Origin: Nitrosomonas sp.
Lineage (GTDB): Bacteria; Pseudomonadota; Gammaproteobacteria; Burkholderiales; Nitrosomonadaceae
DNA length: 54,768 nucleotides
NCBI GenBank assembly: GCA_021604405.1
Contig: BQJA01000011.1
Span: forward strand, 1 to 54,768
Direction of reading: 5' to 3'
Shown here in pieces: positions 1 through 54,768 of the stretch. Position numbers and translations under genes: made by a program. The notes under the pieces were generated by a model. The model had not been told where the DNA came from and did no database searches. It was given only the letters and a program-made list of their open reading frames with translations. Within the stretch, counting starts at the first letter, position 1. The number at the start of each line of letters is the position of its first letter.

Positions 1-4
1 ACAG

Positions 5-1327
5 GTGAGTATTATGCCGAAATACGCCTTTCGCCGGCATTTAAGCGCGCCCGGTTTAATCAAAGCAGTTCGTGCTTGTTTTGACCGCATAGAAGATAAT
101 GGAAATAGCAAAGCATTTTCCCTGAGTGATTGTTTGATGTCGGGGTTCGCGGTTTTTAGTTTGAAGTATCCTTCATTATTGCAATTTGATCATGGGCGGA
201 ATGATGAATTGGTTCAAGATAACCTGAAATCTTTGTATGGCATTGCTCGCGTACCATCAGACACTTACTTGCGAGAACGATTGGATACTGTTTCTCCTGC
301 GTTTTTGCGTCGGCCTTTCAGACGCATATTTCATTTGCTTCAGCGCGGCAAGGGATTGGAAGGGTTTGATTACCTGGATGACTATTATCTTTTATCCATT
401 GACGGAACGGGTTATTTTTCTTCTTCGCAGGTTCATTGTGAACAATGCTGCCAGAAGCATCACCGTGATGACCGGGTCACGTATTATCATCAGATGCTCA
501 GCGCAGCGCTGGTTCATCCAGACAAACCTGAAGTATTTCCATTGGCGCCGGAACCGATTATGCAGCAAGACGGACAACGTAAAAACGATTGTGAACGCAA
601 TGCAGCAACGCGATTATTGAACGCTCTCAGGCGAGAACATCCGCACATGAAGCTCATTATCGTAGAAGATGGGCTGGCCTCCAATGCACCGCATATCCGT
701 CATCTTCAAAAACTGAACTTGCGTTTTATCCTCGGTGCCAAACAGACCGACCATCGATTTCTGTTTGACTGGGTGAATACCACTGCAGGAACCAAAACCC
801 ATGAATTCATAGACGGCAAGGGTATCAGGCACAATTTTCGCATTCTCAATGGCGTTCCGCTAAACGATGCCAATTTTGATCTTGAGGTTAATTTCCTGGA
901 ATACTGGGCACATCATCCTTCCGGCAAGACCCAGTATTTCTCCTGGGTTACAGACATTACGATCACACCTGAGAACCTTATGCAACTCATGCGTGCCGGG
1001 CGTGCACGCTGGAAAATCGAGAATGAAACATTTAACACCCTGAAAACACAAGGCTACCACTTCGAACATAACTTTGGCCACGGTTATCGGCATTTGTCCA
1101 CTGTCTTTGCCTATCTGATGATGCTGGCGTTCCTGGTCGATCAGGTACAGCAGCATTGTTGCGCCTTGTTTCAACAAGCAAAGCACAATGCAGAGCGAAA
1201 AAAATATTTCTGGGAGAAAATGCGCGGTTTATTCTTCCATTATCTCCTGCCGGACTGGGAGACTTTGTATAAAACAATCGCCTTTGGAATAAAACCAACC
1301 GTACCACTCTTTAATGATTCGTCTTAA
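5..1327 (+). mobile_element. IS4-like DDE transposase
   Basis: About 440 residues with the layout of an IS4-superfamily DDE transposase. The likely catalytic acids are the Asp in SIDGTGY (about residue 133), the Asp in VEDGLASN (about residue 222), and the Glu in the WKIENETFNTLK block (about residue 340), which matches the YREK-like C-terminal motif of the family. A Cys/His cluster (CEQCCQKHH) lies around residues 147-155. The track start is a GTG at base 5; an ATG at base 14 is equally possible, and anything upstream is outside the window. The ORF is intact, so the element may be active, but terminal inverted repeats could not be fixed because the left end is cut off. The exact IS family is unsure. 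Confidence 0.85.
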
Positions 1328-1499
1328 TGGCTAACCGGGACAGAGTATGTTCGAAGAATATTTTCCAGGGGAAAGTAGCCAATTTTAAAAACTGACTTGA
1401 GTCAGATGGTTTTGCTTTGCCTCAAAATATAGATTTCGCAAAAAATTCATAAATTTGATTTTGCAGCAAATGTGGGTCTAATTAGCGGGAGGTGCTGCT

Positions 1500-1530
1500 C
1501 CATGATACTCCCCTATTCTTAGTATCATGG
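1500..1530. repeat. Perfect 10-bp inverted repeat
   Basis: CCATGATACT at 1500-1509 is the exact reverse complement of AGTATCATGG at 1521-1530, with an 11-base spacer. No T-run follows on either strand, so it is not a simple terminator. It could be a palindromic IS end, the foot of a MITE or a protein-binding site. Confidence 0.7.
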
Positions 1531-1559
1531 TACGTCCAAAATTATAAAAGATAAATCTG

Positions 1560-1582
1560 ACCGCCTTAAAGGCGGTGGTTTT
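1560..1582 (+). repeat. GC-rich hairpin, possible IS200/IS605-type end
   Basis: ACCGCCT-TA-AAGGCGGT forms a tight stem-loop followed by GGTTTT. Hairpins of this look are common at the right ends of IS200/IS605-family elements and in their non-autonomous derivatives; it could also act as a weak terminator. No TnpA or TnpB coding trace is visible nearby, so the assignment is speculative. Confidence 0.35.
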
Positions 1583-1735
1583 AACCTTACTTCGGACTAA
1601 TAAAAACAGATTTCGAGATTTCACACAGTCTGGGTCGCTTTCGGCCATGAGCGGTTATTCATCGTTAGCGGCGTGAGCGTTGGAGCGGGGAAAGGCTGCA
1701 TGGATCGGTTGATTCCGCATGAATGCTTCATCAAA

Positions 1736-1771
1736 ACAAAAAATCCGGCGCAGAAGAGTCGGACTTTTTTA
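1736..1771 (-). terminator. Rho-independent terminator of the cold-shock gene
   Basis: Read on the minus strand, the stem AGTCCG/CGGATT (with one G-T pair) closes a 12-nt loop and is followed at once by a run of T. It lies a few bases beyond the csp stop codon, so it most likely ends that one-gene transcript. Confidence 0.7.
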
Positions 1772-1773
1772 AC

Positions 1774-1995
1774 TCAGTAGCCGATCAAGCAGACTGGCTG
1801 TTGGATGTTGGATGCCTGCTTGCCCTTTTGGCCTTGCGTCACGTCAAAGGTAACCTTTTGACCCTCTTTCAGTGTTTTGAAGCCGCTCATGTTGATCGCG
1901 GAAAAATGCGCAAACAAATCCTCACCGCCATTATCGGGTGTAACAAACCCAAAACCTTTTGCATCGTTAAACCATTTAACTATACCTGCTGCCAT
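1774..1995 (-). CDS. Cold-shock protein, CspA family
   Basis: A 73-residue single cold-shock domain protein that binds single-stranded RNA/DNA and melts RNA structure in the cytoplasm. The RNP1 motif KGFGFV (residues 13-18) and RNP2 motif DLFAHF (26-31) are intact, and [11 protein letters not shown] is the hallmark start of the fold. It is a few residues longer than the usual 67-70, with an unusual C-terminus ([13 protein letters not shown]). A strong Shine-Dalgarno AAGGAAG lies 7 bases before the ATG. It is a monocistronic unit with its own promoter, a leader of roughly 105 nt and a terminator; a long leader is typical of cold-inducible csp genes, where it controls translation. Which csp paralogue this is cannot be told. 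Confidence 0.95.
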
Positions 1996-2108
1996 GTGAT
2001 TACTTCCTTTTTAAAAATAATGGGATAAACTCCCGAGAAACTACCTGAATCGAAGATTGCACATAGATGCCGATATTGCAAAAGCTTTGAATCAAATACC
2101 TACAAACT

Positions 2109-2136
2109 TTTATACTCTGACTGTGCTGAAAGTCAA
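2109..2136 (-). promoter_or_regulatory. Sigma-70 promoter of csp
   Basis: On the minus strand TTGACT (2131-2136) and TATAAA (2109-2114) are separated by 16 bases, a near-consensus sigma-70 promoter. Transcription would start near 2102, giving a 5' leader of about 105 nt before the csp ATG. Confidence 0.65.
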
Positions 2137-2140
2137 GCGA

Positions 2141-2570
2141 ATTCGAAAATAGGGTCATCTTACGTAAAGGTGTGCAATCATCAACAGAGTTTATTCAAAG
2201 ATATTGATATAAAACAATATTATCTATTTTAAGACTAGACTCCGGAATTTAGACGTAGAAATGATTTTGTTGCCTGGATTTAACAAAAGACCGACCTACA
2301 CCAGACAATGAAAAAGAGCTTGCCTGAAAACGAATGAAAACTTGTCGACAAACTTTGGATAGATTGTCTGATCCGTCAAGCACAAACGTGACACTTCATG
2401 CAATGCTATGAGCCACTGCTGCGGTGGGCCGTAAGTTAACGCTGGAAATACAATAAAAAATTTTAGTAGTCGGACTTGAACTGACAAACATAACAACTTT
2501 CTTGCTATTAAAGCCAATAGTATGGAAACTATATTTTTTCGTTAGCGCTTGGCAGACGGTTAGACTTTTT
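2141..2570. other. Gene-free stretch between csp and nhaA
   Basis: A minus-strand open frame (2296-2517) is present, but it matches nothing I recognise, lacks a clear ribosome site and faces away from a promoter. The rest is AT-rich. Nothing else is supported; promoters for the antiporter presumably lie here. Confidence 0.4.
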
Positions 2571-3920
2571 ATGATTACGGATCAGCAAGAAAATCCCGAA
2601 GCCACCCAATTACCGAAGGAATTTGTTGATCGGCTGAAGAGTCCCTTTGTGCGCTTTTTGTACATTGAGTCAGCCGCTGGGGCTATTCTTCTATTGTTCA
2701 CTGTTGCCGCACTCGTTCTATCCAACTCACCGTGGGCCGACTCGTTCGAACAAGCCTGGGAGATACAAGTAGGCCTTCAGGTTGGCTCGCTTGAGTTTAC
2801 CCGTTCGCTGCGAGAGTGGATCAACGATGGCATGATGACGCTGTTTTTCTTTCTTGTCGCATTGGAGCTCAAGCGGGAGTTGGTTCTCGGAGAGTTGAAC
2901 AAGCCTCGCATGGCCGCGCTATCCATAGCAGCCGCCCTGGGCGGCATGATCGTCCCCGCTGCGATATATCTGGCATTGCAATCAGGACAACCCGGCCAGA
3001 ATGGGTGGGGCACTGTCATGGCAACTGACACGGCGTTTGTTATCGGTTGCCTGGCACTGCTTGGCTCGCGCATCCCTCAAAGTTTACGCGTGTTTATGCT
3101 GTCTTTGGCGATTGTTGACGATATAGGTGCCATTCTTGTCGTCGCCATCGGCTACAGTAGCCACATTGTCTGGTGGCCGTTGGCGGTGGCTGCGCTTGGC
3201 TTAGTGATTACACGCGCCATGGCAAAGCTCGGCTTTCGCGGCTTTCCGCTCTACGTACTGGTTGGTGGACTCATCTGGCTTGCAGTGGATGCGTCCGGAA
3301 TCCACCCTACCATCACTGGTGTGATGCTCGGCCTGATGACTCCAGCGCGTCGATGGGTCAGCGACGAGCGGTTGTACGCGATATTGGGTCAGGTTATCGC
3401 GCATCCAGCCAGCAGCGAAAACAGCAGGGACACGAAGGATCGACAGACTTTGCAAATGGCCGAAATTGCCGCGCGTGAAACGCTTTCTCCAGTAGAGCGC
3501 TTGGAGATCGCGATACATCCTTGGGTGGGTTTTGTCGTTATGCCCCTGTTCGCATTTGCCAATGCCGGGTTGCCACTAACTTTAAACGACCTTGGTAGCC
3601 CGGTCACTGTGGCGATTTTCTCAAGTTTTGTGCTAGGCAAGCCTATTGGTATTCTGTTGTTCAGTTGGCTGGCTATACGTTTGCACATTGCGATTCGCCC
3701 CCCAGAGCTTACCTGGAGATTACTGATCGGCGGCAGCTTGCTCGCCGGGATCGGCTTCACCATGGCGCTGTTCATTGCGAACATGGCTTTCGGCAAGAGC
3801 CTAATTGGCAGCGCTAAGCTGGGAATCTTCCTCGCATCCGTTTTTTCTGCAGTGGCGGGGCTTGCACTTTTGATGTGGTCTTCTGCCCGTGGAAGAACTC
3901 CTAAGGCGGGTCACGAATGA
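2571..3920 (+). CDS. nhaA: Na+/H+ antiporter NhaA
   Basis: An inner-membrane sodium/proton exchanger used in pH and salt homeostasis. The chain has about a dozen hydrophobic segments. The family landmarks are present: FFFLVALELKREL after the second helix, ATDTAFVIG, and the paired aspartates of LSLAIVDDIGA, which correspond to the E. coli D163/D164 ion-binding pair. I choose the ATG at 2571 (MITDQQEN), giving 449 residues; the open frame extends to 2502, but those 23 extra residues do not look like NhaA. It is a solitary gene between mobile-element pieces, and its wobble positions look more GC-rich than the housekeeping genes further right, which suggests transfer. Confidence 0.95.
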   Translation: MITDQQENPEATQLPKEFVDRLKSPFVRFLYIESAAGAILLLFTVAALVLSNSPWADSFEQAWEIQVGLQVGSLEFTRSLREWINDGMMTLFFFLVALELKRELVLGELNKPRMAALSIAAALGGMIVPAAIYLALQSGQPGQNGWGTVMATDTAFVIGCLALLGSRIPQSLRVFMLSLAIVDDIGAILVVAIGYSSHIVWWPLAVAALGLVITRAMAKLGFRGFPLYVLVGGLIWLAVDASGIHPTITGVMLGLMTPARRWVSDERLYAILGQVIAHPASSENSRDTKDRQTLQMAEIAARETLSPVERLEIAIHPWVGFVVMPLFAFANAGLPLTLNDLGSPVTVAIFSSFVLGKPIGILLFSWLAIRLHIAIRPPELTWRLLIGGSLLAGIGFTMALFIANMAFGKSLIGSAKLGIFLASVFSAVAGLALLMWSSARGRTPKAGHE

Positions 3921-4327
3921 AAGGTGATTCATGCGAGGATGGAGCAATGACAATGGGTGTGGCTCGTGTTGCAAAAACTGGCGCTATTTCACCGTCTGCA
4001 TTGGGTCGGAAGAAGCCATTCGCCCCATGTTACCAAATGACAGCATACCAATTGGTCAAAACAACAATATAAATACTCACGTTGTTACTACTAAACTCGA
4101 ATACGGCAATACAAGGCCACTTGAATATTTTCTACGATCAATGGTTTTGCAGTTTCCCAGTCACCTGCCGACTATTGCTCCTCATTCTGAGATGCTGGGT
4201 GCTTGCTGATACGCGGTTGTCATGAGCCCTGTTTGCCTGATGCCGAATGCTTTCCCAAAGCGTGTCGGGCTGCCCAGGTTGGGTTGCCGAGTGTGTTGAT
4301 CTGGGGTTTGTAGAAAAACTGAACCCG
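3921..4327. other. Gene-free stretch between nhaA and the hydrolase
   Basis: A 92-codon plus-strand frame (3931-4209) is open, but its translation has no recognisable domain and no clear start signal. No terminator or repeat was identified. Confidence 0.4.
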
Positions 4328-5995
4328 TCAAGTTTCAGTGATATCGGACTGGACCTTCATTGGAATTGGTGAGCCTACCTCCGGCACCCGGTCCAACTCA
4401 ATTCGTAACTTTCCCTCAAAGCCCGTGCCTTTGACTTCGAAAACCCAGCCTTCGTTATCGGGCTGCATTTCTTTTCGAGCTTTGCTGGCCGTGCGAGCCT
4501 GAGCGTGGCCGCCTTCGAAGTCCTCGCCGTTATAGAGCCAAAGTGTTGGTGGGTGGTTAGTCTTGGTCTGGACCACGCGCACGTAATACTGTTTGCGGTA
4601 TACGACATTGTCCGAGAAGCCGATGCCGAAGGTATCACGCTCGCCAATGTAAAAGTCGGTACGGAACACCATATCGCGGTTGCGCTTCATTAGCGTCAAG
4701 CCGCTATCGTCGGCGAGATTGTCCTCTTTGATCTTGAGAAAACCTTCCCAGATAAGCCGATTGGGGCCGGCCCAACCGAACACCGTATCATCGGGCAATT
4801 TGTTGAGATCGACATCATTGAACGGTCCGTAACAATTTTCCGCGTCGCGACTTTGGTGGAAAAGTTCGAAATCGACAAAACGCGGTTTGACGCTGACACC
4901 AAAAAAGAATTCGCTGCTGCCGATCCAGTCCATGCCGCGTAGCACCTTCCCCTTCAACAAACGCAGACGAATCCGCACATTGCCATGGAAGAAACGCGTC
5001 GCAACCTCATAAGATTCGCGCGCAGTCACCAACGAATCCGAACCACCATGGCACTTGTGGACAAACGTTCTTGGACAGCTTGGCATCTGAGCGTTGGTGA
5101 TCTTGACTAGACCGTCGCTGCGATTATAGGCACGGCCGCCTTCACCAGCCTGGCTGAACAGCCGATTAAGGAATGAGGCGACACCGATATCGTAGCTCCG
5201 ATAGTTGGTGCCGACAACGGTCAGCATTCGTTCGGTCGGAAAGTGTTTAGCGAAATTCTTGAACGAGAGATCGAACGATTCGTCGGCTTGCTTATCGGGC
5301 GAGAAGACTTCGAGTTCATTGCTTGCGCCGATCGGGAGCCAGCCAATTTGGCTCAGCACCTGAAACGATACGCCCTGGTGCGGAGTGCCTAACGTGACAA
5401 TCTTGTTGATGTCTGTTTCGGCCTTGCGGCGGGCTCTCGGGTAAGTGATCTGGACGCATTGGCGGGTGATCAATCCACCCAAAGAATGGGCGATGATGTT
5501 GACTTTGGTACTTTCGCCATGGACGCATTGGGCAACCGCCTGGATCAGCTCAACCAGCCTTTTGAGAGCCTTGCCATAACGCTCAAGTGTGCGGTCACCG
5601 AGATCATAATAGCGCAGCACCCAGATTGTTCGAAGGGGATCGGGCATCTCGGTCAAAAGGCGCTCGGCCATTGCAGCATCCATAATAACGCGATCACCGG
5701 CGAAACACTCTTTGGGCATTTTCCTAGTCTTGCCGGCCCGTTCGTGAGCTTGATGTACATCATGCGGGTAATAGCCTATAACATTGGTGGCATCGCGATA
5801 GCCGAGTTCCGACTTCATTAGCCGCAAGATAAAGCCTTCGTAAATGTAATTCTCGCCGCGTTTTTGTGGATAAACGGTCCCGACATTGAAACCTTGGTAA
5901 GTAAGGGCCTGCTCATCCTCAATATCAAGGCCACCGAAACCGCGAATCAGAATAATAGGTAATGGCTTGCGAGTAACGCTGTCATTCGATGACAT
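4328..5995 (-). CDS. Alpha/beta-hydrolase (PGAP1/lipase-like), two-domain
   Basis: A 555-residue protein whose first 300 residues look like a serine hydrolase of the lipase/PGAP1-like type. It opens with a strand leading to IRGFGG, an oxyanion-type turn, and carries the nucleophile elbow AHSLGG with Ser171 as the probable nucleophile. TLGTPHQG (about 200-207) is typical of esterases acting on lipids. A His in the KCHGGSD block (about 330) may complete the triad. Residues 340-555 form a second, beta-rich part that I do not recognise. There is no signal peptide, so it appears cytoplasmic. A good ribosome site (AGGAGA) precedes the ATG. It stands alone, flanked by gene-poor DNA and an IS fragment, with GC-rich wobble positions. 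Substrate unknown. Confidence 0.75.
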   Translation of the reverse strand: MSSNDSVTRKPLPIILIRGFGGLDIEDEQALTYQGFNVGTVYPQKRGENYIYEGFILRLMKSELGYRDATNVIGYYPHDVHQAHERAGKTRKMPKECFAGDRVIMDAAMAERLLTEMPDPLRTIWVLRYYDLGDRTLERYGKALKRLVELIQAVAQCVHGESTKVNIIAHSLGGLITRQCVQITYPRARRKAETDINKIVTLGTPHQGVSFQVLSQIGWLPIGASNELEVFSPDKQADESFDLSFKNFAKHFPTERMLTVVGTNYRSYDIGVASFLNRLFSQAGEGGRAYNRSDGLVKITNAQMPSCPRTFVHKCHGGSDSLVTARESYEVATRFFHGNVRIRLRLLKGKVLRGMDWIGSSEFFFGVSVKPRFVDFELFHQSRDAENCYGPFNDVDLNKLPDDTVFGWAGPNRLIWEGFLKIKEDNLADDSGLTLMKRNRDMVFRTDFYIGERDTFGIGFSDNVVYRKQYYVRVVQTKTNHPPTLWLYNGEDFEGGHAQARTASKARKEMQPDNEGWVFEVKGTGFEGKLRIELDRVPEVGSPIPMKVQSDITET

Positions 5996-6726
5996 AATGT
6001 ATCTCCTAAAAAGCCGGCATTGTTATCGCACCGGCGTTTGTTGGCGACATTCTTGACGAAATCGGTCAAACAGCCTGCTTTGCCACGAATCCGATAGGAG
6101 AGACAGATTGGGCACTGTGAACATGATCGTGCCGAGCCAAATGGTCACACACCCCTTAACTTCCTCGCATTTACAATCTTCATTTCGTTATCTTTGATCA
6201 CGAAATATAGGTAGTCCCATTGGCGTTGTGCGTCTTCCGGTCGAATTTGTTCATTAATTCGGCTGTCCCTCTATGCTGTCTAGCAAGTAATGATATCGTT
6301 TCCGTATATCTTCCATACTTTTGGCATTAGTAGCAACAAAGTGGGCTATTGTCAAATCTATTGTATGACAATCAATCGACGGCCTGTATTAGGCCTCGCA
6401 ATTTATTTAATTATGGCTATTTTATTTGAATTGCCGCCATTACCCTTAATAAGCCTGATTATGGTGTGTTGTGTTGAGTTATACGTTCTTTTTTATTAAC
6501 CTTATAATTTCTTTCTCAGAATCTGAAGCTAGCGAAATAAACTTTTTTGCTGTTCTTGAAACGACTCAACACCCTGTATATTAACATTTTGTATAATTGA
6601 AAGAAGTTGACTGGCTGCTTTTGACCGATAGCAACCCTAATCAAACAGTGGAATAGTGTAAATTAGTCGTCCCTGAGAAACCAATCAACCAACTGATAAC
6701 ATTAAATAATATTTATATTTTTAGTG
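5996..6726. other. Gene-poor stretch with a possible gene fragment
   Basis: Mostly AT-rich. On the minus strand 6145-6270 is an open frame without a Met start. Its translation (for example QRQWDYLYFVIKDNEMK) reads like real protein and ends in TGA, so it may be the tail of a lost gene. A 69-codon plus-strand frame at 6290-6499 is hydrophobic and unconvincing. Confidence 0.35.
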
Positions 6727-6779
6727 ATCATTTCGACCGAAGATGGTAAAATAACGTATTATTTTCTGGTCGAAATGAT
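6727..6779. repeat. Long hairpin ahead of the IS5-like gene
   Basis: ATCATTTCGACC (6727-6738) and GGTCGAAATGAT (6768-6779) are a perfect 12-bp inverted repeat. Nested inside is a second perfect pair, AAAATAA (6748-6754) and TTATTTT (6759-6765), around the loop CGTA. The structure ends eight bases before the transposase ATG, so it could be an IS end, a transposase operator or an mRNA hairpin that limits transposase translation. Confidence 0.75.
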
Positions 6780-6787
6780 GCTTAAAA

Positions 6788-7234
6788 ATGCTCAAAAAAA
6801 GTAGTTCCACCCATCAAACGAACCTATTTGGAACCGACTTGCTTTTGCAGCTTGATCCAAATGACCCACTACTCAAATTATCCACAGCTATTCCCTGGCA
6901 TCACTTTGAAGAAGCTTTCTCAATTCATTGCCAAAAAACTGTCGGTGCACCGAGTAAACCGATACGTTTGATGGTTGGATTGTTGCTGCTCAAGCAATTG
7001 GAGGATCTGAGTGATGAAGCAGTTGTTGTACAGTGGAAGCGCAACCCTTACTACCAGGCTTTTTGTGGCATGAGAGAGTTTCAAAGAGAATTGCCGTGCC
7101 ACAGTACAGAGTTAGTGCATTTCCGTAAGCGAATTGGTAAAGAAGGGGTTGAGAAGATTTTCCAGATGAGTGTCAGCCTGCATGGCGAGTTGGCGCTGGA
7201 AGATGCGGTCAATATTGACACCATGAACCGCTAA
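6788..7234 (+). pseudogene. Truncated IS5-family transposase
   Basis: The 148 residues match the N-terminal half of IS5-family transposases (DUF772 region): the LMVGLLLLKQLEDLSDE helix, the WKRNPYYQAFCG block and the HFRKRIG motif. The frame reaches NIDT, where intact relatives continue into the first catalytic Asp region (typically IDTT followed by a Lys/Tyr-rich stretch), but here two stop codons follow at once. The C-terminal catalytic half is absent from the downstream DNA. It is therefore a dead fragment, probably cut by deletion. The hairpin directly upstream may be the original left end or control region. Confidence 0.85.
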
Positions 7235-7538
7235 TAATACAGAGGTAAATGTTGGGTTGCACTAGCCGGCCGGGTTTCCTGGTCCGCTCGCGAAAGACTT
7301 TGTGTTTTGTGTTATCGCAGTCATATTTTTCCATCAGATTGATTTTCAATTAGCAATGGTTATTAGCGGTGCCAGAATGAATCACAAGATAGCGAAAATA
7401 AAATAACTGTCTATTTCTAATGCTATTTAAGGCTTAAATTAATCATATGATTGGCTGTTTCCATGAAACCGTGCGCATCGTTTATAAAATGCTTTTGTTA
7501 GAGGCAGTTTTTCTGTCTGTAAGGGGCGGGTGTTACGC
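7235..7538. other. Gene-free stretch after the IS fragment
   Basis: No coding region is supported. The break point of the truncated transposase lies at its left edge; the right part leads into the promoter of the small lipoprotein. Confidence 0.4.
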
Positions 7539-7568
7539 TTGAATGGCCGACTGCTTTCGTTATATACT
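7539..7568 (+). promoter_or_regulatory. Sigma-70 promoter of the small lipoprotein
   Basis: TTGAAT (7539-7544) and TATACT (7563-7568) are separated by 18 bases, about 50 bases ahead of the lipoprotein ATG. Confidence 0.5.
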
Positions 7569-7617
7569 AACCATACGCACACCGTTAAAAACAATTTTTG
7601 ATAAGGATATTTTAATA

Positions 7618-7767
7618 ATGAGACTTTCTCTTTTTCTAGCAATCTTGGCAATGTTTATTTTAACTGCCTGTGGAAGGCCAGAACAGGCGCTTCCCGAATC
7701 TGAAAAAGAAAATTACGAAAAGATAATGGCAGGTGAGGAAGCGGAAGGGGTTGATCCGCGTCAATAA
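7618..7767 (+). CDS. Small lipoprotein (LptM-like in size)
   Basis: A 49-residue lipoprotein precursor. The signal peptide [18 protein letters not shown] ends in the lipobox LTAC with Cys18 as the lipidated residue, leaving a mature peptide of about 32 residues that is acidic and has the sequence GRPEQALPE just after the Cys. The ATG at 7618 is preceded by AAGGA at good spacing, and the sigma-70 promoter is just upstream, so the longer open frame starting at 7543 is rejected. Size and layout recall LptM (YifL), which in enterics is next to dapF and helps mature LptD; here the neighbour is dapA-bamC. The homology is not demonstrated. Confidence 0.75.
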
Positions 7768-7780
7768 CAATCAAATCCTC

Positions 7781-7819
7781 GCATAAAAAAAACCGCCATA
7801 AAGGGTGGTTTTTTTATGC
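7781..7819. terminator. Bidirectional terminator
   Basis: GCATAAAAAAAACCGCC, a short loop, then GGGTGGTTTTTTTATGC form a stem flanked by A- and T-runs, placed between the converging lipoprotein and bamC genes. It can stop transcription from both sides. Confidence 0.85.
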
Positions 7820-7844
7820 GCATTCATTGCTTGAATAAGCGAAG

Positions 7845-8999
7845 TTATTTTAGTTGCTCATATAGTAAATTAAGGATACGATTTGTTGTATTGGCGTTTG
7901 TAGGGGTGTTATTTTCAGTCAACACTTTAACATTGCTACTGTTCGCACCCGTTTCACTCACTTGAATATGGTATTTTTCCGCTGTAGGTGCATCGTTTCT
8001 GTTCCAGAAAACGAGGCCTGATAAAATCCCATCATCATCGCTGCTTTTATGGCTATCTGCATCGGGATCAACATAGCGTACAAAATACATCCCATCCAGG
8101 CGGTTTCGATCTTCGACGGTAAAACCAATACGGTCCAGCGCCAGTCCAACACGACGCCATGAACGATCAAAAGACTCTTTTACTACAAGCACGTCTTTTT
8201 GTTCGGGATTAATATACGCCCTTGCCTGGGCCGCCGTATTATTCACCGTCGCCAATTCAAGTTTTGCACGTTCCTCTTCGACGCCAAAACGCAGCATTAA
8301 GCGGGATAGCATTTCAGCTTCGAGATCCGGGTCTGCCGGGCGGGGTTGCCAGATTGTGCGTTGGGCGCTACCGCCTTGAATAACTTCATCCATACCGCGA
8401 TGGCTGATATAAATTTCGGTTGTGCCGCCCTGGCCGCGTTCCAGCCGAGTGCGGAATTTGTCACGTTCAGCAGTCGAGTACAGACTATCCAGAACGGTAG
8501 AAAGAATAGTGCGAATAAAATCCTGCGGAATTTTTGCACGGTTCTCGGCCCAGTCTGTTTCCAAGATTCCGGTTTCTGGGTTCTCTATCTTGATCAAGAA
8601 TCCTAGTTCTTGCCAGAATTCTTTCACGATCGGCCAGACAGTTTCTGGAGGTTGCGGGACAACCAGCCAGCGTTGCGTGCCTGCGCGCTCAATATGAGCA
8701 CCCTGGTCTGACATAGGCAGCAGTGAAGACGACATCGTAACAGGCTGGTTGCCACGCTCCTGGTTATAGGTAGAAAAAGTTGCATTTGATGAATTGGTGT
8801 CAGGAATGTTGTATCGCTCATCAACGTTCGGCGCCATCAAGTCGGGCGGAACGTCCAAAGGCGGTAATTTGCCCGCCGACTTGTAATCAATGGTTTTTTG
8901 CTCTGTAAAGAGATGGCAGCCTGTAAGAATTAAGGATGACATTAATACAATGCAAGGTACGAGTTGGCGCTGCCATTTTATATTCGACTTTATATTCAT
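7845..8999 (-). CDS. bamC: Outer membrane assembly lipoprotein BamC
   Basis: Accessory lipoprotein of the BAM complex that inserts beta-barrel proteins in the outer membrane. The 384-residue precursor has a type II signal with lipobox LTGC (Cys28), then the long unstructured N-terminal segment with the BamC signature YKSAGKLPPLDVPPDL, which in E. coli lies against BamD. Two helix-grip domains follow (about 100-230 and 265-384). It starts directly after the dapA stop with no spacer, so the two are translationally linked; dapA-bamC is the standard proteobacterial order. It ends at the bidirectional terminator. Confidence 0.93.
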   Translation of the reverse strand: MNIKSNIKWQRQLVPCIVLMSSLILTGCHLFTEQKTIDYKSAGKLPPLDVPPDLMAPNVDERYNIPDTNSSNATFSTYNQERGNQPVTMSSSLLPMSDQGAHIERAGTQRWLVVPQPPETVWPIVKEFWQELGFLIKIENPETGILETDWAENRAKIPQDFIRTILSTVLDSLYSTAERDKFRTRLERGQGGTTEIYISHRGMDEVIQGGSAQRTIWQPRPADPDLEAEMLSRLMLRFGVEEERAKLELATVNNTAAQARAYINPEQKDVLVVKESFDRSWRRVGLALDRIGFTVEDRNRLDGMYFVRYVDPDADSHKSSDDDGILSGLVFWNRNDAPTAEKYHIQVSETGANSSNVKVLTENNTPTNANTTNRILNLLYEQLK

Positions 9000-9881
9000 T
9001 TAAACGATGTCAATTTCTGCCAGTTTCATTGCTTCCCGGACAAGTTCATGATGCTGATTTGACAATGGAGTTAATGGTAGACGGATATTAGTGCCAATTA
9101 AACCCATTTGTGCAACTGCCCATTTAACAGGGATAGGGTTTGCTTCGACAAATAAATCGTGATGCAATCGCAAGAGTTGGTTGTTGATATTTCGAGCGGT
9201 TATCAAATCGTTTGCAGAAGCTGCTGCACACATTTCGTGCATTAATTTTGGCGCGACATTCGCAGTAACCGAAATAACGCCATGCCCACCCAGCAATAAC
9301 ATTGCTAATGCACTCTCGTCATCTCCGCTGAAAATGGCGAAATTCTGCGGAGCACGATGCAACAGCTCTGATCCCCGTCCAATGTTGCCCGTTGCATCCT
9401 TAATGCCGACGATATTTGGAATTTCGGCCAGTTGCAATGCGGTGTCATTACTGATATCCGCAACGGTCCGGCCTGGTACATTATATAAAATATGCGGAAT
9501 CTCGACAGCTTCCGCGATTGCTTTATAGTGTTGATACAATCCTTCCTGTGTCGGTTTATTGTAGTATGGCGCTACTGATAAGCAAGCATCGACCCCTGCA
9601 TTCTTGGCAAAAACAGATAAGTCAATTGCCTCACGAGTAGAATTCGCGCCAGTGCCAGCGATGATCGGTATGCGTCCGGCGGCATGATCGACTGCTGTTC
9701 GCATCAGCAAATGATGTTCGTCGAAATCTACAGTGGGAGATTCGCCAGTTGTTCCGGCCACCACAATTCCATCCGTCTTCTGCGCGATATGAAAATCAAT
9801 CAGCGCACGATAGCTTGCCAGATCCAGACCTCCATCTTCATCCATCGGTGTGACAAGCGCAACCAGACTACCTTTAAGCAT
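9000..9881 (-). CDS. dapA: 4-hydroxy-tetrahydrodipicolinate synthase
   Basis: Condenses pyruvate with aspartate semialdehyde, the first committed step of the lysine and meso-diaminopimelate pathway (cytoplasmic homotetramer). With the ATG at 9881 the protein has 293 residues and the active-site numbering falls exactly on the E. coli enzyme: T44 and T45 (GTTGES), Y133 (YNVPGRT), R138, and the Schiff-base lysine K161 (GIKDATG). This supports that start over an upstream TTG at 9902. It is the first gene of the dapA-bamC unit. A candidate promoter lies just upstream. Confidence 0.97.
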
Positions 9882-9905
9882 GAGATTGTTTACCAAGTAC
9901 AAAAC

Positions 9906-9935
9906 AGTATTTTACCTTAATCGTGTACGTTTCAA
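9906..9935 (-). promoter_or_regulatory. Candidate sigma-70 promoter of dapA-bamC
   Basis: On the minus strand TTGAAA (9930-9935) precedes AATACT (9906-9911) by 18 bases; TAAAAT at 9909-9914 is an alternative -10 with a short spacer. It sits 25 bases upstream of the dapA ATG. Confidence 0.4.
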
Positions 9936-9981
9936 GCACATTATCCATCTAAATGTGGCTGTTTATCTTTATCAGCCGCCA

Positions 9982-12579
9982 TTATTGTTTAGCAAATGAC
10001 ATCGCACCATTACTAAAGTCTACCTGAATGGTATCCTTGGCGGCGAATTTTCCTTCAAGGATATGCTTCGCCAGCGGATTCTCAATTTGTGTCTGAATCG
10101 CGCGTTTCAACGGTCGCGCACCGAATACAGGATCAAAACCTGCTCGAGCCAGTTCGGTCAAAGCAGCATCTGATACCTGCAGCTCGATTTCCATCTTGGC
10201 CAGGCGAGATTCTAAATATTGTAATTGAATCTGCGTAATCGATTTGATATGTTTCTCATCCAAGGAATGGAAAACAACGACCTCATCAATACGATTGATA
10301 AATTCGGGGCGGAAATGCGTTTTCACTTCACCCATTACCGCTTGTTTAATCGCCTGATAATCGTTGCCGGACATAACTTGAATCATTTGCGAGCCTAAAT
10401 TTGACGTCATGACAATCACGGTATTTTTAAAGTCCACCGTACGGCCTTGTCCATCCGTCATACGTCCGTCATCGAGCACCTGAAGCAGAACATTAAACAC
10501 GTCAGGATGTGCTTTTTCTATTTCGTCAAGCAATATCACAGAATAAGGTTTTCGGCGTACGATTTCGGTGAGGTACCCGCCTTCTTCATAACCAACATAT
10601 CCGGGTGGCGCGCCTATCAGCCGCGCCACAGAGTGTTTCTCCATGAACTCCGACATATCTACACGTACCAGGTGATCTTCCGAGTCAAATAAGAATGACG
10701 CCAGGGTCTTGCATAATTCGGTTTTACCCACCCCGGTAGGGCCAAGAAACAGGAATGAGCCGTACGGGCGGTTAGGGTCGGAAAGCCCGGCGCGTGAACG
10801 GCGAATCGCATCAGATACCAGTCGTACTGCTTCATCCTGACCGATAACACGCTGGTGTAGTGTTTGTTCCATCAGTAGAAGTTTCTCACGCTCGCCCTGC
10901 ATCATTTTTGACACAGGAATTCCCGTGGCACGCGAGACCACTTCGGCAATTTCTTCCGCGCCAACCTGTGTACGGAACAGCTTGGGTTTGTTTTCTTCCG
11001 CCTGCTGTTCGGTTGATTCGGTCTGTTGAATTTGTTCGGCAAGCTGGGTTTCTAGCTGCGGAATACGTTCGTACTGTAATTTGGAAGCCGTTTCCAAATC
11101 GCCTTTACGTTTTGCGATTTCAACTTCATTTCTAAGCTTCTCCAGTTCTTCTTTGATCTGCTGAGAGCCTTGTGCGCGGGATTTTTCAGCTTTCAGAATT
11201 TCTTCCAGATCAGCGTACTCGCGTTCGAGCCTGTTTATTTCTTCTTCCAGCAGCCCAAGGCGTTTTTGCGAGGCTTCATCCTTTTCTCGTTTAATTGCTT
11301 CACGCTCGATTTTGAGTTGAATCAGTCGACGATCGAGCTTGTCCATCACTTCCGGCTTCGAATCTCTTTCCATACGGATCCGTGCGGCAGCCTCATCAAC
11401 CAAATCAATGGCTTTATCCGGCAAGAAACGATCGGTAATATAACGATTCGACAACTCAGCGGCCGCAACAATGGCTGGATCAGTGATGTCAACACCGTGA
11501 TGGACTTCGTATTTTTCCTGCAAGCCACGCAGGATCGCAATCGTTGCCTCCACAGTAGGTTCGTCGACCAGGACTTTTTGGAATCGCCGTTCCAGCGCCG
11601 CATCTTTTTCAATGTACTTACGATACTCGTCCAGGGTCGTTGCGCCCACACAATGCAATTCTCCGCGCGCGAGTGCAGGCTTCAGCATGTTGCCAGCATC
11701 GATTGCACCCTCTGCTTTGCCAGCGCCCACCATGGTATGCATTTCATCAATAAACAAAATAATGTTGCCTTCTTCCTGGGCGATTTCTTTTAGGACTGCT
11801 TTAAGCCGTTCCTCGAATTCACCACGAAATTTGGCGCCCGCCAATAATGCGGCCATATCAAGTGATAACACCCGCTTATTTTTAAGACTCTCCGGTACCT
11901 CGTCATTCACGATCCGTTGCGCAAGTCCCTCTACAATGGCGGTTTTGCCAACACCAGGTTCGCCAATCAGGACTGGATTGTTCTTGGTGCGTCGCTGTAG
12001 CACCTGAATGGTGCGGCGAATTTCATCGTCACGACCGATAACTGGATCGAGCTTGCCCGTACGTGCACGTGCAGTAAGATCCAGCGTGAATTTTTTTAAG
12101 GACTCACGGCTGCTTTCCGCTTCCGCGCTTGCCACATTCTCGCCACCACGAACTGTATGGATAGCGTGTTCAAGTGCCGCCCGGTTGGCGCCATGTTCTT
12201 TAAGCAGTCTGCCGGTTTCACCTTTATCCTCAAGGATTGCTAACAGAAACATTTCAGAAGCAATAAATTGATCGCTACGTTTCTGTGCCGCCTTATCTGC
12301 AAGGTTAAGCATATTGCCAAGGTCACGTGAGATACTGACTTCGCCGGCTGTGCCCGCGACTTTGGGCAGGCGCTCAATGCTTTGTTTTAATTTGTCGCGC
12401 AGCGGCGCAATATTGGCGCCAGATTGTTGCAACAAAGAAGCAGTGCCGCCATCATCCTGCTGCAACAGAGCAAGAAGCAGGTGCTGCGGTTCGATATACG
12501 GATTATCCTGACCAACAGCCATACTCTGTGCATCGGCGAGCGCCTGCTGGAATTTAGTTGTTAATTTGTCAAAGCGCAT
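9982..12579 (-). CDS. clpB: ATP-dependent disaggregase ClpB
   Basis: Hexameric AAA+ chaperone that, with DnaK, pulls polypeptides out of aggregates after heat stress. The 865 residues show the family order: N-terminal Clp repeats (1-145), first AAA+ module with Walker [10 protein letters not shown] (about 205) and Walker [10 protein letters not shown], the coiled-coil middle domain (about 410-530, rich in Glu/Lys/Arg, with [17 protein letters not shown]-type heptads), second AAA+ module with [10 protein letters not shown] (about 605) and the Walker [11 protein letters not shown], then the C-terminal domain. Length fits ClpB (about 857-865). It is monocistronic and preceded by a near-consensus heat-shock promoter. 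Confidence 0.98.
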
Positions 12580-12611
12580 GGATTTTTTTCATAAAAGTTA
12601 ATTGATTTGCT

Positions 12612-12640
12612 ACATGGGGGAAGCAGGATAAAATTTCAAG
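12612..12640 (-). promoter_or_regulatory. Sigma-32 heat-shock promoter of clpB
   Basis: On the minus strand CTTGAAA (12634-12640), 14 bases, then CCCCATGT (12612-12619). This is essentially the RpoH consensus CTTGAAA-N(13-14)-CCCCATNT. Start of transcription would be some 25-30 bases before the clpB ATG. It is the cleanest regulatory site in the window. Confidence 0.9.
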
Positions 12641-12774
12641 AGTGCATCGTATTTATTGGCAAGGCGCTGTTAGGATCTATCAGTCATCACGTGCATTTCG
12701 CTTCTGGGTAGGCGTACATAACGTTGAGCGCGATGATTTTCCCCGCAGTTTCAACAATTCGCACATGTTCTCGC

Positions 12775-13275
12775 CTAAATTCGCGTGTATGGCAAAATCC
12801 CGCCTTTGCCCGGTTTTGTTCCCTGGGAAAGTTTTATTTCAAATGCTTTAAAAATTTCGCCAAGCTGCTTAGCGCGTTTTGGCGAAAAGTTGCCGCTTTC
12901 GTCGCGGATACCATACTTGCCAGTGTCACAGTTCGCATAATGAGATCGCAATCGCCTGCTTGATGGTAGGGCGCGAGTCCGCCTTCTCCTGTAATTTAGC
13001 CGGCACCCGGACTTCGCCGCACCCAGTGATAAGAACCGGATTGCTGGCGCAGAAAGTGCGCCATAACTCATGCCGCTGATATTGATGGTGGATCTGGCCT
13101 AAAAGGTTTTTTTGCAATATTCTTTGCCAATAGAAAGTGATGGGGTAGGTAGCGGGTCTTCTTCCTGTATCGGGAAGGCAGCCTTTACAAAAATAATCGA
13201 ACCTGGTTCACGTAAAGCATGCGTGGTGCCAAACCCAACCATACTGCCTTTATGTTTCGATTGTCTGTAAATCCA
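12775..13275 (-). pseudogene. Decayed FMN-binding glutamate synthase-like gene
   Basis: Three blocks of the glutamate-synthase-like FMN/Fe-S family are readable in one direction: GFGTTHALREPGSIIFVKA (from 13260 leftward), then after an in-frame TAG at 13099-13101 the block NISGMSYGALSAPAIR, then after a frameshift TGEGGLAPYH, and after a compensating shift TGKYGIRDESG and FEIKLSQGTKPGKGGILP. The order and spacing match the middle of the roughly 500-residue proteins. Both the N-terminal membrane part and the C-terminal half of the barrel are missing. One nonsense codon, two indels and two truncations make it a clear pseudogene. It lies just upstream of the clpB promoter. Confidence 0.85.
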
Positions 13276-13377
13276 TTATGTTAAACATATTTCCCTCTTT
13301 ACGCTTGAAAATGGTGGTTTTAAGTTGAGGAAGATTCATGGTATTAATGTATAGTAAATGATTATTTTGAGTATTTC

Positions 13378-14235
13378 ATGAGCTTAGCAAATGCAATCAG
13401 TTCGAATGTAAAACTAGCGCTGGCCGAAGATGTTGGAGCGGGGGATCTCACCGCTTTATTGGTTCCTTGCGAAAAAAAATTGAAAGCGACGGTTGTCAGC
13501 CGTGAGGACACAATTTTATGTGGCACCCAATGGTTTGAAACATGTTTTTTGCAACTGGCTCCCGATACCAGAATTCACTGGTTTGCCGAAGATGGTGATG
13601 TAGTGTATGCGGAGCAAAAAATATGTGAAGTTTCTGGACACGCACGCCCGTTATTAACCGCGGAACGCACAGCGCTGAATTTTTTGCAGACATTGTCCGC
13701 CGTCGCCGCGCTTACCCGGCGGTATGTGGATGCAATATCAGGAACAAAGGCAGTTATCGTTGATACGCGCAAGACGTTGCCAGGTTTACGCATTGCACAG
13801 AAATATGCGGTCAAATGTGGGGGCGGCATTAACCATCGTTATGGCCTGTATGATGGCATTCTCATCAAAGAAAATCATATCATCGCAGCCGGGGGTATTA
13901 AACAGGCCCTGATGTGTGCGCAAAAAATCGTGCCATCCGGTAGTTTTATTCAAATTGAAGTGGAGACGTTTGATGAATTGCGTGCTGCACTTGCAGCGGG
14001 TGCAGAAATGGTGCTGTTGGATAATTTCAGCCTTGATAATATGCGTGAAGCGGTTGTTCTGACCAGGCAGTTAGCGGGTAAGAATGTCGTGCTGGAGGCA
14101 TCTGGGAACATTACATTGAATAATGTCTGTGCTGTCGCAGATACGGGTATCGATAGAATTTCTATTGGCAGTCTTACAAAAGATATCAAGGCCGTTGATT
14201 ATTCTATGCGGTTCTTAGGGTCCTCGGTTTTGTGA
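13378..14235 (+). CDS. nadC: Nicotinate-nucleotide pyrophosphorylase (carboxylating)
   Basis: Quinolinate phosphoribosyltransferase: joins quinolinate and PRPP to nicotinate mononucleotide, CO2 and PPi in de novo NAD synthesis. The 285 residues show the EDVGAGDLTA opening, the TAERTALNFLQ helix, VDTRKTLPGLR with the substrate-binding Arg/Lys, KCGGGINHR, LIKENHI, and the barrel strands IQIEVET, VLLDNF, LEASGNI. Length is normal for NadC (about 280-295). It is a single plus-strand gene, convergent with the GGDEF/EAL gene 41 bases away. Confidence 0.97.
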   Translation: MSLANAISSNVKLALAEDVGAGDLTALLVPCEKKLKATVVSREDTILCGTQWFETCFLQLAPDTRIHWFAEDGDVVYAEQKICEVSGHARPLLTAERTALNFLQTLSAVAALTRRYVDAISGTKAVIVDTRKTLPGLRIAQKYAVKCGGGINHRYGLYDGILIKENHIIAAGGIKQALMCAQKIVPSGSFIQIEVETFDELRAALAAGAEMVLLDNFSLDNMREAVVLTRQLAGKNVVLEASGNITLNNVCAVADTGIDRISIGSLTKDIKAVDYSMRFLGSSVL

Positions 14236-14276
14236 ATAATTGGTTAATTTCAGGGCAGGTATCGTTTTGATAATAT

Positions 14277-17200
14277 CTAAACGAAGCGCTGCTGTATTGC
14301 TAATAACTTTTCAAGTTCTTTAGGCGGCAGAGGCTTCGAAAAAAAATAGCCTTGACCATAATCACAGCCAGCGGCAAGTAACAAGTCCCTTTGCTGCATT
14401 GTTTCTATTCCTTCGGCAATTACTTTCAGTCCTAATTTGTGCGCCATGACGATGATCGCTTCTGATAGTATCATATCGTCAGATTCGTCTGTCAGGTTAC
14501 GAATAAAGGATTGATCGATTTTTAGATAATCAATATCGAATTTTTTAAGATATGACAAAGATGAATAACCGGTTCCAAAATCATCGATCGAAACCTGAAT
14601 GCCGGCATCTCGCAGCAGGAGTAACTGATGGGTTACATTTGTATTCGTGTCAAGGAGCAATCCTTCAGTAATTTCCAGCTCAATACTTTGACCAGGCAAT
14701 CCAAGTTGATGAAGATGATTGAACCAAGTATTCAGATCACAGTTTTGATTATGGAATTGTATCGGAGAAACATTAATGCTGATCTGGAACGATGTCTGGC
14801 TTGTTGAACGCCATTTTTTCGCATGATCCGTCACTTGGCGAAATATCCAGTCACCGATACTGATTATCATGCCGGTTTCTTCAGCGACAGGAATAAACTC
14901 AGCGGGACTAATCACGCCATGTGTCGGATGGTGCCAGCGTATCAGCGCTTCCGCTTTGCGGATTGTGCCTGTGGATAGCTCCACAATCGGCTGATAATAT
15001 ACCTGGAACTGGTTATTGGATAAGGCATTGTGCAAGTCATCGATAAGTCGCCACCTGGCCTGCGCTGATTTCTGCATCGACGGGGTAAAATAGGAGAAAC
15101 AATTGCGCCCTCGTTTTTTGGAGGCATACATTGCCTGGTCAGCATTCCTGAGCAGTGTATCCATGTCGTTGCCGTTTTCTGGATACAGAGCGATACCAAT
15201 ACTGGACGATACATACGCAACTTCGTTGTTGATCTGAAACGGTTCGGCCAGTTTAGCTAGAATCTTGTGAGCGACGCGTTCGACGATTTTGGGGTTTTCA
15301 AGCTCATATAGAATCACAATAAACTCATCGCCACCCAGGCGTGCAATGAAGTCAGTTTCACGCACACAGCTATTCAAGCGCTTGGCTGCATCTTGAAGCA
15401 AAATATCCCCGGTGCCGTGACCATAGGTATCATTAACCTGCTTGAAGTGGTCGAGGTCAAATATCATCAGGGCGAAGGGTAGTCCGGAACGTTTGGTTTT
15501 TTTTATTCCTTGTTCTAACCGATTCTGAAACATACGGCGGTTCGGCAGACCCGTCAATGCATCAAAGTTGGCTTGTTGCCAGATCAGCGCTTCACTTTTT
15601 TCCTTGGCTTCGTCAATTTGTTTACGTTCCAGCCATACTTGCAGATCATTTGCAATTGCATTAATAAGATTTTGCTCGTCGGGTATCTGAAACGGTTTGT
15701 TTTCAGTGTAGAATACCTGCAACTCGCCACAGATCTCGTTGTTAGTCATAATCTCTGCATGCAGTCTATGTGATAAGCCTTCTCGATAATTTTCGGAAGT
15801 TAATTTTTTGTCTGCCAATTGAATTGCAACAGCTGTCAATTCAGGAAACTGCATGGCAGGAATGATGTGGCCAATAATTTTTTGACAAAACTCCTTGGTC
15901 GATAATTGCTTCAGCATGTCGTGACGAATCGCATAAAGGCAGTGGGTTTCTTTTAAGCGTTCTTTGAGTGCGACTTCCTTTTGTTTTTGCGCCGTAATAT
16001 CGACATTAACCGATATAAAACGGGTAATTTTTCCAGTACGATCTTTAAGTGGCACGATTGTCGAATTTACCCAATATAAGCGACCTCGCTTGTTTCGGTT
16101 GCAGACTTCTTGCTGCCAGGTGCTGCCATGCGTTATCGCTGTCCACATTTCCGTGAAAAAACTATCAGGATGTGTGCCGGAATTGAGTATGCGATAATTT
16201 TTTCCCAGCAATTCATTTTTCCTGTAACCGGTGATTTCACAGAATTTATCGTTGACCTGAATGATGCATCCGGCATGATCGGAGACAGAGACGAGCGCAA
16301 GTTGGCCAATAGCCAATAGATAGGTATACAGTTCAGTCGAAATTTTCTCTGCATTTTCCTTGGCACTCAATAAAGCCAGTTCTGTGTCATGACGTTTGGT
16401 AATATCATAGTTAATGCCGACCATTCGTACTGGATGCCCGCCCGCATCCCGGATGGTTCTGGCAGCAGCTGCAATAAAATGTACAGAGTTATCCGGCCGG
16501 TGAATACGAAATTCTGTTTCATACTCTTGTTCACCCTTTAGTGCAGCTTTTATCATGGCACTGTTTTGTTCGATATCTTCTGGAACAATGCATTTTTCCC
16601 AAGCATCATATGTATTATCAAAGTTTTCTTTATTGATGCCATACAGGTAACACATCTGGTCATCCCAAAATAAGCTGTTGCTGGTGACGTCCCATTCCCA
16701 TATACCGATACCTGCATTGCTAGTTGCCAGCGCCAGACGTTCGGCTAACTGCTGATATCTTTCTTCGGCCTGCTTGCGCATGGTAATATCTTTTTCTAAT
16801 TGATGATTAATCTGCCTGAGCTGCATCATTTTGTCTTCTAATTTTTTGACGAGCACTTCATGGTAAGTCAAGAAGAGCATTTTGTTATTATTATGCGTTA
16901 GCTCGCTGCGGCTGTTGCTGGTCAGAAGTTTCTTAATTTGGGAAATAAGTAATTCTGATTTCTCAGATTTTGAGATAAATACATCTGCACCAATATCCAG
17001 TGCAAGCTGTTGGTCCTTTTTTTGCAAGTAAGTGGCTGAATAGACGATGAAACGAATTGATCTTAGTTTTTCGTCTTTTTTCCAATACCATAGTAACGTG
17101 TAGCCATCCATTACAGGCATTAACAAGTCTGAGATAACGAGATCGGGGGGGGTAAGCCGGGCTTTTTCCAGTGCTTCCTTTCCATTGATGGCTTCTGTTA

Positions 17201-17294
17201 CCTGGTAACCATTTTCCAGGAGCAGCTTGCGAAGTTTATGCCGTTGACTTTCCTCGTCATCAACAATCAGAATGTAAGCTGTGGCGGATTTCAT
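14277..17294 (-). CDS. Response regulator with PAS, GGDEF and EAL domains
   Basis: A 1005-residue cytoplasmic c-di-GMP signalling protein. Order: receiver domain (1-125, acidic pocket DDEE at 12-15, phospho-acceptor Asp56 in ISDLLMPVMDG), coiled coil (about 155-190), PAS/PAC (about 190-310), PAS/PAC (about 325-445), a GAF-like stretch (about 450-560), GGDEF (about 570-730), EAL (about 745-995). The cyclase site is intact (RLGGDEF) with an inhibitory I-site RETD five residues before it. The phosphodiesterase site also looks intact: AEALIRWHHP, DDFGTGYSSL, LKIDQSFI, AEGIET. Both activities are thus possible, with the balance set by phosphorylation and the PAS ligands. It starts 48 bases after the DUF2959 lipoprotein and is probably co-transcribed with it. 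No partner kinase gene is nearby. Confidence 0.93.
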   Translation of the reverse strand: MKSATAYILIVDDEESQRHKLRKLLLENGYQVTEAINGKEALEKARLTPPDLVISDLLMPVMDGYTLLWYWKKDEKLRSIRFIVYSATYLQKKDQQLALDIGADVFISKSEKSELLISQIKKLLTSNSRSELTHNNNKMLFLTYHEVLVKKLEDKMMQLRQINHQLEKDITMRKQAEERYQQLAERLALATSNAGIGIWEWDVTSNSLFWDDQMCYLYGINKENFDNTYDAWEKCIVPEDIEQNSAMIKAALKGEQEYETEFRIHRPDNSVHFIAAAARTIRDAGGHPVRMVGINYDITKRHDTELALLSAKENAEKISTELYTYLLAIGQLALVSVSDHAGCIIQVNDKFCEITGYRKNELLGKNYRILNSGTHPDSFFTEMWTAITHGSTWQQEVCNRNKRGRLYWVNSTIVPLKDRTGKITRFISVNVDITAQKQKEVALKERLKETHCLYAIRHDMLKQLSTKEFCQKIIGHIIPAMQFPELTAVAIQLADKKLTSENYREGLSHRLHAEIMTNNEICGELQVFYTENKPFQIPDEQNLINAIANDLQVWLERKQIDEAKEKSEALIWQQANFDALTGLPNRRMFQNRLEQGIKKTKRSGLPFALMIFDLDHFKQVNDTYGHGTGDILLQDAAKRLNSCVRETDFIARLGGDEFIVILYELENPKIVERVAHKILAKLAEPFQINNEVAYVSSSIGIALYPENGNDMDTLLRNADQAMYASKKRGRNCFSYFTPSMQKSAQARWRLIDDLHNALSNNQFQVYYQPIVELSTGTIRKAEALIRWHHPTHGVISPAEFIPVAEETGMIISIGDWIFRQVTDHAKKWRSTSQTSFQISINVSPIQFHNQNCDLNTWFNHLHQLGLPGQSIELEITEGLLLDTNTNVTHQLLLLRDAGIQVSIDDFGTGYSSLSYLKKFDIDYLKIDQSFIRNLTDESDDMILSEAIIVMAHKLGLKVIAEGIETMQQRDLLLAAGCDYGQGYFFSKPLPPKELEKLLAIQQRFV

Positions 17295-17342
17295 CGAGGA
17301 TAAAAATGTCTTGGATTCCCTGAGTGAAAAAAACCCTGAATC

Positions 17343-17990
17343 CTATTCTTTTTCCATCGTATCAATAAATGCATTCGCTTCATTAATGGACTCTTCCATT
17401 GAAATGATTAACGCGGATACATCTGATTCAATAGTCCGCAATTCTCCTTTTAATGATGTGATAGCCCGGGCATTGAGGTTATGCTTGAGGAACATCACCT
17501 GATCTTTGAATACGCGCAGTACAGGTTCGATTTTAGCTTCAGCGTTTTTCATTGAAGCGATAAGCTGCCGGTAATGTTTTTTTGTGCCGCTCAGTTTTTG
17601 TTGGCTGCTGCGTTTAAGTGAAGTATTACTGTACTGCGTAATTTCTTCTTCCCATTCCGCAAATAAGGCTTCTGCAACCTCCTCTATATCCGCAATACGC
17701 TCGTTGATTTCTTCGGCTTTGTCAACACTTGCTTCATATTCATCGTTTAACTTATTGTAAACGGTTTCAAGATCGCCTCCCTGGAAATTGGTGGCAGCCG
17801 TAAACTGCTCCAGTGCCGACTTGAACTGTTCCTTAGTTTCTTCCTGTGTATCCCGTGCCTTTTCAACACGATAAACCATGACATCGCGTTTAGGAATGCC
17901 AATTTTTTCTAGGCCGTCGTAATACATGGTCGTACAAGCTGCCAATACAAAAAAAGTGGCCAGAATGAGTAGGCGTTGTGGATAGTACAT
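17343..17990 (-). CDS. DUF2959 family lipoprotein
   Basis: A 215-residue lipoprotein of the DUF2959 family, whose function is unknown. The signal peptide ends in VLAAC with Cys19 as lipid site; the mature protein begins with the characteristic YYDGLEKIGIPKRDVMVYRV and continues as a long, highly charged helical/coiled-coil protein (Glu, Lys, Gln, Ala rich) to the C-terminus. A ribosome site AGGAGC sits 5 bases before the ATG. It is upstream of, and co-directional with, the GGDEF/EAL gene, so a link to envelope-related c-di-GMP output is possible but only inferred. Confidence 0.85.
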   Translation of the reverse strand: MYYPQRLLILATFFVLAACTTMYYDGLEKIGIPKRDVMVYRVEKARDTQEETKEQFKSALEQFTAATNFQGGDLETVYNKLNDEYEASVDKAEEINERIADIEEVAEALFAEWEEEITQYSNTSLKRSSQQKLSGTKKHYRQLIASMKNAEAKIEPVLRVFKDQVMFLKHNLNARAITSLKGELRTIESDVSALIISMEESINEANAFIDTMEKE

Positions 17991-18096
17991 GGATAGCTCC
18001 TAGTGAGAAAATTTTTGGCAAACATCGATTTTTATAATGAAACCAAAAATTATATTAATTTTGCAGTAAATTATATGTCAAGAACAGGAGAGATTC

Positions 18097-19071
18097 TCAA
18101 CGTAATACGCCACGACGAATCAGTTGCCACATGATTTTGTATCCCCAAAGCACGGGGTGGCGGCGCAGCATTGGGGTGATTTCAACTTGAATACCTGTGT
18201 GACGTTCAATCTTCCACGCCGCATAATCTAAGCAATCCCGAAAAGTAATGGTTGCTTTTGTTAAGCGCAAGATGGAAAGGATGCGCCCCTGCCAGCGCCG
18301 GAGACGCCAGCGCCTTGCCGCGCGACGGCGCTCAGCGGCACTGACAAGGCAGTGATAATGCCCATTCGGCAGCGCTTCCAGTATTGCGCTTAATGCGGGT
18401 CGGGCAGCGGTTGTCAACTGTGTATAATCATCCAGGTTACGCTGTACCAGGTAGCGGGCACGCGTTTTCTTCTCTGGGCGTAATTCTGCTGCGTAAGTTA
18501 GCGTTAAGCCGTGCGTCCATATTTCTTCCACATTGACTTCACAAGAATTGTCGAGGGCGGCCGCACTGGTTTTGAGGAAAGTTATTACGGCATATGCAAG
18601 GATTTTATGAATATGCTGGCGACTTGATTCATTCCGCACATAGAGTAGGCGTGACGGTTGAGCGAAGCGCGCCCAGATATAAGGGTGAAACCAATGACGG
18701 GCGCCTTGTTCAAAATCAGCCATAGAAATAACTGCGTATTTTGCGCGTAACGTTCTTTCCTGGCTGGGCACTTCAAGATAAAACACATTGGGCGCCAGCC
18801 ATGCATTGAGCAGGGCTAAATGGCGTTTAGAGTAGGCATGGCGGTAATTATCGACGACCACATAGAGATCAGCGATGCCGTCATCGAGGCTGCAGGAATG
18901 CAGGCAAGACCCGTAAAGTAAAACAGCGTCAAGTGAATCACCAAAGCGTGCAGTCAGCGCTTCAGCCAGATTTGTAAAGTCTTTTGATACAGAGTTGCCA
19001 CTCTGCAATGCCACCGCTGTCATCAATTCAGCAGGTGGTATTTGTGCGGAAACGGGTATATTGTTTGCCAT
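18097..19071 (-). CDS. TAM41-like CTP:phospholipid cytidylyltransferase
   Basis: The 324 residues resemble TAM41/Mmp37, the mitochondrial-type CDP-diacylglycerol synthase that is unrelated to CdsA. The nucleotidyltransferase elbow LLYGSC (52-57) is followed by Asp68 (GIADLYVVVD) and Asp74, the probable metal ligands, and a later block KYAVISMADF plus HWFHPYIWARFAQPSRLLY has the spacing of the TAM41 KYGVIS...W...LY.AGR region. The C-terminal 100 residues are Arg-rich, fitting a membrane-surface protein. It is the last gene of a compact unit behind the CDP-alcohol phosphotransferase and the lipid kinase (10-base gap). Predicted role: make a CDP-activated lipid from CTP and a phospho-lipid. Lipid identity unknown. 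Confidence 0.72.
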   Translation of the reverse strand: MANNIPVSAQIPPAELMTAVALQSGNSVSKDFTNLAEALTARFGDSLDAVLLYGSCLHSCSLDDGIADLYVVVDNYRHAYSKRHLALLNAWLAPNVFYLEVPSQERTLRAKYAVISMADFEQGARHWFHPYIWARFAQPSRLLYVRNESSRQHIHKILAYAVITFLKTSAAALDNSCEVNVEEIWTHGLTLTYAAELRPEKKTRARYLVQRNLDDYTQLTTAARPALSAILEALPNGHYHCLVSAAERRRAARRWRLRRWQGRILSILRLTKATITFRDCLDYAAWKIERHTGIQVEITPMLRRHPVLWGYKIMWQLIRRGVLR

Positions 19072-19081
19072 TATTCTCTGA

Positions 19082-20080
19082 TTAGATGACTAAGAAGGTG
19101 ACGGGATCAGTTGCGGAAATACGTAACGGGCCATTCCGGATGGTCGCTCGATAAAGCTCACCATCGACAATATATTCGTCGTCCATCATTAATTCAATAC
19201 TGGTGACATTCTGGCTGTGATATCCATTCTGTTCTTTAAGTCTGTCGCCATGTCCGGATAGTAGTGGCCACAATGAACGCCAGAGATGTCTGCGTTGTTG
19301 ATCCACCATCGTGACATGAAGGGGTGCGGATTCTTTTCCCCAGTAAGGGCGAATGCCAAGTAACAGACAGTCCAATGCACTGACGAGCGCAAACAGACAG
19401 GTTTTGTTGCGGACTTTTCCGTTTGCATCAGTCATCTTGATATCGGCGGGTGCCCATTCATTTTGGTGTTGCCCAAGTAACATGCCGGCAAGAGAACGTA
19501 ACATGATAAACAGGGTGAATATTCCACCCGTAATGCCCAATTGCTTGACGTTGCTTCTGGAGAATTTTACCCCGCGCGCTATGAGTCCGGCACCAAAGAA
19601 TAAGCCGTAATTTTTTTTGGTGCCCGTTTGCTCAATGCATAATACAGGGCGCCTAACCAAAGATGAAGTAAGTGATTGTGATTGTGACAGTAAGTTGCTG
19701 AGTTGCTGTAAGGCGCGTTCCGGTTTTCCGCGAATACCCAGTTCAAGGGATGTCATGTTGGTTGTGCCACCTGCGATAATGGCCAGAATTGGCCATTTCT
19801 CAGGTGAGCGGGCCGTAAACAAAAGATCCAGTATTGCATGGATCGTCCCATCCCCGCCGATAATCACCAGCAAATTGATTTCGGCTTGTAGCAGACTATT
19901 TATCGATGCTTTGAACTCGGGCCAATTGGTTGCTTCCTGATAAATAGCGTGAGGAATGACTGTTAGCATTTGTTTAATGGCTTTTTTTCGTTTACGCGCT
20001 TGCCCGCCCAGCGGATTGAAAAGTATGCCAGTTCGGTGTACACCGGTTTCTAGGACATCAATACGCGTTTGATTTGCCAT
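19082..20080 (-). CDS. YegS/DAG-kinase family lipid kinase
   Basis: A 332-residue lipid kinase of the diacylglycerol kinase catalytic family (COG1597, which includes YegS, DgkB, sphingosine and ceramide kinases). The nucleotide site motifs are all present: NPLGGQA (22-28), IGGDGTIH (74-81) and AGGTTNM (103-109); GELYRA near the C-terminus (about 307) is the usual end of the second domain. It would phosphorylate a lipid hydroxyl with ATP at the inner membrane. It lies 4 bases after the CDP-alcohol phosphotransferase and 10 bases before the TAM41-like gene, which argues that its product feeds those enzymes. Whether the substrate is diacylglycerol, a sphingoid base or ceramide cannot be seen. 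Confidence 0.85.
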   Translation of the reverse strand: MANQTRIDVLETGVHRTGILFNPLGGQARKRKKAIKQMLTVIPHAIYQEATNWPEFKASINSLLQAEINLLVIIGGDGTIHAILDLLFTARSPEKWPILAIIAGGTTNMTSLELGIRGKPERALQQLSNLLSQSQSLTSSLVRRPVLCIEQTGTKKNYGLFFGAGLIARGVKFSRSNVKQLGITGGIFTLFIMLRSLAGMLLGQHQNEWAPADIKMTDANGKVRNKTCLFALVSALDCLLLGIRPYWGKESAPLHVTMVDQQRRHLWRSLWPLLSGHGDRLKEQNGYHSQNVTSIELMMDDEYIVDGELYRATIRNGPLRISATDPVTFLVI

Positions 20081-20084
20081 TAAA

Positions 20085-21287
20085 TTAAGAACGAATCGGT
20101 GCGCGGGTAAAAATTTTCACTGCCAGTATTTTTCTGTCGCGACCAGGATCAATATCGGTTAGCCAGGATTTTAATGGGCCCTGGCGGATCCGGGTGTGTG
20201 TGGCTGCGGTCAGACGTCCAATCAGCACAAGTGTCGAGATTAGATGCCATGCGACGACTAATATGAAACCAATATCTGGCCGGTTAATCATCCAGCCAAA
20301 GGTCAACAATATCAGGTTGGGATTTCGCCGGGCGGTAATCAACCGGTTAAATGAATCCATTTGCCGCCAGATGAAAATATCGAATGGCGCCAGCCAGAGC
20401 AGGAATGCGCCTTCACACAAACGGCCACCAATATAGCCAAATAACATGATCCACAGTAAGATCGATACATCAGTGATGGGCGTTGCGGTAGCGGCTAACC
20501 CGATTCCCCAGGCCCAATACCATAGCGGGGGATGAATAAGATCCAATCCATGATCCAATACGTCTCCCAATCGGCTGGCGGTAATCGTGACACGCGCCAA
20601 TTTTCCATCCACCGTGTCCAGGAAAGTCATCATCCAGCCCATTATCAGGCCGATGCCATAAAAACCGAACCAGAAAGCGACACCAGTCAGGATAGCCAAA
20701 ACAAGGCTTGCCAGCGTGACGTGGTTTGGCTGCCAGCCATAACGAACGCATAATTTCGTGAACCAAAAAGCGGGTATTGGCCAAAGCCATTTGGTCACCA
20801 GGTCAGTGACGCCTTTATACGACCCGGCAAACAGTTCTGATTCTAAGGTTTTGCGATTTTTTTTGCTGATCGGTAAGACGTAAGGTGTGTCCTTTTTTTT
20901 CAGATTCTGCTGGAAGCCCAGACTTAAGTCTTGAATAGTGTAGCGTGGTAAAGTTGAAAATGTCCTGTTGTCATTATGCGCGAGTCCCGACAGTACGCCG
21001 TGAACCCTGTTACCAACCGTTCTAACAGCGACTGGAATATTTTTGTCGTTGTATAGAACCATATTCGATTGTAAATCAAGTAATGACGCCAACACCCTGG
21101 ATTCATATAGATAACTTGCGTTTAAAAGTAATGCAGATGCTTGGCCGGGGATTTTTTCAGGATCGTTAACCAGGGTAATTGACTGCTTGGAAGTCCCGAT
21201 CATACGCTGTAAACGTTCGCGGCCACTTAATCCCCAAAGATCGGTTTCGCTATCACCGATAATATAAATATAGGTTTTTTTCGACAT
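20085..21287 (-). CDS. CDP-alcohol phosphatidyltransferase with extra N-terminal domain
   Basis: A 400-residue membrane enzyme. The C-terminal half (about 150-400) has the full CDP-alcohol phosphotransferase signature: D224, D227-G228, A231-R232, G241, D245, D249, in the fixed spacing of the family, set among about six hydrophobic segments. It transfers a phospho-lipid from a CDP-lipid to an alcohol. The first 140 residues look like a degenerate nucleotidyltransferase fold without the glycine-rich nucleotide loop, an arrangement seen in bifunctional inositol-phosphate cytidylyltransferase/phosphotransferase proteins. It is the first gene of a three-gene unit with a lipid kinase and a TAM41-like enzyme. 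The head-group alcohol is unknown. Confidence 0.82.
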   Translation of the reverse strand: MSKKTYIYIIGDSETDLWGLSGRERLQRMIGTSKQSITLVNDPEKIPGQASALLLNASYLYESRVLASLLDLQSNMVLYNDKNIPVAVRTVGNRVHGVLSGLAHNDNRTFSTLPRYTIQDLSLGFQQNLKKKDTPYVLPISKKNRKTLESELFAGSYKGVTDLVTKWLWPIPAFWFTKLCVRYGWQPNHVTLASLVLAILTGVAFWFGFYGIGLIMGWMMTFLDTVDGKLARVTITASRLGDVLDHGLDLIHPPLWYWAWGIGLAATATPITDVSILLWIMLFGYIGGRLCEGAFLLWLAPFDIFIWRQMDSFNRLITARRNPNLILLTFGWMINRPDIGFILVVAWHLISTLVLIGRLTAATHTRIRQGPLKSWLTDIDPGRDRKILAVKIFTRAPIRS

Positions 21288-21463
21288 GCAAGAAGTTGTT
21301 ATTGATGTTTAAAAAGTTGCGGCCCAGTGGCGGCAATCTCGGATTTAACCACAAGTAGATACCGCTCAGCTTACAACAGATATTAGTTCATCGCTAGCAT
21401 GGCGTGTTATCGCCAGCAAGTCTATGTTTTTTTATTGACAATAGCGTTTACTCGCGTCTGTGT

Positions 21464-21838
21464 CTAATCCTGCCACAATTCATTGACTGCATTTTTCATA
21501 AAATCTCTCGTATAGTAATCGTTATCGATGATAATTTTATTCCAAACTACGATATCCAGGTCAATTGTTCTGGGTCCAAATTTCGGGAGGGTGCGATCCC
21601 TGCCAAGTTTGTCTTCTATTTTCTTTAGATAATTAAATAAACTATCACGCGAAAGGGCAGTGCGGATTCTGACAGCGCCATTAATGAAATCATCCTGGTC
21701 GGTTATGCCGATTGGCGCCGTTTTTACCCATGAGGAAATGGCTATTATTTCGACTTGCTGTTTCAGAAGAGCCAGTGATTCAGGAATATTATTTTCCGGA
21801 TTGATGTTTGAACCGATACCGATGATGCAATCATTCAT
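21464..21838 (-). CDS. folK: HPPK, short form (FolK)
   Basis: 2-Amino-4-hydroxy-6-hydroxymethyldihydropteridine diphosphokinase of folate synthesis. The 124 residues contain GIGSNINPE at the start, DFINGAVRIRT, and the family signature RTLPKFGPRTIDLDIV with the two catalytic aspartates. It is about 35 residues shorter than the E. coli enzyme: the usual tail with HPR...RAFVL after the signature is reduced to DYYTRDFMKNAVNEL. The sequence around both ends gives no sign of a frameshift, so this looks like a natural short form. It lies 235 bases downstream of folX on the same strand. Confidence 0.85.
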   Translation of the reverse strand: MNDCIIGIGSNINPENNIPESLALLKQQVEIIAISSWVKTAPIGITDQDDFINGAVRIRTALSRDSLFNYLKKIEDKLGRDRTLPKFGPRTIDLDIVVWNKIIIDNDYYTRDFMKNAVNELWQD

Positions 21839-22073
21839 TCTGCGGCAACAGTTGAACGGTGGTTAAAACGCTCTGCCTTTTGATTTTGGCGCAGGACGCG
21901 ATAAAAATGAATCGTAAGGTTATTTATAATATAAAGAAAAGTGATGATATTAATAGGCATGATTAACTGTGTGTTTTTGGTATTTTTGTGTTATTCGCCC
22001 GGTGTGTGAGTTTGCAGGCTCAGTAAAACTATAGGCTAATTATTAAATTGTTTGGTTTCTTTCGGCATGCAAG

Positions 22074-22445
22074 TCAATGGTTGTTGCCGGGATTAGATCT
22101 TAATGCTTCTAATTCAATTGAAACCGACTCGGCAAATCGTAATGCGTGTGGTTTATCAACTTCTACTTTGGCGAAACGAACATTTTTATTGGCCATGATT
22201 TCATCCAGAATGGACTGCGTCAGTTTTTCAAGCATTTTAAATTTTTTGTCCTGTACCAGGGCGATTACTTGTTTAGTGATGGTTCGATAATTGTATGAAC
22301 CATCAATAGCGTCTTTTATAATTGCGTTGTTATGGTCAACATCAATTGTCATATTAATGATGACATCTTGCCTATTCGTTAACTCTTCTTCCTTGAAGCC
22401 AATGTAAGTTCGCAATAATAAATTTTTAATACGGATAATTGCCAT
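22074..22445 (-). CDS. folX: Dihydroneopterin triphosphate 2'-epimerase (FolX-like)
   Basis: A 123-residue tunnelling-fold pteridine enzyme that converts dihydroneopterin triphosphate (or its monophosphate) to the monapterin epimer. The sequence matches FolX rather than FolB: IRIKNLLLRTYIGFKEEE, NRQDVIIN, YNYRTITKQ, LEKLTQSILDEI and VEVDKPHALRFAESVS all sit where E. coli FolX has them. No FolB gene is visible in the window. FolX proteins can have weak aldolase activity, so here it may also serve folate synthesis. It is followed by folK and preceded by lptG at 78 bases, all on the minus strand. Confidence 0.88.
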   Translation of the reverse strand: MAIIRIKNLLLRTYIGFKEEELTNRQDVIINMTIDVDHNNAIIKDAIDGSYNYRTITKQVIALVQDKKFKMLEKLTQSILDEIMANKNVRFAKVEVDKPHALRFAESVSIELEALRSNPGNNH

Positions 22446-22522
22446 AATTCAAGAAGATAATTTTATTATATTCAGATGGTGACTTCGGAAATATATTTTA
22501 CTCATGACAGGACTCCGACGGA

Positions 22523-23587
22523 TTAAAAAATACGCCGCAGCCATTGCATGGCCAATAGAATCATAAGTAAACCAGGGCAAAGTGCAGTGAGTGCGGGATT
22601 TAATTGATATAGCAGGCCTGCATTCGCAATAATTTGATCCAATAAATAGACGACAATTCCGGTAATGGCGGCAAAAACCAGCTTATTGGCAAGACCCGAG
22701 CGAATAGATCCGAAAATAAATGGAATAGCAAGCAGGAGCATCGCGATCGTCATGATCGCGCTGCCAGCTTTTCGCCATAAGGCCAACGCGTAGGAATCTG
22801 CTTCCTGGCCGGTTGTGCGCAGAAACTCTATATGTCGGAATAGCTCGGTGGGAGACAGGCTTTCGGGTGGTTTTGTCAAGGTTGCGATGTCTTCCGGACT
22901 CAGAAATGATTTCCAATTCACTGAGTCGGCACTGGTAGCGTAAATATGTTGGTTGGAAAAGGTTCTGACGGTGACATTAGTTAGCTTCCAGAAATCATTA
23001 CTGACGATGTCGGCATATTCAGCATGCACGTGCGCCAGCAGGTGACTGTTTTTATCGAAATGTAAAATTTCGATATCGCTTGCTTTCTTGGCATGCTGCA
23101 TTTCACCAATTCGCAGGATATTCCGTTCATTTCGGCTCCAGATCCCAAGATTCCAGCCCAATTCGGCGCTTTGCCCCAGCGCGACCGCCCGAAAAGAAAT
23201 TGCTTTTTGTTGTAACTGGGGCGCAACAAACTGTTCCAGCGCCGCAATAAAAACCAGCAGTAATAATCCGACGCTAAGCGGTACAAAGCTGATACGAGTC
23301 GGAGAAAGGCCCGCGACGCGGAACGCAACCAGTTCTGAATTTACTGCCAGTTTCCCCAAAGCTGCAACAGTCCCCAGTAAAGCGATGAACGGTGCTATCT
23401 GAATAAATCTTCGTGGCAGCAGCATTGCAGTATAAATAAATGCGTCTTGGACACGGTATGTTCCTTTACCTGCATCATCAAGTTGATCCAATAAATCAAA
23501 GAAACTGAATAATGGCAAAAGAACAGCGGTGGCGATGATCAGGCCAATAAAAATTTGCGTGGCAATGTAACGATGAATGATAGTCAC
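22523..23587 (-). CDS. lptG: LPS export permease LptG
   Basis: Inner-membrane subunit of the LptB2FG ABC transporter that extracts lipopolysaccharide and passes it to the LptC-A-D bridge. It has three N-terminal transmembrane segments, a periplasmic beta-jellyroll (about 130-265), and three C-terminal segments ending near LLAMQWLRRIF. The open frame extends upstream to 23665, but the GTG at 23587 gives 354 residues, the normal LptG size, and starts inside the lptF stop (GTGA overlap of 4 bases), so translation is coupled. The GTG start therefore replaces the longer reading. Confidence 0.93.
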   Translation of the reverse strand: MTIIHRYIATQIFIGLIIATAVLLPLFSFFDLLDQLDDAGKGTYRVQDAFIYTAMLLPRRFIQIAPFIALLGTVAALGKLAVNSELVAFRVAGLSPTRISFVPLSVGLLLLVFIAALEQFVAPQLQQKAISFRAVALGQSAELGWNLGIWSRNERNILRIGEMQHAKKASDIEILHFDKNSHLLAHVHAEYADIVSNDFWKLTNVTVRTFSNQHIYATSADSVNWKSFLSPEDIATLTKPPESLSPTELFRHIEFLRTTGQEADSYALALWRKAGSAIMTIAMLLLAIPFIFGSIRSGLANKLVFAAITGIVVYLLDQIIANAGLLYQLNPALTALCPGLLMILLAMQWLRRIF

Positions 23588-24657
23588 TGGCGTGATAATT
23601 TTGTTCTGATTGATTCTGATAACAGCAGCCCGACAGCGGTCAGGATTAATATATATAACCACCAAATGCCGGGTAAACTACCAACTACGCCCTGTTCTAC
23701 CCATGTTTGCGCCAATCCGCTCAAGTTGTAATAAATTGCAAAAACGATTGCCGCAACAAAATAGGTTCTATCCCCCTTATCCTGACGCGGGGCGGTGCGA
23801 ATAAATGATGCGGCGATGAGAGCGAGTAAAATTGTCGCGACAGGACGGGATAGCCGCCATTGAAGTTCAGCAATTTCCCGGGGCTGGTCTGAATCCCATA
23901 GCTGTGCTGTTGTGGCGGCTTTGCGTCGATAATTCACTTCATTATCGTTATCAGGAAAAAAAGTCAGTTTTTCAAATTTAATGACGCTGTCTTTTTTTGC
24001 GGCGTGTGTCAGTTCAAAAATATGACCTTCATATAATTGGATTCGCGGCCGCTGCTGAAGTGTGACTTGTGGCTGCCGGGCTTCTTTGGCGATTACTATC
24101 TCGCTGCTGTTCTCCTTTTTTATATAATGGAATATATTTTCCATTTCTTTGTCTGCTTCGTCTTTTTTTTGTACGTAAATTACTCTACCGCTCACCTCGC
24201 TGCCATAGAAACGTCCTGCCTGGAACCGGTTGGTGTTTAATTCGGCTTCTGCCTGGGCATCGAGAATATAGCTCTCAGCATATGCCCAGGGACGGGCGTA
24301 AATGGAAAGCATGCCGCTAATAATACCGACAGGAATAGCAATCATCAGCACAATATATATGATACGGTTCCTGCTAACACCCACAGCACGCAGCACATTA
24401 ATTTCCTGATCTTTGTTTAATCGGCTTAGCCCGATAATGATCGCAACATAGAGCGCGATCGGTACCAGCACTTCAAGCGCAATCAACGTCTTGAGTAGCA
24501 CCAGCTTAATCATCGCGGCAAAGCCAAGCGATTCTGTAATCGCGCCCGCGAGAAATCGGGCGCTGCTAAAGCTGGCAAAGAGTCCCGCCAGTATTGTGAT
24601 GACCACTGTAAACGGGATCAAAACTTCGCGCGTGATGTATCGTTCTATTATGTTCAT
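23584..24657 (-). CDS. lptF: LPS export permease LptF
   Basis: Partner of LptG in the LptB2FG lipopolysaccharide exporter. The 357 residues start MNIIERYITREVLIPF, a typical LptF N-terminus, followed by three transmembrane segments, a jellyroll domain (about 125-270) that docks LptC, and three more segments. The cytoplasmic coupling-helix motif DQEINVLRAVGVSRNRI (about 85-101) binds the LptB ATPase. It overlaps lptG by four bases. The preceding gene on the strand is a nucleotidyltransferase rather than the pepA often found next to lptF. Confidence 0.95.
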   Translation of the reverse strand: MNIIERYITREVLIPFTVVITILAGLFASFSSARFLAGAITESLGFAAMIKLVLLKTLIALEVLVPIALYVAIIIGLSRLNKDQEINVLRAVGVSRNRIIYIVLMIAIPVGIISGMLSIYARPWAYAESYILDAQAEAELNTNRFQAGRFYGSEVSGRVIYVQKKDEADKEMENIFHYIKKENSSEIVIAKEARQPQVTLQQRPRIQLYEGHIFELTHAAKKDSVIKFEKLTFFPDNDNEVNYRRKAATTAQLWDSDQPREIAELQWRLSRPVATILLALIAASFIRTAPRQDKGDRTYFVAAIVFAIYYNLSGLAQTWVEQGVVGSLPGIWWLYILILTAVGLLLSESIRTKLSRQ

Positions 24658-24709
24658 AAAACCGGCGTTATCGATTCAAACATTCAGGGTGAGAATTTTT
24701 GGTGTGATT

Positions 24710-25540
24710 TTATTTTGCGGTTTTGTGCTTAATGTAATCAGATGGCGTGGTCTTAGCGAGGATAGTCTCAGCAAGCAACAAATCCTCAACTTTATCGACA
24801 TCTATTCCTGCCTGTGGAAAAGGCAACATAATCGCTTGCACGTGAATGCCTGTTTTTTTGGTAACGGAACTTAGCGCCTGTTCAAGGGTCAGGAATCCAA
24901 GCAAATACCTGAGTACAGTCCAGGGACCAAGAATTTGTGCAATTAAACGCCACGGACGCTTGCGCATATCTTCTGCCTGTCGCCAACGTGTAACCAATTT
25001 TCGCCCATGCTGTTTGAATGTATAAAGATTGCAGCCGCAGAAGTCACCGTTGCGGAATTTTGTGACGGTACGCTTGGTGTTTGGAAAGGCGGCAACGATA
25101 TTCTCATGGTTGACAAGCCCAATCGTCGCATCGCACTTTGCTGACGAAGAGGCCGCTAAAAAATATTGCAGAATTTCAGGCGTTATCAATGCGTGATCTG
25201 CGGTTGTTAGCAATATTGGTGTATCAAGTTCTACAAGTTCGAAACCTTTTTCAGCGCTACGGCTGGGCGAATCAAGATTTGGCAGCCAGGTAATCCGTCC
25301 GGTCTCGATTCGTTGTTTTAATTCCGGACAATCAGGTATTACAGATTGAGGCGGTCCGCATATTGTTATCGACTTCACATGGTCACTGGCTTCAAGCGCA
25401 TCCAGTACGCGGATAATCATCGGGGTGCCGCAAACGGGTGCAATCGTTTTGCAGGCCGCTCCCGTGTGCTGGGTAATCGGGTCGTTTGCAGTACGGTCGG
25501 CCGCAAGCACCACTGCAGCAAATTGATTTGTGTGCTTCAT
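24710..25540 (-). CDS. MobA-like NTP transferase
   Basis: A 276-residue Rossmann-like nucleotidyltransferase (NTP_transf_3 type). The start AAVVLAADR (8-16) is in the place of the LAAGxGxR nucleotide loop but has lost its glycines; Lys31 follows, then the metal-binding Asp115 in LTTADHALIT, which corresponds to the conserved acidic centre of this fold. Residues around 205-215 (RPWRLIAQILGPW) are amphipathic and basic, and could sit on the membrane. It stands between lptF (52 bases away) and the GNAT gene (57 bases away), co-directional with both. Families like this make CDP- or other NDP-activated sugars, polyols or head groups; here it may make the activated donor or head group for the lipid genes. 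Confidence 0.75.
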   Translation of the reverse strand: MKHTNQFAAVVLAADRTANDPITQHTGAACKTIAPVCGTPMIIRVLDALEASDHVKSITICGPPQSVIPDCPELKQRIETGRITWLPNLDSPSRSAEKGFELVELDTPILLTTADHALITPEILQYFLAASSSAKCDATIGLVNHENIVAAFPNTKRTVTKFRNGDFCGCNLYTFKQHGRKLVTRWRQAEDMRKRPWRLIAQILGPWTVLRYLLGFLTLEQALSSVTKKTGIHVQAIMLPFPQAGIDVDKVEDLLLAETILAKTTPSDYIKHKTAK

Positions 25541-25597
25541 TTTAAATCTAGCAAATTATAGTTATTGGTGATTATTCGGCTGCTATTTCATCATTTT

Positions 25598-26755
25598 TTA
25601 TTGCAGTGTTTTGGTATAAATACGGTAACGCTTGTACTGTTTACTGCCAATGCTGTCCAGCATTCCGCGCATTGCCTTGTTATCTTCAAGTATCCATGAC
25701 ATTTCAACTTCCTTAATCCCCCTGTTAAGGCCAATTCGCCGTGGTGCGTCAATCACCATGAAGGCTAATGCCATGCCAAGCGGTGTATGATGAAATTGCT
25801 TGCGAACGCCCATTAATGGTATTCGGGCCGTATGAATTTCTCGTAATTTTATTTTTTTCATCAGTTTTAGCCAGCCAAAAGGGAATAATCTGCCATTCAG
25901 TTCCGTAAATACTTCATTGAAATTAGGAAGTGCCACCATAAACGCTGCGGGTATATTATTAACTTCAGCGATCTGGATGAAGTCATCCGGCACCAACAAG
26001 CGAAGACTTTTGCCAAGCTCGGCAAACTCAGCTTCAGTAAAAGGAACAAATCCCCAGTTTTCAGACCATGCATCATTAAAAATATTCCGTAATATTTCAA
26101 TTTCTTCATAAAACTTTTTGTGGTTGAGCGGCCTTAGGCGAACCTGGCTTGAAAATTTCCGGATAAGTGCACGCATTACACGCGGCGCTTCAAAATCAAC
26201 ATTGACCCGATAAGCCAACAGGTCTTTGGCCGGCTGATAACCGTTCGATTCAAGTAAGACGTTATACCACCGGGGGGAATGTGGCATCATGATGACAGGC
26301 GGCGAATCAAACCCTTCCACAAGAACGCCGCATTCCTGATTAATAGAGAGGTTGAACGGCCCGCTGATATGCCGGGTGCGCCGTGCGGCCAACCATGCTT
26401 CTGCATGAAGCAGGAGTGCTGAAAATACGGCTGGGTCATTGATGCATTCCAACGCGCCAAAATGACCGGTATCTGCGCCATAGCGCTGGCGGTGAAGGGT
26501 ATCTATTTGTGCGCTGATTCTTCCTACCGGCTGATTATTGTTGTAAGCAACCCAGGCCTGCCACTCTCCATGTTTTAAAAAAGGGTTAAATCTGGAATAA
26601 TGCAAGCGTTGTTCCAGGCGTAACGGCGGTATCCACTGCGGAATGTTCGAGTAAACGCGCCACGGCACATCAATAAAATTCCCCATTTCTCGACGAGAAG
26701 TTACCGGGCGTACTGTCAATGATGCGTTATTTGTTTCCTTCCTATTTGCGTTCAT
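25598..26755 (-). CDS. GNAT-type N-acyltransferase, bacterial ceramide synthase-like
   Basis: A 385-residue protein of the GNAT fold, often listed in databases as N-acetyltransferase or, misleadingly, dATP pyrophosphohydrolase. Key stretches: IDVPWRVYSNIPQWIPPLR, the conserved WVAYNNNQPVGRISAQID strand-turn typical of GNAT strand 4, GPFNLSINQECGVLVEGFD, VIMMPHSPRWYNVLLESNG and a C-terminal LGMALAFMVIDAPRR helix. To my recollection this architecture matches the protein shown to be the bacterial ceramide synthase (bCerS) of Caulobacter, which N-acylates a sphingoid intermediate; the match is by pattern, not by alignment. No serine palmitoyltransferase or ceramide reductase gene lies in this window, so the partners would have to be elsewhere. 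Operon-like spacing to the NTP transferase. Confidence 0.65.
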   Translation of the reverse strand: MNANRKETNNASLTVRPVTSRREMGNFIDVPWRVYSNIPQWIPPLRLEQRLHYSRFNPFLKHGEWQAWVAYNNNQPVGRISAQIDTLHRQRYGADTGHFGALECINDPAVFSALLLHAEAWLAARRTRHISGPFNLSINQECGVLVEGFDSPPVIMMPHSPRWYNVLLESNGYQPAKDLLAYRVNVDFEAPRVMRALIRKFSSQVRLRPLNHKKFYEEIEILRNIFNDAWSENWGFVPFTEAEFAELGKSLRLLVPDDFIQIAEVNNIPAAFMVALPNFNEVFTELNGRLFPFGWLKLMKKIKLREIHTARIPLMGVRKQFHHTPLGMALAFMVIDAPRRIGLNRGIKEVEMSWILEDNKAMRGMLDSIGSKQYKRYRIYTKTLQ

Positions 26756-27096
26756 GGCGTATTATAGCCGTTTAAGACAGCTAAATTATACGCAGCGCAG
26801 TTTATATGTTGGGGAATAATACGCACAGATTTCGCTGCATTGATAAAGAAACCCGCAAAAAGTATGCGACTACGCCGGGGAAACTCCGGGTAAACAGCGG
26901 CTAACGGTGCCAAAAAGAAGAGATGTGAGAATCACATTTTTAATATCAGGATGCTGGACTGCAATTAATGCGTGGAACGCTTCATGGAATGATGAGTGCG
27001 CGCCTGTTGACGTTTAAGCGAAAGAAGATGACTCCGATTCAAGTCAAACATGGGCGCGAGATATCTATGTTCCATGTTTTTATGGTGCAAAAGATT
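26756..27096. other. Gene-free stretch
   Basis: No convincing gene or repeat. A plus-strand frame at 26968-27195 lacks start signals and is antisense to a better gene. The promoter of the GNAT-lptFG cluster is expected in the left part, but none stands out. Confidence 0.4.
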
Positions 27097-27549
27097 TTAG
27101 GGCTTTTTTGTGTACTGCAGAAGATTAGAAACAAGCGTGCAAAAAACCTCTTTTGGGTGTGGTTCGGTCCCCGGAGATTGATCGGCTTCGGCTAATTTTT
27201 CGTCAGTTATTTCAAAGCAAAAATCATGGAACTTGTTCCAGTCTTCGTTGTATCGAAGCAGATCTTCCTGAGGAATAAATAATCGCAACGTTGCAAAATT
27301 TTCCTGCATTTCAGGTAATCTGTCGCAAAGATATTTGTTAACATTTTCAGGCCAGTTAATGGGTCTTGGATACATGCCTGCGAGTTCTGTTTCCAGGATA
27401 TCGCGAAAATTTTCAATAGCGTCCAACCGCCGTCTGCGGTTAACGACGCCGACACCTAAGGAAAAAATTCCTATGACGCCAAATATAAGAAAAGGCCATA
27501 ATGGAACGGATTCAAAGTAGCCGGATATTTGATCTAAATATTCGCTCAA
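27097..27549 (-). CDS. Small membrane-anchored protein, unknown function
   Basis: A 150-residue protein with one N-terminal transmembrane segment (about 16-36, PLWPFLIFGVIGIFSLGVG) followed by a basic stop-transfer run NRRRRLD and a soluble, acidic C-terminal part rich in Trp, Phe and Glu. The only in-frame start at this end is a TTG at 27549; no strong ribosome site is visible. I do not recognise a family. It is transcribed divergently from the gamma-glutamyltranspeptidase gene. Confidence 0.55.
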   Translation of the reverse strand: MSEYLDQISGYFESVPLWPFLIFGVIGIFSLGVGVVNRRRRLDAIENFRDILETELAGMYPRPINWPENVNKYLCDRLPEMQENFATLRLFIPQEDLLRYNEDWNKFHDFCFEITDEKLAEADQSPGTEPHPKEVFCTLVSNLLQYTKKP

Positions 27550-27765
27550 GGTTTGCTCATTTTGTATTGAAAGTTAGAAAAAATAATCATTCAGTGGTTC
27601 AAAAAATGATTTCATGATACTGAATAACTACACTTAAAAACAGCTAAACTGTATGTGAATGCAAATTTGATTTGATTCAATGTTAGCCAGTGTCTGATGT
27701 ATTGTGGCATATTGCCACAGGATGGCGCAGGTATCAACATGGGTTTTGACGGAAGAATAAATACA

Positions 27766-29469
27766 ATGAAACTGATTACAAGTTCAAGGTTGGCAGGCGA
27801 ATTTAAACAGGCGCGAATTTTATTCGGATTATTGATGTTTTCGCTGCTGTGTTGCGTTACTACTGTTTCCGCTAATTCGGCGGCAATTGCCTCTGCTCAC
27901 CGGTTGGCTACCGAAGCAGGTGAGGCAGTGATTATTCAAGGTGGCAATGCATTTGATGCTGCGGTGGCGGTTACCGCGGCATTGGCTGTGGTGGAGCCTT
28001 ATTCGTCGGGTCTGGGTGGTGGCGGATTCTGGTTGTTGCATCGTGCACTCGATAAGCGGGATGTTATGATAGACGGACGTGAAACCGCGCCGGGAAAAGC
28101 ATCTGAGCGAATGTACCTGGATGACGAGAATAAGCCAATTCGCGGCGCTTCATTGAATGGGCCAGGTGCTGCGGCGATTCCGGGTACGCCTGCGGCTTTG
28201 GTGCATATTGCAAGCAATTACGGTAACTTGACATTGGCGAAGAGTCTCGCACCGGCAATCAGGCTGGCGCGTGACGGGTTTAAAATTGATGCACGTTTTG
28301 CCAGGGCAATCAAAAATCATCAAAATAAATTACGCCGGGATCACAATGCGGCGCGTATTTTCTTGCCTGCAGGGACGGCTCCCGCAGCGGGGTCAATATT
28401 TCGCCAACCACAACTTGCGGCGACTTTAACGGCAATTTCAAAGCATGGTAAAAACGGTTTTTACCGTGGTCATGTGGCGCAAGAAATGGTTCAATCTGTT
28501 ACCGGGGCCGGTGGAATCTGGGCAGCTAGGGATCTGTCCCGTTATCGAATAGTTGAACGTAAACCCGTAAAATTTACCTATCGTGGAACCCAGGTCACGA
28601 CGGCTTCCTTGCCTTCGGCCGGCGGATTATCCCTGGCACAAGGACTTAACATTCTTGAGAACTTTTCCTTGTCCACTTTGAACCAATCGGACAGAACGCA
28701 CCTAATCGTCGAAGCGTTGCGCCATGCTTTTCAGGATCGCGCCAGTTATCTGGGTGACAGTGATTTTGTCAATGTGCCGGAACGGAAGCTGATGAGTAAA
28801 GATTATGCGCGCGAACGGGCGAGTAAGATAAGCGTTGACCGGGTTTATTCAAAACCTGACCGTGTTGAATCAATGGTTGAAGAGGGTGCTGAAACAACTC
28901 ATTTTTCGATCATGGATGGTGAGGGAAACCGGGTGGCGGCGACAATGAGCATTAATACTTTTTTTGGTTCAGGTTTTGTCGCGGGAGAGACGGGCGTATT
29001 GCTTAACAATGAAATGGATGACTTTTCAATCGGCGATAATATGCCAAATGTTTACGGCCTGCATGGTGGAAAGGCAAATAACATTTCACCTGGCAAGCGT
29101 CCATTATCCAGTATGTCGCCAACCTTTCTGGAAAATGAAAAGGGGATTTTGATTGTCGGTACGCCCGGTGGTTCACGTATTATCAGTATGCTCTTATTAG
29201 TCATTGTTGACTATGTGGACAATCAGCAGGTCAGTCCAATGGAACTGGTTTCTCGTCCCCGGTTTCATCATCAGTACCGGCCGGACCGAGTGGAAATAGA
29301 ATCAGATGCATTCGATGATAAATGGATTGCTAAGCTGGTGGAGAAAGGTCATGTCGTCAAAACCGAAAAAAGACGATGGGGAAATATGCAGCTCATTTTT
29401 TTTGATAAAGAATCGCGCCAATCGTATGTGGCGAGTGATCCTCGTGGCAAAACTGATACCCGTTATTAA
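27766..29469 (+). CDS. ggt: Gamma-glutamyltranspeptidase
   Basis: Periplasmic N-terminal-nucleophile hydrolase that cleaves and transfers the gamma-glutamyl group of glutathione. From the ATG at 27766 a signal peptide of about 35 residues (ends ...TTVSANS) leads into the large subunit with NAFDAAVAVTAAL, SSGLGGGGF and the substrate arginine in DGRETAP. The self-processing and catalytic threonine is the first Thr of ETTHFSIMDG (about residue 377), giving the small subunit; PLSSMSPT and GTPGGSRI near the C-terminus line the active site. Upstream ATG and GTG codons (27697, 27739) are also open, but leave a poorer signal peptide. It stands alone on the plus strand. Confidence 0.93.
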   Translation: MKLITSSRLAGEFKQARILFGLLMFSLLCCVTTVSANSAAIASAHRLATEAGEAVIIQGGNAFDAAVAVTAALAVVEPYSSGLGGGGFWLLHRALDKRDVMIDGRETAPGKASERMYLDDENKPIRGASLNGPGAAAIPGTPAALVHIASNYGNLTLAKSLAPAIRLARDGFKIDARFARAIKNHQNKLRRDHNAARIFLPAGTAPAAGSIFRQPQLAATLTAISKHGKNGFYRGHVAQEMVQSVTGAGGIWAARDLSRYRIVERKPVKFTYRGTQVTTASLPSAGGLSLAQGLNILENFSLSTLNQSDRTHLIVEALRHAFQDRASYLGDSDFVNVPERKLMSKDYARERASKISVDRVYSKPDRVESMVEEGAETTHFSIMDGEGNRVAATMSINTFFGSGFVAGETGVLLNNEMDDFSIGDNMPNVYGLHGGKANNISPGKRPLSSMSPTFLENEKGILIVGTPGGSRIISMLLLVIVDYVDNQQVSPMELVSRPRFHHQYRPDRVEIESDAFDDKWIAKLVEKGHVVKTEKRRWGNMQLIFFDKESRQSYVASDPRGKTDTRY

Positions 29470-29600
29470 CCATTTAGTAGTACCCGCTTACCGGATGAGG
29501 AATAAAATAGGATTGACCAGAGACCGTTAAATGCGTTATTTTATTACCTTTCAGTGACATATTCTTTAATATAAACATAGAAGAATATGTTGGGTATTTT

Positions 29601-29855
29601 ATGACCAAGCCATCCAAACCTGCGACATTTTCCCAGCCCGAAAGTTTTGAAGCAGCATCAGCCGAACTGGAGAGTATCGTTTCGCGGATGGAAGCTGGAC
29701 AAATGTCATTAGAGGATTCCCTTGCCGCTTATAAGCGTGGGGCAGAATTACTGCAATACTGTCAAAAAACATTGCAAAACGCACAACAAGAAGTACGTAT
29801 ACTTGAAGCGGATATGCTGAAAAATTTTTCTACGCCTGGTGCTGATGATCGCTGA
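29601..29855 (+). CDS. xseB: Exodeoxyribonuclease VII small subunit
   Basis: An 84-residue protein with the two-helix XseB fold: SFEAASAELESIVSRMEAG and the LEDSLAAYKRGAELLQYC helix that docks on XseA in the single-strand exonuclease complex. Length and motifs are standard. It overlaps the ispA start by 11-17 bases, the classic xseB-ispA-dxs arrangement of proteobacteria, which couples the unrelated nuclease subunit to isoprenoid genes. Confidence 0.95.
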   Translation: MTKPSKPATFSQPESFEAASAELESIVSRMEAGQMSLEDSLAAYKRGAELLQYCQKTLQNAQQEVRILEADMLKNFSTPGADDR

Positions 29856-30738
29856 CTTTCAAAACTGGTCTCAAAGTCGCCAGGTACGTATCGAGACTTT
29901 CCTGGAAGAGCGGCTCCCCGTTGCCGACTGCGCGCCCGAACGACTGCATCATGCGATGCGCTATGCTGTTCTGGGAGGCGGAAAGCGGGTGCGCCCGTTG
30001 CTATCATTTGCGGCTGGTGAATTAAGTAATGCGGATGAGATGCGTGTAACGGCTGTGGGCGCTGCCGTTGAATTGATTCATGCTTATTCTTTGGTGCATG
30101 ATGATTTACCATGTATGGATGACGATGTATTGCGGCGCGGCAAACCGACTTGCCATGTAGCGTATGATGAAGCGACAGCATTGTTAACAGGCGATAGTCT
30201 GCAGAGTCTGGCCTTTCAGTTGCTGGCGGAACAGTGTCTGGCTGATTCAGCGCAAATACAATTGGAAATGATCAAACTGCTTGCGCAGGCTTCGGGTTCA
30301 CGAGGTATGGCTGGTGGTCAGGCAGTTGACCTGGCGAGTGTTGGCAAGTCGTTGAACCTGCCAGAGTTAGAGTTTATGCATATTCACAAGACGGGTGCGT
30401 TAATCCGGGCGGCAGTGATGCTCGGTGCGCGTTGTGGCGGCCAGTTGCATAATGAGCAGCTAAGCAGTCTTGATCATTTTGCAAAATGTGTTGGTTTGGC
30501 GTTTCAGGTTGTCGATGATGTGCTTGATGCTGAAGCTACGACAGCAACGCTGGGCAAAACAGCGGGAAAGGATGCCGATAATGGCAAGCCAACTTATGTC
30601 AGTATTCTGGGTGTAAGTCAGGCGCGCGAATTAGCCGAAAAATTACGACGTGACGCTTTTCAGTCGTTGGATACTTTTGGCACAGAAGCCGCAAGACTGA
30701 AACAAGTAACTGATTTTATTATTCAACGTGAGTTTTGA
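29845..30738 (+). CDS. ispA: Farnesyl diphosphate synthase (IspA)
   Basis: Chain-elongating prenyltransferase: adds two isopentenyl units to dimethylallyl diphosphate. The 297-residue frame has the first aspartate-rich motif HDDLPCMDDDVLRRG (about 90-104), with the DDxx(xx)D pattern, and the second motif DDVLD (about 235) of the synthase active site. GGKRVRPLL (about 48) and the HKTGAL block bind the allylic substrate. Starts: an ATG at 29845 or a GTG at 29839, both inside xseB. Dxs follows 36 bases later, so the two supply and elongate C5 units in one operon. Confidence 0.95.
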   Translation: MIADFQNWSQSRQVRIETFLEERLPVADCAPERLHHAMRYAVLGGGKRVRPLLSFAAGELSNADEMRVTAVGAAVELIHAYSLVHDDLPCMDDDVLRRGKPTCHVAYDEATALLTGDSLQSLAFQLLAEQCLADSAQIQLEMIKLLAQASGSRGMAGGQAVDLASVGKSLNLPELEFMHIHKTGALIRAAVMLGARCGGQLHNEQLSSLDHFAKCVGLAFQVVDDVLDAEATTATLGKTAGKDADNGKPTYVSILGVSQARELAEKLRRDAFQSLDTFGTEAARLKQVTDFIIQREF

Positions 30739-30774
30739 GCGTTGGTTTTTTACTATTATGTTTTTTGAATTTGA

Positions 30775-32619
30775 ATGTATTCTCTGTTAGAAACTATTAA
30801 CTCACCTCTAGAGTTGCGCGCACTGGAACGCAAGCAGTTGCCGCAATTTGCAGAACAACTGCGCAATTTCTTGATCGAATCAGTCGCCAATACCGGCGGG
30901 CACTTGTCGTCCAATCTTGGCACCGTTGAGTTAACCATCGCGCTGCATTATATTTTTAACACGCCAAATGATCGGGTAGTGTGGGATGTCGGCCATCAAA
31001 CATATGCGCACAAAATCCTCACAGGCCGTCGCGAAGCGATGGATAGGCTGAGAATGCATAATGGGATCGCCGGGTTTCCGCGGCGTGATGAGAGTGAATA
31101 TGATGCTTTTGGTACTGCCCATTCCAGTACTTCTATCAGTGCCGCGCTAGGCATGGCGGTAGCGGCGCAGTTGAATAAAACGGATCGACGTGCAATCGCA
31201 GTGATTGGCGATGGCGCCATGAGTGCTGGCATGGCGTTTGAAGCGCTGAATAATGCAGGTGTTATGGACGCCAATCTGCTCGTCATTTTGAATGACAATG
31301 ACATGTCAATTTCTCGCCCGGTCGGCGCGCTTAACAATTATCTGGCCAAACTGATGTCTGGACGTTTTTACGCAAGGGCAAGACGCGCGGGTGAAAAAAT
31401 GCTGCGTTCCGTACCCCCCATGTTGGAACTTGCCAAGCGCGCTGAAGAGCATATGAAAGGGATGGTGACGCCAGGTACGTTGTTCGAAGAGCTCGGCTTT
31501 AACTATATCGGACCTATTGATGGCCATGATCTGGATGTATTGATTGCTACTTTGGATAACATCAAACATCTGGAAGGTCCGCAGTTTCTCCATGTTGTAA
31601 CGTGTAAGGGAGCGGGTTACAAAGTCGCGGAAGAAGATCCAATTCTCTATCATGGTGTTGGCAAGTTTGATCCGAGCAAAGGGATAACCGCTAAGCCGCC
31701 GGGTAAACCAACTTATACCAAAATATTTGGCGACTGGTTGTGTGATATGGCAGCGGAAGACCCCCGGCTCATTGGTATCACGCCGGCGATGCGTGAAGGA
31801 TCAGGGCTGGTAAAATTTTCGCAGCAATTTCCTGATCGTTATTTTGATGTTGGCATTGCTGAGCAACATGCGGTTACTTTTGCGGCTGGCGCTGCCTGTG
31901 ATGGCTTGAAACCCGTGGTTGCAATTTATTCAACTTTTCTGCAACGTGCTTACGATCAGCTTATCCATGATGTTGCGTTGCAAAATTTGCCGGTTATGTT
32001 TGCTATCGATCGCGCCGGGTTGGTTGGTGCGGATGGTCCGACTCATGCGGGTAGTTTTGATTTGTCCTATTTGCGTTGTATTCCAAATATGGTCGTGATG
32101 GCGCCTGCTGATGAAAACGAATGTCGACAGATGCTTTATACGGCATTCCAAATGGATGTGCCCACTGCAGTCCGTTATCCACGCGGCGCAGGAATTGGGG
32201 TGACAGTGCAGAAAGCGATGCAGGTATTACCAATCGGACGTGGCGAAATATGTCGCCGGGGAGAGAAGATTGCTTTTCTTGCCTTTGGCAGTATGTTGGC
32301 GCCATGCCTGGAAGCTGCGGAGGAATTGGACGCCACTGTGGCAAACATGCGTTTTGTTAAACCATTGGATGAGGACTTGGTTGCATCGCTTGTATCCGAC
32401 CATGGCCTGCTGATAACCGTTGAGGAAAATACCACTATGGGTGGTGCTGGCAGCGCGGTTCTGGAGTCATTGGAAAGCAAAGGGCTCAGCGTCAGGGTGT
32501 TGCAATTGGGGCTGCCAGATAATTATATTGACCAAGGTGACCATGCTCAGATGCTGGCTAATTGTGGATTGGACAAGCAGGGCATCATGCAATCCGTTGA
32601 AAAAATATTGTCTGTCTAG
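30775..32619 (+). CDS. dxs: 1-Deoxy-D-xylulose-5-phosphate synthase
   Basis: Thiamine-diphosphate enzyme that condenses pyruvate and glyceraldehyde 3-phosphate, the first step of the MEP isoprenoid pathway. The 614 residues show the transketolase-like order: [14 protein letters not shown] (about 62), thiamine motif [18 protein letters not shown] (about 144-161), the pyrimidine domain with [14 protein letters not shown] (about 361) and [15 protein letters not shown] (about 410), and the C-terminal domain. The ATG at 30775 gives a normal N-terminus ([14 protein letters not shown]). It is the third gene of xseB-ispA-dxs. Confidence 0.97.
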
Positions 32620-32778
32620 GTGTCGCAACATCCGGTCTTGGAAAGAGAGTGATTTTTGAAGTAGTGCCGGGAATTTTTAACACCCAGTTGACTCTATTAC
32701 GAATACTCGACGGTAATACCGGCTGTTGAATCGGTGCCACTGAGTCAGCTGAATTTTTACATATATTGTGAGAATAAT

Positions 32779-33591
32779 ATGAACAAACAGGTAGATTTGC
32801 CCATAGCCGATGTGCAAAGTACATTGGATACTCGACGCATTGCCATTGATCGGGTTGGTATCAAGGCGATACGTCATCCGGTTAAAGTCGCCGATAAAGA
32901 TGGGGGGGTGCAGCATACTGTTGCCGTTTTTAATATGTATGTGAATTTGCCGCATAATTTTAAAGGGACACATATGTCTCGTTTTGTGGAGATACTCAAT
33001 GGCAACGAGCGTGAAATTTCTGTGGAATCCTTTGAGAGCATTCTGCGCACGATGATGACAAAGCTGGAAACTGAGTCAGGGCATATAGAAATGACATTTC
33101 CATACTTTATCAATAAATCCGCACCTATTTCTGGTGTCAAAAGCTTGTTGGATTATGAGGTAACTTTCATTGGGGAAATTAAAAAAGATAAATACGAATT
33201 TACCATGAAGGTCATCGTCCCAGTGACAAGCCTGTGCCCTTGCTCAAAAAAGATCTCTGATTATGGCGCGCACAATCAACGTTCCCATGTGACGATTTCT
33301 GTAAGTACGAATTGTTTTGTTTGGGTCGAAGATATTATCCGGATAGCTGAGGATCTGGCGTCCTGTGAACTCTACGGCTTGCTGAAGCGCCCGGACGAAA
33401 AATATGTCACCGAACGGGCATACGATAATCCCAAATTTGTTGAGGACATTGTGCGGGATGTCGCTGAGGTATTAAATAATGACGAACGCATTGATGCATA
33501 TGTAGTGGAGTCGGAGAATTTTGAATCTATTCACAATCATTCCGCCTATGCATTAATTGAGCGGAACAAGACTGATAGTATAATTAATTAA
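32779..33591 (+). CDS. folE2: GTP cyclohydrolase FolE2
   Basis: Type IB GTP cyclohydrolase, which makes dihydroneopterin triphosphate, the entry to folate and pterins; this family tolerates metals other than zinc, unlike FolE1. From the ATG at 32779 (preferred over 32734) the protein has 270 residues. [22 protein letters not shown] (about 149-170 as two parts, with Cys153 the likely metal ligand) is the family signature; [10 protein letters not shown] and FNMYVNLP open the tunnelling fold. It is 159 bases past dxs and may be read from its own promoter. FolX and FolK for the next pterin steps are at 21.4-22.4 kb. Confidence 0.95.
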
Positions 33592-34105
33592 TATGATTCT
33601 TCATTCGGTCCGAGTAATTTACTGAACGATTCATCTCACCTGAAGTGGCAAAATACGCGCTACGTTACGCGTAGGCAGTACCCGTTATAATCATCAAGCG
33701 ATACACTGGCAGTCACTGACTCTTTTTTTGTGTCCGCTAATATACCAATATTTTTCACCAAACTAAGACTCATTGCACTTGCATATTTCTGCAGGGTGAT
33801 GCCAGCTCACAGTCCAGAGTAATATCTGTTGCCATCTTATTAGATAAGTGTTTCGGTACAGGATGAAAACTAGGATTATTAACAAACTGGACTGTACCGG
33901 CAGCGGTAAGCTCCAAGGCAGAACAGCGAAGTAACTGTGTAAGTTTTGATTCTCCAAAACGAAAACGAAAATGTTATCGAATAGTTAACTAACTGAGAAT
34001 AAGTGTCTGACTGCTTTGGGTGCCTGTATCTGCGAGTTCTGCTGGCCTGGCACGCAATACTTCGGATAAATTAAATGAAATGTGCCGGGAATGGAAGGGT
34101 GATTT
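33592..34105. other. Gene-free stretch with a possible gene fragment
   Basis: On the minus strand 33770-33973 is an open frame of 67 codons with no Met start after a TAA. Its translation (FGESKLTQLLRCSALELTA, then FVNNPSFHPVPKHLS) reads more like protein than the antisense frame in the same place. I cannot name it; it may be a decayed gene. No terminator or RNA gene was identified here. Confidence 0.35.
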
Positions 34106-36310
34106 TTATTTACGTACAGCTGAAATTATGTCCGGTATTCCCTTTATCAATTCGAGCGCACGGTATAATTGAGCCACGCTTCTGACCTCTACGGTTAATT
34201 GTATCGTGGCCTTTGCATGATGCCGGCTTTGCGCATTAAATGTGATAACATTGATTTTTTCGCGTGATAAAATGTCGGTAATATCCCGCAGCAACCATTG
34301 TCTATCATGCGCTTCAATGATTACATCAACTGGAAAGCGTTTGTCATTCAATGAACCCCAGTCCACTTCGACCAGACGCTGTGTACTCTCATTTGATAGC
34401 CGGGACAGGTTGCGGCAGTCTTGTCGATGAATCATAATACCGCGTCCACGTGCGCTGACAAAACCGACAATAGTGTCCGGGGGGGCGGGTTTGCAGCATT
34501 TTGCGAGGACCGTGAGTAGGTTGTCGACGCCAACTACAAAAATGTTGTTCCCTGTTTGCTGTGTGGTGGGACGAACAATCATTTTTTTGCTTGCAAGCAG
34601 ATCCGGTTGTTCCGTCGTCGGCTCTGCCTGGCTGTTTAAAGCCGTTTCCAACTGACGATTGTTAATATCCCCTTTGGCGACCGCGAGCAGAAAATCGTTG
34701 AGCCTGGTAAAATGAAATTCGGCGGCAAACTTGTCAAGGCCGAATGCTGTCATACCATGGCGTTGCAGCATCTTTTCAACAATCGTCTTGCCTTGTGCCA
34801 GCGTGCTTTCAAGTTTCTGGCGATTGAACCACTGCCTGGCTTTTGATCGAGCGCGATGGCTTTTGAGATAACCCAGCGCTGGGTTAAGCCAGTCCCGGCT
34901 GGGACCGCCTTGCTTGGCCAGTATAATTTCTACTTGCTGGGCATTTTGCAGTGGGTAATCAAGCGAAACGATCACACCATCTACCTTCGCGCCGCGACAA
35001 CGGTGCCCAAGCTCTGTATGCACATGATAAGCAAAATCGACAGGTGTCGAACCTTTGGGCAAGGCGACCACGTTGCCCTGCGGTGTCAACACATAGACCG
35101 AGTCCTCAAATAATGCGGTTTTGAAATGCCCGGCGAGTTCTCCGGCATCCGACACATCATTTTTCCAGTCCAGGATTTGTCGTAACCAGGTAATTTTTTC
35201 CTCGTAGCGGGCGTCGCGTCGTGTTCCTTCCTTGTAGCGCCAATGCGCAGCGACACCCAGCTCGGCATGGCGATGCATCTCATACGTTCGTATCTGTACT
35301 TCCAACACTTTGTTTTCGGGGCCAGTCACGGCGGTATGCAGAGAGCGATAATTGTTACCTTTTGGCTTGGCAATGTAATCGTCAAATTCTTTTGGAATGG
35401 GCGTCCATAAATTGTGCACGGTACCCAGCGCGGCATAGCAATTTTTTATATCATCGACCAGAATTCGTACTGCCCGCGCATCGTAGATTTCGCTGAAATC
35501 CAGATCTTTATGTTTCATTTTTTTGTGTATGCTGTAAATGTGCTTGGGGCGGCCAGTAACTTCTGCACGAATGCTAGCTTGTTGCAGTTCATGCCGTAGT
35601 TCAGCAACGACTTGTGCAATATACTGCTCCCGTCTGGCACGGGTTTCTTCCAGCAGTCTGGCGATTTTTTTATAACGTGCGGGCTCGATAATGCGCAACG
35701 ATAAATCTTCCAGCTCCCACTTTATCTGCCATAAACCGAGCCGGTTTGCTAATGGTGCAAATATATCCAGTGTTTCGCGCGCAATCCCGTTACGCCCCGG
35801 AATCTCGTTTGCAACCGCATATCGTATCGTCTGTACACGGCTTGCCAGTATAATGATCACGACTCGGATATCTTCCGCCATAGCCAGCAGCATTTTGCGA
35901 AGAATTTCGATTTGCGCGCCATATTTCGCTGTATCCGGTTGGGTGCGAAAAGCCTGAATACGACTGATACGTTGCACACCATCGACCAGATGGGTAATCA
36001 TGGGGCTAAACTCAGACTGCAATTTTTCTATGTAATCATCTTGATAATTGGCTATGGAATGAAGAATTCCAGCCGCCAGGGTATCGCTATCTACTTTCAG
36101 TTTAAAAAGTATTTCTGCTGTACTCAACATGTGTCGGGTCACTGGTTCGCCAGACGGCAGTGTTTGATCGGCGTACAGCTGCAAGGAGTAATTCAATGCG
36201 TGCCTGATCATTGCACTTTCACTGGATGAAAGTCCGGATATATTCGCTTCCACCCAGGAAGCTATTTCCTGATTGCTGGTGCAAGAAGAAAGTTTATTAG
36301 AAACTGTCAT
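34106..36310 (-). CDS. relA: (p)ppGpp synthetase, RelA type
   Basis: Ribosome-associated stringent-response enzyme. The open frame begins at 36400, but the ATG at 36310 (MTVSNKLSS) gives 734 residues, the usual RelA size. Domains: pseudo-HD (about 40-190), synthetase (about 230-350), TGS (about 390-450), zinc-finger/ACT C-terminus (about 555-734, with CCKPAP and HRQDC). The hydrolase site is dead: the HD motif reads ILHSIANYQ rather than LHDVVED. The synthetase loop has KEFDDYIAKPKGNNYRSLH, the acidic EXDD form of monofunctional RelA and not the RXKD form of bifunctional SpoT. So it makes but probably does not degrade (p)ppGpp; a SpoT should exist elsewhere. Confidence 0.93.
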   Translation of the reverse strand: MTVSNKLSSCTSNQEIASWVEANISGLSSSESAMIRHALNYSLQLYADQTLPSGEPVTRHMLSTAEILFKLKVDSDTLAAGILHSIANYQDDYIEKLQSEFSPMITHLVDGVQRISRIQAFRTQPDTAKYGAQIEILRKMLLAMAEDIRVVIIILASRVQTIRYAVANEIPGRNGIARETLDIFAPLANRLGLWQIKWELEDLSLRIIEPARYKKIARLLEETRARREQYIAQVVAELRHELQQASIRAEVTGRPKHIYSIHKKMKHKDLDFSEIYDARAVRILVDDIKNCYAALGTVHNLWTPIPKEFDDYIAKPKGNNYRSLHTAVTGPENKVLEVQIRTYEMHRHAELGVAAHWRYKEGTRRDARYEEKITWLRQILDWKNDVSDAGELAGHFKTALFEDSVYVLTPQGNVVALPKGSTPVDFAYHVHTELGHRCRGAKVDGVIVSLDYPLQNAQQVEIILAKQGGPSRDWLNPALGYLKSHRARSKARQWFNRQKLESTLAQGKTIVEKMLQRHGMTAFGLDKFAAEFHFTRLNDFLLAVAKGDINNRQLETALNSQAEPTTEQPDLLASKKMIVRPTTQQTGNNIFVVGVDNLLTVLAKCCKPAPPDTIVGFVSARGRGIMIHRQDCRNLSRLSNESTQRLVEVDWGSLNDKRFPVDVIIEAHDRQWLLRDITDILSREKINVITFNAQSRHHAKATIQLTVEVRSVAQLYRALELIKGIPDIISAVRK

Positions 36311-36682
36311 AGAAACCATTGCTGTAAATTCGAAGGCTAAGGCCTTCTTATAATAATATATTTTTTTAAGTTTTTTTGGATTGAGACGTATACAAATCAC
36401 ACCGATTATAGGGCTGTTTGGAAGCCAGATAAATGAGAAATGCTTAACTTCAGTTAATCAGTTATGATTAGATACCACTTATTATGAACTTTTGCTTGAA
36501 GTTCTGGGAAAACAAATGGTTTTTGTGCTCAGGCCATCTTTTGTTGTGTCAGAAGCGAACCTTGTTGCATATTTTTACAGCAATGATTTCTTGTATTGAT
36601 GATGTATTTTTTATAACCTGTGCACCTTTTGAAATTTGAATAAACCATACACCAGCATGGTATTGATCATTGTGTAATAGAA
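36311..36682. other. Gene-free stretch between relA and cusA
   Basis: No coding region. A short palindrome GAAGGC...GCCTTC lies at about 36332-36347, in the leader of relA. No clear terminator for cusA could be named. Confidence 0.35.
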
Positions 36683-39600
36683 TTAATCTATTAACTGAGC
36701 TGCGTCATTGATTGGCTGTTTGCGTTTTTCCTGAAACTGCAGTACTAAACTATAGATAACTGGAAAAACCAACAGTGTCAGGATGAGTACTGTAAACATG
36801 CCACCCAATACCGGTGCGGCAATACGGTGGGTAACATCGGCACCGCTGCCAGTAGCCATCATGATGGGAATTAAACCGATCATGGTAGAAAAAACGGTAA
36901 TCGACACAGGCCGAACACGTAGTGCAGTTGCTGTTTCAACTGCTTTCCTGATTTCTGTGGGTGATAAAAGTGCTTGTTTTTGTCTGCGTAATTTGGCGAT
37001 TTCAATGTCAATAAAATTTAACATCATGACACCAGTTTCTGCCGCTGTGCCGGCTAATGCAATAAAGCCGACATAAACTGCAACGGAGAGGTTAAATCCG
37101 AGCGCATAGACGATCCAGATGCCGCCAACCAGACCAAAGGGAACTGTCAACATAACGATTGTGGGCTCCACCAGATTACGGAAGGTCAGATAGAGTAAAA
37201 AGAAAATAAGTGCTAGTGTTAGGGGCACGACCATACGGAGTTTTTCAGCGGCTCGTTCCATGTACTCAAACTGGCCGGACCAGCTGATGGTATAGCCAGC
37301 CGGTAAAGCTAACTGATTTTCTACGATTGCTTTTGCCCGGGTGACAAATCCGCCGATATCAGTTGTCTTGAGATCCACATATATCCAGGCATTGGGGCGT
37401 GCATCTTCACTTTTGATGGATGGCGGTCCGCGTCGCAGTGTCAATTCGGCGACCAGCGTTAGCGGAATCTGTGCGCCGGTAGGGGTAGGAATTAAGGTGC
37501 GTTGAAGATTCTCCGGATTATCCCGTAATTCCCGCGGATAACGCAGGTTGACTGGGTAGCGCTCCAGGCCTTCTACGGTTTCGGTAATGTTCATGCCACC
37601 GATGGCGCTTTGAATGATGTCCTGTACGTCACCGACTGTTAAACCATAACGGGCCGCTGCTTCACGTTTGATATCAAAATCCAGATAATATCCTCCAGCG
37701 GTCCGGTCACCAAAAGCAGAAAGCGTTTCCGGCATGGTTTTCATTATGTCTTCGATCTGTTCCGATAAACGTTGCAATTCGTCCAGGTCCGGTCCGGATA
37801 TTTTGATGCCAACCGGTGTTTTAATACCAGTTGACAGCATATCGGTACGGGTCTTAATCGGCATGGTCCAGGCATTAGTAAGTCCCGGGAAGCGGATGGC
37901 CTGATCCATTTCCGTCATCAGTTCCTGGGTGGTTTTATTGGGGTCTGGCCATTCTGACTTGGGTTTCAGGCTAATGGTTGTTTCTATCATCGATAGGGGT
38001 GCGGGGTCGGTAGCGGTTTCGGCGCGGCCAATTTTACCGAACACGCGCTCAACCTCAGGGAAAGTCATCAGAATTTTATCGGTCTGCTGTAATAGTTCTT
38101 TGGCTTTGGTGATCGAAATGCCGGGAAATGTGCTTGGCATATATAGAATATCGCCTTCATCCAAAGGGGGCATAAATTCACTGCCAATTTTAGACAACGG
38201 AAAAAGGGTTGAGGCCAGTAACAGCGTGGCCAGTATTAAGGTAACTGAACGCCATCGCATCGCCAGTCTGAGGATTGGCGAATGAATGGAATGTAAAACC
38301 CGATTAGCCGGGTTTCTTTTCTCCGCAATAATTTTGCCACGAATGAAATAACCCATTAATACGGGTATCACCGTGATTGTTAAGATTGCTGCCGCTGCCA
38401 TGGCATAGGACTTTGTGTAAGCCAGTGGGCTAAACAAACGGCCCTCCTGTGCTTGCATGGCGAAAATGGGGATAAAAGAGATAGTAATGATTAGTAATGA
38501 AAAAAATAGCGAAGGGCCTACTTCACGTGATGCTTTGCCAATCACATGCCAGCGTTCTTTTTGGGTTAATTCTGCCTTTTTCCTGGCGATCGCAGCGCTC
38601 AAGTGTCTGTGGGCATTTTCAATCATCACAATACCGCCATCGACCATATCGCCAATTGCAATGGCAATGCCGCCTAAAGACATGATGTTGGCATTGATAC
38701 CTTGCCATTTCATCATAATAAATGCCATCAGTACTGCCAGCGGTAATGTAATTACAATGACAAGGGAAGAACGCAAGTGCAGTAAAAGCAAGCCAACGAG
38801 TATACAGACGATGATCAGTTCCTGAATCAGTGCGGTATTTAACGTATCCACGGCGCGTTCAATCAGGGCGCCGCGGTCATAAACCGGTACAATCTCAACG
38901 TTTTCCGGAAGTCCTTGTTTAAGTGCCTGCAGTTTCTCGCGGATCCCTTGTATGGTCGCTTGCGCATTTTCACCGTAACGCATGATCACTACGCCGCCGG
39001 CGACTTCCCCTTCGCCATTTAACTCTACGATGCCTCGGCGTAATTCAGGCCCAATTTGTACTTGTGCCACATCCTGCAAACGCACTGGCGTGCCATTGTT
39101 ATCAATGCCGACTGGAATGCTCTTAATGTCGTCCAGTGTGCGGATATAACCGAGACCGCGCACCATATATTCCGTTTCCGCCATTTCAATCAGGCGTCCA
39201 CCAACGTCATTATTCGAGCGTTGAATGGCGTGTTTCACTTTGGATAGTGGAATGTCGTAGGCGAGTAAGGCATTCGGGTTAACTTCAATCTGATATTGCC
39301 TGACATAACCGCCGATTGACGCGACTTCCGAAACACCTGGAACGGTTTGTAATGGATAACGCAGGTACCAATCCTGCAGGGATCGTAATTGCGCCAGGTC
39401 ATGTTTACCACTTCTATCGACCAGCGCGTACTCATAAATCCAGCCAACGCCAGTCGCGTCCGGTCCCAATGACGGGTTGACATTTCGCGGCAGCCGTTCA
39501 CTGGCGTAATTGAGGTATTCCAATACACGCGATCTGGCCCAATACATGTCGGTGTCATCATCAAAAATGATATATACAAACGATAAGCCAAAGAACGAAT

Positions 39601-39853
39601 AGCCACGTACTACTTTGGCATGTGGCACCGCCAGCATGGCAGTGGTTAACGGGTAAGTGACCTGATCCTCCACGACTTGTGGCGCCTGCCCGGGAAACTC
39701 AGTAAATACAATGACCTGAACGTCGGATAAATCAGGGATAGCGTCCAGTGGAATATTCTTAAATGACCAGAATCCCGCAACGGCCAGCACAACAACGGCC
39801 AGTAGCACTATCAAACGGTTATTCAGTGAAGCATTAATTACTCTGTTAATCAT
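36683..39853 (-). CDS. cusA: Cu(I)/Ag(I) efflux RND pump CusA
   Basis: Inner-membrane proton-driven RND transporter of the heavy-metal-efflux class; exports Cu+/Ag+ through CusBC. The protein (about 1056 residues from the ATG at 39853) has 12 transmembrane segments and two large periplasmic loops. Marks of the monovalent-metal subgroup: GDMVDGGIVMIENAH in TM4, EFMPPLDEGDILYMPSTFPG with the methionines of the CusA metal relay, and TRTDMLSTGIKTPVGIK. It overlaps cusB by 8 bases (ATGATTAA), third gene of cusCBA. Confidence 0.93.
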   Translation of the reverse strand: MINRVINASLNNRLIVLLAVVVLAVAGFWSFKNIPLDAIPDLSDVQVIVFTEFPGQAPQVVEDQVTYPLTTAMLAVPHAKVVRGYSFFGLSFVYIIFDDDTDMYWARSRVLEYLNYASERLPRNVNPSLGPDATGVGWIYEYALVDRSGKHDLAQLRSLQDWYLRYPLQTVPGVSEVASIGGYVRQYQIEVNPNALLAYDIPLSKVKHAIQRSNNDVGGRLIEMAETEYMVRGLGYIRTLDDIKSIPVGIDNNGTPVRLQDVAQVQIGPELRRGIVELNGEGEVAGGVVIMRYGENAQATIQGIREKLQALKQGLPENVEIVPVYDRGALIERAVDTLNTALIQELIIVCILVGLLLLHLRSSLVIVITLPLAVLMAFIMMKWQGINANIMSLGGIAIAIGDMVDGGIVMIENAHRHLSAAIARKKAELTQKERWHVIGKASREVGPSLFFSLLIITISFIPIFAMQAQEGRLFSPLAYTKSYAMAAAAILTITVIPVLMGYFIRGKIIAEKRNPANRVLHSIHSPILRLAMRWRSVTLILATLLLASTLFPLSKIGSEFMPPLDEGDILYMPSTFPGISITKAKELLQQTDKILMTFPEVERVFGKIGRAETATDPAPLSMIETTISLKPKSEWPDPNKTTQELMTEMDQAIRFPGLTNAWTMPIKTRTDMLSTGIKTPVGIKISGPDLDELQRLSEQIEDIMKTMPETLSAFGDRTAGGYYLDFDIKREAAARYGLTVGDVQDIIQSAIGGMNITETVEGLERYPVNLRYPRELRDNPENLQRTLIPTPTGAQIPLTLVAELTLRRGPPSIKSEDARPNAWIYVDLKTTDIGGFVTRAKAIVENQLALPAGYTISWSGQFEYMERAAEKLRMVVPLTLALIFFLLYLTFRNLVEPTIVMLTVPFGLVGGIWIVYALGFNLSVAVYVGFIALAGTAAETGVMMLNFIDIEIAKLRRQKQALLSPTEIRKAVETATALRVRPVSITVFSTMIGLIPIMMATGSGADVTHRIAAPVLGGMFTVLILTLLVFPVIYSLVLQFQEKRKQPINDAAQLID

Positions 39854-41168
39854 GATGGTGGGGCGCTTCTTCAATCTGTAATGGATTGAGCGGTTCTATT
39901 GCTTGTAATCCCGGTTCCAGCATTTTTGCGGTGGCTTCACGCAAGCGGGATTCGGAGTCGATGAGAAATTGCGAAGAAATGACAACTTCTTCACCTTCGC
40001 GCAAACCCTGTGTCACGGTAATTCTTCCGTCGGTCGACAGACCGGTGGTAATTGTGCGTGGTTCGAATTTCCCCGGGCCGCGAACAACCAGTACCTTGTT
40101 ACGGACCCCGGAACGGATTACGGCTTCCGATGGAATCACCAGTGCACTTTCTTGCTTGCTGGCGTAGATCGTAACATCAGCAAACATATCGGGTTTTAAT
40201 AGTAAACCAGGATTATTAAAATTCAGACGTACTTTAATAGTGCGGGTTTCGGCTTCGGCATAAGGGAAAATAAATGCCAGATGGCCGCTGAAAATACGTC
40301 CAGGAACTCCTGCCAGTTGCATTTCCACCAGATCGCCGGTTTTCACCCATGGCAGCTCGTTTTCGTAAATGTCTGCGTAGACCCAGACAGTGGACAGATC
40401 GGCAATCATATATATTTCCGTGGCGGGCGTGACATATTGCCCTTCACGCGCGCCGATATTAACCACAATGCCAGAAGCCGGGCTATGAATATGCAGGTTT
40501 TTATGAATATTATGGTGACGTTCCAGGTCATGCAACTGATGTTCCGGTACGTCCAGCAACCTTAATCGTTCGCGCGAGCTGCTCAGTAATTCTTCTGCAC
40601 CGCGGCGGATATCTTCGATGGGGCTTTTCGCCAAACTGGCCCGGTTATTTAGGGCTAAAATATATTCCTGCTGACTGACCACCAGTTGTGGTGAATAAAT
40701 GCTGAGAAGTTCCTGGTCCCGTTTGACATGTTCAGCGGTTTTATCGACAAACAGGGTTTCGACCCATCCTTCAACTTTTGGATGTAATCGCACAATGCGT
40801 TCATCATCATAGTCAACCCGTCCGACGGTGCGCACGACATGAGAAAGAATATCTTTTTTAACCGCGGTGGTGCGTACCCCAATATTTTGCGTTGTGACGG
40901 GATCGATTTTCACCTGGCCAGGCGGGAGACCGCTTTTTTCTGTACCGTTGCCGGCGTAGACCGGCACATAATCCATTCCCATTTTGTCTTTAGCGGGTAT
41001 CGGCGAAGTAACAGATGGATTCATCGGGTGACGGTAAAATAAGGGTATTTTAGTGGTTGATGAATCAACCGCAGGGCTGCTTTCTGGTTGTTGATTGGCG
41101 AACCAGATACCGATACTAATCGCTACTCCGAACAAAAAAGCAACCATGGCAAGTGATTTTTTATTCAT
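39846..41168 (-). CDS. cusB: Cu(I)/Ag(I) efflux membrane-fusion protein CusB
   Basis: Periplasmic adaptor that joins CusA to CusC. From the ATG at 41168, which has a strong AAGGAAG ribosome site, the protein has 440 residues. One N-terminal membrane segment (about 5-23) is followed by a heavy-metal-binding domain, YRHPMNPSVTSPIPAKDKMG followed by MD and YVPVY (about 40-65), then the barrel-sandwich hybrid, hairpin and beta-barrel domains (IGVRTTAVKKD, SPASGIVVNIGAREGQ, WVYADIYE, GLLLKPDMFA). The C-terminus has three His. It begins inside the end of cusC and ends inside the start of cusA. Confidence 0.93.
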   Translation of the reverse strand: MNKKSLAMVAFLFGVAISIGIWFANQQPESSPAVDSSTTKIPLFYRHPMNPSVTSPIPAKDKMGMDYVPVYAGNGTEKSGLPPGQVKIDPVTTQNIGVRTTAVKKDILSHVVRTVGRVDYDDERIVRLHPKVEGWVETLFVDKTAEHVKRDQELLSIYSPQLVVSQQEYILALNNRASLAKSPIEDIRRGAEELLSSSRERLRLLDVPEHQLHDLERHHNIHKNLHIHSPASGIVVNIGAREGQYVTPATEIYMIADLSTVWVYADIYENELPWVKTGDLVEMQLAGVPGRIFSGHLAFIFPYAEAETRTIKVRLNFNNPGLLLKPDMFADVTIYASKQESALVIPSEAVIRSGVRNKVLVVRGPGKFEPRTITTGLSTDGRITVTQGLREGEEVVISSQFLIDSESRLREATAKMLEPGLQAIEPLNPLQIEEAPHHHD

Positions 41169-42450
41169 AAATTTCTTCCTTTCCGGCAGCTGCCACAATT
41201 TCCGCCAACGATTGGTTAGCCTCGGTAAAGGCCTGCCAGTATTTCATTTCATGGTTCAATAGCGTGATCTGGCTGCGTACCAGATTCAGAAAATCGACTT
41301 TATTGACCTGGTAGCCGGCCAGCATGGAGGCGACAGTCTGTCTTGCCTGAGGAATGATGCCGGTTTTGAATAGCGTGACTTGTTCACTGGCGCGCAGAAA
41401 ATCGCTATAGCTTTGAGAAATTTGCGCGCGAACTTTATTTCATTCGTCTTGCAGTTTGTATTTTTGCTGCATCAGTTCACTGTTTCGCTGATCAATCGCT
41501 TTGGCTTGTTTGCGGTCAAGGAAAATTGGGATATTCATGCTCATGTTTAGTGTTAGCAGATCCGGGCGGTCACCACCCGCCGGGCGATCACCGCGAAATC
41601 CATAGGAAGCGCCAAATTTAAAATCCGGATAGTAATCTTTCCTGGCCAGATCCAGTCGGCTCTGAGCAGCGTTAATGGATTCATGTTTGGCTGCGAGTAG
41701 TGCTCTGGAATTTTTTGCCAATTTATACAACATGTTTTCCGGCAGAATGGCGGGTAATTGTTCGTCAACCTGTTGCGGCAAAATAACAGGCGCATTGGCT
41801 GGTTTATCCAGTAATGCGTTGATTTGCGCACGGGCGTTGCGCCGAGCGCCTTGGAGTATCAGAATTTGATCCAGCAGATTGGAAAGTTCTACTTGTGCAA
41901 GCAACACATCCTGCTGTAATCCTTCGCCAACTTCATACTTGGTACGCGCGACTTGAACAAACTGATTTAGTAAAGTCTGATTGTTTTTCACAATCAGCAT
42001 AGCCTGATCCAGAAAAAAAATCCGCCACCAGATTTGTTTTGCATTACTGATCAGCCATAACCTGGCTTCGATTACATTTTGTAGTGCTGCCGCCGCTTCA
42101 AATTCAGCTGTTTGGCCACGCAGAGCAAGCTTTCCGGGAAATGGAAGCTGTTGTGAAATCCCTGGCCCGATAAGTGTCATATCTTCCTGGCCGGTATTTA
42201 ACGTATCGATTGGCAGATTTCTGGCATTGAAACTGACTTCAGGATCAGGCAGGGTGCTGACTTGTGATGGGATCGCCGCCATAGCTTGGGCGCGTGCACG
42301 CATGTGCGCTAAATCAGGGTTGTTTTGAACGGCTTGTTCTGTCGCTGCATTCAGTGTCAAAACACCTTGCTTTTCACTGGCATTGGCACTGTTCGCAACC
42401 ATCGATATTCCCGTGGTTATGACACATAAGATTCGGAGAATGTTATACAT
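41161..42450 (-). pseudogene. cusC: CusC-type outer-membrane channel, interrupted by an in-frame TGA
   Basis: A TolC/CusC-family outer-membrane factor for the Cus efflux pump. From the ATG at 42450, the signal peptide MYNILRILCVITTGISMVA is followed by the helical repeats of the family (NPDLAHMRARAQA, LPDPEVSFNARN, SQQLPFPGKLALRG, RTKYEVGEG, DFKFGASYGFRGDRP). The frame meets TGA at 41440-41442 after KYKLQDE, yet the same frame continues without error for 92 more codons (KVRAQISQSYSDFLRASEQ, QVNKVDFLNLVRSQITLL) to TAA at 41161-41163, which overlaps the cusB ATG. So the normal full-length gene is there, broken by one nonsense codon, probably from TGG (Trp). A sequencing error or read-through is not excluded. 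Confidence 0.9.
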
Positions 42451-42613
42451 AATAGTTACGTATTTATGATGGATAAAAGAAGATCGAGAAAAATACAGCA
42501 TCACAAGAAATTAACTGCGGACCCTGGCGCTTGGTTAATTAAAATTCTCTGTATGCGCTGGTTTAGTACTGGAAACAGTGCAGACATGGTCTGCTGTTTG
42601 GATCGCTATGTTT

Positions 42614-43003
42614 CTAGTGTTGCGTGGAGCAGGAATAGACGCGAGGCGGGTGTTGCGGCAGATCAGGGATAAATGAGGCTGCGCTGATGTCTACTGATTG
42701 ACGGACAGAAGAATTATTTACAGGACTATAAGTGGAATGGGCGGTGGAAACCAGCGTACTGCAGCTTGCATGGCAAAGTGTATTCACTTCACAGAGTTGG
42801 TTAGTAGCCATGCGGTCATCCATGAGTTGCTGGTGAGCCATGTTATGCAGACCATTGTTGGTGATGGAACGAATACTGTCATTCAGTCCGTGTCCGGCAT
42901 TGTTTTGATGTGTGCAGTGAGGAGAAACAGCGGAAACAGCACCCGCTATGGGCAGCCACAACATTATTAATATCAGTAAAAAACTGCACTGAGAAAGCTT
43001 CAT
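42614..43003 (-). CDS. Exported His/Cys-rich small protein, possible metal binder
   Basis: A 129-residue protein with a good signal peptide from the ATG at 43003 (MKLSQCSFLLILIMLWLPIA, cleaved near GAVSA). The mature part has clustered His, Cys and Met (SPHCTHQNNAGHG, HNMAHQQLMDDRM, NTLCHASCSTLV, QHPPRVYSCSTQH), consistent with binding a soft metal. It lies upstream of cusC on the same strand with about 160 bases between, so it may be the first gene of the copper unit. I cannot place it in a named family; CusF-type small periplasmic carriers look different. An earlier ATG at 43045 is also open. Confidence 0.6.
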   Translation of the reverse strand: MKLSQCSFLLILIMLWLPIAGAVSAVSPHCTHQNNAGHGLNDSIRSITNNGLHNMAHQQLMDDRMATNQLCEVNTLCHASCSTLVSTAHSTYSPVNNSSVRQSVDISAASFIPDLPQHPPRVYSCSTQH

Positions 43004-43168
43004 TATAGAAATAATCTGTTTGTTATAACCGATTGGTAGACTCATAAAGGCACCATAATATATTTGCTGCGTTCGTTTTTATATCAATATAGCAAGTCAA
43101 AATTTATTTTCTTGATTCTACTGGACGAGCCCTTATATCTTTATTATATCGTTTGCTAAGAAGATGTC

Positions 43169-43972
43169 ATGTTGAATGTACGAACGCCTGCTGTCGCGGG
43201 CATGTTTTATCCCGCTGATACGCAGCGGCTTGCACAAGGTGTGCGACAGTTGCTTGCTGAGGCGCAACCGCACAATTTAAGACCCAAAGCGCTGATCGTT
43301 CCGCATGCAGGCTATATTTATTCGGGTGCCATTGCCGCGACAGCCTATGCCACGCTACGTCTTTTTGCTGCGCAGATACGACGCGTGATACTGCTTGGCC
43401 CAACGCATTGCGTTGCAGTTCATGGCCTGGCATTATCATCGGCAAACTTTTTTGAAACGCCGTTGGGTAAGGTAAAACTGGATTCAGCGGCTGCGCAAGC
43501 CATCGCCCATTTACCACAAGTCATTGTCAGCGCTGAAGCCCATGCACAGGAACATTCTTTGGAAGTGCAGTTACCATTCCTGCAAAGCGTACTGCCTGAA
43601 TTTACTTTGCTGCCATTGGCTGTTGGCATGGCGTCGGCTGATGAAGTGGCTGAGGTGCTGGACACGCTCTGGGGCGGCGAGGAAACATTAATCGTTATCA
43701 GTTCCGATCTTTCTCATTATTTACCCTATGAAATCGCACGGCGCGTTGATCATGAAACTGTGCAATCCATTTTGCAGTTGCGTCAACCCATTTCACATGA
43801 TCATGCCTGCGGCGGTACACCTATCAGTGGTCTCATCGTGGCAGCGCAGATGCATCATCTGGTTCCTCATTTATTGGATTTGCGAAACTCTGGCGATACC
43901 GCCGGATCACGTGATCAAGTTGTGGGCTATGCAGCACTGGCTTTTACAGGAGAAACCCGGTATGCAAGTTGA
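43169..43972 (+). CDS. amrB: AmmeMemoRadiSam system protein B (Memo-like)
   Basis: A 267-residue member of the Memo family, related to extradiol dioxygenases. The three residues that hold metal in human MEMO1 (H49, H81, C244) have counterparts here: H46 in VPHAGYIYSG, H80 in LGPTHCVAVHG and C214 in HACGGTPISG. VISSDLSHYLPY (177-188) is the other family block. The biochemical role of the bacterial system is unknown. It starts the amr unit divergently from the copper genes and overlaps the next gene by 11 bases. Confidence 0.92.
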   Translation: MLNVRTPAVAGMFYPADTQRLAQGVRQLLAEAQPHNLRPKALIVPHAGYIYSGAIAATAYATLRLFAAQIRRVILLGPTHCVAVHGLALSSANFFETPLGKVKLDSAAAQAIAHLPQVIVSAEAHAQEHSLEVQLPFLQSVLPEFTLLPLAVGMASADEVAEVLDTLWGGEETLIVISSDLSHYLPYEIARRVDHETVQSILQLRQPISHDHACGGTPISGLIVAAQMHHLVPHLLDLRNSGDTAGSRDQVVGYAALAFTGETRYAS

Positions 43973-44525
43973 ACATGGCAGGATGCTGCCCGTTATAGCA
44001 AGAGATGCGATTGCAAATGCTGTGAATGTCTCGCGCGTAGCCGCTGTTTTGGATAGAAAAGCGTCATGGCTGACTGAGTGGGGTGCGAGCTTTGTTACAC
44101 TGATGCAGAATGATGCGTTGCGCGGTTGTGTCGGTACTGTGCAGGCACACCAGCCGTTATTGGCTGATATTAAACATAATGCAGTGTGTGCCGCGCTAAA
44201 CGATCCACGCTTTCCACCGCTGGCAAGAGAAGAGTTTGCGGCTGTGAGAATTGAAGTCTCTTTACTGTCTACGCCACAGCCGTTTGACTTTACTGACGAA
44301 TCAGATGCCTTGGTGCAATTAAGACCTGGTGTGGATGGTATCGTTTTTGAGTATGGCCATCATCGCAGCACCTTTTTACCACAAGTATGGGAAGTACTGG
44401 AGGAACCTGAGCAGTTTTTCGCTGAACTGAAACTCAAAGCCGGTTTGCCGGGTGATTTCTGGGCAGAAGACATTAAGCTGTCACGTTACACGGTGCACAA
44501 ATGGCGTGAAACCGATTTAACTTAG
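43962..44525 (+). CDS. amrA: AmmeMemoRadiSam system protein A (AMMECR1-like)
   Basis: A 187-residue AMMECR1-domain protein. I choose the ATG at 43962, which has AGGAGA ahead of it and lies inside the amrB end; the open frame reaches to 43728 but that part is a shadow of amrB. Motifs: SFVTLMQNDALRGCVGT (the conserved LRGCIG core, about 46-62), NAVCAALNDPRFPPL, VRIEVSLLSTP, and GVDGIVFEYG with RSTFLPQVWE. No catalytic residues are established for this family. Coupled translation with amrB by overlap. Confidence 0.93.
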   Translation: MQVEHGRMLPVIARDAIANAVNVSRVAAVLDRKASWLTEWGASFVTLMQNDALRGCVGTVQAHQPLLADIKHNAVCAALNDPRFPPLAREEFAAVRIEVSLLSTPQPFDFTDESDALVQLRPGVDGIVFEYGHHRSTFLPQVWEVLEEPEQFFAELKLKAGLPGDFWAEDIKLSRYTVHKWRETDLT

Positions 44526-44535
44526 GAGATTTAAA

Positions 44536-45633
44536 ATGGACGAGCCAATCAGTCTTGCAGACCAGTATCCGGCAAAATATTGGCATAGGTTAGCGGATGG
44601 ACGTATTCAATGCGACTTGTGTCCACGCGATTGCAAGCTTCATGAGGGTCAGCGTGGCGCTTGTTTTGTCCGCGGTCGGGCTAGCAATGCGATGGTGCTT
44701 ACGACCTATGGACGGTCCTCTGGTTTTTGTGTTGATCCTGTTGAAAAGAAACCTCTGAATCATTTTTACCCGGGTAGCAGTATTCTTTCATTCGGTACCG
44801 CTGGCTGTAATCTTGCATGCAAATTCTGTCAAAACTGGGACATTTCCAAATCCCGCAGTTTTGATAAGCTTGCCGACCAGGCCAGTCCGGAAGCCATTGC
44901 GCGAAGCGCTGAGGAATTGGGCTGCAAAAGTATCGCTTTTACATACAACGACCCGGTGATTTTTGCAGAATATGCGATGGATGTTGCAGACGCCTGTCAT
45001 GCTCGGAACATCAAAGCTGTGGCGGTAACCGCCGGTTACATCCATGACCAGCCGCGCCGTGATTTTTTTGCCAGAATGGATGCGGCCAACGTTGATCTCA
45101 AGGCGTTTACAGATAAATTCTATGTTAAACAAACGGGTGCACATATACAGCCCGTACTGGATACATTGCAATATCTTAAGAAAGAGACGGCGGTATGGGT
45201 TGAAATTACCACGTTACTAATTCCAGGTCTCAATGATTCCGCACATGAAATAAGTGCGATGAGCAAATGGATTGCGAAGGAACTTGGTGTGAACGTACCA
45301 CTGCACTTTAGTGCTTTTCATCCGGACTACAAGATGACCGCTATTTCTTGCACGCCGGCAGAAACGCTTGTCCGGGCACGGCAGATAGCATTGGATGCAG
45401 GGCTATTGTATGTTTATACTGGAAATACGCATTATTCTGCAGGAGATACCACTTATTGCCCTGCATGCGGGAGCGCTTTAATCGTGCGCGATTGGTATGA
45501 AATTAAACAATACCATGTAACCCCGGATGGCCATTGTCTTGAATGCAATACACGTATTGCGGGATGTTTTGAAAAGTTTGCGGGACAATTTGGCCGTCAG
45601 CGGATTCCGGTCGCAATAAATGAAGTAATATGA
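44536..45633 (+). CDS. amrS: AmmeMemoRadiSam system radical SAM enzyme
   Basis: A 365-residue radical S-adenosylmethionine protein. The cluster-binding CxxxCxxC motif is GCNLACKFCQNW (C91, C95, C98). An N-terminal group of four Cys (C26, C29, C33, C43, in CDLCPRDCKLHEGQRGAC) and a C-terminal ribbon-like pair (YCPACGSA and HCLECNTR) may hold extra metal. It is of the PflA-like type. It follows amrA by 10 bases with a strong TAGGAGA site. The three genes keep company across bacteria and archaea; the substrate is unknown. Confidence 0.95.
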   Translation: MDEPISLADQYPAKYWHRLADGRIQCDLCPRDCKLHEGQRGACFVRGRASNAMVLTTYGRSSGFCVDPVEKKPLNHFYPGSSILSFGTAGCNLACKFCQNWDISKSRSFDKLADQASPEAIARSAEELGCKSIAFTYNDPVIFAEYAMDVADACHARNIKAVAVTAGYIHDQPRRDFFARMDAANVDLKAFTDKFYVKQTGAHIQPVLDTLQYLKKETAVWVEITTLLIPGLNDSAHEISAMSKWIAKELGVNVPLHFSAFHPDYKMTAISCTPAETLVRARQIALDAGLLYVYTGNTHYSAGDTTYCPACGSALIVRDWYEIKQYHVTPDGHCLECNTRIAGCFEKFAGQFGRQRIPVAINEVI

Positions 45634-45757
45634 TTTGGCGCAGAGATCAGTTGATTTTGTCCGGTGTTTTTTTATTTGCTAAACACAAGTCACACCTAAC
45701 CAACCGATATCACGTGTAATGCTGCAGCCGGTTTTTCTCTTTAAAGTATTGTATAAG

Positions 45758-46468
45758 TTATTGGCAAGACAATAATCTTTGTTTTGTCCACGCACCCATG
45801 GCTTTTTTCCGTTTGTTCCGCTCGGCCAGCATCATATCGTAAAATTCTTTGTCTTTTTTGTTTATCTCGTAGAAATCACGTTTTATTGAGTTACGTAATA
45901 TAATTGGCGGTTTTTTACCGGCGTTTTTGACGGGAGGAGATGTTACTTCTAATCCAAGCAATCTCTGCAAATCCGCGATGTCCTCATGGAATGTTTCGAG
46001 GAAACCAACAAACCAGAAATCATCAGGCCTGTTCAGCGGGTATAAAAAATGCTGCGTATAGATATTATGCATCCACCTGTCAGCCGATAAAAGAAATTTT
46101 ATTAGATCCGGCTTTTGGTCAAGAAAATATTTTTTATAGACCTCTCCATGTGCCTCGGTATCTTCAGTAGGTGGCAAGTTAAGCCAGTAATAGTAATGCG
46201 AGATTGCCCGTTCCAGGGGTTCTCTTAAAATCGTAAGTATCCTGGGCTTCTCCAGGATATCCTGATACATTACAAATGGGTTGTGCGTGTGTATTGCGCT
46301 GATAGCTGTTGCAGTATTATCAATATTTGTAACATATCCATAATCCAGGAACAGATCGCTACCAAACCGGGCCAACAGCACTTCTCGAAGAGCCGTACCA
46401 CCAGTCTTGGGTATGTGGATAGATAGCAGTAACTCGTCGTTATATTTTCGGATGAATTCTGACTTCAA
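45758..46468 (-). CDS. Sulfotransferase family protein
   Basis: A 236-residue enzyme with the two PAPS-binding motifs of sulfotransferases: HIPKTGGT (18-25, Lys21 in the 5'-phosphosulfate loop) and LREPLERAISHYYYW (81-95, Arg82 and Ser90 for the 3'-phosphate). The spacing between them fits carbohydrate sulfotransferases of the family-2 type. No signal peptide or membrane segment, so the acceptor would be cytoplasmic or a lipid-linked sugar. No PAPS or polysaccharide genes are adjacent. It is a lone minus-strand gene. Confidence 0.85.
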   Translation of the reverse strand: MKSEFIRKYNDELLLSIHIPKTGGTALREVLLARFGSDLFLDYGYVTNIDNTATAISAIHTHNPFVMYQDILEKPRILTILREPLERAISHYYYWLNLPPTEDTEAHGEVYKKYFLDQKPDLIKFLLSADRWMHNIYTQHFLYPLNRPDDFWFVGFLETFHEDIADLQRLLGLEVTSPPVKNAGKKPPIILRNSIKRDFYEINKKDKEFYDMMLAERNKRKKAMGAWTKQRLLSCQ

Positions 46469-46846
46469 TGTTCCTCCATATGATGGCTAAGCAATCATGC
46501 GGCATGCTTAACACGGCTATTCAGTTATTGAAGATATGATTGAATCGCGCGAGTGAAATTGCTGGAAAAATTGGGCAGTTATATTTTATTATCTATCCGT
46601 AAGTTGCCACCAACGTCAACAAGTCACTGCTGCATTAAGGATACTATATTTATCGCGCTGTTGGTTCAATACGCGTTGGACAAAAGAACAAATAACAGAC
46701 ATCATAGGGAAGCGGTTGCCGGATGCCGTCCGACCGTGGTTTTTAGGCTTGGAGGAAGATGTTTGCTTCGTGGTTCTATTATTTTAGAAGGGCGTTGCAG
46801 CTTTATCAAATCCGATCATGTATCAATATAAAAAGCGAAACTTTCA
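46469..46846. other. Gene-free stretch before the carboxypeptidase
   Basis: Two overlapping plus-strand frames are open but neither has a convincing start; one (46553-46831) is Cys- and Arg-rich and low in support. Another frame reads RWTKEQITDIIGKRLPDAV near 46677-46735 and could be debris. No repeat or terminator was found. Confidence 0.35.
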
Positions 46847-48361
46847 ATGACTAGCGTAAATTATCAAAGCCTTGTAGAAAAATTATCTGAAGTTTCTTAT
46901 CTCAATGGCGTCATGAGTACGTTGGGTTGGGACCAGGAAGTTGTCATGCCGATTGGCGCATCCGAAGCCCGGGCACAGCAAATTTCCGCGCTTGCGGGTG
47001 TGATTCATGAGCGTATGACAGACCCGCGGCTCGGAGATTGCTTGGCTGCGCTTGAGGCGGAAGATTCGGCATATTTTGATACACTGCAAATTTGTAATAT
47101 ACGGGAGGCGCGGCGGAAGTATGATCTGGAAACCAAAATACCCAAGAAACTGGTAAAGGAAATGGCCGGACTGTCTTCTCAGGGGCACACGGTATGGGTT
47201 GCAGCACGACGGGACAATAAATTTTCTGATTTTGCGCCGCTATTGAAGCGTTTCATTGAACTAAAAAAAGAATGGGCGCAATGTGCATTTCCAGGCATGG
47301 ATCACTATGACGCCAATATCGATAATTTTGAGCGCGGCACGACAATGGCTGATATTACGCCGGTTTTTGAACGGCTTAAAGCGGAATTAATTCCGCTTAT
47401 TCAATCTATTCAAGACACGCACTATCAACCTGACAACTCTTTTTTGCAAGGAACTTTTCCGGTTGACAAGCAAGAAGCCCTGGCTCGCAAGATTAGCAAG
47501 GATATTGGCTTTCAGTTTGACTGCGGGCGTATGGATGTATCGGTGCATCCCTTTTGTGGTGGCAGTCATCCTACCGATGTTCGTATTACGACCCGTTATC
47601 AAGAAAATGATTTTATTGAGTCATTGTACGCGGTTATTCATGAAACAGGGCATGGATTATATGAACAAGGACGGATGCTGGAAGGACGTGATTTGCCGGT
47701 ATCTGAATCACTTACGATGGGCATCCATGAATCCCAGTCTCTGTTCTGGGAGCGCATGATTGCGCAAAGTGAATTGTTCTGTCGCCATTATTTCGATACG
47801 ATTAAAGCGACTTTTCCGGATAATTTGCAAGATGCGACTGCCGATGCTTTTTATCGGGCAATCAATACCTGTAAAGCGGATTTTATTCGTGTCGAAGCGG
47901 ATGAATTGACTTATCCACTTCACATCATTTTGCGCTATGAAATTGAAAAGGGCTTATTTGATGATTCAATAGCCGTGGATGATTTGCCAGAAGTCTGGAA
48001 CGATTTGATGATGAAGTATCTTGGCATCAAGCCACCCACTGACACGTTAGGTGTATTGCAGGATTCACACTGGAGTAGCGGTGCTTTTGGTTATTTTCCC
48101 TCTTACACGCTGGGTGCAATATATGCTTGTCAGTTTTATCAAACCATGACAAATGAACTTTCCGATGTAGAGAAAAATATCGAAAAGGGTAGTTTTGCGC
48201 CGATAAAGGCATGGTTAAATGAGAAAATCCATCGCCAGGGCAGTCTTTTTACGCCACATGATCTGGTTTGCCGGGTAACGGGTGAATCGCTTAACCCGGA
48301 ATATTTTATTGAATATCTTAAAAAAAAGTACAGTGCAATTTATCCACTTGGCCTGGAATAA
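46847..48361 (+). CDS. M32 family carboxypeptidase (Taq type)
   Basis: A 504-residue cytoplasmic zinc carboxypeptidase that removes C-terminal residues. The zinc site is HETGH (H265, E266, H269) in AVIHETGHGLYEQGR, with the third ligand expected at E295 in MGIHESQSLFWERM. VHPFCGGSHPTDVRITTRY and HIILRYEIEKGLFD are the other family blocks, and the length is standard (about 500). It converges on ftsB with 12 bases between stops. Confidence 0.95.
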   Translation: MTSVNYQSLVEKLSEVSYLNGVMSTLGWDQEVVMPIGASEARAQQISALAGVIHERMTDPRLGDCLAALEAEDSAYFDTLQICNIREARRKYDLETKIPKKLVKEMAGLSSQGHTVWVAARRDNKFSDFAPLLKRFIELKKEWAQCAFPGMDHYDANIDNFERGTTMADITPVFERLKAELIPLIQSIQDTHYQPDNSFLQGTFPVDKQEALARKISKDIGFQFDCGRMDVSVHPFCGGSHPTDVRITTRYQENDFIESLYAVIHETGHGLYEQGRMLEGRDLPVSESLTMGIHESQSLFWERMIAQSELFCRHYFDTIKATFPDNLQDATADAFYRAINTCKADFIRVEADELTYPLHIILRYEIEKGLFDDSIAVDDLPEVWNDLMMKYLGIKPPTDTLGVLQDSHWSSGAFGYFPSYTLGAIYACQFYQTMTNELSDVEKNIEKGSFAPIKAWLNEKIHRQGSLFTPHDLVCRVTGESLNPEYFIEYLKKKYSAIYPLGLE

Positions 48362-48373
48362 AAACGTGGTCGA

Positions 48374-48711
48374 TCAGTCTGGCGACGTTTCAATATGCTC
48401 AATGTTGTTGTCAGCGTCAACATGCGGTTTATTATGCCGTTTACTTTTTGATATCTGGAAAAACATTTCGTCCTGTTTGATCATTCCCAATTCACTGCGT
48501 GCCCGCTCTTCAATTGCATCTAAGCCCTGTTTAAGATCATTGACTTCTGCTTCGAGTATGGTATTTCTGTTTTGAAGTTCATGATTAGTCTGGCGGGCCG
48601 CATTCACTTGTTTATCCAGTTCCCAGACCCTTAGCCAACTCCCCTTGCCGTACCATAATGGGTATTGCAGCAAGGCAATTAAAGCAATGAAGAACAGGGC
48701 GAGAAGCTTCA

Positions 48712-48712
<1 letters not shown>
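48374..48712 (-). CDS. ftsB: Cell division protein FtsB
   Basis: Bitopic divisome protein that pairs with FtsL and FtsQ. The 112 residues have a short N-terminus, one transmembrane helix (about 2-17, LLALFFIALIALLQYP), then the family's YGKGSW motif and a leucine-zipper coiled coil (about 30-75), then AIEERARSELGMIK, which is the FtsB signature. An acidic tail follows. The ATG overlaps the eno stop by one base (TAATG), the usual eno-ftsB order. Confidence 0.95.
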
Positions 48713-50016
<1,304 letters not shown>

Positions 50017-50163
50017 TTAGTGTTATTAATGTTAATTTAGTAACGGTAAGTATCGACTAAAAAATTTTCTCGACTTTTTATTGAGACATCCTACTGACGT
50101 CTACAGTAACGGAGTCCGTTTGTTCACGGATATTTTCTTTGCATAAAACAACTTATGTGTTCT

Positions 50164-52118
<1,955 letters not shown>

Positions 52119-52214
52119 ATGTATTGTTTATTGTTTCTGGCTGGTACCATGATTGTTAATGTGTGTGCCATAGCAGCACCATCTGGCTGTAAAACAGGAA
52201 ATTGTAATAAATAA
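52119..52214 (+). CDS. Possible small secreted peptide
   Basis: A 31-codon frame: MYCLLFLAGTMIVNVCAIAA is a compact hydrophobic leader, followed by PSGCKTGNCNK, a short tail with two Cys. It starts 60 bases before the lipase. The ribosome site is weak (a GGGG about 12 bases upstream). It could be a real secreted Cys peptide or chance. Confidence 0.3.
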   Translation: MYCLLFLAGTMIVNVCAIAAPSGCKTGNCNK

Positions 52215-52274
52215 GATTATTTTTTATTCCAGATTCTCAGTCAATCGATTGTCAAAATTCTACTGTTTTAGAGA

Positions 52275-53198
52275 ATGTTAAAAAATAATACCTCCTTACT
52301 ATGCCGAATGATGAGTAGTGCCGCTTGTGCATATAATGTTAATACAACAACCGGGCAGTACTTACCTTCGCAACCCTATTACGGTACAGTGGGATATAAA
52401 AGCCTGCCGGTTCCAATTAGTGGAGGATCTGACAATATTAACGCTGTGCTGATTGGAACGACAAGTGATGGCATTGTGGTCGCCTGTCGTGGAACGTTGC
52501 CGCCGACGGATGATTTGCCCTCGGTGCTGGACTGGCTGCAGGATGTATTTTTTTCTACGCCAAAATCTGTCAGTGGCTTACCGGGAAAAGTGCATGACGG
52601 GTTTTATATGGCGGTGAATGCGGTATGGGACCGTTTGTTTAACGAGGTTGCGAAGCAACTTGATGCGGCCGGTCCGGCAACACCAATATATGTAACCGGA
52701 CACAGCAAAGGCGGCGGAATGGCGAGTATTCTTGCCATGTTGCTTAATAATGAAGCTGATGTGCTCGGTTTGCAGACGCCGCCGCAGGTATTTACTTTCG
52801 CATCACCCAAACCCGGTGATACGGATTTCGCGCGGGCTTATGACGCCAACATCACACAGCAGAGCTATGAAAACTATCTTGACCTGGTGCCTTTTCTTCC
52901 ACCTTCAGAGTCGATCATCCGAATTTTCGCCGATATTCCTTTGATCGGTGATTTATTTAAAAATGCTGAAGACTGGGATTATACGCCGGTTGGAACTCGT
53001 TATTATATTCAGAGGAATGGCAAGATAGTACCTGTTAACTCACCACTCGATGATTTTCGTACTGGAGAGATTATCTTTAAATTTGTAGAAAATGACCTGA
53101 AAGCGGTATTGGATGCGCATTGTCATCTGTGCAAGTCAATTGGCTGTGCGGGTGGATATATGCGCGGCACTTGCCAGGATGCGGTCTGTCAAAAATAG
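52275..53198 (+). CDS. Class-3 lipase family protein
   Basis: A 307-residue lipase/esterase. The nucleophile elbow is TGHSKGGGMA with Ser144; Asp203 in YLDLVPFLPP and His282 in LDAHCHL complete a likely triad in class-3 order. FASPKPGDTDFARAYD is the usual family stretch, and DGIVVACRGT (65-74) is the region ahead of the oxyanion loop. There is no clear signal peptide from either ATG (52275 or 52308). The C-terminus has six Cys in 25 residues (CHLCKSIGCAGG, RGTCQDAVC), an unusual add-on that could be cross-linked or hold metal. It is a lone plus-strand gene facing three lipoprotein genes. Confidence 0.85.
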   Translation: MLKNNTSLLCRMMSSAACAYNVNTTTGQYLPSQPYYGTVGYKSLPVPISGGSDNINAVLIGTTSDGIVVACRGTLPPTDDLPSVLDWLQDVFFSTPKSVSGLPGKVHDGFYMAVNAVWDRLFNEVAKQLDAAGPATPIYVTGHSKGGGMASILAMLLNNEADVLGLQTPPQVFTFASPKPGDTDFARAYDANITQQSYENYLDLVPFLPPSESIIRIFADIPLIGDLFKNAEDWDYTPVGTRYYIQRNGKIVPVNSPLDDFRTGEIIFKFVENDLKAVLDAHCHLCKSIGCAGGYMRGTCQDAVCQK

Positions 53199-53264
53199 CC
53201 CATACTGACTTGGCGGGTCCGTCTTGGAAAGGGGGCGCTGGCCTGCTTCGCCGGAATGAGAATC

Positions 53265-53666
53265 TTATCCGCTGGAATCGTCGTCCTTGCTCGGCTGCGA
53301 GCGCGTGTTGTCTATTGCGGCTGGTTTTTTTCGGTTACCTTCAATGACAACCGTCTGAGGTACCAGCATACCCATTGGAAAAACGATCACATAGAAAAAT
53401 CCTGAAATCGCATCGTCAATAGAGTCTTCAGTATAGACGCGAACTTCTGATAAATTTTCACGTGCAATTACTTCAGCAGGGGTGTCGCTCATAGTTAAAG
53501 GGAAAATACCCCATAAAGCATACCATCTCTGATATCTTTTAGTGACTTCGACAGGTACATCGGGAGGTAGAATTTTTATATTCTTGCCATATGGTGCATC
53601 GATAGGAACTGTAAAACAGGCTGTTAGGCTCAATGTGAGTAGTAGGATGAATAATCGCTGACTCAT
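53265..53666 (-). CDS. Lipoprotein, paralogue of its upstream neighbour
   Basis: A 133-residue lipoprotein; signal peptide ends in LSLTAC (Cys17). The mature domain has WYALWGIFPL, an EVRVYTEDSIDDAI stretch and TVVIEGN, and matches the upstream gene in the same places (W..LWG, KEVRAYTTQTMTDNI, TLVIEGN), so the two are divergent tandem duplicates of one small beta-rich domain. Family unknown; similar proteins are seen as short lipoprotein runs in proteobacteria. It overlaps the upstream stop by 4 bases (ATGA) and ends the unit. Confidence 0.78.
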   Translation of the reverse strand: MSQRLFILLLTLSLTACFTVPIDAPYGKNIKILPPDVPVEVTKRYQRWYALWGIFPLTMSDTPAEVIARENLSEVRVYTEDSIDDAISGFFYVIVFPMGMLVPQTVVIEGNRKKPAAIDNTRSQPSKDDDSSG

Positions 53667-54064
53667 GTTCCTTGCTCTTCAATGTTGGATGTCGGCTTAT
53701 TTATTGGCAAAGCGCTATGCGTATTACCTTCGATAACCAGCGTGCGGCGTGTTATGGAAACAATACTGGTTATCAGCGTCACAATATTGTCCGTCATCGT
53801 TTGTGTCGTGTAGGCGCGTACTTCTTTGAAATTGTGCTTTTCGACTTCAGATTTTATCGAATTATCTGAAATCGGTTTCGCTCCCCATAACCAGAACCAA
53901 ACAGTCCTTTCAATGCGAATTTCAGAAGACTCTGCTTCCATCAGTAATCTGACATCCTGTCCCTTAGGAACTTCCAGACGAACGGTACCACAACTGGAAA
54001 ACATCAATAAACAAATAAAAATACAAAAAGAACGCAACATTATAGAGTTACGATACATATTCAT
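53663..54064 (-). CDS. Lipoprotein, tandem paralogue
   Basis: A 133-residue lipoprotein with lipobox FSSC (Cys25) after a basic, hydrophobic signal. The mature part carries VWFWLWGAKPIS, FKEVRAYTTQTMTDNI and RRTLVIEGN, shared with the downstream gene as a divergent copy. Starts ATG at 54064 (overlapping the upstream stop, ATGA), with in-frame ATGs at 54058 and 54040 also possible. Middle gene of an overlapping three-gene unit. No function recognised. Confidence 0.78.
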   Translation of the reverse strand: MNMYRNSIMLRSFCIFICLLMFSSCGTVRLEVPKGQDVRLLMEAESSEIRIERTVWFWLWGAKPISDNSIKSEVEKHNFKEVRAYTTQTMTDNIVTLITSIVSITRRTLVIEGNTHSALPINKPTSNIEEQGT

Positions 54065-54768
54065 TGCTCATATGAAAAATAATTTCTTTTCCCTGAATCC
54101 CCGAAATCAACTAATTCAGCTGTTTCTGTCGTATGCTTCCAACGTGTCGCGCTGCTTGTTAAATCATATTTTACAATAGGAAAGATCGGGACTGCGTTAT
54201 GATACCAAAGATAACCAGACATCATTCCTAACCATAAGGCTGTCGTTATCGGAACTTCTTTAACATGAAAAAATTCACCTGCAGCAACCTTGACATTTCT
54301 GCGCGCGATTGCGTGCGCGGAATGACGAAGAAAATTTAGCCACAAATTAACCGTCGACATTTGTTTGTTATTTTTGATTTCGGCTAATTCTGCTTGTGTG
54401 AAATGTTGTGTATTCCCATTTTCATGCATTTTTAGCTGCTTGACCGTGTATTGCGCTTGATCTCCGGCGCGACGCGCTGTAGAAATTAAGGCTGCGATAT
54501 GCTGTTCTTCATCATCTTTCACGATCATTAGTTCTAACCAGAACATATCATCTTCAGTTGCGGCAATTAAAATTTCTACCAAACCTTTACTTTGATTTGA
54601 GTCAAACAAATGAAACACACCATCCCGCGTTATTGTGGTTGTTTTGTAAAGACTCCAGTGCCCAACCTGCCAGTGTTTCTGCCCGGGATTATTTTGATAA
54701 TGCGTCTGTTTCTGTAAACTTTGAGCCGCATTAAGTTTTTTTTGTGTGTCAGTTGATAATTGAGCGCA
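54061..54768 (-). CDS. Lipoprotein, 5' end cut by the window
   Basis: The frame is open from the last base of the window (54768) to the stop at 54061: 235 codons are visible. The first visible residues are CAQLSTDTQKKLNAAQ, which looks like the lipidated Cys at the start of a mature lipoprotein, so only the signal peptide is missing. A GTG at 54618 is an internal codon and not the start. The body has WLELMIVKDDEEQH, then VKVAAGEFFHVKEV and an LWYHNAVPIFPIVKYDL stretch. It is the first visible gene of the three-gene lipoprotein unit and overlaps the next by 4 bases. Function unknown. Confidence 0.75.
   Translation of the reverse strand, partial: CAQLSTDTQKKLNAAQSLQKQTHYQNNPGQKHWQVGHWSLYKTTTITRDGVFHLFDSNQSKGLVEILIAATEDDMFWLELMIVKDDEEQHIAALISTARRAGDQAQYTVKQLKMHENGNTQHFTQAELAEIKNNKQMSTVNLWLNFLRHSAHAIARRNVKVAAGEFFHVKEVPITTALWLGMMSGYLWYHNAVPIFPIVKYDLTSSATRWKHTTETAELVDFGDSGKRNYFSYEQ

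Follow-up and report, generated by a model that had tools for sequence, protein, structure and literature searches.

The closest described system is the CPG/CPG2 pathway of Caulobacter crescentus (CC_1152–CC_1168), which comprises CpgA–D, CerS, Spt, CerR, AcpR and AasR, and for which the activities of CpgB and CpgD and the pathway genetics have been established by others. CC_1153 is required for CPG2 in Caulobacter, which makes LPS and carries second copies, LptF2 and LptG2, of the inner-membrane exporter subunits (PMC11324152). The pathway has also been traced to Nitrosomonas: of 17 Caulobacter genes, at least 13 have orthologues in N. eutropha C91, spread over three regions; these include aasR-epi-acpR-spt (Neut_0458–0461), with cerS lying apart (PMC9386255, PMC11324152). 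N. eutropha is without the phosphoesterase CC_1158, LptC2 (CC_1168) and the flippase CC_1166 (PMC11324152). Neither an absence of LPS nor a single LptFG pair in Nitrosomonas is mentioned in the relevant portions of these two papers.

Two further systems offer comparisons. The E. coli YghO cluster (strain PN43 record; BL21 according to PMC9386255) has a YghO and an SPT that are 48% and 54% identical to the proteins studied here, and its LptF and LptG fall in the same clade, but unlike our locus the stretch has no match to cpgA, cpgB, cpgC or CC_1153. E. coli K-12 carries an lptF and lptG of its own, as pepA-lptF-lptG, and makes LPS. The LPS-less sphingomonads contain a glycosphingolipid, in contrast to the phosphosphingolipid genes described below. 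The resemblance is that they form sphingolipids while lacking LPS, as described for Sphingomonas koreensis (PMC11324152).

How sphingolipids get to the outer membrane in bacteria has yet to be established (PMC11324152). Of nine lipid A genes, a 2010 survey found only lpxK in N. europaea; it ties the loss to genome reduction and, in the portion cited, names no substitute for LPS (PMC3087551). We found no paper linking LPS loss to sphingolipids and no Nitrosomonas lipid analysis naming N. europaea, in a literature search whose scope excluded papers on the N. europaea and Nitrosospira genomes, on Caulobacter lipid A and on ceramide synthase. The pathway and its N. eutropha orthologues are already in print (PMC11324152).

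Gene content of the locus

The window, i.e., the whole stretch of 54,768 nucleotides that was analysed, is a Nitrosomonas sp. contig. All nine open reading frames between positions 18097 and 26755 were confirmed:

25598..26755, minus strand: cerS/aca (GNAT; YghO family), ceramide synthase, CC_1154 counterpart; 43% identity to C. vibrioides, 44% to Roseomonas, 48% to E. coli YghO
24710..25540, minus strand: MobA-like nucleotidyltransferase, CC_1153 counterpart; 33% to Caulobacter, 40% to a Pseudomonas BYT-5 cluster protein; Pfam NTP_transf_3, 41 bits
23584..24657, minus strand: lptF, inner-membrane exporter subunit; above NCBIfam cut-off, and tree
22523..23665, minus strand: lptG, second exporter subunit; above NCBIfam cut-off, and trees; the listed frame overlaps lptF, its start codon being unsettled
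22074..22445, minus strand: folX, dihydroneopterin triphosphate epimerase; NF008418 equivalog, 156.1 bits (cut-off 152)
21464..21838, minus strand: folK (HPPK); TIGR01498
20085..21287, minus strand: cpgA, CDP-alcohol phosphotransferase with N-terminal domain, CC_1159 counterpart; 38% to Caulobacter; CDP-OH_P_transf, 29.6 bits (cut-off 22)
19082..20080, minus strand: cpgB, lipid (ceramide) kinase, CC_1160 counterpart; 27% to Caulobacter CpgB over 93%; DAGK_cat, 53.6 bits (cut-off 23.6)
18097..19071, minus strand: cpgC, TAM41-like, CC_1161 counterpart; 33% to C. vibrioides; PF09139, 15.7 bits (cut-off 24)

An earlier sequence-only reading had pointed to five minus-strand lipid-type genes within these 8.7 kb. 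The frames and their family matches are indeed present, though the TAM41 and GNAT labels are weak for the window's proteins taken alone. Specifically, the match of the window's protein to GNAT has an E of 0.11. By pairwise identity it is nevertheless close to the bacterial ceramide synthases Caulobacter CC_1154 and YghO; within the genus the family is 63–87% identical (main copies), and among the plasmid-record matches listed 24–50%. Promoter and terminator scans were at chance level (21 against 21.9 and 12 against 12.4, respectively).

The other ceramide genes lie outside the window, on a second contig (C35), where aasR-cerR-acpR-spt stand in the order seen in N. eutropha; the spt product reaches 584 bits in NF047599, the beta-proteobacterial serine palmitoyltransferase model, whose cut-off is 500. 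The genome thus holds all five ceramide genes (spt, acpR, aasR, cerR and cerS). A third contig (C79) carries cpgD, whose product is 44% identical to its Caulobacter counterpart, together with a HIT gene (41%), and the counterparts of cpgA, cpgB, cpgC, cpgD and CC_1153 are all present, with best matches of 27–44% in the Caulobacter stretches examined. By best match this is the gene set of Caulobacter, including its linked LptF/LptG, HIT and CpgD genes. The guess that the locus builds a sphingolipid-like product is supported by these identities, but the pathway is not the uncharacterised one that had been supposed. The arrangement differs in that the genes are spread over three contigs and that those next to cpgD include one for a phosphoglycerate mutase and one of the desaturase family; cpgD-HIT-desaturase-gpmA occur together in 8/8 genus stretches examined.

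Conservation of the cluster

Counterparts of cerS, spt and cerR occur in an identical set of 35 of 61 genomes; cerS is found in 35 of the 37 genus genomes and in none of 24 from other families. By their coordinates, cerS and an lptF match are less than 1 kb apart in 33 of these 35 genus genomes, the two exceptions (G014 and G036) having the two genes on separate contigs. The gene order is repeated in all seven stretches of two sister genera, each of which holds cerS, CC_1153, lptF, lptG and cpgB together (these counts leave out stretches L141 and L142). Linkage on this scale, with the order kept in the sister genera, argues that the clustering is not due to chance. It also alters the earlier picture of lptF-lptG as a break in the lipid cluster, because the pair seems to be part of the story. 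The CC_1153-like gene is less constant, which counts against the pathway proposed below: it is absent between cerS and lptF in G075, and in G010, G017 and G033 the gap between the two is too small to hold it. The folate genes gave no match at E 1e-8 in 12 cerS/lptFG stretches from other genomes of the family, and folX-folK is probably an insertion unrelated to the lipid pathway.

Head-group genes

The window's kinase scores 87 bits against Caulobacter CpgB and 27 bits against E. coli YegS, which suggests that it is a ceramide kinase, the counterpart of CpgB. A different substrate was considered, namely that the kinase, the TAM41-like protein and the CDP-alcohol phosphotransferase act on diacylglycerol and phosphatidate and yield a glycerophospholipid, whether ordinary or unusual. 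Caulobacter CpgB accepts diacylglycerol in vitro (PMC10331486), and TAM41 is a phosphatidate enzyme. However, the set travels with cerS, a gene that shares its 35 genomes with spt; the Caulobacter counterparts are required for CPG or CPG2 (PMC11324152); and the genome encodes three more CDP-alcohol phosphotransferases. We therefore regard a glycerophospholipid product as very improbable, and return to ceramide as the likely substrate.

CpgA matches the CDP-alcohol phosphotransferase signature, D-x2-D-G-x2-A-R-x8-G-x3-D-x3-D, and the motif D224xxDG..AR..G241..D245..D249 is unchanged in 14/14 CpgA sequences. Its PDB matches are a PIPS fusion (1.4e-10) and AF2299 (4.4e-8). A single-sequence AlphaFold model with a mean pLDDT of 44.2 was set aside. 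The sequence-only reading had strung kinase, CTP transferase and CDP-alcohol phosphotransferase into one route to a phospho-head group. That linear route is probably wrong, because Caulobacter requires CC_1159 for adding the second phosphoglycerate but not the first (PMC11324152).

For CpgC the sequence ties to TAM41 weakly. Members of its family match Tam41 at E ≤ 0.1 in 10 of 15 cases (best 5.6e-5), but in a PDB search with the window's protein Tam41 came at E 0.79, ranked under two unrelated acetyltransferases (0.26 and 0.29), and a single-sequence AlphaFold model (mean pLDDT 36.5) was unusable for the fold. Y53-G54-S55 and D68 are unchanged in 15/15 members, and position 70, after D68, holds Y or H in the place that a second carboxylate usually takes in nucleotidyltransferases. 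Six Caulobacter-type genomes have one CpgC match each. In a single genome, G122, CpgB and CpgC are fused, which could be a sequencing fault since cpgB and cpgC normally almost touch.

We propose that CpgC is a CTP:ceramide-1-phosphate cytidylyltransferase. Alternatively, CpgC could join glycerate or phosphoglycerate straight to ceramide-1-phosphate in one step, with no cytidylyltransferase, and the departure from the usual motif at position 70 would fit such a reaction. Direct joining is an earlier proposal quoted in PMC11324152, which itself calls it energetically unfavourable. The TAM41-like similarity and the CpgB–CpgC fusion favour activation directly after the kinase, so that we hold the one-step reaction to be possible but doubtful, and keep the cytidylyltransferase as our working assignment.

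Lipid A genes and the Lpt chain

No LpxC match was found in any of the 37 genus genomes, while the gene is present in all 24 relatives from other families (the search covered these two groups). LpxA, LpxB, LpxD and WaaA are likewise without a match in 6/6 genus genomes and present in 3/3 control genomes; the stray matches reach at most 26 bits and fall in frames of the kind that other hexapeptide proteins have. LptD, LptA and LpxK, by comparison, were found in all six genus and all three control genomes. In the window's genome LptB, C, A, D, F and G are all found, although LptD, at 413 and 400 bits, is under the cut-offs of the two models that it matches. The order lptC-lptA-lptB-rpoN is intact in an 8-kb stretch, within which kdsC and kdsD have no match. 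The only LptFG pair in the genome is that of the window; the idea that it is an extra, dedicated copy of the Caulobacter kind was rejected on this ground.

With the LPS genes without a match and the Lpt machine kept, the sphingolipid is probably the Lpt cargo. An alternative is that the sphingolipid pathway is real but that lptFG is an ordinary exporter which merely happens to be adjacent, its cargo being another glycolipid or a residual lipid made by LpxK. LptF and LptG do pass the ordinary LptF and LptG models, and the LpxK kept in the genus passes TIGR00682 in the window's genome. However, LpxK is left without a known substrate when LpxC, LpxA, LpxB, LpxD and WaaA have no match, and all six sister-genus genomes (three of g27, two of g26 and one of g28) keep LptA as well as LptD, the latter as a fragment in G071, but have no LpxK match. 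The linkage of lptFG to cerS also speaks against mere adjacency, and we consider this alternative unlikely. That LpxK is retained despite the lost route to its substrate nevertheless counts against export of the sphingolipid by Lpt, which leaves it unexplained.

Proposed pathway

We think it likely that the locus covers ceramide synthase, head-group addition and export within a CPG/CPG2-type pathway in an organism that makes no lipid A, and that Lpt exports the product that replaces LPS. AasR, AcpR, SPT and CerR would, together with the window's CerS, make ceramide, which CpgB would phosphorylate to ceramide-1-phosphate. CpgC and CTP would then activate ceramide-1-phosphate, probably as CDP-ceramide, toward ceramide phosphoglycerate. 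CpgD would convert 2-phosphoglycerate to CDP-glycerate, from which CpgA, assisted by the CC_1153-like protein, would add a second phosphoglycerate. LptB2FG would lift the phosphosphingolipid off the inner membrane and LptC-LptA-LptD would carry it to the outer leaflet, where it would take the place of LPS. The direct basis of the proposal is the gene identities, their co-conservation, the absence of lipid A gene matches, the kept Lpt chain, and the single LptFG pair and its grouping; from these we infer which reaction CpgC carries out, which lipid this organism makes and that Lpt exports it.

A wider version, in which all Nitrosomonadaceae have lost lipid A and use a full Lpt bridge with an anionic phosphosphingolipid as its main cargo, seems to us only slightly favoured. 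Two bolder ideas stand outside that estimate: that the product of CpgC is CDP-ceramide, a ceramide activated by a nucleotide, and that the phosphoglycerate mutase linked to cpgD supplies 2-phosphoglycerate for the head group, for which the linkage is a clue.

In a family free of lipid A genes, the retention of LptB, C, A and D, with the one LptFG pair encoded within the sphingolipid locus, suggests Lpt as the transporter, and LPS drops out as a confounder. If the wider version is true, it would provide a natural LPS-free proof that Lpt can carry a non-LPS lipid. Ammonia-oxidising bacteria of this group are important in waste water and soil; the chemistry of their outer surface would set them apart from most Gram-negatives. 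The proposal also offers an answer to the gap left by PMC3087551, i.e., what replaces LPS in N. europaea.

History of the LptFG pair

The lysines K34, K40 and K41 of LptG, which bind LPS in E. coli, were considered as a mark of a change of cargo. This was rejected because they are changed in LPS-making betas too: the 20 betas from other families in the alignment have D at 34 and mostly residues other than K at 40 and 41.

The window's LptF and LptG cluster with the sphingolipid-cluster proteins of E. coli, Klebsiella and Pseudomonas (support 100/99 and 100/98), and an LptG tree that adds the sister genera gives the same grouping at 100/97, with a bootstrap that had not settled. The LptF2G2 proteins of Caulobacter, Roseomonas and Diaphorobacter fall in a different deep branch, so that the LptFG proteins of sphingolipid clusters do not form one clade. 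With a midpoint root, and with long branches flagged in these trees, canonical beta LptFG stands closer to the window's clade than to the LptFG of E. coli (94/82 for LptF, the fork being open for LptG). The pair may be an old one of the betas, re-used and then passed to the gammas; alternatively, the beta pair may have been displaced by a foreign one.

A probable sphingolipid pathway and its Caulobacter counterpart

The minus-strand locus of the window reads cerS (the GNAT-type gene), a MobA-like nucleotidyltransferase, lptF, lptG, folX, folK, a CDP-alcohol phosphotransferase (cpgA), a lipid kinase (cpgB) and a TAM41-like gene (cpgC). The five lipid-gene family assignments of the sequence-only reading agree with the domain scans, although TAM41 and GNAT fall under the Pfam cut-offs for the window proteins; both labels are nevertheless credible because relatives of those proteins support them.

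We reached the Caulobacter locus via a published primer sequence and then compared the adjoining stretches, with Caulobacter gene names assigned by position and from papers. Within the C. vibrioides stretches, the window proteins match best to CerS (43%), CC_1153, the counterpart of the MobA-like nucleotidyltransferase (33%), CpgA (38%), CpgB (27%) and CpgC (33%). The CerS match bears out the suggested kinship of the GNAT protein with ceramide synthases, and the sphingoid-base genes spt and cerR, proposed as a genome-wide check, were both found: contig C35 of the same genome reads aasR-cerR-acpR-spt, with identities to Caulobacter of 41%, 33%, 52% (over half the length) and 51%, respectively, SPT being over its curated-model cut-off (584 bits vs 500). 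This ceramide gene order equals that of N. eutropha, in which, according to PMC11324152, at least 13 of 17 Caulobacter genes have orthologues. The cpgD gene lies on contig C79 (44% to Caulobacter CpgD), adjoined by a HIT gene 41% identical to the Caulobacter HIT gene beside LptF2 (CC_1157 by position).

Roseomonas, Pseudomonas and Diaphorobacter have annotated plasmid clusters in which these genes all stand together, with HIT missing in Pseudomonas. The Klebsiella and E. coli clusters combine ceramide genes with LptFG and show no matches to cpgA, cpgB, cpgC or CC_1153. Taken from gene content, it is very probable that a sphingolipid pathway is encoded here.

Of 61 genomes compared (36 from other members of the genus, 24 from other families, and the window's own), cerS occurs in 35, and spt (>400 bits) and cerR (>220 bits) occur in the same 35. 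Two genus genomes, G003 (76% complete) and G018 (91% complete), were searched for cerS, spt, cerR and LptFG and yielded none of them. For G018 an assembly gap is more likely than real loss, because cpgD, HIT, desaturase and gpmA are still kept there on one contig. Genome G025 has a second cerS-like gene, 38% identical (L131 1046–2194); genes for a LysR regulator and an IstB-type protein are found in the same stretch.

Gene order in relatives

All five other genus stretches keep cerS, lptF, lptG, cpgA, cpgB and cpgC, four of them have CC_1153 and none has folX-folK; in the single-contig genome G122 about 2 kb of other sequence separates lptG from cpgA. Among seven sister-genus stretches, cerS, CC_1153, lptF, lptG and cpgB are present in every one, and cpgC in six, the seventh stretch reaching a contig end. 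The cpgA gene is in 5/7: it was not found in the stretch of G135, and in G125 it sits elsewhere, where a second lptF (L201) lies about 3 kb away.

In the window folX-folK occupies 21464–22445, between lptG and cpgA; a search of 12 cerS/lptFG stretches from elsewhere in the family gave no match to either gene. The next gene after cpgC (17343–17990) is of the DUF2959 type, as in 5/5 other genus stretches, with no match in the seven sister-genus stretches.

Head-group chemistry and a possible phosphoglycerate supply

Residues Y53-G54-S55 and D68 of CpgC are kept in 15/15 sequences, a pattern that we take to resemble the minimal nucleotidyltransferase motif. In G122 the kinase (residues 36–369) and CpgC (376–699) share one 699-residue frame (L191 2908–5007), possibly through a sequencing fault, since this fusion is seen in one genome only. 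PMC11324152 points to a CDP-DAG-synthase-like domain in CC_1161 and suggests NDP-activated ceramide; we lean slightly toward a CpgC step via CDP-ceramide. CpgA has the full phosphotransferase motif in 14/14, and its nearest PDB entries are phosphatidylinositol-phosphate synthase and AF2299. Its N-terminal domain, where the alignment score is negative, may be a worn nucleotidyltransferase domain.

CpgD is demonstrated to be a CTP:phosphoglycerate cytidylyltransferase in PMC12275187, which also raises the possibility of a dedicated phosphoglycerate-supplying enzyme. We find cpgD (>190 bits) in 34 of 37 genus genomes (all but G003, G014 and G026), and the order cpgD, HIT, desaturase-family gene, phosphoglycerate mutase in all eight genus stretches inspected (in the window's genome, L128 1878–4998 on C79). 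The mutase scores 265 bits on TIGR01258 (cut-off 82) and, under the cut-off, 274 against 305 on NF010713; gpmA is also near cpgC in G067 and G129. The cpgD-linked mutase is a candidate for the dedicated supplier. At 48712–51810 the window also encodes enolase and CTP synthase, enzymes that act on the two CpgD substrates, 2-phosphoglycerate and CTP; this proximity is probably coincidence.

Lipid A genes

LpxC has a match in 0/37 genus genomes vs 24/24 genomes of other families. Eight E. coli proteins, joined into a single query, were searched in 15 genomes: three controls, six of the genus (five single-contig) and six of the sister genera (three g27, two g26, one g28). The LptC part of this query missed even the controls, and LptC absence from a row is uninformative.

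Joined-query matches (genomes with a match)
Controls (3): LpxA, LpxB, LpxD, LpxK, WaaA, LptD and LptA, 3/3 each
Genus (6): LptD, LptA and LpxK, 6/6 each; WaaA and LpxB, 0/6; LpxA/LpxD, just two matches, both inside long frames that encode other proteins (26.2 and 16.7 bits)
Sister genera (6): LptD, 6/6 (a fragment in G071); LptA, 6/6; LpxB, LpxK and WaaA, 0/6; LpxA at 288 bits in G123, remaining LpxA/LpxD matches <26 bits

The window's genome has lptC-lptA-lptB-rpoN in order, with no match to kdsC or kdsD within the 8-kb stretch holding them, and two LptD models give its LptD 413 and 400 bits, in both cases under cut-off. According to PMC3087551, out of nine lipid A genes lpxK alone is present in N. 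europaea, and in Nitrosospira multiformis it is lpxA alone; the former is the pattern of the window's genus and the latter that of G123. Together with the ceramide gene order shared with N. eutropha, these patterns suggest that the genus is Nitrosomonas and g27 Nitrosospira. Our literature search, with most subscription journals outside it, found no publication joining Nitrosomonas, LPS absence and sphingolipids. We consider it likely that the sphingolipid stands in for LPS in the outer membrane and is carried there by Lpt.

LpxK, the lipid A 4′-kinase, lies at G000:C46:22444–23379 (L200 6445–7380) in the window's genome, which has no LpxC match, with 174.7 bits vs 92 on a curated model; it is kept in 6/6 genus genomes tested, although its substrate is apparently not makeable.

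The LptFG exporter

Matches to the LptF/LptG family occur in 121 of 125 family genomes, mostly two per genome; the window's genome has two such genes, both inside the window. The LptF tree contained the window, 10 genus rows (one the G019 extra copy) and 18 betaproteobacteria of other families, a partial Caulobacter LptF from L090 being excluded; the LptG tree contained the window, nine genus rows and 20 other-family rows. Window and genus proteins group with their counterparts from sphingolipid clusters in E. coli, Klebsiella and Pseudomonas, apart from the other-family betaproteobacteria, both for LptF (100/99) and for LptG (100/98). With six sister-genus and four more genus rows the LptG grouping holds at 100/97, a bootstrap that had not settled. 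The family may either have re-used its old LptFG pair or have replaced it. The LptF2G2 of Caulobacter, Roseomonas and Diaphorobacter falls in a different deep branch. The extra lptF of G019 stands beside an extra CC_1153-like gene (L130 6127–8114), away from the main locus.
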